Positions 1-64,000 of a stretch of 64,000 nt of DNA are shown here, one piece after another. The translations under genes were made by a program, and so were the position numbers. Below the pieces are notes generated by a model. The model saw nothing but the letters and a program-made list of their open reading frames with translations. It searched no databases and was not told the origin of the DNA. Position 1 is the first letter of the stretch, and every line of letters starts with the position of its first letter. Source of the stretch: Thermocatellispora tengchongensis (GTDB lineage Bacteria > Actinomycetota > Actinomycetes > Streptosporangiales > Streptosporangiaceae); NCBI RefSeq assembly GCF_014202315.1, contig NZ_JACHGN010000009.1, positions 279,602 through 343,601 on the forward strand, given 5' to 3'.

Positions 1-1227
1 CTCCAGCCCGGCCAGCCGCCAGTAGCCGAGGATCACCACGAACTGCCACAGGAAGATCCCGTACGAGACGCGGCCCAGGTAGCGCATCACCCGGTTGCCC
101 AGGATCGCCCGGGGCACGGTGGGACCGGCGGGCAGGAAGGCCACCGGCGCGAGCAGGGCCAGGATGAAGGCGGTGTAGAGGGCCGTCTCGAACAGGTCGG
201 TCCACAGGTCCTGCACCTCCAGGAAGCGCCCGCCGGTGAGCGGGGTGGCCGCCACCGCCAGCGTCAGCCCGGCGATGATCCAGCAGTTCACCCAGGACCG
301 GGCGATCCCGGCGGTCAGCCGGCGCACCGGGGCGGCCGGATCGGGCTCGGCGTGCGCCCACAGGGCGACCACCGACAGGGCCATGCCGGCGCAGAAGTAG
401 GGCAGCGGGCGCGGCAGCCACAGGCCGTACTCGGGATGCGAGCCGCCGACGTGCATGAACAGGGTCCACACCAGCGACAGCGAGGCGAGCGCGCCGATGC
501 CGGCCAGCAGCCGTACGGCGCGGGCGGGCGGGCCGGCGGGCCCGCGCGCGGCGTACGCGTGCAGCGCGAGCGCGATCAGCGGCAGCGCGAGGTAGAACGA
601 CATCTCCACCGACAGGCTCCACATCTGGCCCAGGCCGAGCGGCCCCACCCCCGGCGCCCACCACGGCTCGCTCACGTAGTTCTGCACGAGCAGCAGCAGC
701 GGCAGCCAGTTCAGCGGGTCGCGCGCCGCGCCGGGGTGGAACCACACCAGCGCGACCGCCACCACCACCCAGTACGCCGGCAGGATGCGCAGCGCCCGCT
801 TGAGCAGGTAGCGGCGGGCGCCGGGCCCGGCCGTGCCCTCGATCGCGGCCTTCGCCCACGGCCGGTACAGCAGCAGGCCGGAGAGCAGGAAGAACACCGG
901 CACGCCCAGGTCGCCCCGGGACAGCAGCCCGTTGACGAACCCCTCCTGGAACGACAGCCCGGTCTGCGCGGCGACGTGGTAGACGAGCACCACGAGCGCC
1001 GCTATCGCCCGCACCCCGTCCAGCACGTCCAGGTGCCCTTCCACGGCCGGCGGCGCCTCGCTCACCGGAGGCCCCACGGGCTGGGCCTTCACCGCGGCGG
1101 GCGTGTCCGCCCTCCGCTCGCCGGGCTGGGACTCGACAGCCGCCGGCGACTCGCCCTCCGCCCGCCGGCCTGTGGACCGGTCCTCCGCGCCGGGCGCGGA
1201 AACTATGGCAGAATTTTCTTCGGTCAC
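1..1227 (-). CDS. Acyltransferase family 3 (OafA/YrhL-like) membrane protein, partial
   Basis: Integral-membrane O-acyltransferase, presumably acylating a cell-surface glycan or lipid. The reading frame is open for 409 codons from a GTG at 1227 and runs off the left edge, so the C-terminus is missing. A roughly 60-residue Pro/Glu/Ala-rich cytosolic tail precedes the family signature LDGVRAIAALVVLVYHV, in which the His is the family's catalytic residue. It is followed by GDLGVPVFFLLSGLLLYRPW and several hydrophobic segments, with SLSVEMSFYLALPLIAL further on. The last visible segment, GRVSYGIFLWQF, is also typical of the family. It is divergent from the DUF3068 gene; the 111 bp between them should hold both promoters. 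The substrate cannot be told from sequence. Confidence 0.88.
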   Translation of the reverse strand, partial: MTEENSAIVSAPGAEDRSTGRRAEGESPAAVESQPGERRADTPAAVKAQPVGPPVSEAPPAVEGHLDVLDGVRAIAALVVLVYHVAAQTGLSFQEGFVNGLLSRGDLGVPVFFLLSGLLLYRPWAKAAIEGTAGPGARRYLLKRALRILPAYWVVVAVALVWFHPGAARDPLNWLPLLLLVQNYVSEPWWAPGVGPLGLGQMWSLSVEMSFYLALPLIALALHAYAARGPAGPPARAVRLLAGIGALASLSLVWTLFMHVGGSHPEYGLWLPRPLPYFCAGMALSVVALWAHAEPDPAAPVRRLTAGIARSWVNCWIIAGLTLAVAATPLTGGRFLEVQDLWTDLFETALYTAFILALLAPVAFLPAGPTVPRAILGNRVMRYLGRVSYGIFLWQFVVILGYWRLAGLE

Positions 1228-1338
1228 TATTCCGCATCCCTGGTGACGCCGGTGATACCCGCCACTAACATATCGCGAAGTGGAACCTGTTATAGGCGAG
1301 CGGGACACCTTCACAGCGGAACTCTCCCAGGAGGAGCG

Positions 1339-2253
1339 ATGCGTCGCGTCATCGGTGTAGTGCTGATCGGAATCGGAGCCTTCCTGGTCGTCCTCGCCCC
1401 CCTCGTGCGGTTCCAGGTCGCCGAGCGCCTGATCGCGGCGCCGGCCGGCTATTACGGCGTGAGCAAGCTGGAGGCCGCCGGCGCGCAGTACTTCAGCATC
1501 GGCGACCTGAAGGTGGTCACCGGGGATCTCGACATCACCGTCACCACCAGGGGCGACGTCGAGGCGGCCGACGACGACCGGGTCGTGTGGGACGAGTTCA
1601 CCGCCGTGAACGACGTCACCAACGGCAAGACCGGGATCGACTACACCCTGCGCCGCAGCGCGTTCAACAAATACACCGGCGAGGGCGTGAACTGCTGCGG
1701 CGCCAATATCGACAAGGAGCCGGTGCAGCTTTCCGGCCAGATTTACCTGTTCCCGTTCAACGTGGAGAAGAAGTCCTACCAGGTGTTCAACTCCACCACC
1801 GGCAAGGCGTACGAGACGAAGTTCGTCGGCGAAGAGGTCGTCAACGGGCTGCCGGTCTACAAGTTCCAGCAGACCGTGCCGCCCACCAAGACCGAGACCC
1901 TGACCGCGCCCGGCGACGTCATCGGCCTGGAGGACTCCGGCGAGGTGCAGGTGGACCGGGTGTACGACGGCGTGAACACGTACTGGATCGAGCCGGTGAG
2001 CGGCTCTCCGGTCAAGCAGGAGCAGCAGCGGCACGAGGTGCTCAAGACGCAGGACGGCGTCGAGCGCTCCGTCGCCTTCGTGGCCACCGCCAAGATGACC
2101 CCCGAGACCGTCAGCGACCTGGTCGAATCGGCCAAGGAGGCCAAGAGCCAGATCACGCTGCTGAAGACCACGATCCCGCTCGTGCTGCTGGTCGTCGGCC
2201 TGGTGTGCGTGGTGGCCGGCGCGGTGCTGACCGCCCGGCGCCGCCCCGCGTGA
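1339..2253 (+). CDS. DUF3068 family membrane-anchored protein
   Basis: A 304-residue protein of unknown function, common in actinobacteria. It starts at an ATG six bases after a GGAGGAG-type ribosome site. Residues about 4-24 form an N-terminal TM segment or uncleaved signal, a long exported domain follows, and a second TM lies near the C-terminus (IPLVLLVVGLVCVVAGAVL) before a short Arg-rich cytosolic tail. The exported part contains paired cysteines (NCCGAN, around residue 116). The two-TM hairpin layout and length fit DUF3068. A strong hairpin follows the stop, so it appears monocistronic. Nothing in the sequence reveals a catalytic role; the neighbouring envelope genes suggest a surface function, which is inference only. 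Confidence 0.82.
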   Translation: MRRVIGVVLIGIGAFLVVLAPLVRFQVAERLIAAPAGYYGVSKLEAAGAQYFSIGDLKVVTGDLDITVTTRGDVEAADDDRVVWDEFTAVNDVTNGKTGIDYTLRRSAFNKYTGEGVNCCGANIDKEPVQLSGQIYLFPFNVEKKSYQVFNSTTGKAYETKFVGEEVVNGLPVYKFQQTVPPTKTETLTAPGDVIGLEDSGEVQVDRVYDGVNTYWIEPVSGSPVKQEQQRHEVLKTQDGVERSVAFVATAKMTPETVSDLVESAKEAKSQITLLKTTIPLVLLVVGLVCVVAGAVLTARRRPA

Positions 2254-2273
2254 TCGCGCCTCGCGCGCCCCGA

Positions 2274-2306
2274 GAGAAGGCCGCCGGGTCGCCCGGCGGC
2301 CTTCTC
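2274..2306 (+). terminator. Perfect 15-bp hairpin terminator after the DUF3068 gene
   Basis: A 15-bp perfect stem (left arm 2274-2288, right arm 2292-2306) closes a 3-base loop, 20 bases after the DUF3068 stop codon. There is no downstream T tract, as is usual for high-GC actinomycete terminators. It separates the DUF3068 gene from the following operon. Confidence 0.75.
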
Positions 2307-2325
2307 CGCCGTTCCGGGACCGAAC

Positions 2326-2339
2326 TAGAACACGTTCTG
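2326..2339 (+). promoter_or_regulatory. KstR-like operator upstream of the arabinosyl-donor operon
   Basis: The 14-mer TAGAACACGTTCTG matches the mycobacterial KstR consensus TNNAACNNGTTNNA at all but the final position. It lies 86 bp upstream of the ATG at 2425. The same core recurs at 10257-10270 and, as an exact consensus match, at 8224-8237. A further TAGAAC half-site lies at 2390-2395. Which TetR-type repressor binds here is inference. Confidence 0.45.
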
Positions 2340-2424
2340 GTCGATGGCGGGGTGGGTCCGGCGGGTGGCACGTTACCGGTCACTTCAGCTAGAACCGGGG
2401 CGTACCCGAGAAGTCAGGAGACCG

Positions 2425-4284
2425 ATGCACCCGCCTGAGGTCGCCGAGGCCCGCAGCGACGAGCGGGGCGGCGAGCCCGCCCCCGCGCCCCGCGCCCGCC
2501 GGGCCCCGGCGGTCTTCGCCGTGGCCCTGCTGCTCGTGCTCGTCCAGCTCGCCTGGCGCGCGTGGCTGCTGCGCGACGCGTACTTCTTCGGCGACGACCT
2601 CACCCTGACCGGCAAGGCCGCCGACACGGGCCTGACGCTGGAGTACCTGCTGCACCCGCACGCCGTCCACGTGATGCCGGTGTCGCTGGCCGTGGTGTGG
2701 ATCGTCACCGCGCTCGACCCGTACAACTGGACCCTGGCCGCGGCCTCACTGGTGCTGATGCAGGCGGGCGCGTCGCTCGCGGTGTGGCGGATGCTCACGG
2801 TGGTGTTCGGCCGCCGCCCCGGCCTGCTGGTGCCGTACGCGGTGTACCTGTTCACGCCGCTGACCGTGCCCGCCTTCCACTGGTGGGCCGCCGGCATCCA
2901 GACCCTGCCGTTCCAGGCCGCCATCGCCATGTCGGTGGCCTCGCACGTGACCTACCTCAGACGGCGGCGCGCCCGCGACGCGGTCGCCACCTGCGCCTGG
3001 TTCCTGCTCGGGCTCGGCTCCTTCCACGTCAAGGCCGCCCTGGCCATCCCGCTGGTGCTGTTCGGCATCACGCTGCTCTACTTCGCCCGGGGCCGGCCGC
3101 TGCGGGCCCTGCGCCGCGACGCGCGGGCGCTGGCGGCGTACGCGCTGCTGCCCGTGCTCTACAGCCTGCTGCTGATCGTGCAGTTCGGCGAGGTGACCCA
3201 GGAGGCCAGGGCGCCGTCGGGGGAGCAGTTCGCCTCGTTCGCGGCCGGGCTGCTCGGCGTGACGTTCCCCACCGTGGCCGTCGGCGGGCCCGGCTCGTGG
3301 TTCTCCGTCATGGCCAGCCCGCCGCCCGCCCTGATCGCGCTGGCCTGGACGGTCATCGCCGCGCTGGTGCTCGGCACGCTGTGGGCCCGGCGCGGCTCGT
3401 GGCGGGCGTGGCTGCTGCTCGCCCTGTACCTGCCCCTGGTGGATCTCGCGCCGGTCGTGCTGGGGCGGGGCGAGGTCCTGGAACTGGCCCGCGAGGTGCG
3501 CTACCTCGCCGACTCCGCGCCGGTGCTCGCCCTGGTGCTGGCGCTCGCTACGCTCCCGCTGTCCGGCGAGACCCGCCCGTACCGGCGCGAGGCCCCGCCC
3601 CGCCCCGCGCTCGCACGGGCCGGGTACGCCGCGCTGGCGCTCGCGGTGACCGCCTTCGCCGCGTTCTCCGCCCTCTCCGCGAACCGGTACGTCACCGGCC
3701 TGGCCCGGGAGCGGGTCCCGGTCGAGTCCTACCTGACCGCCGCCAGGGCCACGCTCGCCGCCGCGCCGCCGGGCACCGACCTGTACCCGCAGCGCCTGCC
3801 CGGCTCGGTGCTGGTCTTCGGACTCCTGGACGAGGACTTCAGCCACCGTACGATCAGCCCGCTGGCCCCGCCCGAGCTGGCCGCGCTGATGCGCCACCCC
3901 CGGCCCACGAGCCGTCCGATGGTGCTCGACGCCACCGCGCGGCGGCTCGTGCCCGCGACCGTCATGGGCGGCTTCGCGGTGCCGCGCGGCACGGCCTGCT
4001 TCCCGGCCGACGGCGGCGTCATCGAGCTCCCGCTCGCCCACGGCGACCGCCTGGACGTGCTCAAGCTGACCTACCGCGCGAGCCTGCCCACCGCCGCCCT
4101 GGTCCGCCCGCAGGGCGCCGCGCCGGGGGAGGGCGAGACCGAGATCTCCTTCGAACAGGGCGAGCACGAGATCTACCTGCCTCTCTCCGGGCCCGAGAGC
4201 AAGAAGATCCGGATCGAGGTCCTCACCCCCGAGGCCGCCGTCTGCGTGACGGCCGCCGTCAACGGAACGGTCGTCCCCCGGTGA
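2425..4284 (+). CDS. Polytopic GT-C-like membrane protein, candidate glycosyltransferase
   Basis: A 619-residue membrane protein starting at an ATG behind AGGAG (2416-2420). A short Pro/Arg-rich cytosolic tail precedes TM1 (about residues 29-49). An outward loop follows carrying an acidic pair, D57-D58 in the string FGDDLT, then about ten more hydrophobic segments to about residue 430. The C-terminal ~180 residues are soluble and presumably extracytoplasmic. An acidic residue in the first outer loop plus a polytopic core and soluble C-domain is the plan of GT-C enzymes that use polyprenyl-phosphate sugars. Its stop overlaps the start of the next gene (GTGA), and the three downstream genes make polyprenyl-phospho-arabinose, so it is a candidate arabinosyl- or pentosyltransferase. 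No direct similarity to EmbA/B/C or AftA-D was recognised. Confidence 0.6.
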   Translation: MHPPEVAEARSDERGGEPAPAPRARRAPAVFAVALLLVLVQLAWRAWLLRDAYFFGDDLTLTGKAADTGLTLEYLLHPHAVHVMPVSLAVVWIVTALDPYNWTLAAASLVLMQAGASLAVWRMLTVVFGRRPGLLVPYAVYLFTPLTVPAFHWWAAGIQTLPFQAAIAMSVASHVTYLRRRRARDAVATCAWFLLGLGSFHVKAALAIPLVLFGITLLYFARGRPLRALRRDARALAAYALLPVLYSLLLIVQFGEVTQEARAPSGEQFASFAAGLLGVTFPTVAVGGPGSWFSVMASPPPALIALAWTVIAALVLGTLWARRGSWRAWLLLALYLPLVDLAPVVLGRGEVLELAREVRYLADSAPVLALVLALATLPLSGETRPYRREAPPRPALARAGYAALALAVTAFAAFSALSANRYVTGLARERVPVESYLTAARATLAAAPPGTDLYPQRLPGSVLVFGLLDEDFSHRTISPLAPPELAALMRHPRPTSRPMVLDATARRLVPATVMGGFAVPRGTACFPADGGVIELPLAHGDRLDVLKLTYRASLPTAALVRPQGAAPGEGETEISFEQGEHEIYLPLSGPESKKIRIEVLTPEAAVCVTAAVNGTVVPR

Positions 4285-5246
4285 CCGCCCCCGACGACGT
4301 ACGCGCCCCCACGGCCGAGCCCGCGCCGCCCCCGGCGTCCCCCACGCCGCGCGGCCCGGCCCGGCTCCTGCGGGCCTGGCTGCACGGGACGCGGACGGGA
4401 GCGCTGGTGCGGGCGGTCAGGCCGCGGCAGTGGCTGAAGAACGGGCTGGTGCTGGCCGCGCCCACCGCGGCGGGCGTCCTGGACACCGCCGAGGGGGCGC
4501 GCGGGGCGCTGATCGCGTTCGTCGCGTTCTGCCTGGCGGCGGGCGGGGCGTACCTGCTCAACGACGCCGCCGACGCCGAGGCCGACCGGCTGCACCCGCG
4601 CAAGCGGCGGCGGCCCATCGCCTCCGGCGCGCTCTCCGTGCGCGCGGCGCGGATCGCCGGCGTGACGCTGGTCCTGGCGGCCCCGGCCGTGGCGGCGCTC
4701 ACCGGGCGCTGGGAGCTGCCCGCCGTGGTGGCCGGATACCTCGCGCTCACCTTCGGCTACACCGCCTGGCTGAAGCACCGGCCGGTGGTCGATCTCGTCG
4801 CCGTGGCCGGGTGCCACGTGCTGCGCGCCTACGCCGGCGCGGTCGCGGTCGGCGTGCCGGTGACGAGCTGGTTCCTGGTGGTGATCTCGCTCGGCTCGCT
4901 GCAGCTCATCGCGGGCAAGCGGGAGGCCGAGCTGCGCGCGCACGGCGCGGACACGGGCACCAGGGCGACGCTCGGGGCGTACTCGCGGGCCTACCTGGCC
5001 CAGGTCAGGACGATGTGCTCCGGCGCGATGATCGTGACGTACTGCCTGTGGGCGCTGGACGACCACCCCGGCCCCTTCTACGGCCTGAGCATCGTGCCGT
5101 TCGTGCTGGTCGTCCTGCGGCACAATCTTCTCGTGGACCGCGGGATCGGGGAGGAACCGGAGGAACTGGCGCTGCGCGACCGGCCGCTGCAGGTCTTCAT
5201 CGGCATGCAGCTCGCGCTGCTCGTCGTGGGGATCTACGCGACATGA
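4281..5246 (+). CDS. UbiA-type decaprenyl-phosphate phosphoribosyltransferase-like enzyme
   Basis: A 321-residue polytopic prenyltransferase-fold enzyme resembling mycobacterial Rv3806c. That enzyme moves phosphoribose from PRPP to decaprenyl phosphate, the first committed step to decaprenyl-phospho-arabinose. The UbiA signature is clear: N94, D98 and D102 in NDAADAEAD, followed by HPRKRRRPIASG. The upstream string RPRQWLKN is also typical of this branch. A ~40-residue Pro-rich N-terminal tail is extra. It starts at a GTG overlapping the previous stop (GTGA) and ends in an ATGA overlap with DprE1, so translation of the operon is coupled. The lipid length used in this organism is unknown. Confidence 0.85.
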   Translation: MTAPDDVRAPTAEPAPPPASPTPRGPARLLRAWLHGTRTGALVRAVRPRQWLKNGLVLAAPTAAGVLDTAEGARGALIAFVAFCLAAGGAYLLNDAADAEADRLHPRKRRRPIASGALSVRAARIAGVTLVLAAPAVAALTGRWELPAVVAGYLALTFGYTAWLKHRPVVDLVAVAGCHVLRAYAGAVAVGVPVTSWFLVVISLGSLQLIAGKREAELRAHGADTGTRATLGAYSRAYLAQVRTMCSGAMIVTYCLWALDDHPGPFYGLSIVPFVLVVLRHNLLVDRGIGEEPEELALRDRPLQVFIGMQLALLVVGIYAT

Positions 5247-6571
5247 CCACGCCGCTGACCGGCTGGGCCCGCACCGCCCCCACGCCCGCGACCGTCGTAC
5301 GCCCCCGCACCGCCGAGGCGCTGGCGGCGCTGGTCGCCAAGGCGTCCGGGCGGGGCGTGGTCGCCCGGGGCCTCGGCCGCTCCTACGGCGACGCCGCGCA
5401 GAACGCGGGCGGCCTGGTGCTCGACTGCACCCGCCTTCGCCACTGGACCTTCGACGAGCGCAGCGGCCTGGTCACCGCGGGCGGCGGGGCGAGCCTGCAC
5501 GACCTGATGGCCACGCTCGTCCCGCGCGGCTGGTTCGTCCCGGTCAGCCCCGGCACCCGGTACGTCACCGTCGGCGGCGCCATCGCGGCCGACGTGCACG
5601 GCAAGAACCACCACCGCGACTCCTCCTTCGGCGCGCACGTCCGCTCGCTGACCCTGGTCACCCCCGCCGGGGCGCGGGTGCTGGCGCCGCCCGACCCGCT
5701 GTTCTGGGCCACGGTCGGCGGCATGGGCCTGACCGGCGTGATCGCCGAGGCCACCTTCTCCTGCGTGCCGGTCGAGACCTCGCGCATGCGCGTGGACATC
5801 GAGCGCACCGCCGACCTGGACGACACGCTCGACGTCATGACCAGGACCGACGACCGCTACCGCTACACGGTCGCCTGGATCGACCTGCTCGCCCGGGGCG
5901 CGCGCACCGGCCGCGGCGTCCTGACCCGGGGCGACCACGCGCGGCGGGGCGAACTGCCGGGCCACGGCGACCCGCTCGCGTACGCCCCGGCCACCCGCCT
6001 CGCGGCCCCGCCCTGGGCCCCCGGCGGCCTGCTCAACCCGCTCACCGTCCGCGCCTTCAACGAGGTCTGGTACCGCCGGGCGCCGCGCGAGCGGCGCGGC
6101 CTGATGCAGGGCATCGCGCCGTTCTTCCACCCCCTGGACGGCGTCAGGGGCTGGAACCGCATGTACGGCCCGCGCGGCTTCGTGCAGTACCAGTTCGCGG
6201 TCCCGTTCGGCGCCGAGCCGACCCTGCGCCGCATCGTCGCCACCCTGTCGGCCCGGGGCGTGGTGTCCTTCCTCACCGTGCTCAAGCGCTTCGGCCCCGG
6301 CACCCCCGCGCCGCTGTCGTTCCCGATCCCCGGCTGGACCCTGGCCCTGGACATCCCCACCGGCCAGTCCGGCCTGGCCGCCCTGCTGCGCGGCTTCGAC
6401 GAGCAGGTGGCCGAGGCGGGCGGCCGGGTCTACCTCGCCAAGGACTCCCGCCTGCACGCGACGACCCTGGCCGCGATGTACCCGCGCCTGGACGAATGGC
6501 GCGAGCTCCGCGCCGCCGCCGACCCCGGCGGCGTCTTCCGCTCCGACCTCGCCAGGAGGCTTGACCTGTGA
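5243..6571 (+). CDS. dprE1: DprE1-like decaprenyl-phosphoryl-ribose 2-oxidase
   Basis: An FAD-dependent oxidase of 442 residues that oxidises polyprenyl-phospho-ribose to the 2-keto intermediate; it works with DprE2, which reduces this to the arabinose epimer. The FAD-binding strings GLGRSYGDAAQN (from residue 43) and AADVHGKNHH (His119, the equivalent of His132 in M. tuberculosis) are present. Lys400 in YLAKDSR matches catalytic Lys418. The residue aligned with the benzothiazinone-targeted Cys387 is Ala368 (GWTLALD instead of the mycobacterial GWNxCVD), as in naturally insensitive mycobacteria. Its ATG overlaps the upstream stop, and its own stop overlaps the GTG of dprE2. Confidence 0.92.
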   Translation: MTTPLTGWARTAPTPATVVRPRTAEALAALVAKASGRGVVARGLGRSYGDAAQNAGGLVLDCTRLRHWTFDERSGLVTAGGGASLHDLMATLVPRGWFVPVSPGTRYVTVGGAIAADVHGKNHHRDSSFGAHVRSLTLVTPAGARVLAPPDPLFWATVGGMGLTGVIAEATFSCVPVETSRMRVDIERTADLDDTLDVMTRTDDRYRYTVAWIDLLARGARTGRGVLTRGDHARRGELPGHGDPLAYAPATRLAAPPWAPGGLLNPLTVRAFNEVWYRRAPRERRGLMQGIAPFFHPLDGVRGWNRMYGPRGFVQYQFAVPFGAEPTLRRIVATLSARGVVSFLTVLKRFGPGTPAPLSFPIPGWTLALDIPTGQSGLAALLRGFDEQVAEAGGRVYLAKDSRLHATTLAAMYPRLDEWRELRAAADPGGVFRSDLARRLDL

Positions 6572-7311
6572 AGAACGCGCTGGGCAGTGTGGACACCGTC
6601 CTCGTGCTGGGCGGGCGCAGCGAGATCGGGCTGGCGGTCGCCGAGCGGCTGGTACGCGACGGCGCGCGCAAGGTCGTCCTGGCCGCGCGGGCGCCGCTGG
6701 GCGAGCCGCCCGCCCTCCGGGGCGCCGAGGTGCACCTGATCGACTTCGACGCCACCCGCCCCGATGGCCACGGCGAGGTGATCGAGGAGGCGGTCAAGCT
6801 GGCCGGCGACCTCGACGTCATCGTGGCCGCCTTCGGGGTGCTCGGCGACCAGGCCGCCTACGACCGCGACCCGGCCTCCGCCGCCGCGTCGATCGCGGTC
6901 AACCTGGGCGGCCACGTCTCGACCGGCCTGTACGCCGCCCGCCGCCTGCGCGAGCAGGGCCACGGCACCCTCGTGGTGCTGTCCTCGGTGGCCGGCGTAC
7001 GCGTGCGCCGCGGCAACATGGTCTACGGCGCCGCCAAGGCCGGCCTCGACGGCTTCGCCCGCGCCCTGGGCGACTCCCTGCACGGCACCGGCGCACAGGT
7101 CATGGTCGTCCGCCCCGGCTTCGTCCACGGCCGCATGACCGCCGGCATGCCCGCCGCCCCCTTCGCCACCACCCCCGCCGCGGTGGCCGACGCCGTGGCC
7201 ACGGCACTGCGCGACGGCACCCACATCGTCTGGGTCCCCGGCATCCTCAGGTACGCCTTCACCCTCCTCCGCCACCTCCCCCGCCCCCTCTGGCGCCGCA
7301 TCCCCCGCTGA
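6568..7311 (+). CDS. dprE2: DprE2-like decaprenylphosphoryl-2-keto-ribose reductase (SDR)
   Basis: A 247-residue short-chain dehydrogenase/reductase that completes epimerisation of polyprenyl-phospho-ribose to polyprenyl-phospho-arabinose with NAD(P)H. The nucleotide-binding glycine motif is VLGGRSEIG (residues 13-21). The active site has the Ser139/Ser140 region (VVLSSVAG) and YxxxK (Tyr153, Lys157 in VYGAAK). The length matches mycobacterial DprE2 (about 254). The GTG start overlaps the DprE1 stop and is preceded by AGGAGG (6554-6559). It is the last gene of the operon; about 950 bp of repeat-rich non-coding DNA follows. Confidence 0.9.
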   Translation: MKNALGSVDTVLVLGGRSEIGLAVAERLVRDGARKVVLAARAPLGEPPALRGAEVHLIDFDATRPDGHGEVIEEAVKLAGDLDVIVAAFGVLGDQAAYDRDPASAAASIAVNLGGHVSTGLYAARRLREQGHGTLVVLSSVAGVRVRRGNMVYGAAKAGLDGFARALGDSLHGTGAQVMVVRPGFVHGRMTAGMPAAPFATTPAAVADAVATALRDGTHIVWVPGILRYAFTLLRHLPRPLWRRIPR

Positions 7312-7346
7312 CCCCACCCCACCAGCACGCAGAGCGAACACACACC

Positions 7347-7560
7347 CTCCCGCCCCGCGCCTCTCCGGCACGGTACGCCCGCTCCGGCCCCTGCTTCCCC
7401 CGCGCGAGGGCACGCCCTCCCGCCCCGCGCCCCTCCCGCGCGTGCGCCCGTTCCCGGTGCCCTGCTTCCCTTGCGTGGGGCCCCCTCGCGCCGGTGCCTC
7501 TCCTGCGCGGTGCGCCCGCTCCGGTCCCCTGCTTCCCATGGGGGCCCCTCCCGCACCGCC
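7347..7560 (+). repeat. Imperfect ~68-bp C-rich tandem repeat, about three copies
   Basis: Three units align on a shared core of the type GCCCGCTCCGG followed by CCCTGCTTCCC, with cores beginning near 7372, 7442 and 7509 (spacings 70 and 67 bp). Each is preceded by a CGCGCC-rich segment. The units have diverged in sequence and slightly in length, so this is an old or fast-evolving array. Confidence 0.6.
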
Positions 7561-7727
7561 CCTCCACCTGCGGGGGCGCACGGCCTCCTGCCGCGACGCC
7601 CGTCCCCCGGCGGGACGTGAGGTGCTCGCGAGCATGCCCTGCCGTCCCACGCGCATTCGTCTGCGCCACCGGCCCTTGCACCATCGCCTCCCTTGGATGG
7701 CCACGCGGCGAGCAGTCCCGGAGGGTG

Positions 7728-7830
7728 TGTGTCCGCGTTCGGGGGAGTCGGCGGGAGTTCGTCACGTTCGCGCAGGTCCCGGCATCTGCCCTATCCCGCC
7801 TGTGAAAGATCCACCGCTGCCCCCGGACAC
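7728..7830 (-). repeat. Dispersed ~103-bp intergenic element, copy 1 (inverted)
   Basis: Read on the minus strand this copy begins GTGTCCGGG and ends GGACACA, giving short terminal inverted repeats. Internally it shares GGTGGATCTT, GCGGGAT, ATGCCGGGACCTGCG and CCCGAAC-type blocks with copies at 7850-7950, 29185-29288 and 29328-29431. It faces copy 2 across a 19-bp spacer. Confidence 0.75.
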
Positions 7831-7849
7831 CTCGTCCCGGAACAGGGGA

Positions 7850-7950
7850 GTGTCCGGGCAACGGTGATCTCCCGTAAGGCGGGATGGGAGGGATGCCGGG
7901 ACCTGCGGCAACGCGACGCCCTTCCGCCACTTCCCCCGAACCGGGACACA
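7850..7950 (+). repeat. Dispersed ~103-bp intergenic element, copy 2
   Basis: This copy begins GTGTCCGGGCAACGGTG and ends CGGGACACA. It aligns through its whole length with the other three copies, and its ATGCCGGGACCTGCGG segment is nearly identical to copy 1. Copies 1 and 2 form an imperfect inverted repeat of about 220 bp, so a transcript could fold into a long hairpin. Confidence 0.75.
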
Positions 7951-8213
7951 TCCCGGAACAGCGGCGGCGGGCGCGCCCAAGCGAAGGGTGGCGGTCGGAG
8001 GGGGTGGGTGGTGTGGTCCCGGAGGGGGCGGCGCGAGGGGGCGAGGTGCGGTGCCGGAAGGGCGGTGGGAGGGGGCGCGGTGCCGGAAGGGGGCGGGCGC
8101 AGTCCGGGGAGGTGCCCACCGGGGCCGTGGGGGTGCGGGGGGTGGTGTCCGCATCTGGCCACGGGTGTCCTGGTCCAGGGGGTGGGGTGTGGATGTTTCA
8201 TAACAGAGCGGAA

Positions 8214-8237
8214 GTTCTAGAGGTAGAACGTGTTGCA
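8214..8237 (+). promoter_or_regulatory. Compound KstR-like operator upstream of the flavin oxygenase gene
   Basis: Positions 8224-8237 (TAGAACGTGTTGCA) match the KstR consensus TNNAACNNGTTNNA exactly. An upstream inverted half-site makes a second palindrome, GTTCTA-GAGG-TAGAAC (8214-8229), sharing the central TAGAAC. The right half overlaps the predicted -35 element, which fits repression by promoter occlusion. The consensus is known from mycobacteria; use here is inferred from the steroid-catabolic neighbours. Confidence 0.6.
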
Positions 8238-8261
8238 GTTTCTGGGGTGGCGGCTTACGTT
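8233..8261 (+). promoter_or_regulatory. Sigma-70-type promoter, predicted leaderless transcript
   Basis: TTGCAG (8233-8238), a 17-bp spacer and TACGTT (8256-8261). The expected transcription start seven bases after the -10 falls on the A of the ATG at 8268. No ribosome-binding site precedes that ATG, which agrees with a leaderless mRNA. Confidence 0.5.
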
Positions 8262-8267
8262 CTGGGC

Positions 8268-9383
8268 ATGCGGACTCGTGTCACCGACATGTTCGGGGTC
8301 GAATTTCCGATCTTCGCCTTCAGTCACTGCAGGGACGTCGTCGCCGCGGTCAGCCGGGCCGGGGGGATGGGCGTGCTGGGGGCGCTCTACTTCACTCCGG
8401 AAGAGCTCGAAATGGAGCTCAAGTGGATCGACGACCACGTGGACGGGCGGCCGTACGGCGTGGACGTGGTGATGCCGGCCTCCTACGCCGGGGCCGACCT
8501 CGGGGTGGACTCGGCGGAGGACCTGCTGGCCAGGCTGCAGGGGATGATCCCGGACGGGCATCGGGCGTTCGTCGACAAGCTGCTCGAAGAGCACGGCGTG
8601 CCGCCGCTGTCCGCCGGCGGGGAGGCGGGGCGGGCGCTGCTCGGGTGGACCGACGCGACGGCGCGCCCGCAGGTGGAGGTGGCGCTGCGGCATCCGATCG
8701 CGCTGCTGGCCAACGCGCTGGGGCCGCCGCCCGCGGACGTGGTGGAGCAGGCGCACGCGCACGGCGTGAAGGTGGCGGCGCTGGCCTCCACGCCGCGGCA
8801 CGCGATCAAGCAGGTCGAGGTCGGCGTGGACGTGGTGGTGGCCCAGGGCACCGAGGCGGGCGGGCACACCGGCGAGATCTCCACGATGGTGCTGATCCCG
8901 CAGGTCGTGGACGCGGTGGACGTGCCGGTGCTGGCCGCGGGCGGTATCGGCAACGGCAGGCAGATGGCCGCGGGCATGGCGCTGGGCGCCGAGGGCGTGT
9001 GGACCGGCTCGATCTGGCTCACCGTCGAGGAGGCCGACACGCCGGAGATGGCCCGGCGGCGCATCCTGGAGGCCACCTCGCGCGACACCGTCCGCTCGCG
9101 ATCCTGGACCGGCAAGCCGGCGCGGCTGCTGAAGAACGAGTGGACCGACGCCTGGGAGGCGGCCGACTCGCCGGGCACGCTGCCGATGCCGCTGCAGTTC
9201 ATGCTGGTCTCCGACGCGCTGCGCCGGATCGGCAGGTCCGACGCGGCCGAGCTGGCCACGTTCCCGGCCGGTCAGATCATCGGCGCGATGAACTCGGTAC
9301 GCCCGGCGCGCGACGTCGTGTTCGGGCTGGTCGAGGAGTACGTCGAGACGATGGAGCGGCTGGGGCGGCTCACCGGGGAGTGA
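8268..9383 (+). CDS. Nitronate monooxygenase / 2-nitropropane dioxygenase family flavoprotein
   Basis: A 371-residue FMN-dependent TIM-barrel protein. The N-terminus (MFGVEFPIFAF) and the SRAGGMGVLGA loop are typical of the family. The FMN phosphate-binding part reads AQGTEAGGHTG near residue 203 and AAGGIGNGRQMAAGMALGA near 230. The length and the helical insert after the first third resemble the ~375-residue mycobacterial paralogues (Rv1533/Rv1894c type). In steroid clusters such proteins act on CoA-linked intermediates, not nitronates, so the family name may mislead. The ATG at 8268 has no Shine-Dalgarno sequence and probably heads a leaderless mRNA. It converges on the EchA gene with 30 bp between stops. 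Confidence 0.8.
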   Translation: MRTRVTDMFGVEFPIFAFSHCRDVVAAVSRAGGMGVLGALYFTPEELEMELKWIDDHVDGRPYGVDVVMPASYAGADLGVDSAEDLLARLQGMIPDGHRAFVDKLLEEHGVPPLSAGGEAGRALLGWTDATARPQVEVALRHPIALLANALGPPPADVVEQAHAHGVKVAALASTPRHAIKQVEVGVDVVVAQGTEAGGHTGEISTMVLIPQVVDAVDVPVLAAGGIGNGRQMAAGMALGAEGVWTGSIWLTVEEADTPEMARRRILEATSRDTVRSRSWTGKPARLLKNEWTDAWEAADSPGTLPMPLQFMLVSDALRRIGRSDAAELATFPAGQIIGAMNSVRPARDVVFGLVEEYVETMERLGRLTGE

Positions 9384-9406
9384 GCCGTGTGGCGCACGCC
9401 CCGGTG
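9371..9406. terminator. Bidirectional hairpin between convergent genes
   Basis: Perfect 8-bp arms CACCGGGG (9371-9378) and CCCCGGTG (9399-9406) enclose a 20-base loop that contains the stop codon of the flavin oxygenase gene. It lies at the junction with the convergent EchA gene and could end transcription from both sides. Confidence 0.45.
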
Positions 9407-9413
9407 ACCGTGC

Positions 9414-10229
9414 TCATTCGCCGCGGTAGACCGGGTCGCGCTTCTCGCGGAAGGCGCGGGAGCCCTCCTTGGCGTCCTCGGAGCCGATGACCGGCCAGCC
9501 GATGGCGTCGGAGATCTTCAGCGCCTCCCGCTCGGGCACCCCGACGGTCTCGCGGTAGGTCCGCAGGATCGCCTGCACGGCCAGCGGCCCGCACGCCGCG
9601 ACCTGCTCGGCGATCTCGCGGGCCGCGGCGAGCGCGGTCCCGTCGGGCACCACCTTGTTGACCAGACCCATGGCCAGCGCCTCCTGTGCGGTGACGGCGC
9701 GGCCGGTGAGCAGGATGTCCATGGCGAACGCGTACGGGATCTGCCGGGGCAGCCGGATCGCGCTGCCGCCCATCGGGAACAGGGCGCGCCTGGCCTCGTA
9801 CAGGCCGAGCGTGGCCGACTCGGCCACCACCCGCAGGTCGGTGCCGACGAGCAGTTCGGTGCCGCCCGCGACGGCGTACCCCTCGACGGCGCACACGATG
9901 GGCTTAGTGGGCAGGGCGTCGCTGTCGCGCAGCAGGCCCTTCCAGTGGAAGTCGGGGATCTCGGCGGCGCGCTCGCGTACGCGCGGGTCCTGCGAGGGGG
10001 TGCCCATGGCCTTGAGGTCGGCGCCGGCGCAGAAGGTGCCGCCGGCCCCCGTGAGGATGCCGACCCGCACCCCGGGCTCGGCCGAGATGTACGCCCACGC
10101 GTCGGCCAGCCCGACCAGCATGTCGGTGGACAGCGCGTTGCGCGCCTCCTGGCGGTCCATGGTCACGATCACGATGTGGCCGTCGCGCTCGACGCGGCAG
10201 TGCGGGGTGCTGATCGGCAGGAGTTCCAC
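9414..10229 (-). CDS. Enoyl-CoA hydratase/isomerase family protein (EchA type)
   Basis: A 271-residue crotonase-fold enzyme, probably hydrating an enoyl-CoA in steroid side-chain beta-oxidation; mycobacterial EchA19 is the contextual analogue. The oxyanion-hole strings GTFCAGADLKAM and GYAVAGGTELLVGTD are present. The first catalytic Glu lies in GGTELL, and a second Glu is available in LYEARRALFP. I chose the GTG at 10229 because GGAGG ends five bases before it. An in-frame GTG at 10256 would add nine residues but has no ribosome site and abuts the operator. It is divergent from the FadD gene across a 170-bp operator-rich interval. Confidence 0.85.
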   Translation of the reverse strand: MELLPISTPHCRVERDGHIVIVTMDRQEARNALSTDMLVGLADAWAYISAEPGVRVGILTGAGGTFCAGADLKAMGTPSQDPRVRERAAEIPDFHWKGLLRDSDALPTKPIVCAVEGYAVAGGTELLVGTDLRVVAESATLGLYEARRALFPMGGSAIRLPRQIPYAFAMDILLTGRAVTAQEALAMGLVNKVVPDGTALAAAREIAEQVAACGPLAVQAILRTYRETVGVPEREALKISDAIGWPVIGSEDAKEGSRAFREKRDPVYRGE

Positions 10230-10256
10230 GGACGCCTCCGGAGGGGTACGGATCAC

Positions 10257-10270
10257 TGGAACACGTTCTG
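10257..10270 (-). promoter_or_regulatory. KstR-like operator in front of the EchA gene
   Basis: TGGAACACGTTCTG matches TNNAACNNGTTNNA except for the last base and is nearly identical to the site at 2326-2339. It lies 28 bp upstream of the chosen EchA start. Confidence 0.5.
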
Positions 10271-10307
10271 GTCGCGCCCCTACTGTAGGCGCCGCACAGG
10301 CTCCTAT

Positions 10308-10321
10308 ATCAAGCGCTTGCT
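10308..10321 (+). promoter_or_regulatory. KstR2-consensus palindrome
   Basis: ATCAAGCGCTTGCT fits the published KstR2 motif AnCAAGnnCTTGnT at every defined position. It contains a perfect 10-bp palindrome (10310-10319) and overlaps the -35 hexamer predicted for the FadD gene. Short palindromes occur by chance; the steroid-gene context raises its weight. Confidence 0.45.
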
Positions 10322-10346
10322 CGGCATCGCCGACCCGGGTTAGGGT
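10317..10346 (+). promoter_or_regulatory. Predicted promoter of the FadD-Ltp operon
   Basis: TTGCTC (10317-10322), an 18-bp spacer and TAGGGT (10341-10346), 54 bp upstream of the FadD ATG. It is bracketed by a palindrome over the -35 and another just past the start point. Confidence 0.35.
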
Positions 10347-10359
10347 TCCGGGAGCGTAC

Positions 10360-10377
10360 TAGAACAGATTCCTGTTC
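10360..10377 (+). promoter_or_regulatory. Inverted-repeat operator in front of the FadD gene
   Basis: GAACAG-ATTC-CTGTTC (10362-10377) is a perfect 6-bp inverted repeat with a 4-bp spacer, preceded by TA so that it contains the TAGAAC half-site shared with the KstR-like sites. It lies 22 bp before the FadD ATG, where it would block elongation or promoter clearance. Confidence 0.4.
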
Positions 10378-10399
10378 GCCCTCGCGGAGGGAGCTGGAG

Positions 10400-11944
10400 A
10401 TGGGCACGCTCGGCTTCTGGCGACTGGCTCAGGCCGATCCCGGCTGGATCGCCGCCGTGGACCCCGACGGGACCGGCCACCGCGCCGGCGATCTGCTGGC
10501 ACGGGCGAACCGCCTGGTGCACGGGCTGCGCGCGCTGGGCCTCCAACCCGGTGACGGCATCTGCGGCCTGACCCCGAACGGCACGGACGGCCTCGTCCTC
10601 TACCTCGCCGCGCTCCAGGCCGGCTGGTACTACACCCCGGTCAACTGGCACCTCACCGGGCCCGAGATCGCCTACATCGTCGCCGACAGCGAGGCCAAGG
10701 CGTTCTTCGTGCACGAGCGGTACGCCGAGGAGGGCACGCGCGGCGCCGAGCCCATCGCGCCGGACCGCCGCTTCGCCTTCGGCGACGTGCCCGGCTTCCG
10801 GCCCGTCTCCGACCTCACCGACGGGCGGCCCGGCACGCTCCCCGAGGGGCGCACCTTCGGGGCCACCATGCACTACACGTCCGGCACCACCGGCAGGCCC
10901 AAGGGCGTACGCCGCCCGCTGAGCGGCATCGACCCCGACGACGGCGCGGAGCTGATGACGTTCCTGCTCTCCTTGTTCGGCATCACCCCCGGCCGCCCCA
11001 ACGTGCACCTGGTCACCTCGCCGAGCTACCACACCGCCGTCACCCAGTTCGGCGGCACGGCGCTGCACATGGGCCACACGCTGGTCTACATGGACCGCTG
11101 GGACGCCGAGGAGATGCTGCGGCTGTGCGAGCGGCACCGGGTGACCAACTCGCACATGGTGCCCACCCACTTCAAGCGGCTGCTGGCGCTGCCGGAGGAG
11201 GTGCGCGGCAAGTACGACCTGTCGTCGCTGCGCTGGATGATCCACGCCGCCGCCCCCTGCCCGGTGCCGGTCAAGCGGGCGATGCTCGACTGGTGGGGCG
11301 AGTGCGTGTACGAGTACTACGCGGCCACCGAGGGCGGCGGCACCCTGGCCACCCCGCAGGACTGGAAGGCCCACCCGGGCACGGTCGGCAAGGCGTGGCC
11401 GATCAGCGAGATCCTGATCGTGGACGACGAGCTGAACCCCGTCCCGGCGGGCACGCCCGGCACGATCTACATGAAGATGGCCGGGGCGAGCTTCGAGTAC
11501 AAGGGCGACCCGGCCAAGACCGCGGCGAACCGGCTGCGCGACCACTTCACGGTCGGCGACATCGGCTATCTCGACGAGGACGGCTTCCTGTTCCTGTGCG
11601 ACCGCAAGTCCGACATGATCATCTCCGGCGGCGCGAACATCTACCCGGCCGAGATCGAGAACGAGATCATGGTCCATCCCAAGGTCGCCGACGTCGCCGT
11701 GTTCGGCATCCCCGACGAGGAGTGGGGCGAGCAGATCAAGGCCGTGGTCGAGCCCGCCCCCGGCGTCACCCCCGGCCCGGAGCTGGCCGAGGAGATCCTC
11801 GCGTCGCTGCGCGGCCGGCTGGCGAAGATGAAGTGGCCGCGCTCGATCGACTTCATCGCCGAGATGCCCCGCGAGCCGAACGGCAAGCTGCTCAAACGCA
11901 AGCTCCGCGACCCGTACTGGGAGGGCCGTGACCGTGCCATCTGA
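10400..11944 (+). CDS. Acyl-CoA synthetase (FadD-type, AMP-forming)
   Basis: A 514-residue adenylate-forming enzyme that activates a carboxylic acid to its CoA ester. The ATP-binding loop YTSGTTGRPKG spans residues 159-169. The adenine-binding YEYYAATEGGG, the hinge GDIGYLDEDGFLFLCDR and the C-terminal catalytic Lys region PNGKLLKRKLRD are all present. Spaced GGAGG precedes the ATG. It heads a run of five same-strand genes, and its end overlaps the DUF35 start by 17 bases. The substrate is unknown; with thiolase-like Ltp proteins downstream, a steroid side-chain or related branched acid is likely. Confidence 0.88.
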   Translation: MGTLGFWRLAQADPGWIAAVDPDGTGHRAGDLLARANRLVHGLRALGLQPGDGICGLTPNGTDGLVLYLAALQAGWYYTPVNWHLTGPEIAYIVADSEAKAFFVHERYAEEGTRGAEPIAPDRRFAFGDVPGFRPVSDLTDGRPGTLPEGRTFGATMHYTSGTTGRPKGVRRPLSGIDPDDGAELMTFLLSLFGITPGRPNVHLVTSPSYHTAVTQFGGTALHMGHTLVYMDRWDAEEMLRLCERHRVTNSHMVPTHFKRLLALPEEVRGKYDLSSLRWMIHAAAPCPVPVKRAMLDWWGECVYEYYAATEGGGTLATPQDWKAHPGTVGKAWPISEILIVDDELNPVPAGTPGTIYMKMAGASFEYKGDPAKTAANRLRDHFTVGDIGYLDEDGFLFLCDRKSDMIISGGANIYPAEIENEIMVHPKVADVAVFGIPDEEWGEQIKAVVEPAPGVTPGPELAEEILASLRGRLAKMKWPRSIDFIAEMPREPNGKLLKRKLRDPYWEGRDRAI

Positions 11945-12836
11945 GCCATCCGACCTCGTCGCCGATCACGTACTGGAGTTCCCCGGCGGCTACACCCGCA
12001 CGACCGGGCCCGTGATCGGCCGGTTCCTCACCGAGCTGCGCGAGCGCCGCCTGGTCGGCGTGCGCACGGCGCAGGGCCGGGTGCTGGTGCCGCCGCTGGA
12101 GTACGACCCCGGCACCGGCGAGCCGGTCACCGGCGAGTACGCCGAGGTCGGCCCCGCCGGGACGGTGCGCACCTGGGCCTGGGTCGCCGAGCCCCGCCCG
12201 GGGCACCCGCTCGACCGCCCCTTCGCCTGGGCGCTGATCCGCCTGGACGGCGCCGACACCGACCTGGTGCACGCGGTGGACGCGGGCGAGGTCAAGGCCA
12301 TGCGCCCCGGCCTGCGCGTACGCCCCCGCTGGCGCGACGCCCGTACCGGCCACATCACCGACATCGAGGCGTTCGTGCCCGAGGTGACCATGATGGCCGC
12401 GCCGGTGCGGCTGCACTACCGGCTGCGGCCGGGGCAGGCGCTCACCCGGTTCCTGGAGGGCGTGCGCGACGGCCGGTTCATCGGCTGCCGCTGCGGCGCC
12501 TGCGGCAAGGTCTACGTGCCGTACCGCACCTCCTGCCCCGAGTGCGGCACGCCGGTGAGCGAGGAGGTCGAGCTGCCCGGCACCGGCACGGTCACCACCT
12601 TCGCGATCAACAACCTGCCCGACCCGCGCGCCCCCGAGGTGCCGTTCGTCTCGGCGTACATCCTGCTCGACGGGGCCGACACCCCGATGATCGCGCTGGT
12701 CGGCGGGGTGCCCGCGCACGAGGTGCGGCAGGGCATGCGGGTGCGCGCCGTGTGGGTGCCGGAGGAGGAGCGGACCCTGTCCATGACGAACATCAAGTGG
12801 TTCGCCCCCACCGGCGAGCCGGACGTGGAGCTGTAG
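11928..12836 (+). CDS. DUF35 / Zn-ribbon OB-fold protein, two-domain (Rv3521-like)
   Basis: A 302-residue protein with two DUF35-like OB-fold halves. The second half has a zinc ribbon, Cys189/Cys192 and Cys203/Cys206 (CRCGACG and TSCPECG), followed by an OB fold (GTVTTFAINN); the first half has the OB fold without the ribbon. DUF35 proteins partner with thiolase-like SCP-x/Ltp proteins, and in steroid catabolism such pairs carry out thiolysis or retro-aldol cleavage of side-chain CoA esters. Length and position before two Ltp genes match mycobacterial Rv3521-Rv3523. The GTG start lies inside the end of the FadD gene. Only 3 bp separate it from the Ltp4-like gene. Confidence 0.85.
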   Translation: MTVPSEPSDLVADHVLEFPGGYTRTTGPVIGRFLTELRERRLVGVRTAQGRVLVPPLEYDPGTGEPVTGEYAEVGPAGTVRTWAWVAEPRPGHPLDRPFAWALIRLDGADTDLVHAVDAGEVKAMRPGLRVRPRWRDARTGHITDIEAFVPEVTMMAAPVRLHYRLRPGQALTRFLEGVRDGRFIGCRCGACGKVYVPYRTSCPECGTPVSEEVELPGTGTVTTFAINNLPDPRAPEVPFVSAYILLDGADTPMIALVGGVPAHEVRQGMRVRAVWVPEEERTLSMTNIKWFAPTGEPDVEL

Positions 12837-12839
12837 CCG

Positions 12840-13862
12840 ATGCGTGAGGTCGCGGTCATCGCCTTCGCCCAGACCGTCCACACCGGCCACGACGCCGGGC
12901 TCGCCGAGCCCGAGCTGGTCGGCCCGCTGATCAACGAGGTGCGCGAGCGGACCGGGCTGCGCGAGTTCGGCTTCACCTGCTCGGGGAGCTGCGACTACCT
13001 GGCGGGGGCGCCGTTCTCGTTCGTCTCGGCGCTGGACGCCATCGGCGCCTGGCCGCCGATCTCGGAGAGCCACGTCGAGATGGACGCCGCCTGGGCCCTG
13101 TACGAGGCGTGGGTCCGGTTGCAGCATGGCGACGTGGACACCGCGCTGGTGTACGGCTTCGGCAAGTCCTCCCAGGGCGACCTGCGGGAGATCATGTCGG
13201 TGCAGCTCGACCCGTACTACCTCGCGCCGCTCGGCCTGGACCAGGTCTCCTACGCCGCGCTCCAGGCCGCCGCGCTGGGCGCCGACCGGGCCGAGCTGGA
13301 CGCGATCGTACGCCGCAGCCGCGCCGACGGCCGCGCCAACCCCTGCGCGCTGGACCTGCCGGACCCCTCGGAGGAGGAGGGGCCGGGGGTGCACCCGCTG
13401 CGCGCGTACGACGCAGCGCCGATCACCGACGGCGCCGCCGCGATCGTGCTCGCCGCGGGCGAGCGGGCCAGGGAGCTGTGCGAGCGGCCCGCCTGGATCA
13501 CCGGGATCGCGCACCGGATCGAGCCGCACTACCTCGGCATGCGCGACCTGGCCGCCTCCGCCTCCGCCGCCGACGCGGCGCGCGCGGCCGGGGTCGGCAA
13601 GGGCCCGGTGGACGTGGCCGAGCTGCACGCCCAGTTCAGCCACGAGGAGATCATCCTGCGCCGGGCCCTGGAACTGCCGGACGGCACGGCGGTGAACCCG
13701 AGCGGCGGCCCGCTGGCCGCCAACCCGGTGATGGCCACCGGGCTGATCAGGATCGGCGAGGCCGCGAGCAGGATCACCGAGGGACGGGCGGCGCGGGCGG
13801 TCGCGCACGCCGCGTCCGGGCCGTGTCTGCAGCACAACCTCGTCGCAGTGCTGGAGGGCTGA
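12840..13862 (+). CDS. Thiolase-like lipid-transfer protein, Ltp4 type
   Basis: A 340-residue thiolase-superfamily protein lacking the SCP-2 domain. Cysteines sit in the segment FTCSGSCDYLAG (Cys47, Cys51); the C-terminal part has NPSGGPLAANPVMATGLIRI and AHAASGPCLQ, typical of SCP-x-like thiolases. Such proteins work as heteromers with DUF35 partners and a second Ltp, here the flanking genes. The length is close to mycobacterial Ltp4 (Rv3522). Its TGA is directly followed by the ATG of the Ltp3-like gene. The exact reaction (thiolysis or aldol cleavage) cannot be settled from sequence. Confidence 0.82.
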   Translation: MREVAVIAFAQTVHTGHDAGLAEPELVGPLINEVRERTGLREFGFTCSGSCDYLAGAPFSFVSALDAIGAWPPISESHVEMDAAWALYEAWVRLQHGDVDTALVYGFGKSSQGDLREIMSVQLDPYYLAPLGLDQVSYAALQAAALGADRAELDAIVRRSRADGRANPCALDLPDPSEEEGPGVHPLRAYDAAPITDGAAAIVLAAGERARELCERPAWITGIAHRIEPHYLGMRDLAASASAADAARAAGVGKGPVDVAELHAQFSHEEIILRRALELPDGTAVNPSGGPLAANPVMATGLIRIGEAASRITEGRAARAVAHAASGPCLQHNLVAVLEG

Positions 13863-15011
13863 ATGGGCAACAGGTGCGCGGTCGTCGGGGTCGGCCAGAC
13901 GAAGTACCAGACCAAGCGGCAGGACGTGTCCATCGCCGGGCTGGTCCGCGAGGCCGCGCTGCGGGCGCTGGAGGACGCCGGGCTGACCTTCGGGGACATC
14001 GACGCGGTGGTCATCGGCAAGGCGCCCGACCTGTTCGAGGGCGTGATGATGCCGGAGGCGTACCTCGCCGACGCGCTCGGCGCGGCGGGCAAGCCGATGA
14101 TGCGGGTGCACACGGCCGGGTCGGTCGGCGGCTCGACCGCGCTGGTCGGCGCGTCGCTGATCCAGGCCGGGGTGCACGACCGGGTGCTCGTGGTGGCCTT
14201 CGAGAAGCAGTCGGAGTCCAACGCGACCTGGGCCCTGTCCACCCACCCGCCGTTCAACGCCTCGCTGGTCGTCGGCGCGGGCGGCTACTTCGCGCCGCAC
14301 ATCCGCGAGTACATCCGCCGCACCGGCGCGCCCGGCCACATCGGCACGCTGGTCGCGGTCAAGGACCGGCTCAACGCGCTGAAGAACCCCTACGCCCACC
14401 TGAAGATCCCGGGCATCGACCGGGCCATGGTCGAGTCCACCCCGATGCTCTGGGAGCCGATCCGCTACCTGGAGACCTGCCCGTCCTCCGACGGCGCCTG
14501 CGCGATGGTGCTCAGCTCCGAGGCCAAGGTCAGCGGCACGCCCGCCTGGGTGCACGGCGCCGCGATGCGCTCGGAGGCGATGTCGCGCGCCGGCCGCGAC
14601 ACCGTGAGCCCGCAGGCCGGCAAGGACTGCGCCGCCGACGTCTACCGCCAGGCCGGGATCGCCGACCCGCGCCGTGACCTCGACGTGGCCGAGGTCTACG
14701 TCCCCTTCTCCTGGTATGAGCCGATGTGGCTGGAGAACCTGGGCTTCGCGGCCGAGGGCGAGGGGTGGAAGCTCACCGAGTCGGGCGCGACCGCGCTCGA
14801 CGGCGACATCCCGTGGAACGCCTCGGGCGGCGTGCTGTCCTCCAACCCGATCGGGGCGTCGGGGCTGATCAGGTTCGCCGAGGCCGCGCTCCAGGTGCGC
14901 GGCATGGCGGGGGAGCACCAGGTGGACGGCGCGCGCCGGGCGCTGGGCCACGCGTACGGCGGCGGAGCGCAGTTCTTCGCCATGTGGATCGTCGGAAGCG
15001 ACAAACCCTGA
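13863..15011 (+). CDS. Thiolase-like lipid-transfer protein, Ltp3 type
   Basis: A 382-residue SCP-x-type thiolase homologue. The N-terminus CAVVGVGQTKY, the AGSVGGSTALVGA segment where classical thiolases carry the nucleophilic Cys, and the C-terminal LGHAYGGGAQFFAMWI are diagnostic. The lack of Cys in the first segment, with His kept in GHAYGGG, is a pattern seen in Ltp proteins whose activity is not simple thiolysis. The start abuts the preceding stop with no gap, and with the DUF35 and Ltp4-like proteins it probably forms a complex. Rv3523 is the contextual analogue. Confidence 0.83.
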   Translation: MGNRCAVVGVGQTKYQTKRQDVSIAGLVREAALRALEDAGLTFGDIDAVVIGKAPDLFEGVMMPEAYLADALGAAGKPMMRVHTAGSVGGSTALVGASLIQAGVHDRVLVVAFEKQSESNATWALSTHPPFNASLVVGAGGYFAPHIREYIRRTGAPGHIGTLVAVKDRLNALKNPYAHLKIPGIDRAMVESTPMLWEPIRYLETCPSSDGACAMVLSSEAKVSGTPAWVHGAAMRSEAMSRAGRDTVSPQAGKDCAADVYRQAGIADPRRDLDVAEVYVPFSWYEPMWLENLGFAAEGEGWKLTESGATALDGDIPWNASGGVLSSNPIGASGLIRFAEAALQVRGMAGEHQVDGARRALGHAYGGGAQFFAMWIVGSDKP

Positions 15012-15032
15012 CCCCTTGATTGGAGCGCCCCG

Positions 15033-16628
15033 ATGGAGTTCAACCACGCCGACCTGTTCGAGGGGCTCGCGGACGCGATCGGGGACCGCGTCGCCGTGGT
15101 GTGCGGTGAGCGGCGGCTGACGTACGCCGAGCTGGACGCGCACGCCAACCGGCTGGCGCACTACCTCCGGGCCAAGGGGGTGCGGCCGGGGCAGCACGTG
15201 GGCATGCAGCTCTACAACGGCATCGAGTACGCCGCCGCGCTGCTCGCCACGCTGAAGATCCGCGCCGTGCCGGTGAACGTGAACTACCGCTACGTCGAGG
15301 CCGAGCTGCTCTACCTCTACCGCGACTCCGACATCGTGGCGCTGCTGTACGACGTGGAGTTCGAGCCCCGGGTGGCGGTCGCGGCGGAGGGCGCGCCGGA
15401 GCTGCGGCACCTGATCGCCGTCGGCGGGGAGCCGGCGGTCGCGGGCGCGGCGGCGTACGAGCGGGCGCTGGCGGACCAGCCGGAGACCCGCGGCTTCCCC
15501 GCCCGCTCCGGCCAGGACGTCTACATCATCTACACCGGCGGCACCACCGGGATGCCGAAGGGCGTCATGTGGCACTGCGAGGACCTGTTCATGGGCTTCG
15601 GCGGCGGCAACCCCGGCGGCGAGCCGCGCAAGACGCCGCAGGAGGTGATCGAGGCGGCCCGGTCGGCCGGGCCGATGGTCATGATGGCCGTGCCGCCGCT
15701 GATGCACGGCGCGGCGCAGATGGCCACGTTCATCACCTGGTGCATGGGCGCCACCATGGTGTTCGTGCGCAAGTTCGACCCGGTGGACGTGCTGCGCGCC
15801 GTGGATCGGGAGAAGGTGTTCACCATGAACATCACCGGCGACGCGATGGCGATCCCGCTCGCCGACGAGATCGCCACCGGCCGGTACGACCTGGGCTCGC
15901 TGTTCGTGATCAGCTCGACCGGCGCGATCCTCACCGGCGCCGTGCGCGCCCGGCTGGAGGAGCTGCTGCCCGGCCGGATGATCCTGGACAACTTCGGCTC
16001 CACCGAGTCGGGCTACACCGCCTCGGGGGTCGCCGGATCGTCGCCGGAGTCGGGGCTGAGGTACCGGCCCAACTCCACCGTTGACCTGGCGGTGCTGGAC
16101 GACGCGCTGAACCCGGTCAAACCGGGCTCGGGCGAGCTGGGCGTCGTGGCCCGCTCGGGCCGGATCGCCTTCGGCTACTACAACGACCCGGAGAAGACCG
16201 CGCGCACGTTCGTCACCGACGCGGCGGGCACGCGCTGGCTGCTCACCGGCGACCTGGCCACGGTCGGCGACGACGGCACGATCACGGTGTACGGCCGCGG
16301 CTCGGTGTGCATCAACACCGGCGGCGAGAAGGTGTTCCCCGAGGAGGTCGAGGCGGTGCTGAAGGGCCATCCGGCGGTGTTCGACGCGGTGGTGACCGGC
16401 ATCCCCGACGAGCGCTTCGGCAGCCGGGTCGCCGCCGTGGTCGAGCCCCGCCCCGGCGCCTCGCTCACCGCCGCCGAGCTGGACGCGCACTGCCGGGAGC
16501 GGCTGTCCGGCTACAAGGTGCCGCGGACGTACGCGTTCGTGACCGAGATGGTGCGCTCCCCGGCGGGCAAGGCCGACTACCGCTGGGCCAGGGCCACGGC
16601 CGAGGCCGCCGCGGCCGCGTCCTCCTGA
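15033..16628 (+). CDS. Acyl-CoA synthetase, FadD19-like
   Basis: A 531-residue AMP-forming acyl-CoA synthetase. The N-terminal strings DRVAVVCGERRLTYAEL and VNVNYRYVEAELLYL, and YTGGTTGMPKG (residues 167-177) followed by VMWHCEDL, closely resemble mycobacterial FadD19, which activates the C26 carboxylate of the cholesterol side chain. NFGSTESG and INTGGEKVFPEEVE complete the adenylation motifs. GGAGCG precedes the ATG. It is the last gene of the FadD-DUF35-Ltp run, and its final 52 bases overlap the 3' end of the convergent LysR gene. Confidence 0.85.
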   Translation: MEFNHADLFEGLADAIGDRVAVVCGERRLTYAELDAHANRLAHYLRAKGVRPGQHVGMQLYNGIEYAAALLATLKIRAVPVNVNYRYVEAELLYLYRDSDIVALLYDVEFEPRVAVAAEGAPELRHLIAVGGEPAVAGAAAYERALADQPETRGFPARSGQDVYIIYTGGTTGMPKGVMWHCEDLFMGFGGGNPGGEPRKTPQEVIEAARSAGPMVMMAVPPLMHGAAQMATFITWCMGATMVFVRKFDPVDVLRAVDREKVFTMNITGDAMAIPLADEIATGRYDLGSLFVISSTGAILTGAVRARLEELLPGRMILDNFGSTESGYTASGVAGSSPESGLRYRPNSTVDLAVLDDALNPVKPGSGELGVVARSGRIAFGYYNDPEKTARTFVTDAAGTRWLLTGDLATVGDDGTITVYGRGSVCINTGGEKVFPEEVEAVLKGHPAVFDAVVTGIPDERFGSRVAAVVEPRPGASLTAAELDAHCRERLSGYKVPRTYAFVTEMVRSPAGKADYRWARATAEAAAAASS

Positions 16629-17497
16629 GCGCGCGCCTCCTCCACCAGCGCCGCCAGCAGCGCCCGCGTGGCGGGCGGGTCGGGCGGGTCGCCGTACACC
16701 GCGGCGAGGACGTGCCGGGTCGAGCCGGGCAGCGGCACGGTGCGCACGGCCGGGTCGCGGTGGGCGGCCAGGGCCAGCGCGGGCAGCACGGTCACGCCCA
16801 TGCCCGCGGCCACCATCTTCTGCACCGCCACGTAGTCGTCGCTGGTGAAGGCGACGCGCGGCTCGAACCCGGCCGCCTGGCACAGGTCGAGCAGGTGGCT
16901 GCGGCAGCGGTCGCACCCCGCGATCCAGGGGGCGTCGCGGTGGCCGGCCAGGGCGCCCGGCGGCACGTCCGGCGGGGTGACGAGGTGGCTCGGGTCGTCC
17001 AGCAGCGGGGTCATCCGCACGCCGTTCTCCTCGTCGGGCGTGTCGTCGTAGCGGAAGATCACCGCCATGTCCACGTAGCCGGCGCGCAGCATGCGTACGG
17101 CCTCGGGCGGCTCGGCCTCCGACAGCCGCAGATCCAGGCCGGGCCGCTCCCGCGCCAGCCGCGCCGCGGCGGCCGGGACGAACGTGCCCAGCGCGGAGGG
17201 GAACGCGGCCAGCCGCACCCGGCCCGCGCGCAGGCCGACGTGCGCGGCCAGCTCGGTCTCCGCCGCGTCCAGCCGGCCGATGATCTCGGTGGCCCGCTCG
17301 GCGAGCAGCCGCCCGGCCTCGGTCAGCCGGATGCCCCGCCCGGCGCGCTGCACCAGCTTGGCCCCGGTCTCGGCCTCCAGCCTGGCCAGGTGGTGGCTCA
17401 CCGAGGGCTGCGAGTAGTGCAGCTCGCGCGCCGCGGCCGTCACCGACCGGGTGCGCGCGACCGCGACCAGGACCCGAAGCCGCACGACATCCAGCAC
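16577..17497 (-). CDS. LysR-family transcriptional regulator
   Basis: A 306-residue regulator. The N-terminal winged helix-turn-helix is clear (SVTAAARELHYSQPSVSHHLARLE, residues about 18-41), followed by the periplasmic-binding-protein-like effector domain. It is divergent from the thiol dioxygenase gene across 75 bp, the usual arrangement for a LysR regulator and its target. The GTG start has no ribosome site; a TAGATA -10-like box (17509-17514, minus strand) lies close upstream, so the mRNA may be nearly leaderless. Its C-terminal Ala-rich tail overlaps the FadD19-like gene tail to tail by 52 bp. Confidence 0.88.
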   Translation of the reverse strand: MLDVVRLRVLVAVARTRSVTAAARELHYSQPSVSHHLARLEAETGAKLVQRAGRGIRLTEAGRLLAERATEIIGRLDAAETELAAHVGLRAGRVRLAAFPSALGTFVPAAAARLARERPGLDLRLSEAEPPEAVRMLRAGYVDMAVIFRYDDTPDEENGVRMTPLLDDPSHLVTPPDVPPGALAGHRDAPWIAGCDRCRSHLLDLCQAAGFEPRVAFTSDDYVAVQKMVAAGMGVTVLPALALAAHRDPAVRTVPLPGSTRHVLAAVYGDPPDPPATRALLAALVEEARAQEDAAAAASAVALAQR

Positions 17498-17572
17498 ATA
17501 TCAATCGTATCTATGGATGTCCCCGAACATAGGCATTGGACGTGATAAGAGGCGCTGACCCAGGCTGGAAGC

Positions 17573-18106
17573 ATGAACCAGACGACCACGATCGCCCGCC
17601 CCGGGCTCGCGCCGCTCGTCACCGGCATCCGCGCCCTCGCCGGGCTCGGCACCCCGCCGGCCGACACGGCCAGGGCCGTGGCCGGCCACCTGCGGGCCAA
17701 CCTGCCCGGCCCGGACATCCTGAGCGAGGAGGAACGGCTCGGCAGCCCCGACGGCTACGTGGTGCACGTGCTGCACACCGAGGAGTCCTTCTCGATCGCC
17801 GCCGTCGTGTGGCGGCCCGGCCAGGAGACCGCCATCCACGACCACGTGGCCTGGTGCGTGTTCGGCGTCCTGAGCGGCATCGAGTACGAGACCCTGTACC
17901 GGCTGGCCCCCGACGGCACCCACCTCACCGAGATCGGCCGGGTGGCCAACCGGCCCGGCGAGGTGAGCGGCTTCGCCCCGCCCGGCGACATCCACAGCGT
18001 CAGGAACACCAGCGGCGAGACCGGCGTGTCGCTGCACGTCTACGGCGCCGACCTGGCCCGCCTGGGCAGCAGCGTGCGCCGGGCGTACACGCTGCCGGTG
18101 CGCTAG
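17573..18106 (+). CDS. Cysteine dioxygenase-type cupin (thiol dioxygenase)
   Basis: A 177-residue cupin of the cysteine dioxygenase family, which adds O2 to a thiol to give a sulfinate using Fe(II). The iron ligands are the 3-His set His89, His91 (AIHDHVAW) and His141 (PGDIHSV). Cys95 and Tyr157 sit where mammalian CDO has its Cys93-Tyr157 crosslink partners, but whether the crosslink forms is unknown. The substrate could be cysteine or 3-mercaptopropionate. The divergent LysR gene is its likely regulator. It converges on the alanine dehydrogenase gene with a shared hairpin between them. Confidence 0.82.
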   Translation: MNQTTTIARPGLAPLVTGIRALAGLGTPPADTARAVAGHLRANLPGPDILSEEERLGSPDGYVVHVLHTEESFSIAAVVWRPGQETAIHDHVAWCVFGVLSGIEYETLYRLAPDGTHLTEIGRVANRPGEVSGFAPPGDIHSVRNTSGETGVSLHVYGADLARLGSSVRRAYTLPVR

Positions 18107-18126
18107 CGGAGTGGCTGTTCGCTAGC
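18102..18126. terminator. Bidirectional hairpin whose arms contain both stop codons
   Basis: Perfect 7-bp arms GCTAGCG (18102-18108) and CGCTAGC (18120-18126) enclose an 11-base loop. The TAG of the dioxygenase gene lies in the left arm and the TAG of the alanine dehydrogenase gene (as CTA) in the right arm. Confidence 0.45.
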
Positions 18127-19234
18127 CGAGCACCTGCGCGACCGGCACGTACGGCAGGCCGTGCGCCTCGGCGACCGGCTCGCTGGTCAGCGCGCCGTCG
18201 TGGGTGTTGAGCCCCAGCGCCAGCCCGGCGTCGGCGCGCAGCGCCTCCCGCCAGCCCAGCCCGGCCAGCTTCACCGCGTACGGCAGGGTCGCGTTGGTCA
18301 GCGCGTACGTCGAGGTGTTGGCCACCGAGCCCGGCATGTTCGCCACGCAGTAGAAGATCGAGTCGTGCACGGTGAACGTCGGGTCGTCGTGCGTGGTCGG
18401 CCGGGAGTCCTCGAAGCAGCCGCCCTGGTCGATCGCGATGTCCACCAGCACCGAGCCCGGCCTCATCCGCGCCACCAGGTCGTTGGAGACCAGAGTCGGC
18501 GCCTTCGCGCCCGGGATCAGCACCGCGCCGATCACCAGGTCGGCCCCCAGGACCTCCTGCTCGATCGCGTACGCCGTGGAGACCACGGTCTTCAGCCGGC
18601 CCTGGTAGATCGCGTCGATCTGGCGCAGCCGGTCGACGTTGACGTCGAGGATCGTCACGTCGGCGCCCATGCCCACCGCGATCTGCGCCGCGTTCAGCCC
18701 CGACACGCCGCCGCCGATCACCACCACCCTGGCCGGCGGCACGCCGGGCACGCCGCCCGGCAGTACGCCCCGCCCGCCGTTGGAGCGCATCAGGCTGTAG
18801 GCGCCCACCTGCGGGGCCAGCCGCCCGGCCACCTCCGACATCGGGGCCAGCAACGGCAGCGACCGGCCCACCTGCACGGTCTCGTACGCGATGCCCGTCA
18901 CCTTGCGCTCCAGCAGCGCGTCGGTGCACGGACGGGACGCGGCGAGGTGCAGGTAGGTGAACAGCACCTGCCCCTCGCGCATCCGGTCGTACTCCTCGGC
19001 GATCGGCTCCTTCACCTTGAGGATCATCTCGGCCTCGGCCCACACGGCCTCGGCGCCGTCCAGCATCTTGGCGCCGGCGCCCAGGTAGTCCTCGTCGGTG
19101 ATGTGCGAGCCGAGGCCCGCGCCGCGCTGGACGTACACGTCGTGGCCGTGGCGGACCAACTCGTGCACTCCCGCGGGCGTGGCGGCCACGCGGTACTCGT
19201 GGTTCTTGACCTCGGCGGGCACGCCGATCTTCAT
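18122..19234 (-). CDS. ald: Alanine dehydrogenase
   Basis: A 370-residue NAD-dependent enzyme interconverting L-alanine and pyruvate plus ammonia. The start [20 protein letters not shown], the ILKVKEP substrate segment, the LHLAA string, the Rossmann motif [13 protein letters not shown] and [11 protein letters not shown] are all diagnostic, and the length is the family norm. GGAAGGAA precedes the ATG. It lies 19 bp downstream of a class III aminotransferase gene, so both are probably one transcript. The pair would recycle alanine formed by transamination back to pyruvate. Confidence 0.95.
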
Positions 19235-19253
19235 GGTGGGTTCCTTCCTGGGA

Positions 19254-20648
19254 TTACAGGCGCTTCCCCGCCTCGGTGAGCACCGAGCGCAGGATGGACT
19301 CGATCTCGTCGAACTCCCTGGGACCGGCGATCAGCGGCGGCGCGAGCTGGATCACCGGGTCGCCGCGGTCGTCGGCGCGGCAGTAGAGCCCGGCGTCGTA
19401 CAGGGCCTTGGACAGGAAGCCCCGCAGCAGCCGCTCCGACTCCTCCTCGTTGAACGTCTCCTTGGTGGCCTTGTCCTTGACCAGCTCGATGCCGTAGAAG
19501 TAGCCCGCGCCCCGCACGTCGCCGACGATCGGCAGGTCGAGCAGCTTCTCCAGCGTCGCGCGGAAGACCGGCTCGTTCTCGGTCACGTGGCCGAGCAGGT
19601 TCTCACGCTCGAAGATGTCCAGGTTGGCCAGCGCCACCGCCGCCGAGACCGGGTGGCCGCCGAAGGTGTAGCCGTGGGCGAACATCTCGGTGCCGGACCT
19701 GAACGGCTCGAACAGCCGCTCCTGCGCGATCATCGCCCCTATGGGGGAGTAGCCGCTGGTCAGGCCCTTGGCGCAGGTGATGATGTCGGGCACGTAGTCG
19801 AACTTCTGCGCGCCGAACATGGTGCCCAGCCGGCCGTAGGCGCAGATCACCTCGTCGGAGACCAGCAGCACGTCGTACTCGTCGCAGATCTCGCGCAGCC
19901 GCTGGAAGTAGCCGGGCGGCGGCGGGAAGCAGCCGCCGGCGTTCTGCACCGGCTCCACGAAGACGGCGGCCACGGTCTCGGGGCCCTCCATCTCGATGGC
20001 CTGTGCCACCCGGTCGGCGGCCCAGCGGCCGTACTGCTCCGGCGTCATGCCGGCCACGCCGCTGATCTCCTCGGCGCGGTAGTAGTTGGTGTTGGGCACC
20101 CGGATCGAGCCGGGCACCAGCGGCTCGAACGGCGCCTTGAACGCCGGGATGCCGGTGATCGACAGCGCGCCCTGCGGCGTGCCGTGGTAGGCGATCTGGC
20201 GGCTGATCACCTTGTGCTTGAGCGGCTTGCCGACGGCCTTGAAGTACTGCTTGGCGAGCTTCCAGGCGCTCTCGACCGCCTCGCCGCCGCCGGTGGTGAA
20301 GAAGACGCGGTTCAGGTCTCCCGGCGTGAGCGAGGCCAGGCGCGCGGCCAGCTCGGCGGCCTTGGGGTGGGCGTAGGACCACAGCGGGAAGAACGCCAGC
20401 TCCTGCGCCTGCTTGGCGGCGGCCTCGGCCAGCTCGCTGCGCCCGTGGCCGGCCTGCACCACGAACAGGCCCGCCAGCCCGTCGAGGTAGCGCTTGCCGT
20501 GGATGTCGTAGATGTAGGCGCCCTCGCCCCGCACGATCGTGGGCACCTCGCCGCCCTCGTGCGCGCTGTGGCGGGTGAAGTGCAACCACAGGTTGTCCTG
20601 AGCGGCCTTGAGGACCGAGGTCACGTCGGTGTCTTCCTGGTGCGTCAT
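19254..20648 (-). CDS. Class III PLP-dependent aminotransferase (omega-transaminase)
   Basis: A 464-residue fold-type I aminotransferase. The PLP lysine is Lys294 (CAKGLTSGY), the pyridine-N Asp is Asp265 (VSDEVICAYGR), and the cofactor loop TTGGGEAVE (118-126) is present. The family includes beta-alanine, GABA, polyamine and taurine transaminases using pyruvate or 2-oxoglutarate. Co-transcription with alanine dehydrogenase suggests pyruvate as acceptor. I chose the ATG at 20648, with AGGAAG eight bases upstream; frame upstream of it lacks protein-like character. The amine donor is unknown. Confidence 0.88.
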   Translation of the reverse strand: MTHQEDTDVTSVLKAAQDNLWLHFTRHSAHEGGEVPTIVRGEGAYIYDIHGKRYLDGLAGLFVVQAGHGRSELAEAAAKQAQELAFFPLWSYAHPKAAELAARLASLTPGDLNRVFFTTGGGEAVESAWKLAKQYFKAVGKPLKHKVISRQIAYHGTPQGALSITGIPAFKAPFEPLVPGSIRVPNTNYYRAEEISGVAGMTPEQYGRWAADRVAQAIEMEGPETVAAVFVEPVQNAGGCFPPPPGYFQRLREICDEYDVLLVSDEVICAYGRLGTMFGAQKFDYVPDIITCAKGLTSGYSPIGAMIAQERLFEPFRSGTEMFAHGYTFGGHPVSAAVALANLDIFERENLLGHVTENEPVFRATLEKLLDLPIVGDVRGAGYFYGIELVKDKATKETFNEEESERLLRGFLSKALYDAGLYCRADDRGDPVIQLAPPLIAGPREFDEIESILRSVLTEAGKRL

Positions 20649-20679
20649 CGCTGTCTTCCTCGCTCGTCGGCTCCCCACA

Positions 20680-20689
20680 GTGTGCACAC
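20680..20689. promoter_or_regulatory. Palindrome in the aminotransferase / M20 divergent interval
   Basis: GTGTGCACAC is a perfect 10-bp palindrome 31 bp upstream of the aminotransferase start. A second, ATATCGATAT, lies at 20751-20760 in the most AT-rich part of the 238-bp interval. The first could be a GntR/Lrp-type operator; no cognate regulator is nearby. Confidence 0.3.
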
Positions 20690-20886
20690 ACCTGCCCGCC
20701 GCTGCCAAGTGAAAGCGTGGTTGCACAGTGACAGAACTTCGGAATCCGCGATATCGATATGTAACGCCGACGAAATCCGTGCCCACTTTCGGGGGACGGA
20801 CGGCACTCGGCCCCGGAAATCCCCGGCACGGTAGCCTGTGCGCCTTAGATGCACGAACACCAGCATGTGGAGAGGCGGGGGACGAC

Positions 20887-22230
20887 GTGACTCCTGACCA
20901 GATAGAGAGCGCCGTCGCGGCGGCCATGCCTCAGGCGGTGGAGGACCTCAGACGGCTCGTCGCGATCCCGTCGGTGGCCTTCCCCGGGCACCCCGACGAG
21001 CCGGTGCTCGCCGCCGCGGCGCTGACCGAGGAACTGCTGCGCAGCACCGGCCTGCCGCACGTGCGGCAGATCCCCGTACCAGGCAGTTTCCCCGCCGTGT
21101 ACGCCGAGGCCCCCGCGCCCCCCGGAGCCCCCACCGTGCTGCTGTACGCCCACTACGACGTGCAGCCGCCCGGCGACCTCTCCCTGTGGCGCACCCACCC
21201 GTTCGAGCCCACCCTCATCGACGGCCACCTATTCGGCCGCGGGGCCGCCGACGACAAGTCGGGCGTCATCTCGCACGTGACCGCGCTGCGCGCCTTCCGC
21301 GGCCGTCCGCCGGTCGGCGTCAAGGTGATCATCGAGGGCCAGGAGGAGTACGCGGGCGAGCGCCTGGAGGAGTTCGTCGAGCGCAACCCCGAACTGCTGC
21401 GCGCCGACGCGATCGTCGTGGCCGACACCGGCAACCCGCGCGTCGGCGACCCCTCCGTGACCACCTCGCTGCGCGGCATGGGCGGCTTCACCATCGAGGT
21501 GCGCACCCTGAAGGAGGCCGTGCACAGCGGCCAGTTCGGCGGCCCGGCCCCCGACGCCCTGGCCGCGCTGATCCGCATGCTCGCCGCGCTGCACGACGAC
21601 AACGGCGACCTGCGGGTGCCCGGCCTGCCCCGCGGCGCCTTCCTGGGCACCGGCCCGACGGAGGACGAGTTCCGCGCGAGCGCCGGCGTGCTGGACGGCG
21701 TGTCGCTCACCGGCTCGGGCTCCATCGCCGACCGCCTGTGGGCGTCGTACGCCATCACGGTCACCGGCCTCGACGTGCCGACCGTCTCCGGCGCCGTCAA
21801 CGCGGTGCAGCCCGTGGCGCGCGCCCGGGTCACGGTCCGGGTGCCCCCCGCCGGCGACCCCAAGTCCACCCTGGACGCCGTGATCACCTTCCTGCACCAG
21901 GTCGCCCCCTGGAACGTCCGGATCGCCGTGACCGACATCGTGGTCGGCTCCGGCTTCCTGGCGGCCTCCGGCGGCATCGCCCGCGCCTCGCTCAACCGCG
22001 CCATGGAGCGCGCCTACGGCCGCCCGCCGCGCGACATCGGCGCCGGCGGCTCGATCCCGCTCGTCTCCACCCTGGTCCGCCAGTTCCCCGCCGCCGAGAT
22101 CCTGCTGTTCGGCGCGGAGGACGACGCCGCCGCCATCCACGCCCCCAACGAGCGGGTCAACCTCGAAGAGCTCCGCCGCACCGCCACCACCGAGGCGCTG
22201 TTCCTGCACGAGTACGCCACCGCGCTGTAA
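20887..22230 (+). CDS. M20 family metallopeptidase (dipeptidase)
   Basis: A 447-residue zinc exopeptidase. The zinc site is complete: His89 and Asp91 (AHYDVQPPG), Asp122 (GRGAADDKSG), the Glu153-Glu154 pair (EGQEEYAG), Asp180 (VADTGNP) and a C-terminal His (AAIHAPNERV). The lid/dimerisation domain (GFTIEVRTLKEAVHSGQFGG) is intact. The length and HSGQFGG motif favour a cytosolic dipeptidase or carnosinase-like member. The GTG at 20887 was chosen as the first start giving the conserved N-terminus; the purine-rich GGAGAGGCGGGGG precedes it. It is divergent from the aminotransferase gene. Confidence 0.9.
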   Translation: MTPDQIESAVAAAMPQAVEDLRRLVAIPSVAFPGHPDEPVLAAAALTEELLRSTGLPHVRQIPVPGSFPAVYAEAPAPPGAPTVLLYAHYDVQPPGDLSLWRTHPFEPTLIDGHLFGRGAADDKSGVISHVTALRAFRGRPPVGVKVIIEGQEEYAGERLEEFVERNPELLRADAIVVADTGNPRVGDPSVTTSLRGMGGFTIEVRTLKEAVHSGQFGGPAPDALAALIRMLAALHDDNGDLRVPGLPRGAFLGTGPTEDEFRASAGVLDGVSLTGSGSIADRLWASYAITVTGLDVPTVSGAVNAVQPVARARVTVRVPPAGDPKSTLDAVITFLHQVAPWNVRIAVTDIVVGSGFLAASGGIARASLNRAMERAYGRPPRDIGAGGSIPLVSTLVRQFPAAEILLFGAEDDAAAIHAPNERVNLEELRRTATTEALFLHEYATAL

Positions 22231-22236
22231 CGGCGC

Positions 22237-22266
22237 ACGGCTGTATCGGCTCACGGCTGTATCGGC
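22237..22266 (+). repeat. Short direct repeat between M20 and Sel1 genes
   Basis: ACGGCTGTATCGGC occurs twice (22237-22250 and 22253-22266, period 16 bp), with a decayed third copy starting inside the M20 stop region. It fills most of the 48-bp convergent junction. No terminator hairpin is evident. Confidence 0.55.
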
Positions 22267-22278
22267 GCGTGAGGCGGG

Positions 22279-23631
22279 TCAGCACAGGCGCGAGCGCAGG
22301 GTGCGCGCGGTGCCCCGGACCAGCAGCGTCTCGGTGGTGCTCGGCCACGGGGTCGTCCCCGGGCGGAGGATGGCCGCGCGCACCGAGGCGAGGTGCTCGA
22401 TCGAGGGCCGCGGCATGCCGCTGCGCTCGGTGAGCCAGCCGACGACGTCGCCGCGGTCCAGCAGCGGGCGGGTGACCAGATCCCAGGTGCCCAGGATCTC
22501 GGCCAGCGCGTCGGCGTCGAGGCCGGGCTCGCCCCGCCGCCCGGTCGCGGCGGCGGTCAGCTCGGCCCGCGCCAGCAGCTCGGGCTCGGCGGGCACCCCG
22601 GGGACCTCCTCGGCCGCGGGCTCGGCGGCCGGCTCGCGGCCGAGCAGCGTGCCCAGCTCCTCGGCGGCCCGCCGATGCCCCCGGCGGGCCGCCTCCTCGA
22701 ACCAGCGGCGGCCCGCGTCGAGGTCGCCCCGCTCGGCGATCAGCAGCAGCCCCAGGTGGTAGGCCGCCTCAGTGTCACCGCCGCGCGCGGCCCGCTCCCA
22801 CCAGCGGGCCGCCGCCCCCGGGTCGCCCAGCTCCACGCAGACGAACCCGGCCATCCGCTGGTCGCCCAGCCGCCCCGCCTCGCCCGCCCGCTCGAACCAC
22901 GCCCGCGCCCCGCGCAGGTCGCGCCGCGACAGCGCGATCGCGCCCAGCCACGACGCCGCCCCCGGATGCTCCGCCTTGGCCGCCAGCCGGTAGTACGCCT
23001 CGGCCCCCTCCGGGTCGCGGCCGGCCTGGAGCAGCAGCCCCAGGTGGTACGCCGAGCCCGGATGGCCGCCCCGCGCCCCGAACTCCCACCAGTGCAGGGT
23101 CTCCTCCTCCTCGCCCGCCGCGTAGGCGAGGAAGCCCAGGTCGTCGGCCGAGCACAGATCCCCGCTCGCGGCGGCCCTGCGGTGCCACTCGCGGGCGCAC
23201 TTCAGCTCCGCGGCGTCCTCGTACAGCAGCGCCAGCGGCCGGGCCGCCCGGTGCGCGCCCCCGCGCGCCGCCTGCTCGAACCACCACCGCGCCCGCGCGC
23301 GGTCGCCGCGCCGGTCCAGCAGCAGCGTGGCCAGGCTGATCGCCGCCTCCAGATCGCCCAGGCCCGCCGCCAGCTCATACCACCGCACGGCGTCGTCGAG
23401 GCCGCCGTGCTTCTCGTGCCAGACCCCGAGGTTGAACACGCTGTCGAGGTTGCCCGCCGCCGCGGCCCGCTCCCACCAGTGCCGCGCGCCCTCGCGGTCG
23501 CCCCGCTGGGCGCGCAGCCTGCCGAGCTGGTGCGCGGCGTTCACGTCGCCGGCCCGCGCCGCGGCGGCGAGATCGGCCTCACTGTGCTTGCTGCGCGGGG
23601 CGACGCCGGCGTCCTCCTGCCACCACCGCAT
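22279..23631 (-). CDS. Sel1-like (TPR-like) repeat protein
   Basis: A 450-residue protein built of about ten ~36-residue Sel1-like helical repeats between residues ~20 and ~350. Typical repeat strings are AAHQLGRLRAQRGDREGARHW and AYHLGLLLQAGRDPEGAEAYY, with WWE/WFE at the turns. The C-terminal ~100 residues are not repetitive. Sel1 repeats act as protein-protein scaffolds; no partner is evident here. The ATG at 23631 follows AAGGAGGG, which fixes the start. No signal peptide is seen, so it is cytosolic. It is upstream of, but probably separate from, the two-component genes. Confidence 0.82.
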   Translation of the reverse strand: MRWWQEDAGVAPRSKHSEADLAAAARAGDVNAAHQLGRLRAQRGDREGARHWWERAAAAGNLDSVFNLGVWHEKHGGLDDAVRWYELAAGLGDLEAAISLATLLLDRRGDRARARWWFEQAARGGAHRAARPLALLYEDAAELKCAREWHRRAAASGDLCSADDLGFLAYAAGEEEETLHWWEFGARGGHPGSAYHLGLLLQAGRDPEGAEAYYRLAAKAEHPGAASWLGAIALSRRDLRGARAWFERAGEAGRLGDQRMAGFVCVELGDPGAAARWWERAARGGDTEAAYHLGLLLIAERGDLDAGRRWFEEAARRGHRRAAEELGTLLGREPAAEPAAEEVPGVPAEPELLARAELTAAATGRRGEPGLDADALAEILGTWDLVTRPLLDRGDVVGWLTERSGMPRPSIEHLASVRAAILRPGTTPWPSTTETLLVRGTARTLRSRLC

Positions 23632-23743
23632 GGACCCTCCTTGACCGCGTGACCGTACGACAACGGAGCGTAGTCCTTGCCGGGCCTTCCGCCGGATCAG
23701 TCGGGTGAAATCGATGACCCCGGTGGACATCCCCGCCGAGGCG

Positions 23744-24406
23744 TCAGGTCCAGCCCGGCTTGACCAGGCCCGACTCGTAGGCGATGACCACGAGCTGGGC
23801 GCGGTCGCGGGCGCGCAGCTTCATCATCGTGCGGCTGACGTGGGTCTTGGCGGTGGCGGGTGACATGAACAGGCGCTGGGCGATCTCCTCGTTGGTCATG
23901 CCGGTGCCGACCAGCGACAGGACCTCGCGCTCGCGTTCGGTCAGCAGGTCCAGCTCGCGGGCGAGCACCGGCTCCTTGGCCCGGGAGGCGAACTCGGCGA
24001 TCAGGCGGCGGGTGACGCTGGGCGACAGCAGCGCCTCGCCCGCCGCGACCACCCGGACCGCCTGGATCAGCTCGGCCGGCTCGGTGTCCTTGACCAGGAA
24101 CCCGCTCGCGCCGCCGCGCAGCGCCTCGAAGACGTACTCGTCCAGCTCGAACGTGGTCAGGATGATGATCCGGACGTCGCGCAGGCCGGGGTCGGCGGCG
24201 ATGCGGCGGGTGGCGGTCAGGCCGTCGGTGCCCGGCATGCGGACGTCCATCAGCACGACGTGGGGGCGGTGCTCGTGGGCCAGCCGCTCGGCCTCGGCGC
24301 CGTCGGCGGCCTCGGCCACCACGCGCATGCCCTCCTGCGCGTCCAGCAGCGCGCGGAACCCGCCGCGTACGAGGGCCTGGTCGTCGGCGAGCACCACGTC
24401 GATCAC
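23744..24406 (-). CDS. NarL/LuxR-type response regulator
   Basis: A 220-residue regulator. The receiver domain has the acidic pocket (LADDQALVRGGF) and the phospho-acceptor Asp in VVLMDVRMPG. The C-terminal LuxR helix-turn-helix is LTEREREVLSLVGTGMTNEE followed by IAQRLFMSPATAKTHVSR. The GTG start overlaps the stop of the upstream kinase gene (GTGA), so the pair is translationally coupled and is surely a cognate two-component system. The target genes and stimulus are not shown by the sequence. Confidence 0.93.
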   Translation of the reverse strand: MIDVVLADDQALVRGGFRALLDAQEGMRVVAEAADGAEAERLAHEHRPHVVLMDVRMPGTDGLTATRRIAADPGLRDVRIIILTTFELDEYVFEALRGGASGFLVKDTEPAELIQAVRVVAAGEALLSPSVTRRLIAEFASRAKEPVLARELDLLTEREREVLSLVGTGMTNEEIAQRLFMSPATAKTHVSRTMMKLRARDRAQLVVIAYESGLVKPGWT

Positions 24407-25521
24407 GCGTTCTCCTCGGGTAGGGGCAGCCGGGCCTCCACCTGGAAGCCCCGGCCGCGGGGACCTGCGGTGAGCGTGCCGCCCAGGGCGGTGGCGCGCT
24501 CGCGCATGCCGGGGATGCCGTTGCCGCCCCCGGCGTCGGCCAGGGAGCCCCGCTCGGGCGAGCCCTCGTCGGTGACGGTCAGCCTCAGCTCCGCCTCGCC
24601 GTAGTGGGTCGCAAGGGTCACCGCCGCGCCCGGCGCGTGCCTGGCCACGTTCGTCAGGCTCTCCTGGATGATCCGGTAGACCGCCCGCTCGACCCCCGGC
24701 GGCAGCGGCCTGACCCGGCCGGTCGTACGCCTGGTGACCGGCAGGCCGGTGCGCTCGACCAGGTCGTCCAGCCGGTCCAGCCCGGCGGTGGGGGAGCGGG
24801 GGGCGCCCTCGCGCAGCACGTTGAGCACCGAGCGCATCTCGCCGAGGACGTCCTTGCTGGCCTGCTTGATGGTGGCCAGCGCCGTACGCGCCTGCTCCGG
24901 ATGGTCGTCGATCAGGTGCAGCGCCGTGGACGCCTGCACGTGGATCAGCGAGATGTTGTGCGCCAGCACGTCGTGCAGCTCCTGCGCCATGGTCAGACGC
25001 TCCTCGCTGGCCTGGCGCCGCTCCTCCTCCTCGGCGACGCGGCGGCGCTCGGCGGCCCGCTCGCGCTGTGCCCGCACGACCTCCGAGATGGTCAGGACGA
25101 CCAGGATCATCGCGCCGACGGCCAGGTTGTGGAAGGCGCCGGGCGAGGCCACCGGCGCCATCCAGGTCATGTAGATCACGATGAACGCGAAGAAGCCCGC
25201 GCTCGTCAGCCAGGCCACCAGCCGGTGCCCGGCGTTGATCGCGGTGTAGAGCATGATGATCGCGCTCAGGAACGGCGGCCCGTACGCGTATCCGGCGACG
25301 ATGTACACGCACGTCACCAGCACCGTGCCCAGCAGCGCCGGCACCGGCCACCGCCTGCGTACCAGCAGCAGGGCCGGGCCGATGAGCAGCAGGGAGATCG
25401 AGAACGCGTCGGGCGGCAGCCGGTCGCCCTGGCCGTTCGAGGCGGACTGGGTGATGCCGAGTTGCAACAGCGCCGCCACCCCGGACGTCACTAGATCGGC
25501 CCGTCCGCACCGCGTCCTCAC
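24403..25521 (-). CDS. NarL-partner sensor histidine kinase (HisKA_3 type)
   Basis: About 372 residues. Four to five TM helices fill the first ~170 residues, followed by a coiled coil (AERRRVAEEEERRQASEERL), the HisKA_3 dimerisation box with phospho-acceptor His in MAQELHDVLAHNIS, and a HATPase domain (YRIIQESLTNVARHAPGA and GNGIPGMRERA). There is no extracellular sensing domain, so it probably senses within the membrane. The start is uncertain: GTG at 25521 is used here, with GTG at 25491 the alternative; neither has a good ribosome site. Confidence 0.88.
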   Translation of the reverse strand: MRTRCGRADLVTSGVAALLQLGITQSASNGQGDRLPPDAFSISLLLIGPALLLVRRRWPVPALLGTVLVTCVYIVAGYAYGPPFLSAIIMLYTAINAGHRLVAWLTSAGFFAFIVIYMTWMAPVASPGAFHNLAVGAMILVVLTISEVVRAQRERAAERRRVAEEEERRQASEERLTMAQELHDVLAHNISLIHVQASTALHLIDDHPEQARTALATIKQASKDVLGEMRSVLNVLREGAPRSPTAGLDRLDDLVERTGLPVTRRTTGRVRPLPPGVERAVYRIIQESLTNVARHAPGAAVTLATHYGEAELRLTVTDEGSPERGSLADAGGGNGIPGMRERATALGGTLTAGPRGRGFQVEARLPLPEENA

Positions 25522-25675
25522 GGGAGGAAACCGTATGCCACGCCGCCCGCGCCCGCGTCGTCCCCCCGGCGCATCCGCGCGTACCCCTGCCGGTGTACGC
25601 CGCGGCGCACGCCCGGCTGTTGAGAAGGTCAACTCGATGAGTCATGCTGGGATGATCGAGTGCCGGGAGGTCGCG

Positions 25676-27481
25676 ATGACGATGACCACGGGGAACTCCA
25701 TGAGGCGCGCCCGCCTCACGCTCGCCGCGTTCGCGACGGCCGTCCTGGGCGCGTCGCTGCTGGTCCCGCCCGCGTACGCGCGGCCGGGGCCCGCGCCCGA
25801 GCCGGTCAAGGCGCCGGTCGCCGAGGGCTACGGCGGCGCGGTCGCCACCGTCGACCTCGACGCGAGCAAGGTGGCCGTCGAGGTGCTGCGCCGCGGCGGC
25901 AACGCCATCGACGCCGCCGTCGCCGCCGCGGCCACCCTGGGCGTGACCGAGCCCTACTCCGCGGGCCTGGCCGGGGGCGGCTTCCTGGTCTACTACGACG
26001 CCGAGCGGCGCAAGGTGTTCACCATCGACGGCCGCGAGAAGGCCCCGGCCGCGATGACCGAGACCTCCCTCCAGGAGAACGGCGCCGCGATCCCGTTCGA
26101 CGAGGCCGTCACCAGCGGGCTGTCCGCCGGGGTGCCGGGCAGCGTCGCGCAGTGGGAGCTCGCGCTGCGCCGGTTCGGCACGCTGAGCCTGAAGCAGGCG
26201 CTGCGCCCGGCCGCCGAGGTGGCCGAGCGCGGGTTCACCGTCGATCAGACCTTCCACGACCAGACCGCCGCCAACGCCGCCCGGTTCAAGGACATCTCCT
26301 CCACGGCCGCGCTGTTCCTGCCCGGGGGCGCGCCCCCGCCGGTCGGCTCGACCTTCCGCAACCCCGACCTCGCCCGTACCTACCGCGAGCTGGGCAGGCG
26401 CGGCCCGTCCTGGCTCTACGGCGGCAGGCTGGGCGAGGAGGTCGTGGCCACGGTCAAACGCCCGCCGGTCGCGCCCGGCGCCACCCGCAACGTCAGGCCC
26501 GGCCTGATGAGCCTGGACGACCTGCGCGCCTACCGCGCGGTCGAGCGCCCGCCGGCCAAGGTCGGCTACCGCGGCCTCGACGTCTACGGCATGGCGCCGC
26601 CGTCCTCCGGCGGGTCCACCGTCGGCGAGGCGCTGAACATCATCGACGCGCTGCCCGACCCCGGCCTGCACGAGTACCTTGAGGCGTCCAGGCTGGCCTT
26701 CGCCGACCGGGGCAAGTACGTCGGCGACCCCCGCTACGTGGACGTGCCGCTGCGCGAGCTGCTGTCCGACGGGTTCGCCAAGGAGCGGGCCTGCCTGGTC
26801 GGCGAGCGCGCGATGCCCCACCCGGCCGCGCCCGGCTCGCCCGACGGCGACTACGCCCCCTGCGCCGCCACCCCGCCGCCGTCCTCGCCCGAGGCCGGCC
26901 CGGCGAAGGAGGGCCCCGAGACCACCCACCTCGTCGTGGCCGACCGCTGGGGCAACGTGGTGGCCTACAACATCACCATCGAGTCCACCGGCGGCAACGG
27001 CATCGTGGTGCCGGGGCGTGGCTTCCTGCTCAACAACGAGCTGACCGACTTCACCTTCGGCCCCGCCCCCGGTGACCCCAACCTGCCCGCGCCGGGCAAG
27101 CGCCCGCGCTCGTCCATGGCCCCGACGCTGGTCTTCGACGACGGCCGGCCGGTGCTGGCGGTCGGCTCCCCGGGCGGCTCGACGATCATCACGACGGTGC
27201 TGCAGATCCTGGTCAACCGCTACGAGTTCGGCATGCCGCTCCCCGAGGCCCTGGCCGCGCCCCGCGCCACCCAGCGCAACACCGCGCAGACCCAGGCGGA
27301 GCAGGGCTTCCTGAACCGGTACGGCGCGGAGCTGACGGCCCTGGGGCACCAGTTCGCGCCGATCGCGGAGATCGGCGCGGCCACCGCGCTGGAGTTCCTG
27401 GGCGGTGGCAAGGTGCAGGCGGTCGCCGAACCGGTCCGGCGCGGGGGCGGCAGCGCCCTGGTGGTCGCTCCGGCGAAGTGA
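25676..27481 (+). CDS. ggt: Gamma-glutamyltransferase, secreted
   Basis: A 601-residue Ntn-hydrolase that cleaves and transfers gamma-glutamyl groups, e.g. from glutathione or other thiols. A signal peptide ends near AYARPG (residue ~38). The precursor should self-cleave before Thr416 (ETTHLVVADRWGN), which becomes the nucleophile. The large-subunit part has AGLAGGGFLVYYD and the small-subunit oxyanion loop GSPGGST. The ATG at 25676 follows GGGAGG. It is divergent from the two-component pair and ends base-to-base with the convergent monooxygenase gene (stops at 27481 and 27482, no gap). Confidence 0.93.
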   Translation: MTMTTGNSMRRARLTLAAFATAVLGASLLVPPAYARPGPAPEPVKAPVAEGYGGAVATVDLDASKVAVEVLRRGGNAIDAAVAAAATLGVTEPYSAGLAGGGFLVYYDAERRKVFTIDGREKAPAAMTETSLQENGAAIPFDEAVTSGLSAGVPGSVAQWELALRRFGTLSLKQALRPAAEVAERGFTVDQTFHDQTAANAARFKDISSTAALFLPGGAPPPVGSTFRNPDLARTYRELGRRGPSWLYGGRLGEEVVATVKRPPVAPGATRNVRPGLMSLDDLRAYRAVERPPAKVGYRGLDVYGMAPPSSGGSTVGEALNIIDALPDPGLHEYLEASRLAFADRGKYVGDPRYVDVPLRELLSDGFAKERACLVGERAMPHPAAPGSPDGDYAPCAATPPPSSPEAGPAKEGPETTHLVVADRWGNVVAYNITIESTGGNGIVVPGRGFLLNNELTDFTFGPAPGDPNLPAPGKRPRSSMAPTLVFDDGRPVLAVGSPGGSTIITTVLQILVNRYEFGMPLPEALAAPRATQRNTAQTQAEQGFLNRYGAELTALGHQFAPIAEIGAATALEFLGGGKVQAVAEPVRRGGGSALVVAPAK

Positions 27482-28942
27482 TCAGTAGATCAGCTCGTAC
27501 GCGGTGCGCCGGGCGTGCCGCGTACGGGCCCAGTACTCGAAGGTGAAACCGGGCCAGATCGTGCGGTTCACGCCGTGCGCGTCCAGGTACCAGCTATCGC
27601 AGCCGCCCTCGGACCACACCCGCCTGCCCAGCCGCCGCTGGAGCCCCCGGTTGAACTCCCGCTGCGCCTCCGCCCGCACGTCCAGGCCACGGGCCCCGGT
27701 GCGCGACAGCAGGCGCAGGCAGTCCATGACGTACCGGACCTGGGCCTCGATCATGAACACCACCGAGGTGTGCGCCAGCCCCGTGTTCGGCCCGAGCAGG
27801 AAGAACAGGTTCGGGAACCCGGCCGTGGCGACCCCGAGGTACGCCTCCACACCGTCCCGCCACGCGTCGGCGAGCGTGAGCCCCTTCCTGCCGGTGATCC
27901 GCCACTCCTGGAGCGCGTCCACCACCTTGAACCCGGTGCCGTAGACGATCGCGTCCACCTCGCGCTCCCGCCCGGTGGCGTCCACGATCGCGGTCTCGGT
28001 GATCCGGGTCAGCGGGTCGGTCACCAGCTCCACGTTGTCGCGGCAGAGCGCGGGGTAGTAGTCGTCGGCCAGCAGGATGCGCTTGCAGCCGATGGTGTAG
28101 TCCGGGGTCAGCTTGGCGCGCAGCTCCGGATCGGGCACCTGCCGCCGCAGGTGGCGCAGCGCGGCCTCCTGGTGCCCCCGCATCAGCCGCGGGTGCACCG
28201 CGAACCCGAGCGCCCGCGTCTCCAGCAACCAGTACACGGCGCCGCGGAGGGCACGCCGGGCGGGCGGGAAGGCACGCAGGGTGCGCCGCAGCCCGTCGGG
28301 GATCTCGACGTCGGGCTTGGACTGCACCCACGGCGGCGTGCGCTGCACCACGTACAGCCGCTCCACCCGCTCCGCGATCCGCGGCACGAACTGCGCCGCC
28401 GAGGCCCCGGTCCCGATCACGGCCACGCGCTTGCCGGTCAGATCGTAGGAGTGGTCCCACTCGGCCGAGTGCCACGAGGCCCCGCGAAACCCCTCTCTCC
28501 CCACTATCCCCGGAAATTTCGGCACATGCAGGGCCCCCATCCCCGACACCACGGCGTGCGCCCGCAGCGTCTCCCCGTCCGAGGTCGAGACCGCCCACCG
28601 CACCGCCTCATCGTCGTACTCCAGCCCCACGACCCGCTTCCCGAACCGGAGATGCGGCCCCAGCCCGTACGCGTCCGCACACCGCCGCAGGTAGTCCAAG
28701 ATCTCCGCATGCGGCGCGAACAACCGAGTCCACCCGGGGTTGAGCGCGAAGGAGAAGGAGTAGAGCGGCGAGGGCACATCACAGGCGCACCCGGGATAGG
28801 TGTTGTCCCGCCAGGTCCCGCCGAGATCGTCCGCCTGCTCCAGGATCACGAAGTCGTGGTAGCCGGCCTCCTTGAGCTTGATCCCCATACACAACCCGGC
28901 GAACCCCGCCCCAATCACCACGATCCCCGGCACCGGCGCCAC
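27482..28942 (-). CDS. Flavin-containing Baeyer-Villiger-type monooxygenase
   Basis: A 486-residue class B flavoprotein monooxygenase. The FAD Rossmann motif is VVIGAGFAGLCMGIKL, the NADPH motif is VAVIGTGASAAQFVP, and the Baeyer-Villiger fingerprint FxGxxxHxxxW appears as FRGASWHSAEW. GTWRDNTYPGCACDVPS is typical of cyclohexanone/phenylacetone-type enzymes. The enzyme would insert oxygen into a ketone with NADPH and O2; the substrate is unknown. The GTG start has only a weak upstream GGGATCGAG. An inverted repeat 14 bp upstream may be its operator. Confidence 0.87.
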   Translation of the reverse strand: MAPVPGIVVIGAGFAGLCMGIKLKEAGYHDFVILEQADDLGGTWRDNTYPGCACDVPSPLYSFSFALNPGWTRLFAPHAEILDYLRRCADAYGLGPHLRFGKRVVGLEYDDEAVRWAVSTSDGETLRAHAVVSGMGALHVPKFPGIVGREGFRGASWHSAEWDHSYDLTGKRVAVIGTGASAAQFVPRIAERVERLYVVQRTPPWVQSKPDVEIPDGLRRTLRAFPPARRALRGAVYWLLETRALGFAVHPRLMRGHQEAALRHLRRQVPDPELRAKLTPDYTIGCKRILLADDYYPALCRDNVELVTDPLTRITETAIVDATGREREVDAIVYGTGFKVVDALQEWRITGRKGLTLADAWRDGVEAYLGVATAGFPNLFFLLGPNTGLAHTSVVFMIEAQVRYVMDCLRLLSRTGARGLDVRAEAQREFNRGLQRRLGRRVWSEGGCDSWYLDAHGVNRTIWPGFTFEYWARTRHARRTAYELIY

Positions 28943-28955
28943 CTCGATCCCCTGT

Positions 28956-28974
28956 ATTGGATTCGCGGTCCAAT
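28956..28974 (-). promoter_or_regulatory. Inverted-repeat operator upstream of the monooxygenase gene
   Basis: ATTGGA (28956-28961), a 7-bp spacer and TCCAAT (28969-28974). The overlapping CGCGGTCCA is repeated at 28992-29000, 27 bp away. The size fits a TetR- or MarR-type site; no such regulator gene is adjacent. Confidence 0.35.
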
Positions 28975-29097
28975 GTAGTGACCGGCCCTTGCGCGGTCCA
29001 TAGTTGTGCAGCGTAATACCGACCGGTTGGAATGCAACGGCCCCAGGCCCGGCCCCCCCGCCACAGCCCAGCCCGACCCCACCAAGCCGAACGCGTG

Positions 29098-29175
29098 CCC
29101 GGCCCTACCCGGCCTCACCCGGCCCTACCCGGCCTCACCCGGCCCTACCCGGCCTCACCCGGCCTCACCCGGCCC
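29098..29175 (+). repeat. 10-bp tandem array
   Basis: Seven full 10-bp units, alternating CCCGGCCCTA and CCCGGCCTCA (29098-29167), then a partial eighth. The near-perfect copies indicate recent slippage. Spacers are absent, so this is not CRISPR. Confidence 0.8.
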
Positions 29176-29184
29176 CTCTCGGGT

Positions 29185-29288
29185 GTGTCCGGGCAACGGT
29201 GAATCTTCCGCAAAGCGGGATGGTGGTGGATGCCAGAGCCTGTGGAAACGCGACCCCCTCCCGCCATCTCCGCGCGAACGGGGACACA
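29185..29288 (+). repeat. Dispersed ~103-bp intergenic element, copy 3
   Basis: Begins GTGTCCGGGCAACGGTGAAT and ends GGGGACACA. It shares the CGGGATGG, GTGGATGCC, AACGCGAC and CGCGAACG blocks with the other copies. It is in the same orientation as copy 4, 39 bp away. Confidence 0.75.
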
Positions 29289-29327
29289 CCCCCCTCTCCG
29301 GCGACGGGCGAAGACTCCCCCCGGGGA

Positions 29328-29431
29328 GTATCCGGGCAACGGTGGATCTTGCGCCCGACGGGATGGGGGTGGATGCCGGAACTTTCGGAAACGCGACGCC
29401 CTCCGGCCGCCTCCTCCCGAACGGTGACACA
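29328..29431 (+). repeat. Dispersed ~103-bp intergenic element, copy 4
   Basis: Begins GTATCCGGGCAACGGTGGAT (one change in the terminal repeat) and ends CGGTGACACA. Its CGGAAACGCGACGCCCTCC block is close to copy 2 in island 1, showing that the two islands share a family, not chance similarity. Confidence 0.75.
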
Positions 29432-29516
29432 CCTCCCCCCGCACACCCCGCCCAGAGCAGGTGGTGGCGAGCGGCGCTTGGCGGCGATGAGCGGTGGTGC
29501 CACCTGAGGTGCCTGG

Positions 29517-29608
29517 CGGTGATGGGGATGGTGCCGGGGGGTGCGTGGCGGTGATGGGGATGGTGCCGGGGGGTGCGTGGCGGTGATGGGGGTGGTGCCG
29601 GGCCGGGG
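29517..29608 (+). repeat. 32-bp G-rich tandem repeat
   Basis: Units of the type GATGGGGATGGTGCCGGGGG start at 29521, 29553 and 29585, an exact 32-bp period; the third is slightly diverged and truncated. A related decayed unit may precede them. Confidence 0.7.
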
Positions 29609-29901
29609 TGTGCGGCGGTGGTCAAGCCTGCCGGTCTGGCGCCGATCACCACGACCGGTGCTCCTGCGCCGCTTGCGGTGCACTGCTCAGCCCGTGAACG
29701 GCGCGCGACGGCGGTGGGGTGCATGTGCGGGGGCGGGAGGGCGGGGGGAGATCCCGGATGCGCGGGGAGCGCCGCGGCGGGGGCGCGGCGGCGCTGGGGG
29801 GAGGGGGTGTTGGGCGGGCAGAGTGGGGCTGCCGGCCCCCGGAAGGGCGCCGCCGGGGGGAGCGGCGTCGTCCGGTGGTGGGGCGAGGTGCGGGCCGGCC
29901 T

Positions 29902-30072
29902 CTAGCGGAGCAGGAGGTAGGCGGCGACCGCCACGATCGCGACGAGGACCACCGCGATGGTGATCGGCAGGGCGTAGGAGCGCTTCTGCTCGGCGGCGGC
30001 CTGCTCGTTCTGCTGGGCGAAGGCCTTGAACTGCTGGGTGTTGCCCGCCGGGTCGATCTGGTGTTCAGACAT
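29902..30072 (-). CDS. Small single-TM protein, uncharacterised
   Basis: A 56-residue protein: a hydrophilic Gln/Ala-rich N-terminal half (QFKAFAQQNEQAAAEQKRS) and one C-terminal TM helix (LPITIAVVLVAIVAVAAYLLL) ending in Arg, so it looks tail-anchored. There is no strong ribosome site before the ATG at 30072. It is divergent from the SURF1 gene, 112 bp away, which hints at a respiratory or membrane role, but no function can be assigned. Confidence 0.6.
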   Translation of the reverse strand: MSEHQIDPAGNTQQFKAFAQQNEQAAAEQKRSYALPITIAVVLVAIVAVAAYLLLR

Positions 30073-30184
30073 GGTGACGACTCTAACGAGTCCCGATCTG
30101 TCCCCGACACCTCTTTGTCCTATTTGAAGGGTGACGGGTATGGCCGGGGAAGGGACCGCGCCACCGGGCGGATAGCGTGGAGGC

Positions 30185-31048
30185 ATGCTGCGGACCGTGT
30201 TCTCGCCCCGGCTGGTCGCCCTGCACCTGCTGCTCGTCGTGGTGCTGGTGTCCTTCGGGCTGCTCGGGCGGTGGCAGCTCGGCGTGTTCGAGGACTCCGG
30301 GCGGCCACGGGTCGCCGCCGACCCGGCACCGGTCGCGGTGAGCACCCTGACCCAGGCCGGGCGGCACATGACCACCGACGCGGTGAGCCGCCGGGTGACC
30401 GCCGAGGGCACCTACGACCTCGGCAGGCAGCTCCTCGTCGCCGGCCGCGACGGCGGGTTCTGGGTGCTGGCCCCGCTCGACCTCGGCGACGGCACCGCGA
30501 TCCCGGTGGTGCGCGGCCGGATCACCGACGCCGCCGACCCCGCCGCCAAGGCGGCGCCGCAGGGCAAGGTCACGGTCACGGGCAGGCTGCGGCCCTCAGA
30601 GCAGGTGGACGGCGTGCCGCGGCGCGTGCGCTCGCTCCCCGAGGGGCAGGTGCTCACGGTGTCCACGGCGGAGCTGATCAACGTGTGGTCCGGGCTGCGG
30701 CTGCGCGACGGCTACGTGGTGGCCACCGGGCAGAACCCGCCCGACGCCGCGCCGCTCACGCCCGTACACGTCGATCCGCCGACCGTGCCCGGGGGGTTCA
30801 CCTGGCGCAACCTCGCCTACGCCGCACAGTGGTGGATCTTCGCGGCGTTCGCGGTGTTCATGTGGTTCCACTTCGTGCGCGACGCGGTCACGACCGCTCG
30901 CGCCGGCCGGAACGAGCCGGAAGGCGGCTCGAAAGGCGGTCTCGACGGCGGCTCCGGGGGCGGCTCGGAAGGCGGCCCAGGAGCCGGCGAGCCCGAGCAG
31001 TCGCCGGCGCCGGATAACGTAGCCCTGTCCCCATCCCAGACGAGGTAA
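30185..31048 (+). CDS. SURF1 family protein (cytochrome oxidase assembly)
   Basis: A 287-residue protein with the SURF1 plan: an N-terminal TM (residues about 10-30, ending GLLGRWQL), a conserved exported domain (GRQLLVAGRDGGFWVLAPL, then VVRGRI), and a C-terminal TM around NLAYAAQWWIFAAFAVFMW. SURF1 proteins help assemble haem a into aa3-type terminal oxidase. The C-terminal ~45 residues after the TM are an unusual Gly/Ser/Glu/Pro-rich cytosolic tail. It is followed 7 bp later by a DUF3817 gene, a common actinobacterial pairing. Confidence 0.87.
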   Translation: MLRTVFSPRLVALHLLLVVVLVSFGLLGRWQLGVFEDSGRPRVAADPAPVAVSTLTQAGRHMTTDAVSRRVTAEGTYDLGRQLLVAGRDGGFWVLAPLDLGDGTAIPVVRGRITDAADPAAKAAPQGKVTVTGRLRPSEQVDGVPRRVRSLPEGQVLTVSTAELINVWSGLRLRDGYVVATGQNPPDAAPLTPVHVDPPTVPGGFTWRNLAYAAQWWIFAAFAVFMWFHFVRDAVTTARAGRNEPEGGSKGGLDGGSGGGSEGGPGAGEPEQSPAPDNVALSPSQTR

Positions 31049-31055
31049 GTCAACC

Positions 31056-31388
31056 GTGGAATCCGCTCTGAAGCCCTTCCGGGTGCTCGCCTACATCGTG
31101 GGCGTCATGCTGCTGCTGCTCATCGTCGGCATGGTGCTCAGGTACGGCTTCGACATCCCCGAGCCGGGGTCGATCATCTCGCCGACCCACGGGTTCCTCT
31201 ACATGATCTATCTGGTCGCCGCGCTCAACCTCGGCCTCAAGGCCCGCTGGACGTGGCCGTACACGCTGGGCGTGCTGCTGGCGGGCACGGTGCCGTTCCT
31301 GTCGTTCTTCATCGAGCGCAAGGTCACCCAGCGCGTGCGCGACCAGATCGCCGCCCAGCAGGGCGAGGGCCAGACCGCCCCGGCCTGA
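31056..31388 (+). CDS. DUF3817 integral membrane protein
   Basis: A 110-residue membrane protein with three TM helices. ALKPFRVLAYIVGVMLLLL, the SPTHGFLYMIYLVAALNL helix with its conserved PxHG turn, and the C-terminal GTVPFLSFFIERKV are typical of DUF3817. The function is unknown. The GTG start sits 7 bp after the SURF1 stop, with a GAGGTAAG-type site, so the two are co-transcribed. Confidence 0.82.
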   Translation: MESALKPFRVLAYIVGVMLLLLIVGMVLRYGFDIPEPGSIISPTHGFLYMIYLVAALNLGLKARWTWPYTLGVLLAGTVPFLSFFIERKVTQRVRDQIAAQQGEGQTAPA

Positions 31389-31409
31389 CCGTTCGCCCCG
31401 CCCCGCGGG

Positions 31410-31604
31410 TCAGCGGCCGATCCCGCGGCGCCGCACCCGCTTCAGGCGCTTGCGCTGCGACTCGTCGAGCATGAAGTACGCCACCACCGGCGCACCCAGC
31501 ACGCCGAGCACGATCAGCCAGGAGAGGAGCGACGGGATCGGGAGCAGCAGGGCGACCACGGAAACGACAGCCGCGCCGATGTAGTACTTGCCGAGTGGCG
31601 ACAT
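31410..31604 (-). CDS. Small two-TM membrane protein, uncharacterised
   Basis: A 64-residue protein with two TM helices (YYIGAAVVSVVALLLPI and LLSWLIVLGVLGAPVVAYFM) and a strongly basic C-terminal tail (SQRKRLKRVRRRGIGR). The ATG at 31604 follows GAAAGG. It converges on the DUF3817 gene with 21 bp between. No family was recognised. Confidence 0.6.
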   Translation of the reverse strand: MSPLGKYYIGAAVVSVVALLLPIPSLLSWLIVLGVLGAPVVAYFMLDESQRKRLKRVRRRGIGR

Positions 31605-31814
31605 GGTGGGGCCTTTCGTCCTACGGAGCACGCGCCCCGTACGGTCATTCTGCGTCGCCAGGAGAACGCGCGAGCACCCGCTCCCGGTTCCATGTCCTGT
31701 CCCGGCCCGTCATGGCGGGGGTGGTGAGCGGGGTCTCGTGCGGGGCGTTCTCCGGGGTTGGGGTGCTTGGTGGGGTTGGTCGGCTTGGTCTGGGCGGCGG
31801 GTTCTGGTTGCGCG

Positions 31815-33245
31815 TCACCGGCTGCGGAGCGCGTCCAGGACGTACCGCGCGGCCATGTGGCCGCCCGCGCGGGCGCGGCCCTCGCGGTCCACGGGGATCT
31901 GGCGCTGGTACTGCACGGCGATGTTGAGGTTGGCCACCCGCATCACGATCTGGGTGAGGTACGTGAGGCCGTTGGTCTGCTCCAGCGTGTACGCCTCGTC
32001 GCCCAGGCCGGGCAGGTCGCGCGGCGGCACGGTCTTGATCAGTGGCACGCCCGCTGCCGTCTCGTCGGCCTTCTCGTCCTGTGCGCGCCAGCGCGCGAAG
32101 TTGGCCTCGGCCCGCTCGACCGCCGTGTCGCCGAACTTGGGGACGTAGCGCACCACCTGGACGTTGAGGGTGTACTTCAGATTGGTCGGGGCGTTGTCGT
32201 CGGCCTCGCCCCAGTGGCAGATGCCCTGGGAGGTGGGGGAGGGGATCGCTGCGAGGCTCAGCGTGGCGGCCTGCTCGGGGGTGATCAGCTTGCACGGGTC
32301 CGGTGCGGTGGCGAACGCGGTCGGCAGCGGGGACGGGCGCGAGGACGGCGGCGCGGACGGGGGCGTTGACCGGGCCGCCGTCGTGGCCGTGGGTGAGGGC
32401 GCGGGCTCGGCGGAGCCGCGGGACAGCACCGCGGTCACGGTCGCCGCGGCGGCGAGCGCGACGACGGTGACGCCCGCCGTCACCAGTGCGAGCCGGCGGC
32501 GACGGCGGGGGCGCGAGGGGAGCGGCATGAGCCGTTCCAGCGTGATCGCCACCGCCTCCGGGGCGGGCCGGTGGGCCGGGTCGTCGTCGAGCAGCCCGGA
32601 CAGCAGCGGCGCGAGGGGGCCCGACGGAGTCTCGGCCGTCTCCGGCGCGCTGAGCGGCATGCCGCCCATGGACACCGGCCGGCCCTGCTGGCCGGGCGCG
32701 TGGCCCTCCAGGGCGGTGTAGAGCACGACCCCCAGGTCGCGCAGCTCCTGGGCCATGCTCGGGGGCTCGCCGGTGAACAGGCCGGTGCCGAAGCCGGTCA
32801 CCACGATGCGGTCGCCGGCGCCGAGGACGACCGACTCGGGGCCGAGCGCGCCGTGCCAGGCGCCGTGCGCGTGGGCGTGGGTGAGGGCGGCGAGCACCCG
32901 CAGGCCGATGGCGGCCACGCGCTCGTGGGGCTGCGGGCCCCGGGTACGGAGGACCTGGGCCAGCGTCGGGCCTTCGACCAGCTCCTGCACCATCCACATG
33001 CGGTCGCCCGCGGCGATCACGTCGTGGGTCGTGGGGACGGCCGCGTGCCGCAGCGCCGCCGCCGCGCGTACGACCCGGACGACCGGCTCCCGGTACGGTC
33101 CCGGCGGCGGCAGCGGGACCTCGGTGACGGCCACCTCGCGGTGCAGCAGCTCGTCACGGGCCCGCCATGAGGACCCCGCCGTGCCGAGGCGCTCCAGCAG
33201 CCGGTAGCGCCCGCCCAGCAGGTGCGCGCCTCGCGGGTCAGCCAC
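31815..33245 (-). CDS. Receptor pseudokinase with extracellular DUF3558-like domain (array member 4)
   Basis: A 476-residue Ser/Thr-kinase-fold protein that appears catalytically dead. The ATP lysine is replaced by Thr41 (EVAVTEVPL, versus EVAIKEV in its neighbour), the catalytic loop reads HGALGPESV (131-139) instead of HRDxKPxN, and DFG is GFG (151-153); the glycine loop is also altered (GTAGSSW). A single TM (about 247-268) is followed by a Pro/Ser/Thr linker and an extracellular domain with PDPCKLITPEQ and ICHWGEAD cysteine strings. It overlaps the active kinase gene upstream by 8 bp and is the last gene of the array. It may act as a sensor or binding partner of the active kinases. Confidence 0.85.
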   Translation of the reverse strand: MADPRGAHLLGGRYRLLERLGTAGSSWRARDELLHREVAVTEVPLPPPGPYREPVVRVVRAAAALRHAAVPTTHDVIAAGDRMWMVQELVEGPTLAQVLRTRGPQPHERVAAIGLRVLAALTHAHAHGAWHGALGPESVVLGAGDRIVVTGFGTGLFTGEPPSMAQELRDLGVVLYTALEGHAPGQQGRPVSMGGMPLSAPETAETPSGPLAPLLSGLLDDDPAHRPAPEAVAITLERLMPLPSRPRRRRRLALVTAGVTVVALAAAATVTAVLSRGSAEPAPSPTATTAARSTPPSAPPSSRPSPLPTAFATAPDPCKLITPEQAATLSLAAIPSPTSQGICHWGEADDNAPTNLKYTLNVQVVRYVPKFGDTAVERAEANFARWRAQDEKADETAAGVPLIKTVPPRDLPGLGDEAYTLEQTNGLTYLTQIVMRVANLNIAVQYQRQIPVDREGRARAGGHMAARYVLDALRSR

Positions 33246-34782
33246 GGCTGTTGAGCTCCTCGGCGACGTACCGGGCGGCGGTGAGCGCGGTGGTCCTGAT
33301 CTTCTGGTCGGTCCGCTTCGCCTTTTCGGAGTACTCCACGGTCACCAGCAGGTTGCTCGACCGGAACACGATCGTGTTGTAGGCCCTGTCGCTCAGGCTG
33401 GTGGAGTCGTAGGTGAAGGCGTCCTTGCCGACGCCGCTGACGGGGCGCACCGGGTCCACCCGGCCCCACGGGCTCGTGCCCGTGTCGGCGTTCAGCTTCT
33501 CGCGGCGGGCGAGCAGGAACGCCTGGGCGACCTCGGGCGCGGCGCGGCCCTGCCGCGGGGCGTAGTGGACCAGCGTGACCCGCAGCCAGCCCGGGTCGGA
33601 GGAGCCGCCCCAGTCGCAGAAGGCGCCCTCCTTGCTGTCGAGCTCGGGGGCGACCCCGGGCACCAGCGCCCCGCTCTGCTCGGCGGTCAGCAGCTCGCAG
33701 GGGTCGGGCGGTGTGGGGAAGCGGCCCGCGCCGGCGGTGGCGGCGGTCGGGGTCGGGGCGGCGGCCACCGGCGTCGTCGTCGGCTCGGGGTCTGCCCCGT
33801 CACGGGTCAGCGCGTACGCCGTCGCCGCCCCGGCCACCGCGAGTGCGGCGACGGCCGCGGCGATCAGCGGCGTACGGCGCCTGGAGGGCGCGGCGGGGGC
33901 CTGCGGGGCCGCCTGGGGCGGCGGGGCCGCCTGGGGCGGCGGGGCCACCGGGGCGGGCAGGCCCTGGGCGACCCGTTGCAGGGCGGCGCGCAGCTCCGGA
34001 ACCCCCGGACGGGCGCGCGGGTCCTTGCGGAGCATGGCCAGCAGCACCGGGCCGAGGTGACCCGCGCGGGACGGCGGGGGCGTGTCCTGGGTGAGGACCG
34101 CGCCCAGCGTGGCCATCGGCATGTCGCGGTGGAACGGGGCCTGGCCCTCCACCGCGGCGTAGAGGGTCGCGCCCAGGGACCACAGGTCGGCGGCGGGGCC
34201 GTCCTCCTCGCCGCGCAGGCGCTCGGGCGCGATGTAGCCGGGGGAGCCGACGAGCTTGCCGGGCTTGGTCAGCTCGCCGTCGCCGTCCATGGTGGCGATG
34301 CCGAAGTCGGTCAGCAGCACCGCGCCGTCGTGGGCGATCATGATGTTCGGCGGCTTGACGTCGCGGTGCATGACGCCGTGGCGGTGCGCGAGCGCGAGGG
34401 CGTCGAGGACGGCCAGGCCGATCGCGGCCACCCGCTCGGGGGGAAGCGGGCCCTCGTCCTTGACCAGTTTGTCCAGCGACCGGCCGCGTACGTAGTCCAT
34501 GACGATCCACGGCCGGCCCTCCTGGGCCACCACGTCGTGCACCGCGACGATGGCCGGGTGGCCGAGCCGGGCGGCGGCGCGGGCCTCGCGCATCGTCCGC
34601 TCGTGGGCCTCCGCGCGCTGGGCCTGGGGGAGGTGCGCGTCGAGGCGTACCTCCTTGATCGCCACCTCGCGGTGCAGCAGTTCGTCGCGGGCCCGCCACA
34701 CCACGCCCATGCCGCCCGCGCCGAGGCGCTCGACGGCGCGGTAACGGCCGGCGAGGAGGGGGAGCGAGCGGGGGTCATCCAT
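33238..34782 (-). CDS. Receptor Ser/Thr protein kinase, catalytic motifs intact (array member 3)
   Basis: A 514-residue PknB-like kinase. The glycine loop GAGGMGVVW, Lys43 (VAIKEV), HRDVKPPN (139-146), DFG (159-161) and the APE-equivalent GYIAPERLRG are all intact. A Pro/Gln-rich juxtamembrane stretch leads to one TM (about 302-325), a Thr/Pro-rich linker and an extracellular domain with PDPCELLTAEQ and FCDWGG, resembling DUF3558-type domains. It overlaps both neighbours by 8 bp, so expression is coupled to the two pseudokinases. Ligand and substrates are unknown. Confidence 0.92.
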   Translation of the reverse strand: MDDPRSLPLLAGRYRAVERLGAGGMGVVWRARDELLHREVAIKEVRLDAHLPQAQRAEAHERTMREARAAARLGHPAIVAVHDVVAQEGRPWIVMDYVRGRSLDKLVKDEGPLPPERVAAIGLAVLDALALAHRHGVMHRDVKPPNIMIAHDGAVLLTDFGIATMDGDGELTKPGKLVGSPGYIAPERLRGEEDGPAADLWSLGATLYAAVEGQAPFHRDMPMATLGAVLTQDTPPPSRAGHLGPVLLAMLRKDPRARPGVPELRAALQRVAQGLPAPVAPPPQAAPPPQAAPQAPAAPSRRRTPLIAAAVAALAVAGAATAYALTRDGADPEPTTTPVAAAPTPTAATAGAGRFPTPPDPCELLTAEQSGALVPGVAPELDSKEGAFCDWGGSSDPGWLRVTLVHYAPRQGRAAPEVAQAFLLARREKLNADTGTSPWGRVDPVRPVSGVGKDAFTYDSTSLSDRAYNTIVFRSSNLLVTVEYSEKAKRTDQKIRTTALTAARYVAEELNSRG

Positions 34783-36394
34783 AGGTCTTCAGCGCCTCCA
34801 CGACCTCGCGGGCGGCCTTCTGGGCCCCGGCGAGGAGCCGGCCGTCGGCGTCGTCCTTCGCCCCGCCGCGCTCGTACTCGATCTCGAAGACCAGGTTGCT
34901 CACCCGGGTGACCATAATGATCTTGGCGGAGCCGCCGTAGATGTTGATGCTGCTGTAGTCCAGGAAGGAGAAGGACTCCTCGCCGATGCCGCTCAGATCG
35001 CGCGGCGGCGCCGGGGTGGGGGTGGCGTACCGGAGCTTGGCGGCGAAGTCGGCCTTCTTGCCGCTGAGGTGCTCCTTGGCCTTGGTGATCTCGGTGCCGT
35101 CCTGCTTGTACGCCGTGATGCGCAGGCGCAGGTCGTACTTCTGCGCGTTGGCCAGCCGGTAGTCCTGGGTCAGCCAGTTGCACTCGCCGGTCGAGACCTC
35201 CGAGCTGCGCAGCGAGGGCACCAGCTCGGCGGCCAGCTCGTCGCTCAGCAGGCTGCACGCGCGCGGCGTGGTCGCGAACCGGCCCTTCGCCCCCGCCCCG
35301 GACGGCGTGGGGGTGGGGCTCGCCGTCGCGCCCGCCGCGGCCGGGGACGGGTCGCGGAACAGCGGCGCGGCCAGCACCCCGATCGCCACCGCCATGGCAA
35401 CCCCGAGCACACCGGCGAAGACGATCACCGACCGCGGCACGAAGACCCCGCGTGGCCGCCCCTCGCCGGCGGGAGGCGCGCCCACCGGCGTGGTGTCCCA
35501 GCCCTCGGGACGGGCCGGGACGGGACCGGCGGCGTGGGGGCGAGGGCTCCCGTACGGCGGCTGGGGCGCGGCCATGTGCTGCCCCTGCGGCGGCGTGTGC
35601 TGTCCCTGCGGCCCCATGTGTTGCGCCTGTGGCGCCGCTTGTTGGGCCTGTGGTGCCGCGTGCTGTCCCTGCGGGGCCCCATGGGGCGGTGGGGTGACGT
35701 AGGGCGGCGCGGGCGGCTGCGCGGGGGCCGACGGTGGGGTCGCCTCGCTCTGGAGGGCGGCGGCGCCGGGTGCGGGCTTGGCGGCGTGGGCCGGGACGCC
35801 GCCCGCCGGGGTGTCGGGGGCCGGGGCGGGGAAGTTCGGGCTGAACGGCGACGAGGCGGGGCCGCGCCAGGGCGGGGCGCTGCCGCGGGCGGGGTGGGGC
35901 GCGGTGACCTCCGCCGCGTGGTCGGGGGTGGAGGAGGGCCGGTACGGCTCTGCGTGCATGGGGTGGGCGATGTCCTGGAGCTGGGTGCGGAGGGAGGCGG
36001 CGTCGGGGCGGGCGGACGGGTCGGGGGCGAGCAGGCGGCCAAGGATCGGGGCGAGCGGGCCCGCCTGCACGGGGACGGACCCGGGCGCGGGCGGGTGGCC
36101 CTCGACGGCGGTGAACAGGGTGGCGCCGAGGGTCCACAGGTCGGAGGCGGGGCCCGCCATGCCCTCGGGCGGGACGAAGCCGGGGACGGGCCCCGGGGCG
36201 GCCCGGCCCGCCGCGACGGAGATGCGGCCGTCCTCGCCCATCATGATCATGTCGGGACGGACGTCGCGGAGTCCCGTCGTGCCGTCGCGCGCCGCGGCCA
36301 TCTCGGCCAGCACCCGCAGGCCGATGGCCGCCACCCGCCGGGGCGGCAGCGGCCCCGACCGGCTGATGATCTCGTGGAGGGAGGTGTCCTTCAT
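34775..36394 (-). CDS. Receptor pseudokinase lacking the N-lobe (array member 2)
   Basis: A 539-residue protein that begins at the kinase hinge: its residues 1-20 align with residues ~101-119 of the next kinase (RSLDKLVKDEGPLPP), so the whole ATP-binding N-lobe is absent. The catalytic loop is LRDVRPDMI (42-50) and DFG is replaced by AAG, while the alphaF string SDLWTLGATLFTAVEG is conserved. A ~200-residue Pro/Ala/Gln/His-rich region with QGQH repeats precedes one TM (about 320-342). The extracellular domain has the same paired cysteines (RACSLLSDE and GECNWLTQ). It cannot bind ATP in the normal way. The intact C-lobe suggests a scaffold or inhibitor role. Confidence 0.85.
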   Translation of the reverse strand: MKDTSLHEIISRSGPLPPRRVAAIGLRVLAEMAAARDGTTGLRDVRPDMIMMGEDGRISVAAGRAAPGPVPGFVPPEGMAGPASDLWTLGATLFTAVEGHPPAPGSVPVQAGPLAPILGRLLAPDPSARPDAASLRTQLQDIAHPMHAEPYRPSSTPDHAAEVTAPHPARGSAPPWRGPASSPFSPNFPAPAPDTPAGGVPAHAAKPAPGAAALQSEATPPSAPAQPPAPPYVTPPPHGAPQGQHAAPQAQQAAPQAQHMGPQGQHTPPQGQHMAAPQPPYGSPRPHAAGPVPARPEGWDTTPVGAPPAGEGRPRGVFVPRSVIVFAGVLGVAMAVAIGVLAAPLFRDPSPAAAGATASPTPTPSGAGAKGRFATTPRACSLLSDELAAELVPSLRSSEVSTGECNWLTQDYRLANAQKYDLRLRITAYKQDGTEITKAKEHLSGKKADFAAKLRYATPTPAPPRDLSGIGEESFSFLDYSSINIYGGSAKIIMVTRVSNLVFEIEYERGGAKDDADGRLLAGAQKAAREVVEALKTYG

Positions 36395-36431
36395 CGGTGC
36401 TTCCGGTCCATGGGGGTCGGGTCGGTCCCGT

Positions 36432-38039
36432 TCATCCGGTTCGCTTCAGCGCCGCGACCATCCAGTCGGCGATCGTCCTGGCGCCGTCGCGCAGGGCCTT
36501 CTCATCGAGCTTGCCGTCGATCGCGGTATAGCCGACCTCCATCACCAGGTTGTCCAGGCGGAAGACGATGTAGCTCTGTTCCGGTTTCAGGTGGCTGCGG
36601 TTGTCGTAGACCTGGTAGGCGAACGCCTCGTCGCCGACGCCGGTCACCGGTTCGGGCCCGGTGTTGCGCGCGGAGCGGAGCCGGGCGCCGATGTCGTCCC
36701 AGGACCACACCAAGGTGCCGCTGGGGATCGTGGCGTTGCGCTGGTTGACGAAACGCTCGTGGGCGCGGCGCGGGCTCGACCCCCAGTGCTCCTCGCCGGA
36801 CAGCAGCGTGACGGGGTTGGCCTCGATGCCCATGCCCTCGGCCTCCCACGAGCAGCCCTCGCGGTTGGTGGCCCCGCCCTTGACGTCCTCGATTCCGGGG
36901 AGCATGCGGCGTACCTGCTCGGCCGTCAGCAGGTCGCACACGCGTACGGGCAGGCCGAAGCGGCCGGGGCTCTCGCTGAGCCGGGTCGGGGTGGGGGTGG
37001 CCCGGGGCCGGGGCGGCTCGGGGGCGGTCAGGGCGGCGGCCACGTTCACGGTCAGCGCGGAGCCCGCCGCGATCACGGCGAGCAGCAGCACGATGCCGGC
37101 CGCGATCGGCCAGGTGCGCGGCGGGCGCGCGGGAACGGGGGCGGTGGCGCCGGTGGTGCGGGTGGGGCCGAAGGGCGCGCCGGGCACGGGCTCGGGCGGC
37201 GGGGCCTGCTGCGGCACGGCGACCGGCTCGGCGGTCAGGGGCTCCAGCTCCCGGGCCGCCTCGGCGAGGGCGGGGCGGTCGCCGGGCTCGGGGGCGAGCA
37301 GGCGCAGCAGCGCCGGCCCGAGCGCGCCCGCGCGCTCGGGCGGCCGGGGCGGCTCCACGAGGACCTTGCTCAGCACCGCCACCGGCGTGTCGGCGTGGTG
37401 CGGCGGCCTGCCCTCCACGCCGAAGTACAGCGTGGCGCCGAGCGACCACAGGTCGGACGCCGGGCCGCCGGGCTCGCCGCGCAGACGTTCCGGCGCGATG
37501 TACTCCGGCGCCCCCACCAGGTGCACCGTCCGGTCGAGCGTCGCCTCGCCCTCGATCGCGGCGATGCCGAAGTCGGTGAGCACCGCCCGGCCCGTCCGGG
37601 TGAGGATCACGTTGCCGGGTTTGATGTCGCGGTGCACGACCCCGGCCGCGTGCGCCACGGCGAGCGCGGCCAGCACGCTCACGCCCACCCGGGCGATCTG
37701 GTGCGGCGGGAGCGGGCCGCGACGGCGTACCAGCTCCTCCAGGGACGACCCGCTCAGCCGCTCCATGACCACCCAGGGACGGCCGCCCTCGACGATCACG
37801 TCGTGGATGGTGACGATCGAGGGGTGCTTGAGCCGGGCGGCGACGTTGGCCTCGCGGACCGTCGCCTCGCACAGCTCGCGCCTGCGCGCCTCGTCCAGGC
37901 CGGGCGCGAGGCGCACCTCCTTGACCGCCACGTCGCGGCCGAGCACGTCGTCGGCGGCCAGCCAGATCGTGCCGGAGTCGCCCTCGCCCAGCGGGTTGAG
38001 CAGCCGGTAACGTCCCGCGAGACGTCGAGAGCCGATCAA
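36432..38039 (-). CDS. Receptor Ser/Thr protein kinase, catalytic motifs intact (array member 1)
   Basis: About 535 residues. The glycine loop is GEGDSGTIW, Lys40 (VAVKEV) binds ATP, the catalytic loop is HRDIKPGN (136-143) and the metal motif DFG (156-158); EYIAPERLRG follows. One TM (about 300-322), a Pro/Arg/Thr linker and an extracellular domain with CDLLTAEQ and CSWEAEG complete it. I chose TTG at 38039 because GGGGAG lies six bases upstream; an in-frame TTG at 38099 has no ribosome site. It is the first of the four kinase-like genes on this strand and probably heads the operon. Confidence 0.9.
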   Translation of the reverse strand: MIGSRRLAGRYRLLNPLGEGDSGTIWLAADDVLGRDVAVKEVRLAPGLDEARRRELCEATVREANVAARLKHPSIVTIHDVIVEGGRPWVVMERLSGSSLEELVRRRGPLPPHQIARVGVSVLAALAVAHAAGVVHRDIKPGNVILTRTGRAVLTDFGIAAIEGEATLDRTVHLVGAPEYIAPERLRGEPGGPASDLWSLGATLYFGVEGRPPHHADTPVAVLSKVLVEPPRPPERAGALGPALLRLLAPEPGDRPALAEAARELEPLTAEPVAVPQQAPPPEPVPGAPFGPTRTTGATAPVPARPPRTWPIAAGIVLLLAVIAAGSALTVNVAAALTAPEPPRPRATPTPTRLSESPGRFGLPVRVCDLLTAEQVRRMLPGIEDVKGGATNREGCSWEAEGMGIEANPVTLLSGEEHWGSSPRRAHERFVNQRNATIPSGTLVWSWDDIGARLRSARNTGPEPVTGVGDEAFAYQVYDNRSHLKPEQSYIVFRLDNLVMEVGYTAIDGKLDEKALRDGARTIADWMVAALKRTG

Positions 38040-38128
38040 AGCGCTCCCCCCTCGTCGTCGGCCACCGGCGCCTAGCAAAATAGTCCCTTGCCGATGCAAC
38101 GGCTACCTGGATCGTGGGAGGGGGACGA

Positions 38129-38983
38129 TCAGCCCTTCTCACTTCCCTCGTTCGCGCCGCGTACGAAGTGGCGCTGGAACACCACGAAGATGATCGCCAC
38201 CGGGATCGTGGCGAGCAGGGCCGCGCCCAGCTTCAGCGGGTACTGCGTGCCCGCCCCGAGGGAGCCGCTGACCAGGTCGGCCAGGCCGCGCGGGAGCGTG
38301 AACAGGGCGGGGTCCTGGACCGCGACCAGCGTGTGCGGGAACTCGTTCCACGAGCCCTGGAAGGACAGGATCGTCAGCGTGATCAGCGCCGGTCTGGCCA
38401 GCGGCAGCACCACCGACCAGAACGTGCGGAACGCGCCCGCGCCGTCGATGCGCGCCGCCTCCTCGACGCTGACCGGGATCGACTCGAAGAACTGCTTCAT
38501 GATGAACACGCCCGTCGCGTCGGCGAGCAGCGGCACGATCAGCGCGACGTAGCTGTCGTAGATCCCGAGCTGGTTGAGCACCAGGAACTTCGGGATCAGC
38601 AGCACCACGCCGGGCACCGCCATGATCGCGACGATCGCGGCGAAGACGCCGCGGCGGCCGGTGAAGCGCAGCCGCGCCAGGGCGTACCCGGCGAGGGAGT
38701 CGAAGAACACCCGGCCCGCGGTGACCAGGAGGGCCACCAGCACCGAGTTGGCCAGCCAGACCGGCATGCCGGTGCCGGCGAAGATCCGCTCGTAGCCGGC
38801 CAGGGAGAGGGGCGACGGTATGGGCGACAGCGCGTTGGCCGCCGCGTCGGCCTCGGTCTTGAAGGAGTTCGCCACCTGGATGACGAACGGGTAGAGGAAG
38901 ACCAGGGCGAAGAAGACCAGCACCGCGTACCCGGCGAACGTGCTCGCCACGGCCCGCGGCCCGGTGCGGTCCGGCCGGGTCAT
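38129..38983 (-). CDS. Carbohydrate ABC transporter permease, MalG type
   Basis: A 284-residue inner-membrane permease with six TM helices. The EAA loop (EEAARIDGAGAFRTFWSVVLP) contacts the ATPase, and the N-terminal YPFVIQVANSF is typical of CUT1 MalG/LacG subunits. It lies 1 bp after the MalF-type gene in an operon LacI - binding protein - permease - permease. No ATPase gene is present, so a shared MsiK-type ATPase is likely. The substrate is probably an oligosaccharide; the divergent debranching-type enzyme hints at an alpha-glucan. Confidence 0.92.
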   Translation of the reverse strand: MTRPDRTGPRAVASTFAGYAVLVFFALVFLYPFVIQVANSFKTEADAAANALSPIPSPLSLAGYERIFAGTGMPVWLANSVLVALLVTAGRVFFDSLAGYALARLRFTGRRGVFAAIVAIMAVPGVVLLIPKFLVLNQLGIYDSYVALIVPLLADATGVFIMKQFFESIPVSVEEAARIDGAGAFRTFWSVVLPLARPALITLTILSFQGSWNEFPHTLVAVQDPALFTLPRGLADLVSGSLGAGTQYPLKLGAALLATIPVAIIFVVFQRHFVRGANEGSEKG

Positions 38984-38984
38984 G

Positions 38985-40085
38985 TCAGATCCTCCCCCCG
39001 CCGCGCCCGCGCAGCAGCCACCGCTGCGCCAGCGTCAGCAGCACGATGATCAGGAACAGCACGAACGAGATCGCCGCGCCGGAGCCGTAGTCGAAGTCGC
39101 GGAAGGCCGTCCGGTACGACAGGTACGCCGGCGTCAGCGTCGTCTTGGCCGGGTCGCCCTGGCTCATCACGTAGATCTGGTCGAAGACCTGCCAGGTGCC
39201 GATCAGGCCCAGCGTGAGCACCAGGAACAGCGTCGGCCGCAGCATGGGCAGGGTGACGTACCGGAACCGCTGCCACCGCCCGGCGCCGTCGAGTTTGCTC
39301 GCCTCCTCCAGTTGCACCGGGATGTCCTGGAGGGCGGCCAGGAACATCAGCATGAACGTGCCCGAGGTGGTCCACACGACCAGCGCGATGATCGAGCACA
39401 TGGCCACGCTCGGCCCCGACAGCCAGTCCCACCAGGTCAGGCCGAACGGCCCGCCGCTCGTCAGGGCCGCGGGCGGGGCGTCGATGTCGGCGATGCCGAG
39501 CCCGCTCAGCAGCAGGTGCAGCACCCCGCGCGAGTCGGAGAACCACTGCGGGCCCGAGACGCCGAACAGGCCGAGCAGCCCGTTGACCGCGCCGGAGTTG
39601 GCGAAGACGAACAGGAACACCACGCTGATCGCCACCGAGCTGGTCACCGAGGGGAAGTAGAAGGCGGTGCGGAAGAACGTTTTGCCGCGCAGCATCCGGT
39701 TGTTCACCACCAGCGCCAGGAACAGCGCCAGCGCGGTCTGCAGCGGGACCACGAACGCCACGTAGTACGCGTTGTTCCGCACGCTGGTCATGAAGTCCTG
39801 GCGGGCCAGGCTGTCCTCGGTGAACAGCCGGGTGTAGTTCTGCGCGCCCACCACCTCGACCCCGGCGCGGAAGGGGCTGCCCTGGCCGTTCCAGGCGGTC
39901 AGGCTCACCCACAGCGCCATCAGGATCGGCAGCACCATGAACAGCCCGAGGATCACCACCACCGGCGCGACGAACAGCCAGCCCGCGGCGTTCTCCCGCC
40001 CGGCCCCGGGCCGCCTGCCGGGGCCGGGCGGCGCACCGGGCCGAGAGGGCCGGGAGGGCCGGGCGGGAACGGCCACACCGCTCAT
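38985..40085 (-). CDS. Carbohydrate ABC transporter permease, MalF type
   Basis: A 366-residue permease with a Pro-rich cytosolic N-tail and six main TM helices. The EAA loop reads LEEASKLDGAGRWQRFRYVTLP. A long insert after TM3 (about residues 170-225, with GVSGPQWFSD) is unusual for the family and may be periplasmic. It lies 3 bp downstream of the binding-protein gene and 1 bp upstream of its MalG-type partner. Confidence 0.92.
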   Translation of the reverse strand: MSGVAVPARPSRPSRPGAPPGPGRRPGAGRENAAGWLFVAPVVVILGLFMVLPILMALWVSLTAWNGQGSPFRAGVEVVGAQNYTRLFTEDSLARQDFMTSVRNNAYYVAFVVPLQTALALFLALVVNNRMLRGKTFFRTAFYFPSVTSSVAISVVFLFVFANSGAVNGLLGLFGVSGPQWFSDSRGVLHLLLSGLGIADIDAPPAALTSGGPFGLTWWDWLSGPSVAMCSIIALVVWTTSGTFMLMFLAALQDIPVQLEEASKLDGAGRWQRFRYVTLPMLRPTLFLVLTLGLIGTWQVFDQIYVMSQGDPAKTTLTPAYLSYRTAFRDFDYGSGAAISFVLFLIIVLLTLAQRWLLRGRGGGRI

Positions 40086-40088
40086 GGG

Positions 40089-41330
40089 TCAGCCGCCGAG
40101 CGCCGTCTGGGTGTTGCGCTGGAGCCGGGTCAGGATCGACTTCGGGTCGGTGCTCGGCAGCTTCTGCAGGGCCGCGTCGAAGTCGACCAGGACGCTCTCC
40201 ATCTTCGGCGCCTTGACCGGGCCGCGGGCGAAGCCGGCGCTGTCGGCGAAGGCGGCGTCCTCGGGGAACTCCTTGGTGAACGGCTCCTTGGCCGACTCGC
40301 GGGAGGGCATGACGCCGAACGCGCGGGCGAAGGCCATCTGCTGGTCCACGGTGGTCATCGCGTTGACGAAGTCGATGGCCTGCTGCTTGTACTTGCTCTT
40401 GGCCGCGATGCCCCAGCACTGGGTGAACGACAGCGTGCCCTTGCCGGCCGGGCCCGCGGGCAGCTCGTGCACGGTGTACTTCACGCCGGGGTAGTCGGCC
40501 TTCATCGCGCCCTTGATCCAGTTGCCCTCGATCGTCATGGCGGCCTTCTCCTTGCCGAACGCCTCGCCGCCCCAGCCGGCGTCCAGGTCGCCGGGGTACT
40601 TGGCCAGGCCCTCGCGCAGCAGCGAGCGCACGTATTCGAGCGCGCGCAGGTTCTCGGGGCTGTCGGCGGTGGCCTTCTTGCCGTCCTCGCTGGTCACCCA
40701 GCCGCCCGCCTGCACCATGAAGGCGCCGATGCGGTCGCGGGTGTCGGCCACCACGAGCGGCACCTCGCCCGCGTCCTTGAGCTTGCGCGACACCTCGGTG
40801 AGCTGCTCCCAGGTCGTGGGGACGTCGGCGTCGGTGAGCCCGGCCTTCTCCCACTTGGTGGTGTTGATCACCAGGGCCAGGGTGGAGAAGTCCTTGGGCG
40901 CGCAGTAGTACGTGCCGTCGTAGGTGAAGGCGTCGCGCAGGTTCTGGTAGAAGTCGTCCGAGTTCGCGATCTTGTCGCCGTACGGCTCCAGGGCGCCGAC
41001 GCCGGCATAGTCGGCGAAGCGCACCGCCTCCACGTAGAACACGTCGGGCGGGGTGCCGCCCGCGAACGCCTGGCCGAGCTGCTGGCTGAGGTTCTGGGCC
41101 GGGGTGACGGTGGCGGTGTTGCCGGTGGCCTTGGCCCAGGCCGCCGCGGCCTCCTTGACCGCGTTGGTCTCCGCGTCGCCGGAGGAGCCGATGAGGATCT
41201 GGAGGGAGGCGGGGCCGCTGCTCTGCGGCGCGGCCGCGTTGTCCTCGAAGCCGCTGCCGCCGCATGCCGCCGCGGAGAGCAGGGCCGCGACGGCGAGCGC
41301 GGCGAGGGGTGTGCTGCTTCGGCGTTTCAT
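40089..41330 (-). CDS. Sugar ABC transporter substrate-binding lipoprotein
   Basis: A 413-residue CUT1 solute-binding protein. The signal peptide ends in the lipobox LSAAAC with Cys23 as the lipid anchor, followed by GGSG. The fold continues through LQILIGSSGDAETNAVKEAA and the ligand-cleft strings MTIEGNWIKGAMKADYP and FTQCWGIAAKSKYK. CAGGAGAG lies upstream of the ATG. It is the first transport gene downstream of the LacI gene. Confidence 0.92.
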   Translation of the reverse strand: MKRRSSTPLAALAVAALLSAAACGGSGFEDNAAAPQSSGPASLQILIGSSGDAETNAVKEAAAAWAKATGNTATVTPAQNLSQQLGQAFAGGTPPDVFYVEAVRFADYAGVGALEPYGDKIANSDDFYQNLRDAFTYDGTYYCAPKDFSTLALVINTTKWEKAGLTDADVPTTWEQLTEVSRKLKDAGEVPLVVADTRDRIGAFMVQAGGWVTSEDGKKATADSPENLRALEYVRSLLREGLAKYPGDLDAGWGGEAFGKEKAAMTIEGNWIKGAMKADYPGVKYTVHELPAGPAGKGTLSFTQCWGIAAKSKYKQQAIDFVNAMTTVDQQMAFARAFGVMPSRESAKEPFTKEFPEDAAFADSAGFARGPVKAPKMESVLVDFDAALQKLPSTDPKSILTRLQRNTQTALGG

Positions 41331-41384
41331 CCTGGACCACTCTCCTGGTGTGAGCTTGACGATCTGGGGGTCACGTCCTCGGGG

Positions 41385-42428
41385 TCACGTCGTGGATCGC
41401 CGGACGACCAGCGACGGCCGCAGCAGCACGCGCTCGGGCGCCGCCGCGCCGTCCTCCTGTTGGCCGCCGGTGTTCTGACCGTCCACATCCTCACCGGCGA
41501 TCTGGCGGGTCAGCAGCCGTACGCAGTGCGCCGCGGCCTCCTCAAGGGGCTGGCTCACGCTGGTCAGGCCGACGGCCCGCGCCACGGGGGTGTCGTCGAA
41601 CCCGCACACCGCGACCGGCGCGTCCGGGTTCGCCGCGCGGGCGGCCTGGAAGGCGCCGAGGGCCAGGGAGTCGCTGGCGCACACGATCGCGGTCGGCGGC
41701 TCACCCGCGCCGAGCATGCCGCGCACGGCCGCCTCGGCCTCGGCCACGCGGTCCTCGCACACGTACGCCAGGCCCGCCACGTCCAGCCCGGCCGCGGCCA
41801 TCGCCCGCGCCCAGCCGCTCCTGCGGTCGTCGCCGACGCCGGACCCCTCGGGCCAGCCGAGGAAGGCGACGCGCCGGTGACCGGAGCCGAGCAGGTGCCC
41901 GGTGGCCTCCTCGGTGCCGGCCGCGCCGTCCACGTCCACCCAGGTGTGGGCGTCCAGCGCGTCCCAGGGGCGGCCGAAGGTGACGAACGGCATGCCGCGC
42001 GCGGCCAGCCAGGAGGTCCTGGCGTCGCCGTGGTGGGTGCTGGCCAGCACGAAGGCGTCTGGCGTGTACGCGCCGAGCAGGTCCTCGTACGTCGCGATCT
42101 CCGCCTCGTCGTCGGCGGCGGTGTACAGGATCACCCGGTAGCCCGACCCGGCCGCGGCCTCGGTCAGCCCGTGCAGGAACCGGTCGAGGACCGAGCCGTT
42201 GATGCCGTCGCGGGTGGGCTCGATGCGGGTGGCGATGAGCCGCGAACGGCCGGTGCGCATCTGGCGTGCGGCCTGGTTGGCGCGGTAGCCGAGGGCCTCG
42301 ACCGCCTCGTGCACCCGCCTGCGGGTCTCCTCGCGCACCACTTCGGGGGTGTTGAGCACGTTGGAGACGGTCTGGCGGGACACGCCGGCGTAGCGGGCCA
42401 CCGTGGCTATCGTCACCTTTTTCGCCAT
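41385..42428 (-). CDS. LacI-family regulator of the ABC/debranching locus
   Basis: A 347-residue repressor with an N-terminal helix-turn-helix (TIATVARYAGVSRQTVSNVL) and the minor-groove hinge helix, then a periplasmic-binding-like effector domain (GFDDTPVARAVGLTSVSQPL). The ATG at 42428 follows AAGAAGG. It is divergent from the glycosidase gene. The 131-bp interval holds a perfect TTGAACGTTCAA palindrome, 29 bp from this start, which is the likely operator, giving autoregulation and joint control of both directions. Confidence 0.92.
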   Translation of the reverse strand: MAKKVTIATVARYAGVSRQTVSNVLNTPEVVREETRRRVHEAVEALGYRANQAARQMRTGRSRLIATRIEPTRDGINGSVLDRFLHGLTEAAAGSGYRVILYTAADDEAEIATYEDLLGAYTPDAFVLASTHHGDARTSWLAARGMPFVTFGRPWDALDAHTWVDVDGAAGTEEATGHLLGSGHRRVAFLGWPEGSGVGDDRRSGWARAMAAAGLDVAGLAYVCEDRVAEAEAAVRGMLGAGEPPTAIVCASDSLALGAFQAARAANPDAPVAVCGFDDTPVARAVGLTSVSQPLEEAAAHCVRLLTRQIAGEDVDGQNTGGQQEDGAAAPERVLLRPSLVVRRSTT

Positions 42429-42456
42429 TTATGCCTTCTTGTCGTGCTCTATCGTC

Positions 42457-42498
42457 TTGAACGTTCAAATCGCCATGCGGCATGATTGGATCGTTCAA
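42457..42498. promoter_or_regulatory. LacI-type operator pair in the divergent promoter
   Basis: TTGAACGTTCAA (42457-42468) is a perfect CG-centred 12-bp palindrome typical of LacI operators. CGTTCAAAT at 42462-42470 recurs at 42492-42500, exactly 30 bp away (about three helical turns), as a second half-site on the same DNA face. Confidence 0.6.
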
Positions 42499-42559
42499 AT
42501 TTCGGGATTGTTTCGAACTGTGCACCTTCAAGGACCGCCTGTCAAGAGGAGAAGATCCC

Positions 42560-44656
42560 ATGCCCGAACGTCCGAGGCAGCCCCTGCTGCACGACCTCGT
42601 CGCCGCGATGGCCGCGCCGACGGTGGCCCTCAGCGGCCAGGACGGGCAGATCGGGCACCCTCGCGGGCCGGGCGGGGCCCAGGGGCTGTTCCACGCCGAC
42701 CGGCGGGCGCTCTCGACGGCCCGCCTGCTGGTGGACGGCCGCGAGCCCGAGCCGATCGCGCACGCCCCCGACGGGACCGGCGGCGCCCGCTTCGTCCTGT
42801 TGCCGCGCTGGCTGGGCGACGACGGCCCCGACCCGACGGTGCGGGTGGACCGGGTGCGCAGCGTCGCCCCCGGCCGGATGAGCGAGCGCATCGAGATCGC
42901 CTCCACGGCGTCCGGGCCGGTGACGGCGGGCGTACGGATCGAGCTGGGCGCCGACCTCGCCCCTATGGAGGAGGTCAAGTCGGGCCGGTCGCGCCCCGCC
43001 GTACGCGCCGAGGCCGGCGGCCCCGGACGGCTCGCCTGGCGCGCAGGGGCCATCGAGGTGACCGTGAGCGGCGAGGGGGCGCGGGCCGAGGCCGGCGAGA
43101 CCGCCGCCCTGGCCTGGGAGGTCACGCTCGGGCCGGGCGGGCGTACCACGCTCGAATGGCACGCCGAGGTCGCCGACGCCGAGGCGGTCATGGCCGCGCC
43201 GCCGACCGCCGCCGCGTGGCCCGCGCCGCGCGCCGAGGCCGACGACCACCGCCTGGTGCGCCTGCTGGACCGCTCCCTGGACGACCTGCGCGCGCTGCGC
43301 CTGACCGAGGCCGGGACCGAGCCCGGGGCGGGCGGCGAGGTGTTCCTGGGCGCCGGAGTGCCCTGGTACCTCACCCTGTTCGGCCGCGACAGCATCTGGG
43401 CCGCGCGCATGCTCCTCCCGTTCGGCACCGAGACCGCCGCGGGCACGCTGCGCGCCCTCGCCCGCCGCCAGGGCCGGCGGGCCGATCCCGGCACCGGCGA
43501 GGCGCCCGGCAAGATCATGCACGAGCTGCGCCGCGGCGACTTCGCCTTCTTCGGCGGCGGCGAGCGGACCGGCCGGCCCACCGCGTACTACGGCACCATC
43601 GACGCCACCCCGCTGTGGATCAGCCTGCTGCACGACGCCTGGCGCTGGGGCATGCCCGAGGCGGAGGTCGCCGCGCTGCTGCCCCCCATGGAGGCCGCAC
43701 TGGGCTGGCTGGCCGAGCACGCCGACCCCGACGGCGACGGCTTCGTCGAGTACATCGACCACAGCGGCCACGGCCTGGCCAACCAGGGCTGGAAGGACTC
43801 AGGCGACGCGGTGCGCTTCCGCGACGGCGAGCAGGCCGAGCCGCCCATCGCCCTCGCCGAGGTCCAGGGCTACGCCTACGAGGCCGCCCTGCACGGCGCG
43901 GCCCTGCTCGACGCGTTCGGCCGCCCCGGCGCCGGGCGGTGGCGCGAGTACGCCGCCGAGATGGCCGCGCGCTTCCGCGCCCGCTTCTGGGTGGAACGGG
44001 CGGACGGCGTGCGGCACCCGGCGCTCGCCCTCGACCGCGACAAGCGCCCCGTGGACGCGCTGACCAGCAACATCGGCCACCTGCTCGGCACCGGCATGCT
44101 CGACGCCGCCGAGGAGGCCGCCGTGGCGCGGGCCCTGGCCGGGCCGGACATGTCCGGCGGCTTCGGCCTGCGCACGATGTCCTCCGGCGACGCCGGGTTC
44201 AGCCCGCTGTCCTACCACTGCGGCTCGGTGTGGACCCACGACACCGCGATCGTGATCGGCGGCCTGGCCCGCGCCGGCTTCGGCGACCTGGCCGCGGACC
44301 TGACCCGGTCGCTGCTCGCCGCCGCCGAGGCGTTCGGCTTCCGGCTGCCCGAGCTGTTCGGCGGCGACGACCGCGCGACCGCGGGCCGCCCGGTGCCCTA
44401 CCCCGCCGCCTGCCGCCCTCAGGCGTGGTCGGCGGCGGCGGCCGTCGCGATCGTGCGGGCCGCGCTCGGCGTCGAGCCGGACGTGCCGAACGGGCGGGTC
44501 GTGCTCCGCCCGCTCGCCGGTGCGCCCCTGGGCGCGCTGCGCGTACGCGGGCTGCGGGTGGCCGGGGTGGAGGTCGAGGCCGAGGTGACCCGCGACGGCT
44601 CGCCCCGGGTGAGCGGCCTGCCCGCCGGGATCGCCGTGGTCCGGCACGAGCTGTGA
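42560..44656 (+). CDS. Amylo-alpha-1,6-glucosidase / glycogen debranching-type protein
   Basis: A 698-residue cytosolic protein. The N-terminal ~220 residues form the GDE_N_bis-like beta domain (GLFHADRRALSTARLLVDG). The (alpha/alpha)6 barrel follows with PWYLTLFGRDSIWAARMLL, the acidic strings DPDGDGFVEY and QGWKDSGDAVRF, and VQGYAYEAALHGA. Such proteins act on alpha-1,6 branches or related glycosides; the exact substrate is uncertain. AGAGGAGA precedes the ATG. There is no signal peptide, so it would act on imported oligosaccharide. It is divergent from the LacI-ABC operon and shares its operator region. Confidence 0.85.
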   Translation: MPERPRQPLLHDLVAAMAAPTVALSGQDGQIGHPRGPGGAQGLFHADRRALSTARLLVDGREPEPIAHAPDGTGGARFVLLPRWLGDDGPDPTVRVDRVRSVAPGRMSERIEIASTASGPVTAGVRIELGADLAPMEEVKSGRSRPAVRAEAGGPGRLAWRAGAIEVTVSGEGARAEAGETAALAWEVTLGPGGRTTLEWHAEVADAEAVMAAPPTAAAWPAPRAEADDHRLVRLLDRSLDDLRALRLTEAGTEPGAGGEVFLGAGVPWYLTLFGRDSIWAARMLLPFGTETAAGTLRALARRQGRRADPGTGEAPGKIMHELRRGDFAFFGGGERTGRPTAYYGTIDATPLWISLLHDAWRWGMPEAEVAALLPPMEAALGWLAEHADPDGDGFVEYIDHSGHGLANQGWKDSGDAVRFRDGEQAEPPIALAEVQGYAYEAALHGAALLDAFGRPGAGRWREYAAEMAARFRARFWVERADGVRHPALALDRDKRPVDALTSNIGHLLGTGMLDAAEEAAVARALAGPDMSGGFGLRTMSSGDAGFSPLSYHCGSVWTHDTAIVIGGLARAGFGDLAADLTRSLLAAAEAFGFRLPELFGGDDRATAGRPVPYPAACRPQAWSAAAAVAIVRAALGVEPDVPNGRVVLRPLAGAPLGALRVRGLRVAGVEVEAEVTRDGSPRVSGLPAGIAVVRHEL

Positions 44657-44742
44657 CTTATCGGTGACGATCGCGAATCGTGCACGGCTTCTTCACAATT
44701 CGGTGAGGTTTATCTGCACAGCGGGGCTCTAGGCTGCCGGGC

Positions 44743-45462
44743 ATGGCGATCCCGCAGATCCCCCCGGCCGCCCCGCTGCCGCAGCAGCGCAGCGTCCTGG
44801 TGGTGGAGGACGACGAGACGATCGCGCACGCCGTACGCGACAGGCTGATCGCGGAGGGGTTCGCGGTGCGGGTCGAGGCCGACGGCGAGCGCGCGCTCGC
44901 GGCGTACGGGCGGATGGAGCCGGACGTGGTCGTGCTCGACCGGCTGCTCCCCAGGCTGGACGGGCTGGAGGTGTGCCGCAGGATGCAGGCGGCGCGCCCG
45001 GTGCCGGTGCTCATGCTGACCGCGCTCAGCGAGGAGACCGACCTGCTCGTGGGCCTCGGCGTCGGCGCCGACGACTACGTGACCAAGCCGTTCAGCATGC
45101 GCGAACTGGTCGCGCGGCTGCACGCCCTGCTGCGCCGGGTCGAACGGGCCGCGCAGCTCGCCGTCGAGGAGACCATGATCAAGGTCGGCGAGGTGCACAT
45201 CGACACCGCCGAGCGCCGCGTCTACGTCGGCGGCGAGGAGGTGCGGCTCACCCGAACCGAGTTCGACCTGCTGCGCCGCCTGGCCGAGCGGCCCGGCCAG
45301 GTGTTCGAGCGGGAGCGCCTGCTCGGCGACCTGTGGGGCTTCTCCGAGGCCGCCGCCACGCGCACCGTGGACAGCCACGTCCGCGCCCTGCGCAAGAAGC
45401 TCGGCCCCGACGTGGTCCGGACCGTCCACGGCGTCGGTTACGCCCTCGCCAAACCGGTCTGA
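44743..45462 (+). CDS. OmpR/PhoB-type response regulator
   Basis: A 239-residue regulator. The receiver domain has LVVEDDETIAHAV, phospho-acceptor Asp66 (VVVLDRLLPRLDG) and the KPF switch Lys. The C-terminal winged helix is intact (VRLTRTEFDLLRRLAERPGQ, then TRTVDSHVRALRKKLG). A 16-residue Pro/Gln-rich N-terminal extension precedes the receiver. The kinase-DUF4173 fusion gene follows on the same strand and must be its partner. Confidence 0.93.
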   Translation: MAIPQIPPAAPLPQQRSVLVVEDDETIAHAVRDRLIAEGFAVRVEADGERALAAYGRMEPDVVVLDRLLPRLDGLEVCRRMQAARPVPVLMLTALSEETDLLVGLGVGADDYVTKPFSMRELVARLHALLRRVERAAQLAVEETMIKVGEVHIDTAERRVYVGGEEVRLTRTEFDLLRRLAERPGQVFERERLLGDLWGFSEAAATRTVDSHVRALRKKLGPDVVRTVHGVGYALAKPV

Positions 45463-45488
45463 ACGCCCCCGAACCCGGAGGCGTCCGC

Positions 45489-45524
45489 ATGAGTCTCACC
45501 AAGATGCGATGCGTGATGCGATGA
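45489..45524 (+). CDS. Possible 11-codon leader ORF coupled to the kinase fusion gene
   Basis: Reading MSLTKMRCVMR, it starts at an ATG seven bases after GGAGG (45477-45481), the only good ribosome site in the interval. It ends in an ATGA overlap with the kinase ATG at 45521. The kinase starts themselves (45509, 45521) have no site of their own, so the kinase may be translated by coupling. The local sequence also contains a GATGCGATG direct repeat, so a small duplication that displaced the original start is the alternative explanation. Confidence 0.35.
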   Translation: MSLTKMRCVMR

Positions 45525-48500
45525 GGCCGCTCGACTTCCTCGGCCGGATCAAGATCAAACTCGGCCTGGCCGTGTGCCTCGCGGTCGTGGTGGCCTTCGT
45601 GGTCAACGAGGTCGGCATCAACGCCGGCCTCGGCCGGGAGCTGCGGATAGCGGTCGCGGTCGCACTCGCGCTGCTCATGGTGCAGCTCCTCGGCCGCGGC
45701 ATGATCAGGCCGCTGCGCGAGATGGCCGCCGCCGCGCAGACCATCGCCAAGGGCCGGTACGGCCAGCGCGTACGCGCCACCTCCCGCGACGAGGTCGGCG
45801 AACTGGCCCGCGCGTTCAACGCGATGGCCGCCGACCTGGGCGAGGTGGACCGCCAGCGCAGGGAGCTGGTGGCCAACGTCAGCCACGAGCTGCGCACCCC
45901 CATCACCGCCCTGCGCGCCGTGCTGGAGAACGTCGTGGACGGGGTGTCCGAGCCCGACGTGCACACCCTCGGCATCGCCCTCGCCCAGACCGAACGGCTC
46001 GGCCGGCTCGTCGCGCAACTGCTCGACCTGTCGCGGCTCGACTCCGGCGCCATGCACATCGACCCCGAGACCGTGGGCCTGGAGCCCCTGCTCGACCAGG
46101 CGGCCCGCGAGGCGGCCCTGACCCGCGACGACGTGACCGTGCGCGTCGCGGTACGGCCCGCCGGCCTGTCCGTACACGCCGACCCGGGCCTCCTCGCCCA
46201 GGTCCTGGCCAACCTGCTCGACAACGCCGTACGCCACAGCCCGCCCGGCGGCACCGTCACCCTGTCGGCCGTCCCCGCCCCGCCCTCCCCGGCGAGCCCC
46301 GGCGTCCAGATCGCGGTCGCCGACCAGGGCCCCGGCATCCCCCAGGCCGAGCGCACCCGCGTCTTCGAGCGCTTCTCCCGCCTGGACGCCGCCCGCGCCG
46401 CCGACGCCGGCGGCACCGGCCTCGGCCTGGCCATCGTGAAGGAGATCGTGGAACTTCACGGCGGCTCCATCCACATCGACGACTCTCCCGGCTGCCGCAT
46501 GGTGGTCGGGCTCCCCGGAAGGATCACCATGGGCGACTCACCCACCCCCGAACCCCCGCCCAGCCCCACCGCCCGCCCCCTGGCCGCCCCGGTCCCGAGG
46601 AAGACCACCGCCACCACCGAGAACGCAGCCGGAACCGAGGGCGCGGCACGGGAGCCCGCGCCCACGGAGCCCGTCCCCGCCACCACGGCCCCGCCGTCCC
46701 CGGCCATCGCGATGGCCGAGGCCGCCCTGCCCCCGGCCCCGGATGCGGACGCGACCGCACCGGAGATGCCGGCGACGCCCGCGGTGGCCCAGGGAGTCGC
46801 CGGTTCGGGTGTGACTGAGATCGTCGTGGCGCACGGAGCCCCCGGCTCCGGTGTGCCGGAGGCCGTGGGTTCCGGTGTGACGCAGGCCCCGGGACCGATG
46901 ACACCGGTGCCCGGCGCGGGCACTGAGGTGCAGGAGCCCGCCGTGGTCCCGGCCACGGGGTCCGGGGCGAAGGAGGTCGTGGTCGCGCGCCTGGGTTCGA
47001 ATGTGCCGGAGGCCACGGCGCCGCCGGTCGGCGTCACGGAGGCGGTCGGGGGTTTGGCCGTGCCGGAGGGCGCGGGTGTGCCGGTCGCCGCCATGGGGGC
47101 CGTGGGCTCGGGCGTGTCGGAGGCCGTGGCGCCGCCGACCGGCGCCACGAGGGCGCAAGAGGGCGCGGGTATCGCCGCGGCGGAGGCCGGGGTGCCGGTG
47201 ACGGCCGCCGTGGCCGAGGGAGCGGCCGGTTCGGGTGTGACTGAGGTCGTCACGGCGCCCGGAGCCTCCGGCTCTGGTGTGACGGAGGCCGTGGTGCCGC
47301 CGGTTGGCGTCGCCGGGGCGAGGGGGGCCACGGGCTTGGGCGCGGCGGAGACGGCCGGTGTGCCGCTCGCCGCGACAGGGGCAGAAGAGGGCACCGGCGT
47401 GGCCGTGCCGGAGGCGGCCGGTGTGCCGGGCAATGTCGGCGTGGGCCATGAGGCCGTGCCGGCGGTGCTGGCTTCCGGTGAGTCGGGAGCCGCTGTGCCA
47501 CCGGTCGGCGTCACGGGGGCGCAAGGGGCCGCGGGCGTCGCGGCGGCGGAGCCCGCCGGGGGGCCGGTCACTGCCGCAGCGCAGGCCGCCGTGGGTTCCG
47601 GTGCTCCTGGGGCCGCGGCATCGACGACCAGCGCGGCCGAGACGAAGGGTGCCGCGGACCCGGCCGCGTCGAGGGCCGTTGGGGCGCCGGTCGCCGCCGC
47701 CGGAGCGCCGGGTGCGGGCGCTGCCGTGTCGGGGGCCGTGGGGGTGCCGGGCACGGGCGCTGCCGCGTCAGGGGCCGTGGGGGTGCCGGGTGCGGGCGCC
47801 GCTGTGTCGGGGGTCGTGGGGGCTCCGGGGGCGGGCTCTGCGGTGAAGGTGGGGGTGCCGGGTGCGGGTGGCGATGTCAAGGAGCGGGCGGGCGGGGTGC
47901 GGCCGGGGGGTGCGGGCATGCCCGCGGATGTCGGGCGGGGGCGGGTGGGGCCGCCTCCGCCGCCGCCTGGGCAGTGGGCGCCGGGAGGGCCGGGAGGGCC
48001 GGGTGGAGCCGGGGGGGAGTCCTATCCGGCCAACTGGTGGGCGGCGATCGGGTTCGCGGTCGTGGGGGCCTGTTGCGGGCTGATCGCGGCGGTCGTCGTG
48101 GGTGCGGTGCTCAGTGTGGTGGGCTTCGCGCTGGCGATGCTGGCCGCGTTCGGGTGTGTGCTGGCCGGGGCGTTCATCGGCACTGTGCTCGGGGCGACGC
48201 GCAAGGCGCCGGCTCCCGTGCGTCCGGCCAATGCTCCGGAGAAGGCGCCGGGCGGGCCGTCGTACGTGCCGCCCTCGGTGTTGCCGCGGCCGGAGGTGCC
48301 GGCGATGCCGTCGTGGGTGCTGCCGGCGATGGCGGGGGCGGGGCTGGTGGCGGCGGTGACGCTGCCGTACGCGGCGCCGGGGCTGGGGCTGGTGCTGACC
48401 GCCGTCGCGCTGGGGGTGGTCGGGCTGCCTGCGCTGTGGCGCAGGATCACGCCCTGGTCCCTGGGGCTGGGCCTGCTGGGGTACGCCCTGGTCGGCGTGG

Positions 48501-49777
48501 CGCTGGTGCGGGACGCCGACTGGCTGGTCACCCCGCTCGCCCTGGCCGGGTTCTGCATCGCGGCCCTCGCGCTGTCGGGGCTGGGGGCGAGCTGGCTGGG
48601 CACGCTCAAGGGCGGCGCGTCCGTCCTGCTGGCGCTGATCCCGTTGCCCTGGTTCGTCGGCGGGCCGCTGAAGGCGGCGGCGCGGCGGCGGCCGCGGAAG
48701 ATGGCGCCGATCGCCGTCGGCGTGGGGCTGACCGCGGCGCTGCTGCTGGTGTTCGGCGCGCTGTTCGCCTCCGCCGACCCGGTGTTCTCCGCGTTCCTCA
48801 CCGACGCGTTCACCGCCGCCGACTGGGCCGAGACGCTGCCGTTGCGGATCGTCGCGTTCATCGGCATCGCGATCCTGGCCGGGGCGGTCGCGCTCGCCGG
48901 GCTGCGGCCGGGCCCCGAGCCCGAGCGGCGCGACTTCGGCCTCAACGTGGGCCGGGCGGGGTGGCTGATCCCGCTGACCGCGCTGAACCTGCTGTTCGCC
49001 GCGTTCGTCGCGGTGCAGATCACGGTGCTGTTCGGCGGCAACGAGCGGGTGCTGACCACTGCCGGGCTGACCTACGCCGAGTACGCCAGGCAGGGCTTCT
49101 TCCAGCTCGTCGTCGTCAGCGTGTTCGTGCTCGCCGTCGTCGCGGTCGCCGCGGTGGCGGTGGCGGTGGACGGCCGGGACCGGTGGACGATGGCCGGGCT
49201 GCTCGGCCTGCTGTGCGCGCTGACCATGGTGATCATGTGGTCGGCGATCCAGCGGCTGCACCTGTACGTGGACATGTACGGCTACTCCCGGCTGCGCGCC
49301 GTCGTCGAGGTGACGCTGTGGTGGCTGGGCGCGGTGTTCGTGCTGGTCCTGATCGCGGGCGCGATGCGCCTGATGCTGCGCCGCGGCGGCTGGCTGCCGC
49401 GCGCCCTGGTGGCGGTGACCGGCGTCGCCATGCTCGCCTTCGCCGTGTGGAACCCCGACCTGCGCATCGCCGAGACGCAGATCAAGGAGCGTGGGCTGAA
49501 GTTTCTGGACGCGGCGTACCTGAGCGACCTCGGGGCCGATGCGGTGCCCGCGATCAGCAGGCTGCCGGAGCCGCTGCGAAGCTGCGTGCTCGCCGACGTC
49601 GTGGTCGCCAACGACCTGAACCTGCCCGACCCGTGGAACGGCTGGAACCTGGCCCGGCAGCAGGCGCACGAGCTGCTGGCCGAGCGTCCGGTGACGTCCT
49701 CCCTGGACTGCAGGATCGGGAGCGTCACGACCACCGGCTCCGTCGAGGACGACCGGACGATCCCCGACCAGGACTGA
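45521..49777 (+). CDS. Histidine kinase - Gly/Ala/Val-rich linker - DUF4173 fusion protein
   Basis: One uninterrupted frame of 1418 residues. Residues 1-60 hold two TM helices, followed by HAMP (to ~110), HisKA with phospho-acceptor His122 (VANVSHELRTP) and HATPase (ANLLDNAVRHS, then GTGLGLAIVKEIVELHGG) ending near residue 330. About 490 residues of Gly/Ala/Val/Pro/Thr-rich repeats follow (GSGVTEVV, VPEAAGVP, TGAQGAAG types). From ~835 to the end there is a DUF4173-like domain with about 12 TM helices and a C-terminal extracellular part (YLSDLGADAVPAI). An internal ATG at 46529 (residue 337) has GGAAGG six bases upstream, so the membrane half may also be made separately. OmpR partner upstream; alternative start at 45509. 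Confidence 0.85.
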   Translation: MRPLDFLGRIKIKLGLAVCLAVVVAFVVNEVGINAGLGRELRIAVAVALALLMVQLLGRGMIRPLREMAAAAQTIAKGRYGQRVRATSRDEVGELARAFNAMAADLGEVDRQRRELVANVSHELRTPITALRAVLENVVDGVSEPDVHTLGIALAQTERLGRLVAQLLDLSRLDSGAMHIDPETVGLEPLLDQAAREAALTRDDVTVRVAVRPAGLSVHADPGLLAQVLANLLDNAVRHSPPGGTVTLSAVPAPPSPASPGVQIAVADQGPGIPQAERTRVFERFSRLDAARAADAGGTGLGLAIVKEIVELHGGSIHIDDSPGCRMVVGLPGRITMGDSPTPEPPPSPTARPLAAPVPRKTTATTENAAGTEGAAREPAPTEPVPATTAPPSPAIAMAEAALPPAPDADATAPEMPATPAVAQGVAGSGVTEIVVAHGAPGSGVPEAVGSGVTQAPGPMTPVPGAGTEVQEPAVVPATGSGAKEVVVARLGSNVPEATAPPVGVTEAVGGLAVPEGAGVPVAAMGAVGSGVSEAVAPPTGATRAQEGAGIAAAEAGVPVTAAVAEGAAGSGVTEVVTAPGASGSGVTEAVVPPVGVAGARGATGLGAAETAGVPLAATGAEEGTGVAVPEAAGVPGNVGVGHEAVPAVLASGESGAAVPPVGVTGAQGAAGVAAAEPAGGPVTAAAQAAVGSGAPGAAASTTSAAETKGAADPAASRAVGAPVAAAGAPGAGAAVSGAVGVPGTGAAASGAVGVPGAGAAVSGVVGAPGAGSAVKVGVPGAGGDVKERAGGVRPGGAGMPADVGRGRVGPPPPPPGQWAPGGPGGPGGAGGESYPANWWAAIGFAVVGACCGLIAAVVVGAVLSVVGFALAMLAAFGCVLAGAFIGTVLGATRKAPAPVRPANAPEKAPGGPSYVPPSVLPRPEVPAMPSWVLPAMAGAGLVAAVTLPYAAPGLGLVLTAVALGVVGLPALWRRITPWSLGLGLLGYALVGVALVRDADWLVTPLALAGFCIAALALSGLGASWLGTLKGGASVLLALIPLPWFVGGPLKAAARRRPRKMAPIAVGVGLTAALLLVFGALFASADPVFSAFLTDAFTAADWAETLPLRIVAFIGIAILAGAVALAGLRPGPEPERRDFGLNVGRAGWLIPLTALNLLFAAFVAVQITVLFGGNERVLTTAGLTYAEYARQGFFQLVVVSVFVLAVVAVAAVAVAVDGRDRWTMAGLLGLLCALTMVIMWSAIQRLHLYVDMYGYSRLRAVVEVTLWWLGAVFVLVLIAGAMRLMLRRGGWLPRALVAVTGVAMLAFAVWNPDLRIAETQIKERGLKFLDAAYLSDLGADAVPAISRLPEPLRSCVLADVVVANDLNLPDPWNGWNLARQQAHELLAERPVTSSLDCRIGSVTTTGSVEDDRTIPDQD

Positions 49778-49852
49778 GCCCGCGAGGAGCGGGACCGCGC
49801 CGGGGCCGGTAGGGTCGCTGGGGGTGGCGCGGAGAGCGGCGAGGGGGGTCCT

Positions 49853-51013
49853 GTGCGGGTTCCGGAGTGGCGGGACGGCGAGCCTGCCAAGGGGCTGCTC
49901 GCCCCGCCCGTAGGAAAGTCGATCTTCGACGGCGCCGTCTCCTTCCCGATCATGGTGCTCGACGGCGCCGCCGTGCGGCACAACGTCGCCACCATGGCGG
50001 CGTTCGCCCGTGACCACGGCCTCCTCCTCGCGCCGCACGCCAAGACGACCATGGCGCCCGCGCTGCTGGCCGCGCAGCTCGACGCGGGCGCCTGGGGGTT
50101 CACCGTGGCCACCCCCACCCAGGCGCTCACGCTGCGCGGCTTCGGCGTGCGGCGGATCGTGCTGGCCAACCAGTTCGTCGACCCGGCCGGGCTGCGCGCG
50201 GTCGCGGCCGAGCTGGAGCGCGACCCGGCCTTCGAGTTCCTGTGCTTCGCCGACTCCGTCGCCGGGATCGAGATCCTGTCCGCCGCGGCCGGCCCCCGGC
50301 CGTTCCGGGTGCTGGCCGAGCTGGGGCACGAGGGCGGCCGGGCCGGCTGCCGTACGCTCGGCGGCCTGCTCGACGTCGCCACGGCCGCGCAGAACGCGCC
50401 CGGTGTGGAACTCGCCGGAGTGGCGGGGTACGAAGGGGCGCTCCGCACCGCCGCCGAGGTGCGCGCCTACCTCGGGCGGCTGCAGGAGGCGCTGGAGCAC
50501 CTGCGGGTGCGCGAGCCGATCCTGTCGGCCGGCGGCAGCCAGTGGTTCGACGTGATCGGCCGCGAGCTGGCCGGCTGCCGGGCCCGGGTCGTGCTGCGCA
50601 GCGGCGCGTACGTCACGCACGACGACGGCTACTACCGCGAGCGCACCCCGTTCACCCGCGTCCCCGGGGAGCTGCGGCCCGCGCTCGAACTGTGGGCCCA
50701 CGTGCTGTCGGCGCCCGAGCCGGGCATGGCGGTGCTCGGCTTCGGCAAGCGCGACGCCCCGTACGACGAGGGCCTGCCGGTGGTGCGGGCGCTGCGCCGG
50801 CACGGGCGTACGGTCGCGCTCGGCGAGGGCGAGGTGACCGTCACCAAGATGCAGGACCAGCACGCCATCGTGCGCACCGCCGCCGAGCTGCGGCCCGGCG
50901 ACCTGCTGTCGTTCGGGATCTCCCACCCGTGCACGGCCTTCGACAAATGGCGGGTGCTCCCGGTGGTGGACGATCGCCATGTCGTGATTGATTTGATCAG
51001 CACGTACCTTTGA
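49853..51013 (+). CDS. D-threonine aldolase / D-serine dehydratase-like PLP enzyme
   Basis: A 386-residue fold-type III PLP enzyme with an alanine-racemase-like N-terminal barrel. The PLP lysine is Lys64 (APHAKTTMAPAL). The metal site expected of the DSD1 family is His358 and Cys360 (SFGISHPCTAFDKW). It would cleave or dehydrate a beta-hydroxy-D-amino acid. The GTG start follows GAGGGGGG. Only 1 bp separates its stop from the next gene's ATG, so the two form an operon. Confidence 0.86.
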   Translation: MRVPEWRDGEPAKGLLAPPVGKSIFDGAVSFPIMVLDGAAVRHNVATMAAFARDHGLLLAPHAKTTMAPALLAAQLDAGAWGFTVATPTQALTLRGFGVRRIVLANQFVDPAGLRAVAAELERDPAFEFLCFADSVAGIEILSAAAGPRPFRVLAELGHEGGRAGCRTLGGLLDVATAAQNAPGVELAGVAGYEGALRTAAEVRAYLGRLQEALEHLRVREPILSAGGSQWFDVIGRELAGCRARVVLRSGAYVTHDDGYYRERTPFTRVPGELRPALELWAHVLSAPEPGMAVLGFGKRDAPYDEGLPVVRALRRHGRTVALGEGEVTVTKMQDQHAIVRTAAELRPGDLLSFGISHPCTAFDKWRVLPVVDDRHVVIDLISTYL

Positions 51014-51014
51014 G

Positions 51015-52232
51015 ATGGAGACCGGGGTGGACAGTTCGGTATACGTCTTCGCCGAGGACATCCGCGGCGAGGGCCTGGACAACGTGCTCGACCGGGTGGC
51101 CGGGCACGGCGCGGCCGGGGTCACCGTCGGGGCCGTCCACCACGCCGCCCGCGACATCACCCCGCACGGCGTGACCAGGCTGACCGTGCGCCACGACGGC
51201 GCCCACTTCGTCCCGCCCGCCGACCTGTTCGACGGGCTGCGCCTGTCGCCGCCGGTCCAGGAGTACGCGGCGGAGGAGCCCATCGCCGCGCTGCGCAAGG
51301 CGACGGCCGCGCGCGGGCTCCACCTGCACGGCTGGGCCGTGTTCCTGCGCTGCGCCACGCTCGGCCGCGAGCACCCCGACATCACGGTGCGCGACTGCTT
51401 CGGCGACCGCGGCTCGCCCGAGGACCTGTGCCCGGCCCACCCCGACGTGCGCCAGTACGCCGAGGCGCTGGCCCGCGCCGTGGCCCGGCAGGGGGTTGAC
51501 AGCGTGGTCGCCGAGGCGCTGCACTTCCGCCGCCTCACCTACGAGCGCTCCTCGGTCGCGCTCGGGCCGATGGACGCCTTCCTGTTCGGGTTGTGCTTCT
51601 GCGACTTCTGCATGCGCCGGGCCGCCGACCTGGGCGTCAACGCCGAGGCGGCGCGCGAGGAGTGCGCCCGGATCGTGGGCGGGGTGCTCGACGGCGACCC
51701 GCCGGCGCAGGGCGAGGTCACCCGCGCGGCGCTCACGGCGTACGCGGGGCCGGAGGTCGTCGCCTACGCCCGCGCCCGCTCCGAGACCGTGACCTCGCTG
51801 GTCTCCATGGTGTCCGACGCCGTGACGCAGGAGGGGTCCAAGCTGGTGTTCCTCGATGCCACCGGCGCGGTCAAGGGCTACGCCGACGGCCTGCCCTCGC
51901 CCGGCCTGGCCGCGCACGACGCCTGGCAGCTCGGCATCGACCTGCTCGCGCTCGGCGATCTCGTGCCGTCGTTCGGCGTGCTCGCCTACGCCCGCGACGC
52001 CGCCCGGGTGGCCGACGACGTGGGCGCCTACCGCCGCTCGGTGGGTAAGGACCGCGAGGTCAGGGTGGTGCTGCGGCCGGGCCTGCCCGACACCGACTCC
52101 GCCGACCGGCTCACCGCCAAGGTACGCGCGGTGCGCGCGGCCGGCGGCCACGCCGTCGACTTCTACGCCTACGGCCTGGTGCCCTACCCGGTGCTCGACC
52201 GGATCCCCGAGGCGCTGAGCCAGACCCCGTGA
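51015..52232 (+). CDS. Uncharacterised TIM-barrel-like protein
   Basis: A 405-residue soluble protein with no recognised Pfam-type name. Strand/helix alternation and the strings GLHLHGWAVFLR, VVAEALHFRRLTY and VLDGDPPAQGEV suggest a TIM barrel. The motif LCFCDFCMRRA (around residue 195) resembles the Cys-rich CxCxxC loop found in several glycoside-hydrolase-like barrels of unknown activity. There is no signal peptide. Its start lies right after the D-amino-acid enzyme stop; GTG at 51027 behind GGAG is an alternative start. It is probably functionally tied to the upstream enzyme. It converges on the LacI gene (4 bp gap). Confidence 0.6.
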   Translation: METGVDSSVYVFAEDIRGEGLDNVLDRVAGHGAAGVTVGAVHHAARDITPHGVTRLTVRHDGAHFVPPADLFDGLRLSPPVQEYAAEEPIAALRKATAARGLHLHGWAVFLRCATLGREHPDITVRDCFGDRGSPEDLCPAHPDVRQYAEALARAVARQGVDSVVAEALHFRRLTYERSSVALGPMDAFLFGLCFCDFCMRRAADLGVNAEAAREECARIVGGVLDGDPPAQGEVTRAALTAYAGPEVVAYARARSETVTSLVSMVSDAVTQEGSKLVFLDATGAVKGYADGLPSPGLAAHDAWQLGIDLLALGDLVPSFGVLAYARDAARVADDVGAYRRSVGKDREVRVVLRPGLPDTDSADRLTAKVRAVRAAGGHAVDFYAYGLVPYPVLDRIPEALSQTP

Positions 52233-52236
52233 CGGC

Positions 52237-53232
52237 TCAGGCCGACTCTCTGATCACCAGCTCGGTCGGCAGGATCACGTGGTCGGTGTCGCGCTCGGCC
52301 GGCGGGGTGAGCAGCAGCCGGACCATCGCCGTGGCCTGCTCCACGATCGGCTGGCGCATCGTGGTCAGCGGCGGCTCGGTGTAGCGGGCGGCCTCGATGT
52401 CGTCGAAGCCGACCATCGCCACGTCGTCGGGCACCCGCCGCCCGGCCTGGCGCAGCGCCTGCAACGCGCCGATGGCCATCAGGTCGTTGGCCACGAACAC
52501 CGCGTCGAGCTGCGGGTCGTCCTCCAGCAACTGGCGCATCGCGATGGCGCCCGACTCGCGGGTGAAATCGCCCACCGCCACGATCGAGCGGCGCGAGGAG
52601 CCTCGCAGCGCGTTACGGTAGCCGGTCAGCCGGTCCTGCCCGGCGATCATGTCCAGCGGCCCGGCGATGGTGGCGATCCGGCGGCGCCCGATGTCGAGCA
52701 GCCGGCGTACCGCCGTCTCGGCCCCGCCGACGTTGTCGTTGTCGGCGAACGGCATGTCCACCGCCACGGCCGGCCGGCCGTAGGAGACGACCGGCACGCC
52801 CATGCGGCTGATCGCGGCCGGCAGCGGGTCGGCGCCGTGCATCGAGATCAGCATCACGCCGTCCACGTGCCCGCCCGCGATGTAGCGCTCCACCCGCGCG
52901 TGGCTTTGCGGCGTGCCGGCCAGCATCAGCACCACCTGCTTGTCGGCGGCCTCCAGCTCGCGGCTCGCGGTCCTGATCACCGTGGAGAACAGGGGATCCT
53001 CGGAGAAGACCCGGGTGGGCGGCTCGGAGACGACCAGCGCGATCGAGTCGGTGCGCTGGGTCACCAGGCTGCGCGCGGCCGAGTTGGGCACGTAGCCCAG
53101 CTCGTTGACCGCGCGCATCACCGCGTCGCGGATCTCCGGCGTCACCGTGGACTGCCCGTTCACCACCCGGGAGACGGTGGCCCTGGACACCCCGGCACGC
53201 GCCGCCACCGCCTCCAGAGTCGGTCGCTTCAT
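52237..53232 (-). CDS. LacI-family regulator of the beta-glucan locus (CebR-like)
   Basis: A 331-residue repressor: helix-turn-helix (TLEAVAARAGVSRATVSRVV), hinge helix (PNSAARSLVTQRT) and sugar-binding effector domain (FVANDLMAIGALQALRQAG, then VGFDDIEAARYTEPPLTTM). I chose the ATG at 53232, which opens the standard MKRPTLEAV start; an upstream in-frame TTG at 53241 adds three residues. It is the last gene of the minus-strand glucan cluster, 33 bp after GH1. Two GAGAGCGCTCTC operators about 6 kb away are its probable targets, in the style of Streptomyces CebR. Confidence 0.9.
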   Translation of the reverse strand: MKRPTLEAVAARAGVSRATVSRVVNGQSTVTPEIRDAVMRAVNELGYVPNSAARSLVTQRTDSIALVVSEPPTRVFSEDPLFSTVIRTASRELEAADKQVVLMLAGTPQSHARVERYIAGGHVDGVMLISMHGADPLPAAISRMGVPVVSYGRPAVAVDMPFADNDNVGGAETAVRRLLDIGRRRIATIAGPLDMIAGQDRLTGYRNALRGSSRRSIVAVGDFTRESGAIAMRQLLEDDPQLDAVFVANDLMAIGALQALRQAGRRVPDDVAMVGFDDIEAARYTEPPLTTMRQPIVEQATAMVRLLLTPPAERDTDHVILPTELVIRESA

Positions 53233-53265
53233 GCCCCGCAACCCCGTCCCCTCGTGGCCACGCCC

Positions 53266-54699
53266 CTAGTCTGCCAGCCCGTTGCGGCGGATGGCATCGG
53301 CGTACCACAGGGCGCTGTCCTTCAGGATGCGGGCCTGCGTGGCGTAGTCCACGTACACCAGCCCGAACCTGCGCCGGTACCCCTCGGCCCACTCGAAGTT
53401 GTCCAGCAGCGACCAGGCCAGGTAGCCGCGCACGTCGGCGCCGGCCTCGATGGCCGCGTGCACCGCGCGCAGGTGGCCGTCGTAGTAGGCGACGCGCTCG
53501 GCGTCGTGGACGCGGCCGTCGGTCACCACGTCGTCGAAGGCCGCGCCGTTCTCGGTGACGAACAGGCCGACCTCGGGGTAGTCGGCCGACAGGCGCAGCA
53601 GCAGGCGCGACAGCCCGGTCGGCACGATGGGCCAGCCCATCGCGGTCGCGGGGACGTCCGTCGGGCAGAAGCGCACGTCCTCGCTGCCCGGCCATGCGGC
53701 GTCGGCGGGCCGTCCCGGGCCCGCCTCCACCACGCACGGGTTGTAGTAGTTGATCCCCACCAGGTCGATCCGCTGGTTGATCAGGGCCAGGTCGCCGTCG
53801 TGGATGTGGCCGAGGCCGGCGTGCCGCTCGGCGACGGCGAGCACCTCCTCCGGGTACGCCCCGCGCAGCGCCGGGTCGAGGAACTGGCGGGTCAGCAGGG
53901 CGTGGATGCGCTCCACGGCCGCGGCGTCGGCCTCGGACGCCGCCGCGTACGGGTCGGTGACCTGGGCGGGGGTGACCACCGGCGAGGAGTTGATCACCAG
54001 CATGATCTCCTCGGCCCCGGCCGCGCGCAGCGCCTGGGCCCCCAGGCCGTGCGCGAGCAGCAGGTGGTGGGCCGCCCGCATGGCCTCGCCCGGGTCCGTA
54101 CGCCCCGGCGCGTGCACGCCGTTGCCGTAGCCGAGGAAGGCCGACACCCACGGCTCGTTCAGCGTGGTCCACGAGCGCACCCGGTCGCCGAGCCGGGCGT
54201 GCACCGCCGCGGCGTACTCGGCGAACCGGTACGCCGTCTCGCGCGCGGTCCACCCGCCCCGGTCCTCCAGCGCCTGCGGCAGGTCCCAGTGGTACAGCGT
54301 CACGTACGGCGCGATGCCGCCGGCGAGCAGCGTGTCCACGAGCCGGTCGTAGAAGTCCAGCCCCGCCGGGTTCACCGGCCCGGCCCCCTCAGCCTGGATG
54401 CGCGGCCACGCCACCGAGAACCGGTAGGCGTGCAGCCCCAGCTCCCGCATCAGCTCCACGTCCTCGGCGTACCGGTGGTAGTGGTCGCAGGCCACCTCCC
54501 CGGTGTCGCCGCCCACCACCTTCCCGGGCGTCCCGGAAAAGGTGTCCCAGATCGACAACCCCCTGCCGTCCTCTTTCACGGCGCCCTCGATCTGGTAGGA
54601 CGCGGTCGCCGCCCCCCAGACGAAGCCGCCGGGAAAGTCCACCCGCCCCTCCGTCAGATAGGAAGGGGCGGTCCCCCGATTGGTGACGGTCGTAGTCAT
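53266..54699 (-). CDS. GH1 family beta-glucosidase, intracellular
   Basis: A 477-residue family 1 glycosidase releasing glucose from beta-linked oligosaccharides. The acid/base is Glu182 (TTLNEPW) and the nucleophile Glu383 ([10 protein letters not shown]). The N-terminal signature [16 protein letters not shown] and the HWDLPQAL string are standard. There is no signal peptide. The ATG at 54699 follows AAGGAG with 5-base spacing; a TTG just upstream is too close to that site. The TnpB element now separates it from the permease genes with which it was probably co-transcribed, so it may need its own promoter. Confidence 0.93.
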
Positions 54700-54801
54700 C
54701 AATTCTCCTTGAGCGTGAAGGCCCCGAGCTTCGGCTCCGGGATGGCATCGCTGGTTCGGAAACTCATGCCCGCCCGCTGTCGTTCACGTAGAGTGTTCGG
54801 C

Positions 54802-56022
54802 ATGGCGCGTACCGTGAAGCGGGCGTTCAAGTTCCGCTTCTATCCGACGGATGCGCAGGCGGCCCTCCTGTTGCGCACTTTCGGCTGCGTGCGCTTCGTT
54901 TACAACCACGCGCTCGCCGAGCGTGTCCGGGCTTATCGCGTGGAAGGCCGTCCCATGTCCTATGGCGACATGTCGGCGGCGCTGACGGCCTGGAAGCGCA
55001 CACCCGAGATGGCGTTCTTGAATGCCGTCTCCAGCGTCCCGCTGCAACAGGCGTTGCGGCATCTTCATGCCGCATTCACCGCTTTCTTCGCTGGTCGGGC
55101 CGGACATCCCGTGTACAAGTCCAAGAAACGGTCCCGGGCATCGGCGGAATACACTCGCAGCGCGTTCCGCTGGCGAGATGGCCGGCTCATCCTCGCCAGA
55201 ATGGACGCTCCGCTCGACATCGTCTGGTCGCGCCCTCTCCCCGAGGGGACCGAGCCGTCGACGGTGACGGTGTCCAGAGACCGAGCCGGTCGCTGGTTCG
55301 TGTCCATCCTGGTCGAGGACCGGGTGGCCGAGTTGGCGCCGAACGGCCGCGCGATCGGGATCGATATGGGCCTGCAGTCCTTGGCGACCCTCTCGACGGG
55401 CGAGAAGATCGCCGGGCTGCGGAATGAGCGGACTGACGCGGTCAGGCTCGCTCGACTGCGGCGTTCCATGGCCCGCAAGGTGAAGGGCAGTGCCAACCAT
55501 GGCAAGGCACGGCTCAAGGTCGCCAGAGCACACGCGCGCATCGCCGACCGGAGGCGTGACCATTTGCACAAGATCACTACTCGTATCGTCCGTGAGAACC
55601 AAACGGTCGTGATCGAGGATCTGCCGGTGCGAAACCTTCTGGGCAATCACAACCTGGCCGGTGCGATCAGCGCCGCGTCCTGGCGCCAGATGAGAGACAT
55701 GCTCGTTTACAAGGCCGCCTGGTATGGGCGCGAACTCATCGTGGTCGACCGGTGGTTTCCCTCCAGTAAGACGTGTTCTCACTGCGGTGCGGTTCGCGAG
55801 TGTCTGCCGCTCGCCATTCGCTCGTGGGAGTGCGCGTGCGGGGCTGTGCACGATCGTGACGTGAACGCCGCCCGTAACATTCTCGCCGCCGGGCCGGCGG
55901 AGAGGGTAAACGCCTGTGGAGGGCCGGTAAGACCGAGTCCGCGTAAGCGGACGAGGCGCGGCTCGAAGAAGCAGGAAAGCCTGCCCGTGAGGGCTGGGAT
56001 CTTCTGGTGTGAGCCAAGATGA
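54802..56022 (+). CDS. tnpB: RNA-guided nuclease TnpB (OrfB family)
   Basis: A 406-residue TnpB. The N-terminus KRAFKFRFYPTDAQA and FVYNHALAER are diagnostic. The split RuvC site is complete: Asp188 (AIGIDMG), Glu272 (VVIEDLPVRNL) and Asp353 (HDRDVNAARNIL). The zinc finger uses Cys325, Cys328, Cys344 and Cys346 (TCSHCGAV, WECACG). TnpB proteins are guided by an RNA from the element's 3' end to cut donor sites and favour element retention. All catalytic residues are present, so it may be active. Codon use and G+C differ from the neighbours. It is antisense to the glucan operon. Confidence 0.93.
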   Translation: MARTVKRAFKFRFYPTDAQAALLLRTFGCVRFVYNHALAERVRAYRVEGRPMSYGDMSAALTAWKRTPEMAFLNAVSSVPLQQALRHLHAAFTAFFAGRAGHPVYKSKKRSRASAEYTRSAFRWRDGRLILARMDAPLDIVWSRPLPEGTEPSTVTVSRDRAGRWFVSILVEDRVAELAPNGRAIGIDMGLQSLATLSTGEKIAGLRNERTDAVRLARLRRSMARKVKGSANHGKARLKVARAHARIADRRRDHLHKITTRIVRENQTVVIEDLPVRNLLGNHNLAGAISAASWRQMRDMLVYKAAWYGRELIVVDRWFPSSKTCSHCGAVRECLPLAIRSWECACGAVHDRDVNAARNILAAGPAERVNACGGPVRPSPRKRTRRGSKKQESLPVRAGIFWCEPR

Positions 56023-56031
56023 TGAGGTCAA
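55905..56031 (+). ncRNA. Predicted TnpB guide RNA (omega RNA / reRNA), scaffold part
   Basis: The 3' end of tnpB and the right end can form consecutive stem-loops: GTCCGC-GTAA-GCGGAC (55937-55952), GCAGG-AAAG-CCTGC (55971-55984), GCCC-GTGA-GGGC (55983-55994) and the subterminal ATCTT/AAGAT hairpin (about 56000-56020). Two have GNRA-type loops. This matches the layout of known omega RNAs, which overlap tnpB and run through the right end into flanking DNA that serves as guide. The 5' end is a guess. Confidence 0.5.
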
Positions 56032-56852
56032 CCTTTGACAGCTCCCTGCATGATTCCGCCGATGATCTGCTTGCCGAGTAGTACGAAGACGAGGATGAGC
56101 GGGAGGGTTCCCAGCGCGGTCCCCGTGAGGCCGAGTACGTAGTCGTTGACGTAGCCGCTGGCCAGGGAGGACAGGGCCACCTGCACCGTGGGGTTCTCCG
56201 GGGTGAGGACGACCAGGGGCCAGAAGTAGTCGTTCCAGGCCGTCATGAAGGTGAGCATGCCGAGCACGGCGGCGGCCGGGCGGGCGGTGGGGATGACGAC
56301 GTGCCAGAACAGGCCCCAGGTGCTGCAGCCGTCCACGCGGCCCGCCTCCAGGAGTTCGGTGGGCAGGGCGCGGCTGAGGTACTGCGTCATGAAGAACACG
56401 CCGAAGGCGCTCACCAGCGACGGCACGATCAGGGCGTACATGGTGCCGGTCCACTCGATCTTCACCATGAGCATGTAGAGCGGGATGATGCCGAGCTGGA
56501 CCGGGACCATCATCGTGGCGATGGTGAGGACGAGCAGCGCGTTGCGGCCGCGGAAGCGGAGCTTGGCGAAGGCGAAGCCGGCCAGGGTGGAGAAGAACAT
56601 CACCGACAGCGCGATCGAGCCCGAGACCAGCACCGAGTTGAGCAGCGCGAGCGTGAAGGGCACGGTGTCGAAGACCCGGGCCACGTTGGCGAAGAAGTTG
56701 CCGCCGGGGATCAGCGGCGGGGGCACCTGGGCCAGGGCCGAGTTGTGCCGTGAGGCCACGACCACGCTGAAGTACAGCGGGAAGGCCGAGAAGAACGCGA
56801 CCGCGAGCAGGGTCAGGTAGGTCAGCCGCCGTGCGGCGGTGCTCCCCTTCAT
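56028..56852 (-). CDS. Carbohydrate ABC transporter permease, MalG/CebG type
   Basis: A 274-residue permease with six TM helices. The EAA loop is TELLEAGRVDGCSTWGLFWH, and FMTAWNDYFWPLVVL follows. Its stop codon (56028-56030) coincides with the right end of the TnpB element, so the last codon or stop may be supplied by the insertion. The start overlaps the MalF-type gene by 4 bp (ATGA). It is the last transporter gene before the interrupted junction with GH1. Confidence 0.92.
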   Translation of the reverse strand: MKGSTAARRLTYLTLLAVAFFSAFPLYFSVVVASRHNSALAQVPPPLIPGGNFFANVARVFDTVPFTLALLNSVLVSGSIALSVMFFSTLAGFAFAKLRFRGRNALLVLTIATMMVPVQLGIIPLYMLMVKIEWTGTMYALIVPSLVSAFGVFFMTQYLSRALPTELLEAGRVDGCSTWGLFWHVVIPTARPAAAVLGMLTFMTAWNDYFWPLVVLTPENPTVQVALSSLASGYVNDYVLGLTGTALGTLPLILVFVLLGKQIIGGIMQGAVKG

Positions 56853-57844
56853 CGGATCTCACCGCCCATGCGCCGGGTGAACAGGTAGTTGACGCCGGCC
56901 GCGATGACCACGAAGACGAACATCACCCAGGACGCGGCGGAGGCGTAGCCGAAGTCGAAGTTGGTGAAGCCGTGCTCGTAGACGTACAGGGCGAGCGTCT
57001 GGAACTGGCGGTCGGGGCCGCCAGTGACCATGCCGCCGCTGCCGCTGGTGGTGGCGGCGAACAGCAGCGGCTCGGCCAGGATCTGCATCGCGCCGATCGT
57101 GGAGACGATGACGGTGAAGACGATCGTGGGCCGGATCATCGGTACGGTGATGCGGCGTAGCTGGGTGAGGCCGGAGGCGCCGTCGATGGTGGCGGCCTCG
57201 TACAGCTCCCGGGGCACGGCCTGCATGGCGGCGAGGTAGATCAGCGCGTTGTAGCCGGTCCAGCGCCACATGATCATGACCGAGATCGCGACGTGCGAGG
57301 TCGCGGTGCCCGCGGCCCAGTCGATGGCGCCCGCGCCGAACAGGCCGAGCACCCAGTTGATCAGGCCGAAGTCGCGGCCGAAGAGCTGGCTGAAGATCAC
57401 CACGACGGCGACCACGCTGGTCACGTTGGGCAGCAGCAGGGTGATGCGGAAGAAGGTCTGCGCCCGCAGCGGGCGGTTGAGCAGGTGCGCCAGCCAGATG
57501 GCCAGCACGAGCTGCGGCACCGTGGAGATGATCCCGATGGACAGCGTGTTGAAGGTGGCGTTCCAGAAGTAGGGGTCGGTCAGCAGGGTGGCGTAGTTCT
57601 CGGCGCCGATGAAGGTCTGCGTGTCCGACAGCAGCGTCCACTCGTGCAGGCTGACCCAGGCGGTGTAGAGCAGCGGGAACAGCCCGAAGGCGCTGAAGAG
57701 CAGGAAGAACGGCGCGATGTAGGCGTACGGCGAGACCGCGACGTCGATCCGGTGGAGCCGGGCGCTCCAGCCGGGGCGCCTGGGGTGCCGCCGCGTTGGC
57801 ACGCCGGCGGGAGCCGCCGGCCGGTCCGGGGCGCGGGTGGCCAT
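56849..57844 (-). CDS. Carbohydrate ABC transporter permease, MalF/CebF type
   Basis: A 331-residue permease with an Arg/Pro-rich cytosolic N-tail and six TM helices. The EAA loop reads RELYEAATIDGASGLTQLRR followed by ITVP. SPYAYIAPFFLLFSAFGLFP is the typical first TM. It lies 70 bp after the binding-protein gene and overlaps the MalG-type gene. Confidence 0.92.
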   Translation of the reverse strand: MATRAPDRPAAPAGVPTRRHPRRPGWSARLHRIDVAVSPYAYIAPFFLLFSAFGLFPLLYTAWVSLHEWTLLSDTQTFIGAENYATLLTDPYFWNATFNTLSIGIISTVPQLVLAIWLAHLLNRPLRAQTFFRITLLLPNVTSVVAVVVIFSQLFGRDFGLINWVLGLFGAGAIDWAAGTATSHVAISVMIMWRWTGYNALIYLAAMQAVPRELYEAATIDGASGLTQLRRITVPMIRPTIVFTVIVSTIGAMQILAEPLLFAATTSGSGGMVTGGPDRQFQTLALYVYEHGFTNFDFGYASAASWVMFVFVVIAAGVNYLFTRRMGGEIR

Positions 57845-57914
57845 GGCTGGTCCTTTCGGTGTGGGGGGATCGGGCGGGCGGCGTCCGCACGGGCACGGCC
57901 GCCGCCCCGCGCCG

Positions 57915-59213
57915 TCACTTGATCTTTTCCACGTCCTTGAGGACCTGGGCCCACGCCTCGTCGGGCGTCTGCTTGCCCTGCTCGACCCGGCCGAGGCCGT
58001 TGCCGATGGCGGTGCGGACCTCGGCCTCCTTGGGGCCGAGGTGCTGCGGCTTGAGCGCCTTGGCGGCGTCGGAGTAGATCTTGCCGATGGGCGCGTCGCC
58101 GAAGAACGGCTTGGTGAAGGACTGGATCGACGGGTCGTCGTACAGCGCCGGGATGGAGGGGAAGGTGCCCTCCTCCTTGAACACTCTGGCCTGGTTCTCC
58201 TTGGAGGTCAGCCAGTTGATCAGCTCGGCGGCCTCCTTGGGGTGCTTGCCCTGCTTGGGCAGCATCAGGTGGGAGCCGCCGCTGTTGCCGGCGCCGCCGG
58301 GCACCGCGGCGATGTCCCACTTGCCGGAGGCGTCCTTGGCCTGCTCCTGGATGTAGCCGGTCATCCAGGCGGGGCAGATGATGGTGGCGAAGGAGCCCTT
58401 GGCGAAGCCGGTGTTCCACGGCGGTGAGAACGCGGCCAGCTTGGCGGTCAGGCCGTTCTGGCTGAGCTGGTTGGACAGGTCCCAGGCCTTCTTCACCTCG
58501 GGGTTGGAGGCGACGATGATGTTGTCCTGGGCGTCGTACAGGCCGACGGGGGCCTGGTTGACCATGGCGCGGAAGATCTCGCCGGGGCTGTCCACGAACT
58601 TGGCGCCGGCCACGTTGGCGGCGGCGAACTTCTTGCCGGTCTCGATGTACTGCTCCCACGTGGGCCACAGCGCGGAGACCTCGTCCCGGTCGCTGGGCAG
58701 GCCGGCCTTCTCGAACAGGTCCTTGCGGTAGCACATGGCCAGGCCGCCGACGTCGGTGCCCAGGCCGAGCAGCGCCGAGCCGTCCTTGGACAGGCCCTGC
58801 TGCCACTTCCAGTCCAGGTAGTCGCTCTGCCGCGCGTCCAGCCCGTAGTCCTTGAGGTTGTGGAACTTGTCGGGCGTGGCGGTGAAGGTGCTGATGTAGC
58901 CGACCTCGACCGCCTCGATGTCGGCGGTGCCCGCGTTGGTGGCCAACCGCTTGATCAGGTTGTTGTGGTGGTCGGCGAACTCGCTCACGCGCTCGGTGAT
59001 CTCGATGTTCGGGTGGGTCTTCTTGTACTCCTCGTACAGCGGCTTGAAGCCGAAGTCGCCGAACAGGCCGACGGTCAGCGTGATCTTCTCACCCGGCTCG
59101 GCGGAGCCGGTGGTCCCGCCGCCGCCGCCGGAGTCGCCGCCGCACGCGGCCACGCTCGCGGCCAGCAGGGCCGCGACGGCGGGTGCGAGGAGCCGGGGGC
59201 GCAGTATGCCCAT
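57915..59213 (-). CDS. Oligosaccharide-binding lipoprotein (CebE-like)
   Basis: A 432-residue solute-binding protein. The signal peptide has the lipobox ASVAAC with lipidated Cys24, followed by a Gly/Ser-rich tether. The mature part (ITLTVGLFGDFGFKPLYEEY, YKKDLFEKAGLPSDRDEVS) is a CUT1-type fold. GGGAGGG precedes the ATG. It starts the transporter operon, divergent from the secreted glucanase genes, with a LacI operator 37 bp upstream. The linked GH81/GH16/GH1 enzymes suggest beta-1,3-gluco-oligosaccharide as ligand. Confidence 0.92.
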   Translation of the reverse strand: MGILRPRLLAPAVAALLAASVAACGGDSGGGGGTTGSAEPGEKITLTVGLFGDFGFKPLYEEYKKTHPNIEITERVSEFADHHNNLIKRLATNAGTADIEAVEVGYISTFTATPDKFHNLKDYGLDARQSDYLDWKWQQGLSKDGSALLGLGTDVGGLAMCYRKDLFEKAGLPSDRDEVSALWPTWEQYIETGKKFAAANVAGAKFVDSPGEIFRAMVNQAPVGLYDAQDNIIVASNPEVKKAWDLSNQLSQNGLTAKLAAFSPPWNTGFAKGSFATIICPAWMTGYIQEQAKDASGKWDIAAVPGGAGNSGGSHLMLPKQGKHPKEAAELINWLTSKENQARVFKEEGTFPSIPALYDDPSIQSFTKPFFGDAPIGKIYSDAAKALKPQHLGPKEAEVRTAIGNGLGRVEQGKQTPDEAWAQVLKDVEKIK

Positions 59214-59249
59214 GGAACCCTCCCTGGGTCCGACATTTTCGATCTTGAG

Positions 59250-59261
59250 GAGAGCGCTCTC
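59250..59261. promoter_or_regulatory. LacI (CebR-like) operator 1
   Basis: GAGAGCGCTCTC, a perfect 12-bp CG-centred palindrome, 37 bp upstream of the binding-protein start. It is identical to operator 2 and similar to the Streptomyces CebR box (TGGGAGCGCTCCCA). Confidence 0.7.
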
Positions 59262-59305
59262 TGCACAGGGTGGTTGTCGGCCCGTTAACTGTCAATAACC
59301 TGTCC

Positions 59306-59324
59306 TGTAACGATCGCCGTTACA
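59306..59324. promoter_or_regulatory. Inverted repeat TGTAACG-N5-CGTTACA
   Basis: Perfect 7-bp arms with the 5-bp spacer ATCGC, midway between the two LacI operators. A related CGTTGCAATCG follows at 59328-59338. It may bind a second regulator such as a CRP-like or GntR protein; none is encoded nearby. Confidence 0.4.
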
Positions 59325-59422
59325 TACGTTGCAATCGTTTCAGGTCAATGATCAGGGCGTTTCCATAGGGTGAAGTCAGAACCCTTGACAGCGCTCAGCG
59401 CGACGGAGGAACCTACGCATCT

Positions 59423-59434
59423 GAGAGCGCTCTC
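59423..59434. promoter_or_regulatory. LacI (CebR-like) operator 2
   Basis: A second perfect GAGAGCGCTCTC, 58 bp upstream of the GH81 start and just downstream of a TTGACA -35-like hexamer (59385-59390). With operator 1 it brackets the divergent promoter, 173 bp apart. Confidence 0.7.
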
Positions 59435-59491
59435 CTCTTCTCCCGTCGTCCTCGCACACGACGGGCGCCCCCCAGCTCTTGAGGAGACGTG

Positions 59492-62305
59492 GTGCATTCG
59501 TCTCGTAGTCCTGGCCGCCTACCCCTCCTGAACCGGTTGCTCACCGCCGTCGTGGTCGTGGCGTCCGCCGCGGCCGTGTCCCTCGTGCCCGCCGCCCCCG
59601 CGCACGCCGCGACCGTGACCGTCGGCGCGGGCAGCTACACCACCGACCTGCCGGCCGGCGCGACCGGCCCGGCCGACACCTCCGGCGCCGCCGTCACCCC
59701 CAAGGTGACCGCCAACGCCGCCGGCCGCCCGGTGCCCACCAACGACTGGTGGTCCTCGCTGGCCTTCCGCCGCTACCCGGGCAACCCCTACTCCGAGAAC
59801 ATGTACGCCCACCCGCTGGCCTTCCGCGCGGTCGCGAGCGGCCTGGAGGTCAGCTACCCGACCAACCCCCTGATCAGCGCCGACGGCCGCCAGTACGAGT
59901 ACCCGCACGCCCGCGACCTCACCCTCGGCGTCACCGGCCTGAACGCCCCCGAGACCCGGGTGGACGGCTGGTCCGACTGGACGGTGACCCCGCACTGGAC
60001 CGACGGGGCGCGCACGCTGAAGGCCACGATCGGCCACGGCATGCCGTTCGTCCAGGCCACCGCCACCGGCGGCGACGCCAGGATCGCCTTCGTCGCCACG
60101 CCCGCGATCTGGGCCGACCGGGGCAACGTCCTCGGCGTCACCGTCAACGGTCACCACTACGCGCTGTTCTCGCCGTCCGGCACCGACTGGAACGTCTCCG
60201 GCACCGTGGCCACCGCCAACCTCGGCGGCCGGGACTACTTCTCGGTCGCCGTGCTGCCCTCGACCGGCGCGCTGGACCTGTTCGCGAACTACGCGTTCAG
60301 CTTCGTCACCGGCACCACCGTGAACTGGTCGTACGACAGCGCCGCCGCCCGCCTCACCACCACCTACACCGCGGCCACCGCCGCCAAGGAGGGCACCAGG
60401 ACCGGCACGCTGCTGGCGCTGTACCGGCACCAGTGGCAGGCCACCTCCGACGCGCTCACCGCGCACACCTACGTCTCGCCGCGCGGCCAGATGAAGCTGC
60501 GCGAGGGAGCGTCGTTCACCACCCGGCAGACCTTCACCGGCGTGCTGCCCTCCCTGCCCGACCTCGGCGCCTACGACCGCACTCGCCTGCGCGACCTGGT
60601 ACGCCAGGAGGCGAACGCCGCCGACCCGTGGAAGGGCGCCGCCGACACCTACTGGACCGGCAAGGCGCTCGGCCGCCTGGCCCAGCTCGTGCCGATCGCC
60701 GACCAGCTCGGCGACACCGCCACCAGGGACAAGCTGCTCGGCCTGCTCAAGGGCGAGCTGCAGAGCTGGTTCACCGCGGGCGGCGAGCAGTTCCGCTACG
60801 ACGCCGCCTGGGGCGCGCTGACCGGCTACCCCGCCTCGTACGGCAGCGACAGCGAGCTGAACGACCACCACTTCCACTACGGCTACTACCTGATGGCCGC
60901 CGCGACCGTGGCCCGCTACGACGCCGCGTGGGCCGCCGACGGCCAGTGGGGCGGCATGGCCAAGCTGCTGGCCCGCGACGCCAACAACTGGGTGCGCTCC
61001 GACACCCGCTTCCCGTTCCTGCGCAACTTCGACCCCTACGCCGGCAACGGCTGGGCGTCGGGGCACCAGGGCTTCGCGGCCGGCAACAACGAGGAGTCGT
61101 CGTCGGAGGCGATGAACTTCGCCGTCGGCGCGCTGCTGCTCGGCGAGGCCACCGGCGACACCGGCCTGCGCGACCTGGGCATCTACCTCTACACCACCCA
61201 GGCCGCCACGATCGCCCAGTACTGGTACGACGCCGACAACGCGGTCTTCCCGGCGTCCTTCCAGCACGACACGCTGGGCATGATCTGGGGCAACGGCGGA
61301 GCCTACGCCACCTGGTGGACCGCCAACCCGGAGGAGATCCACGGCATCAACATGCTGCCGATCACCGCGGGCTCGCTCTACCAGCGCGACATCCAGCAGA
61401 ACCTCGCCGAGATGACCGCCAACAACGGCGGCCCGGCGGTGGAGTGGCGCGACATCATCTGGCAGTTCCAGGCGCTGGCCGACCCCGCGGGCGCGAAGGC
61501 CGCCTGGGACGCGGGCTGGAACTCCTACGAGCCGGAGTCGGGCGACTCCAAGGCGCACACCTACCACTGGATATACAACCTGGCGAAGACGGGCACACCT
61601 GACCGGTCCGTCACCGCGAACGTGCCGACGGCCGCGGTGTTCGCCTCCGGCGGCACGCGCACGTACGTCGCGCACAACTTCGGCACCTCGTCCCGCACGG
61701 TCACGTTCTCCGACGGCAAGACCCTGACCGTCCCCGCCCGCGCGACCGCCACCAGCACGGGCACGGGCGGCGGCGGCCCCGATCCCGGCCCGTCCACCGG
61801 CGACACGCTCTACCTGCGCGACGGCGCGGCGGTGGGCGTGACCGGGCGGCTCACCACCGACTCCGGCACCGGCGCGGCCACCGACACCGTCGCCTCCGCG
61901 GGCGGGGTCAACCACGACGGCACGCCGTACCAGCCGCTGGTCTACGAGATCACCGGCGTCAGCGGCCGGTACGACCCGGCCAAGGCGTCCGGCGTGGAGC
62001 TGTACCTCGACGCCGGCACCACGGTCGCCCTGGGCACCCAGGCCAGGGTGTCCTACGACCTGACCGGCGACGGCACCTTCGAGCGGGTGGAGACCTACCC
62101 GTACTTCGCCACCGACCCGGTCGCCGGCTGGGAGCGGTACGCGGCGAGCACGCCGTCGTCCGCGACCGGATCGCTGGGCGACATGTCGGGCGGCAGGGTC
62201 CGCCTGGAGGTGTGGAGCGCGATCGGCAACGGCACCACCCAGCTCCGGGTGGAGGCGACCGCCGCCCAGGGCTCCCGCTCCCTCGTCCGGATCCCCTTGC
62301 CATAG
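59492..62305 (+). CDS. Secreted GH81 endo-beta-1,3-glucanase with C-terminal glucan-binding module
   Basis: About 937 residues. A signal peptide ends near APAHAA (residue ~41). The GH81 domain spans ~45-710: PTNDWWSSL, YSENMYAHPLAF, the catalytic Asp458 region (SELNDHHFHYGYYL) and the Glu534/Glu535 region (NNEESSSEAMN) are all present. A Gly/Pro/Asp linker (GGGGPDPGPSTGD) leads to a ~170-residue C-terminal beta-sandwich consistent with a CBM56-type beta-1,3-glucan-binding module. GAGGAG ends five bases before GTG 59492; the adjacent GTG at 59489 is an alternative. It is divergent from the transporter and followed 17 bp later by the GH16 gene. Confidence 0.9.
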   Translation: MHSSRSPGRLPLLNRLLTAVVVVASAAAVSLVPAAPAHAATVTVGAGSYTTDLPAGATGPADTSGAAVTPKVTANAAGRPVPTNDWWSSLAFRRYPGNPYSENMYAHPLAFRAVASGLEVSYPTNPLISADGRQYEYPHARDLTLGVTGLNAPETRVDGWSDWTVTPHWTDGARTLKATIGHGMPFVQATATGGDARIAFVATPAIWADRGNVLGVTVNGHHYALFSPSGTDWNVSGTVATANLGGRDYFSVAVLPSTGALDLFANYAFSFVTGTTVNWSYDSAAARLTTTYTAATAAKEGTRTGTLLALYRHQWQATSDALTAHTYVSPRGQMKLREGASFTTRQTFTGVLPSLPDLGAYDRTRLRDLVRQEANAADPWKGAADTYWTGKALGRLAQLVPIADQLGDTATRDKLLGLLKGELQSWFTAGGEQFRYDAAWGALTGYPASYGSDSELNDHHFHYGYYLMAAATVARYDAAWAADGQWGGMAKLLARDANNWVRSDTRFPFLRNFDPYAGNGWASGHQGFAAGNNEESSSEAMNFAVGALLLGEATGDTGLRDLGIYLYTTQAATIAQYWYDADNAVFPASFQHDTLGMIWGNGGAYATWWTANPEEIHGINMLPITAGSLYQRDIQQNLAEMTANNGGPAVEWRDIIWQFQALADPAGAKAAWDAGWNSYEPESGDSKAHTYHWIYNLAKTGTPDRSVTANVPTAAVFASGGTRTYVAHNFGTSSRTVTFSDGKTLTVPARATATSTGTGGGGPDPGPSTGDTLYLRDGAAVGVTGRLTTDSGTGAATDTVASAGGVNHDGTPYQPLVYEITGVSGRYDPAKASGVELYLDAGTTVALGTQARVSYDLTGDGTFERVETYPYFATDPVAGWERYAASTPSSATGSLGDMSGGRVRLEVWSAIGNGTTQLRVEATAAQGSRSLVRIPLP

Positions 62306-62322
62306 CCGTAGGAGGAGAGACC

Positions 62323-63687
62323 ATGCGCAGATGGATCATCGCACTGCTCACCGCCGCGGCCGCCGGGCTCGCGGCGACCGCCGTGGCCGTGACCCCCGCG
62401 GGCGCGGCCGTGCCGCCGACACCGTCGGGCTGGTCGCTGGTGTGGGCCGACGATTTCAACGGACCGGCGAACACCCTGCCGTCCTCGGAGAACTGGATCA
62501 TCGACACCGGCCACGGCTACCCGGGAGGCCCGGCCAACTGGGGCACCGGTGAGATCCAGAACTACACCAGCAGCACCGCCAACCTGAGCCTGGACGGCTC
62601 GGGCAACCTGCGGATCACCCCCATCCGCAGCGCCTCGGGCGAGTGGACCTCGGCCAGGATCGAGACCCGCCGCGCGGACTTCAAGCCCGCCGACGGCCGC
62701 ATCCTGCGCATCGAGGGCCGCATCCAGATGCCCAACGTCACCGGGGACCAGGCGCTGGGCTACTGGCCGGCGTTCTGGGCGCTCGGCTCGCCCTACCGGG
62801 GCAACTACTGGAACTGGCCGGCCATCGGCGAGTTCGACATCATGGAGAACGTCAACGGCCTGAACTCGGTCTGGGGCGTGCTGCACTGCGGCGTCAACCC
62901 CGGCGGGCCGTGCGACGAGACCAACGGCCTGGGCGCCAGCCGCGCGTGCCCCGGCTCCACCTGCCAGTCGGCCATGCACACCTACCGGTTCGAGTGGGAC
63001 CGCAGCGTCTCGCCCAACCAGTTGCGCTGGTACGTGGACGGCCAGCTCTACCACAGCCTGAGCCAGAGCCGGTTCGACGCCACGACCTGGAACAACATGA
63101 CCGGCCACGCGGGCTACTTCCTGCTGCTCAACGTGGCCATGGGCGGCGCGTTCCCCAACGGCGTCGCCGGCTTCGGCACCCCCACCGCGGCCACCGTCTC
63201 CGGGCGGTCCATGCTGGTGGACTACGTGGCGGTCTGGCAGAGCGGCACCACCACCACGCCCTCGCCCGGCACCGGGTTCGACGCGCGCTCGACCATCCAG
63301 GCCGAGGCGTACCAGGCCCAGTCGGGCACGATCACCGAGGGCACCACCGACACCGGCGGCGGGCAGAACATCGGCGCCATCGCCAACGGCGACTGGCTGC
63401 GCTACGACAACGTCCGCTTCGGCTCCACCCCGGCCACGCAGTTCGTGGCCCGGGTCGCGTCGGGCGCGGCGGCCGGGGTCAGCGGGCTGGTCCAGGTGCG
63501 GCTGGGCAGTCCGACCGGGCCGGTCGTCGGTGACTTCGCCATCGCCAACACCGGCGGCTGGCAGAGCTGGCGGACGGTCCCGGCCAACATCTCCGGGGTG
63601 ACCGGCACGCACACGGTCTACCTCACGTTCGCGAGCGGCCAGCCGGCCGACTTCGTCAACGTCAACTGGTTCACGTTCGGCAACTAG
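62323..63687 (+). CDS. Secreted GH16 beta-glucanase with CBM6
   Basis: A 454-residue secreted enzyme. The signal peptide ends near AGAAVPP (residue ~29). The GH16 domain contains the catalytic ExDxxE set Glu170, Asp172 and Glu175 (GEFDIMENVNG), typical of laminarinase-like (endo-1,3-beta-glucanase) members, plus two disulfide-candidate Cys pairs. A Thr/Pro linker (TTTTPSPGTG) leads to a C-terminal CBM6-like domain (IQAEAYQAQSGT, NGDWLRYDNV). GGAGGAG precedes the ATG. It forms an operon with GH81 and continues into the next secreted gene. Confidence 0.93.
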   Translation: MRRWIIALLTAAAAGLAATAVAVTPAGAAVPPTPSGWSLVWADDFNGPANTLPSSENWIIDTGHGYPGGPANWGTGEIQNYTSSTANLSLDGSGNLRITPIRSASGEWTSARIETRRADFKPADGRILRIEGRIQMPNVTGDQALGYWPAFWALGSPYRGNYWNWPAIGEFDIMENVNGLNSVWGVLHCGVNPGGPCDETNGLGASRACPGSTCQSAMHTYRFEWDRSVSPNQLRWYVDGQLYHSLSQSRFDATTWNNMTGHAGYFLLLNVAMGGAFPNGVAGFGTPTAATVSGRSMLVDYVAVWQSGTTTTPSPGTGFDARSTIQAEAYQAQSGTITEGTTDTGGGQNIGAIANGDWLRYDNVRFGSTPATQFVARVASGAAAGVSGLVQVRLGSPTGPVVGDFAIANTGGWQSWRTVPANISGVTGTHTVYLTFASGQPADFVNVNWFTFGN

Positions 63688-63705
63688 CGCCACGCGGAGG
63701 CGTCG

Positions 63706-64000
63706 ATGGTCTTACGGAAGATGGTCTTACGGAGGATCGGGGTCTTATCGGTCCTGCTGGCCTCGCTGATCACGGTTCCGGCCGGGACCGCGAGCGCGGC
63801 GGCCAACCTGGCGACGTACGGCGTCGCCACGGCGTCCTCGGCCGAGGGCGCCGCCTACGGGGCGGACAAGGCGATCGACGGCGATCCGGCGACCCGCTGG
63901 TCCAGCGCGTTCGCCGACCCCCAGACCATAACCGTGGACCTCGGCGCCTCCGCCGACATCACGGGCGTGACGCTGCGCTGGGAGGCCGCGCACGGCACGG
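63706..64000 (+). CDS. Secreted F5/8 type C (discoidin, CBM32-like) domain protein, partial
   Basis: The 5' part of a gene running off the right edge; 98 codons are visible. A signal peptide (LSVLLASLITVPAGTASAAA) is followed by a discoidin-type beta-sandwich (ATASSAEGAAYGADKAIDGD, TRWSSAFADPQTITVDLG), usually carbohydrate-binding and fused to a glycosidase. GGAGG precedes the ATG, 18 bp after the GH16 stop. Three TTA codons occur within the first 14 codons, the first two inside a 15-bp near-perfect duplication (63706-63720 and 63721-63735). TTA is very rare in such genomes and would make expression depend on the bldA-type tRNA. Confidence 0.8.
   Translation, partial: MVLRKMVLRRIGVLSVLLASLITVPAGTASAAANLATYGVATASSAEGAAYGADKAIDGDPATRWSSAFADPQTITVDLGASADITGVTLRWEAAHGT

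Follow-up and report, generated by a model that had tools for sequence, protein, structure and literature searches.

In the window, by which we mean the whole 64,000-nucleotide stretch of Thermocatellispora tengchongensis DNA analysed here, a single forward-strand gene (45521..49777) joins a histidine kinase through a long low-complexity tether to a polytopic DUF4153 membrane domain, and comparison with relatives confirms that this fusion is a real, one-piece gene rather than an artefact. The frame is open from an ATG at 45509 (1422 aa) to the stop codon at 49775-49777, with a better conserved start at 45521 (1418 aa) in a context, RPLDFLGRIK, that is common to the orthologues. Pfam finds only HAMP, HisKA, HATPase_c and DUF4153 in the whole chain. 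The first-pass annotation had correctly described a single gene with the kinase first, a low-complexity linker and a C-terminal domain of about 12 transmembrane helices, for which we count about 12 hydrophobic segments, but its assignment of that domain to DUF4173 has to be replaced: the match is to DUF4153 (PF13687; residues 992-1352, positions 48482-49564, forward strand; E 5e-78), with 263.3 bits against a curated cut-off of 27 bits and coverage of profile positions 4-373 of 373, and DUF4173 is absent from the window protein at E ≤ 0.01 and from all eight fused relatives scanned at E 0.001.

An OmpR-type response regulator of 239 aa, with Response_reg and Trans_reg_C domains (Pfam E 6.4e-26 and 2.5e-23), is encoded directly upstream on the same strand (44743..45462). 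A small forward-strand ORF of 11 codons (45489-45524), preceded by a GGAGG motif, overlaps the conserved kinase start at 45521 in an ATGA arrangement and is a possible leader or coupling ORF.

Conservation of the fused frame

The main comparison set comprised the best 80 of 307 confirmed DUF4153-related candidates, all of them from Streptosporangiaceae. One open frame runs through the kinase and DUF4153 in 67 of the 80 loci and in the window, giving 68 fused genes. Contig ends truncate twelve loci, although the kinase tail can still be seen in frame in two of them (L046 and L059); in the remaining locus, L039, the two parts are out of frame. Openness of the frame was itself the criterion by which the 68 were picked, and a fair tally sets them against the single unfused gene among the 69 that can be judged, window included. 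In none of these 69 are there two independent genes parted by a stop near 46530. First-order Markov versions of the 645-codon stretch between the domains of the window protein remained open in 0.2% of 500 trials, and the corresponding expectation over the 68 fused genes is 4.72 open frames. The fused architecture was also recovered by Pfam in all eight proteins scanned, four of which lie outside the main clade.

These observations bear on the reading that a chance open frame, a frameshift or an assembly error has joined two genes at GC-rich repeats. The tether is indeed about 79% GC and repetitive, the 12 contig ends fall in or near the tether stretch, and in L039 (4136-7455) the kinase and DUF4153 parts lie in different frames, the shift falling within the GC-rich tether; sequencing error and inactivation cannot be told apart as its cause. 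Against this, the 67 in-frame loci come from separate genomes and are joined by the window, and other fused groups exist separately with short tethers. The artefact reading is already refuted at the level of the family, and we regard it as exceedingly improbable overall.

Phyletic distribution and history of the pair

The wider distribution was surveyed in a class-wide sample of 296 genomes, with a kinase threshold of E ≤ 1e-70; as 7 kinase candidates were scored per genome, the kinase counts are lower bounds. DUF4153 exceeded its cut-off in 57 genomes and the kinase matched in at least 64, and similarly scoring kinases are also found in genomes lacking a DUF4153 match (e.g. G082, G180 and G366). 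When the tables were compared by position, at least 31 of the 57 genomes, spanning 9 families, proved to carry a same-strand kinase immediately upstream of DUF4153; in 21 of these 31 both parts share one open frame and in 10 they do not. In the remaining 26 DUF4153 genomes none of the candidates scored was a linked kinase at this threshold, a contig break accounting for one of these genomes (G003).

Among 36 further loci examined beyond the main set, 12 are fused, 11 encode the two proteins as separate neighboring genes and 13 have no kinase upstream. Two of the 12 fused loci belong to the main clade (L111, which duplicates L051, and L113), and 6 of the 11 two-gene loci are from the same family as the main clade but more distant. 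One locus counted among the 13 (L099) lies on a contig that starts in the tether, and its genome has a kinase match on another contig, which makes its label in the tree, DUF4153 alone, uncertain. Seven of the 11 two-gene junctions are ATGA overlaps between the stop codon of the kinase and an in-frame start codon for DUF4153; L101 also has the ATGA, but its DUF4153 frame contains a later stop and it was excluded from the seven. Such overlaps imply that a small indel could fuse the two genes. In L112 (G012), which is a close relative by its DUF4153 sequence (61%), a two-contig genome shows no kinase match at E ≤ 1e-60 genome-wide, and the kinase half has apparently been lost.

In a DUF4153 tree of 57 rows (the window, 20 of the 67 fused loci and the 36 further loci) the label "fused" has to change four times, and well-supported branches force all four changes, of which L112 is one. 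Three fused groups can be recognized, namely the main Streptosporangiaceae clade, L103 and L104 among two-gene relatives, and a set of eight rows from three other families. On the simplest reading of the tree the fusion might have been gained three times, with gains followed by fissions as the alternative. The first-pass annotation had regarded the DUF4153-type region as an unusual kinase extension; the extension is real, but it is no one-off, being the usual state in its clade and present in the other fused groups. Kinase and DUF4153 distances correlate across 21 outgroup pairs (r 0.91), as is expected for any co-inherited genes. The recurrence of the pair as neighbors or as one gene in several actinobacterial families suggests that the DUF4153 protein is the kinase's partner, and most likely its sensor, while its occurrence without a linked kinase indicates that it also has some role of its own.

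The connection between kinase and membrane domain

The tether proper (46517..48037, forward strand) comprises about 507 residues (about 337-843), is rich in Ala, Gly, Val and Pro, and has no Pfam match at E ≤ 0.1. It includes an in-frame tandem repeat with a 39-bp (13-residue) unit, in 3.6 copies with 83% matches (47707..47845, forward strand). For comparison across genes we used the stretch between the BLAST-aligned domains, the two opening helices of the DUF4153 part being counted in it. For the window protein this stretch consists of 645 residues (24% A, 18% G, 14% V, 13% P) and is the longest of the 68 fused genes, in which it ranges from 156 to 645 residues with a median of 371; the other fused groups have 98-124 residues. 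An AlphaFold2 model of the kinase-DUF4153 protein of L051 (912 aa, 68 rows; pTM 0.57) gives block pLDDT values of 32-49 in the tether-equivalent region.

At its end the tether passes into a Gly-rich hydrophobic hairpin (48035..48199, forward strand) recognized by hydropathy, with segments at residues 858-876 and 879-897, which is itself poorly predicted (block pLDDT 41-54). The between-domain stretch contains four or more hydrophobic segments in 52 of the 68 proteins, three in 7 and two in 9, which implies that most fused proteins carry an extra pair. The order after the kinase in the window protein is thus a floppy stretch, a membrane hairpin, a short spacer and the polytopic domain. The first-pass annotation had envisaged a very long flexible tether with both ends on the cytosolic side; that placement of the ends is consistent with the charge distribution, but since the hairpin at 858-897 interrupts the chain before DUF4153 the two domains are not connected through the cytosol alone.

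Because the tether varies fourfold in length, is unconserved in sequence and is cut in the two-gene relatives, the chain itself is unlikely to transmit a signal. The same lack of conservation in sequence and length, together with the ATGA coupling in 7 of the 11 two-gene forms, might be read to mean that the fusion only secures co-translation and a 1:1 stoichiometry, and that the chain may be cut within the tether after synthesis. However, an open tether of 156-645 variable residues maintained in 68 genes exceeds what coupling needs, and nothing points to a conserved internal start. Within the 65 codons that precede DUF4153, 7 of 68 genes have an in-frame ATG or GTG with a five-base Shine-Dalgarno-like motif, which is no enrichment over the control regions (8.3% of 408). 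We judge this co-translational explanation to be improbable.

The kinase and its response regulator

The N-terminal part of the protein begins with a pair of transmembrane helices (residues 14-32 and 47-65; 45548..45703, forward strand) separated by an outside loop of about 14 residues, as judged by hydropathy and Pfam, followed by the HAMP (60-110), HisKA (116-180) and HATPase_c (225-336) domains (Pfam; 45686..46516, forward strand). A phospho-acceptor histidine and the N, D and G boxes are the hallmarks of HisKA-type kinases, and the window protein combines HisKA and HATPase_c with all of these intact, the phospho-acceptor being encoded at 45884-45886. The conserved catalytic residues of the SHELRTP, DNAVRHSP, DxGxG and GLGL motifs are invariant in the 68 sequences, and hence the kinase is not decaying. 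All 68 fused genes have a response-regulator match no more than 400 bases upstream of the kinase.

Neither hydropathy nor Pfam revealed an extracytoplasmic sensor domain in the N-terminal part of the kinase. Its outside loop is longer than the "often <10" residues given for intramembrane-sensing kinases, which PMC7951975 defines by two helices around a very short outside loop and the lack of any other sensor domain; this difference counts against the accessory-sensor reading. With two helices and almost nothing outside, the kinase plausibly needs an external sensor. There are precedents for such an arrangement: short-loop kinases are known that draw their sensing from a linked membrane protein or are held back by one, namely BceS with BceB and GraS with VraG (PMC7951975) and LiaS with LiaF (PMC7191749).

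Topology and conservation of the DUF4153 domain

The DUF4153 membrane core (48317..49447, forward strand; delimited by Pfam, AlphaFold2 and a positive-inside count) is predicted to contain 11 crossings and one re-entrant pair, and is followed by a conserved C-terminal tail (49448..49774, forward strand), probably extracytoplasmic, that bears a pair of cysteines (codons 49583-49585 and 49709-49711). The charges favor an arrangement with the N-terminus inside and the C-terminus outside, linked by eleven crossings and one re-entrant pair: with the tails excluded, this topology places 16.1 K/R per protein in inside loops against 7.6 in outside loops, whereas treating the re-entrant pair as one full crossing gives 9.1 inside against 14.6 outside. 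In an alignment of 79 of 81 possible rows (L076 and L078 left out) the two tail cysteines are present in 79/79 and 75/79 rows, and in a second set, made up of the window with 36 mainly outgroup loci, in 33/37 and 34/37 rows; a third cysteine (DUF4153 construct residue 397) occurs in 78/79 rows of the first alignment. The loops assigned to the outside are also better conserved than those inside (mean top-residue frequency 0.80 against 0.67; one-sided permutation p 0.0008). The charge distribution and the cysteine pair, whose members would be bonded to each other, thus suggest that the tail and the best conserved loops of DUF4153 lie outside the cell.

An AlphaFold2 model of the DUF4153 part, built from the 79-row alignment, has a mean pLDDT of 80.6 over 583 residues. 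A Foldseek search against the PDB retrieved nothing at E ≤ 0.001, and a profile search for a relative of solved structure nothing at E ≤ 1. VIA-align returned helix-bundle chains, the best with a Z of 9.1 over 110 of 583 residues, helical bundles requiring a Z of about 13. The structure and profile searches thus amount to an absence of a recognized match for DUF4153 and not to proof of a new fold. A Cache-type sensor was rejected, PMC4822843 describing DUF4153 and DUF4173 both as unrelated to Cache.

The better conservation of the outside-assigned loops would also fit a binding or catalytic site, and hence a different reading in which DUF4153 is the output or client of the system: a transporter or enzyme regulated through the conformation or phosphorylation of the kinase, or a transceptor reporting flux as in CbrA, where transporter and kinase share one chain (PMC13022988, PMC7096432, each as far as accessible). 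That many genomes have DUF4153 but no kinase linked to it, and that G012 has no strong kinase match at all, points the same way, as the domain may then have a transport or enzymatic role of its own and information may flow in the reverse direction. On the other side, no transporter or enzyme match for DUF4153 was recognized at the thresholds used, and since every one of the 68 fused genes has a response regulator close upstream, a transcriptional output already exists. Taken together, we consider a role as output or client rather unlikely, though clearly less so than the co-translational one.

Gene neighborhood

Among the flanking genes scanned with Pfam, matches were obtained to glycogen-debranching and D-Ser dehydratase/alanine-racemase models, while the next gene gave no match. 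The D-Ser dehydratase/alanine-racemase-like gene (49853-51010, forward strand) is found downstream in 69 of the 80 loci as well as in the window. An Amidohydro_3 gene is downstream in 65 of the 80 loci, 60 of which have both; it is absent from the window locus, and matches elsewhere in the window genome are weak (best E 1.7e-14). The gene that follows at 51015-52229 (forward strand) encodes a protein of 405 aa that matches neither Pfam (E ≤ 0.1) nor NCBIfam (E ≤ 0.001). With 66-83% identity this protein recurs downstream in 67 of the 80 loci, as in the window; it is better conserved than DUF4153, and in L112 it directly follows DUF4153 (82%).

Among the 36 further loci, matches to these neighbors at E ≤ 1e-15 are confined to L111 and L113 of the main clade, with the third gene also in L112. 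The conserved neighbors of the main clade are therefore not common to other lineages, and the genes possibly form a D-amino-acid cluster of that clade. A D-amino-acid signal was considered on the basis of these genes and set aside as weak, the neighbors being clade-specific synteny.

A proposed mode of action

We propose, with about even confidence, that the protein is the core of a three-component system in which kinase and membrane partner form one polypeptide, DUF4153 acting as an outside sensor that controls the kinase by lateral contact within the membrane. The components would be the OmpR-type response regulator, the short-loop histidine kinase and the DUF4153 membrane protein. DUF4153 might sense the outside through its conserved loops and cysteine-paired tail, and would then alter the packing of the kinase helices and HAMP domain by side-to-side contact in the membrane, upon which the kinase would set the phosphorylation of the adjacent regulator. 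Lateral contact is favored here because the tether appears too variable to carry a signal. The fusion would fix a 1:1 ratio and keep both parts together, with the tether as a passive spacer. The direction of signaling from DUF4153 to kinase is likewise a prediction of this model, and the ligand might at best be related to the envelope or to D-amino acids.

A more elaborate version of this proposal, which we advance only tentatively and consider somewhat less probable than not, sees the family as a recurrent "reversed transceptor". Here a short-loop kinase would carry a C-terminal polytopic receptor, from a family without a recognized solved relative, on an entropic tether of freely drifting length, to which most proteins of one clade add the Gly-rich membrane hairpin. 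Signaling would be purely lateral and independent of chain connectivity, and overlapping gene pairs would have been joined covalently on about three occasions.

Relationship to known systems and functional significance

The fusion is conserved and recurrent; with its DUF4153 partner it would be a variation on accessory-protein sensing and not something categorically new. LiaR is a NarL-type regulator, whereas the regulator here is OmpR-type, and the third component matches only DUF4153 and not LiaF. The place of the BceAB partner of BceRS is likewise taken by DUF4153, with no ABC permease or ATPase among the neighbors scanned. In the SLC5-STAC kinases the transporter is N-terminal and SLC5 is joined via STAC, in contrast to the C-terminal DUF4153 and variable low-complexity tether found here, where there is no SLC5 or STAC match. 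What is shared with BceS-BceAB, GraS-VraFG and LiaS-LiaF, as far as their accessible descriptions go, is a two-helix short-loop kinase with a linked membrane partner and an adjacent regulator gene; the differences are that the partner is DUF4153 rather than an ABC permease or LiaF, and that it is fused C-terminally in three groups. The SLC5-STAC kinases CbrA and CrbS (PMC13022988) are the nearest fused kinase-membrane proteins and resemble the present family in having a polytopic domain and a kinase in one chain and in two-component signaling. Stand-alone DUF4153 proteins (PF13687) have the same domain and mostly the same cysteine pair and motifs, with no kinase attached. Searches of the literature, which covered titles and the openings of abstracts and few subscription papers, retrieved no report of a kinase-DUF4153 pair, although database annotations of it may exist.

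The interest of the fusion lies in making the function of DUF4153 testable, its repeated fusion and its linkage to a short-loop kinase and a regulator providing a handle on that function. The family further constitutes a natural experiment, with fused and split forms and with short and long tethers, on whether an accessory sensor must be connected to its kinase.
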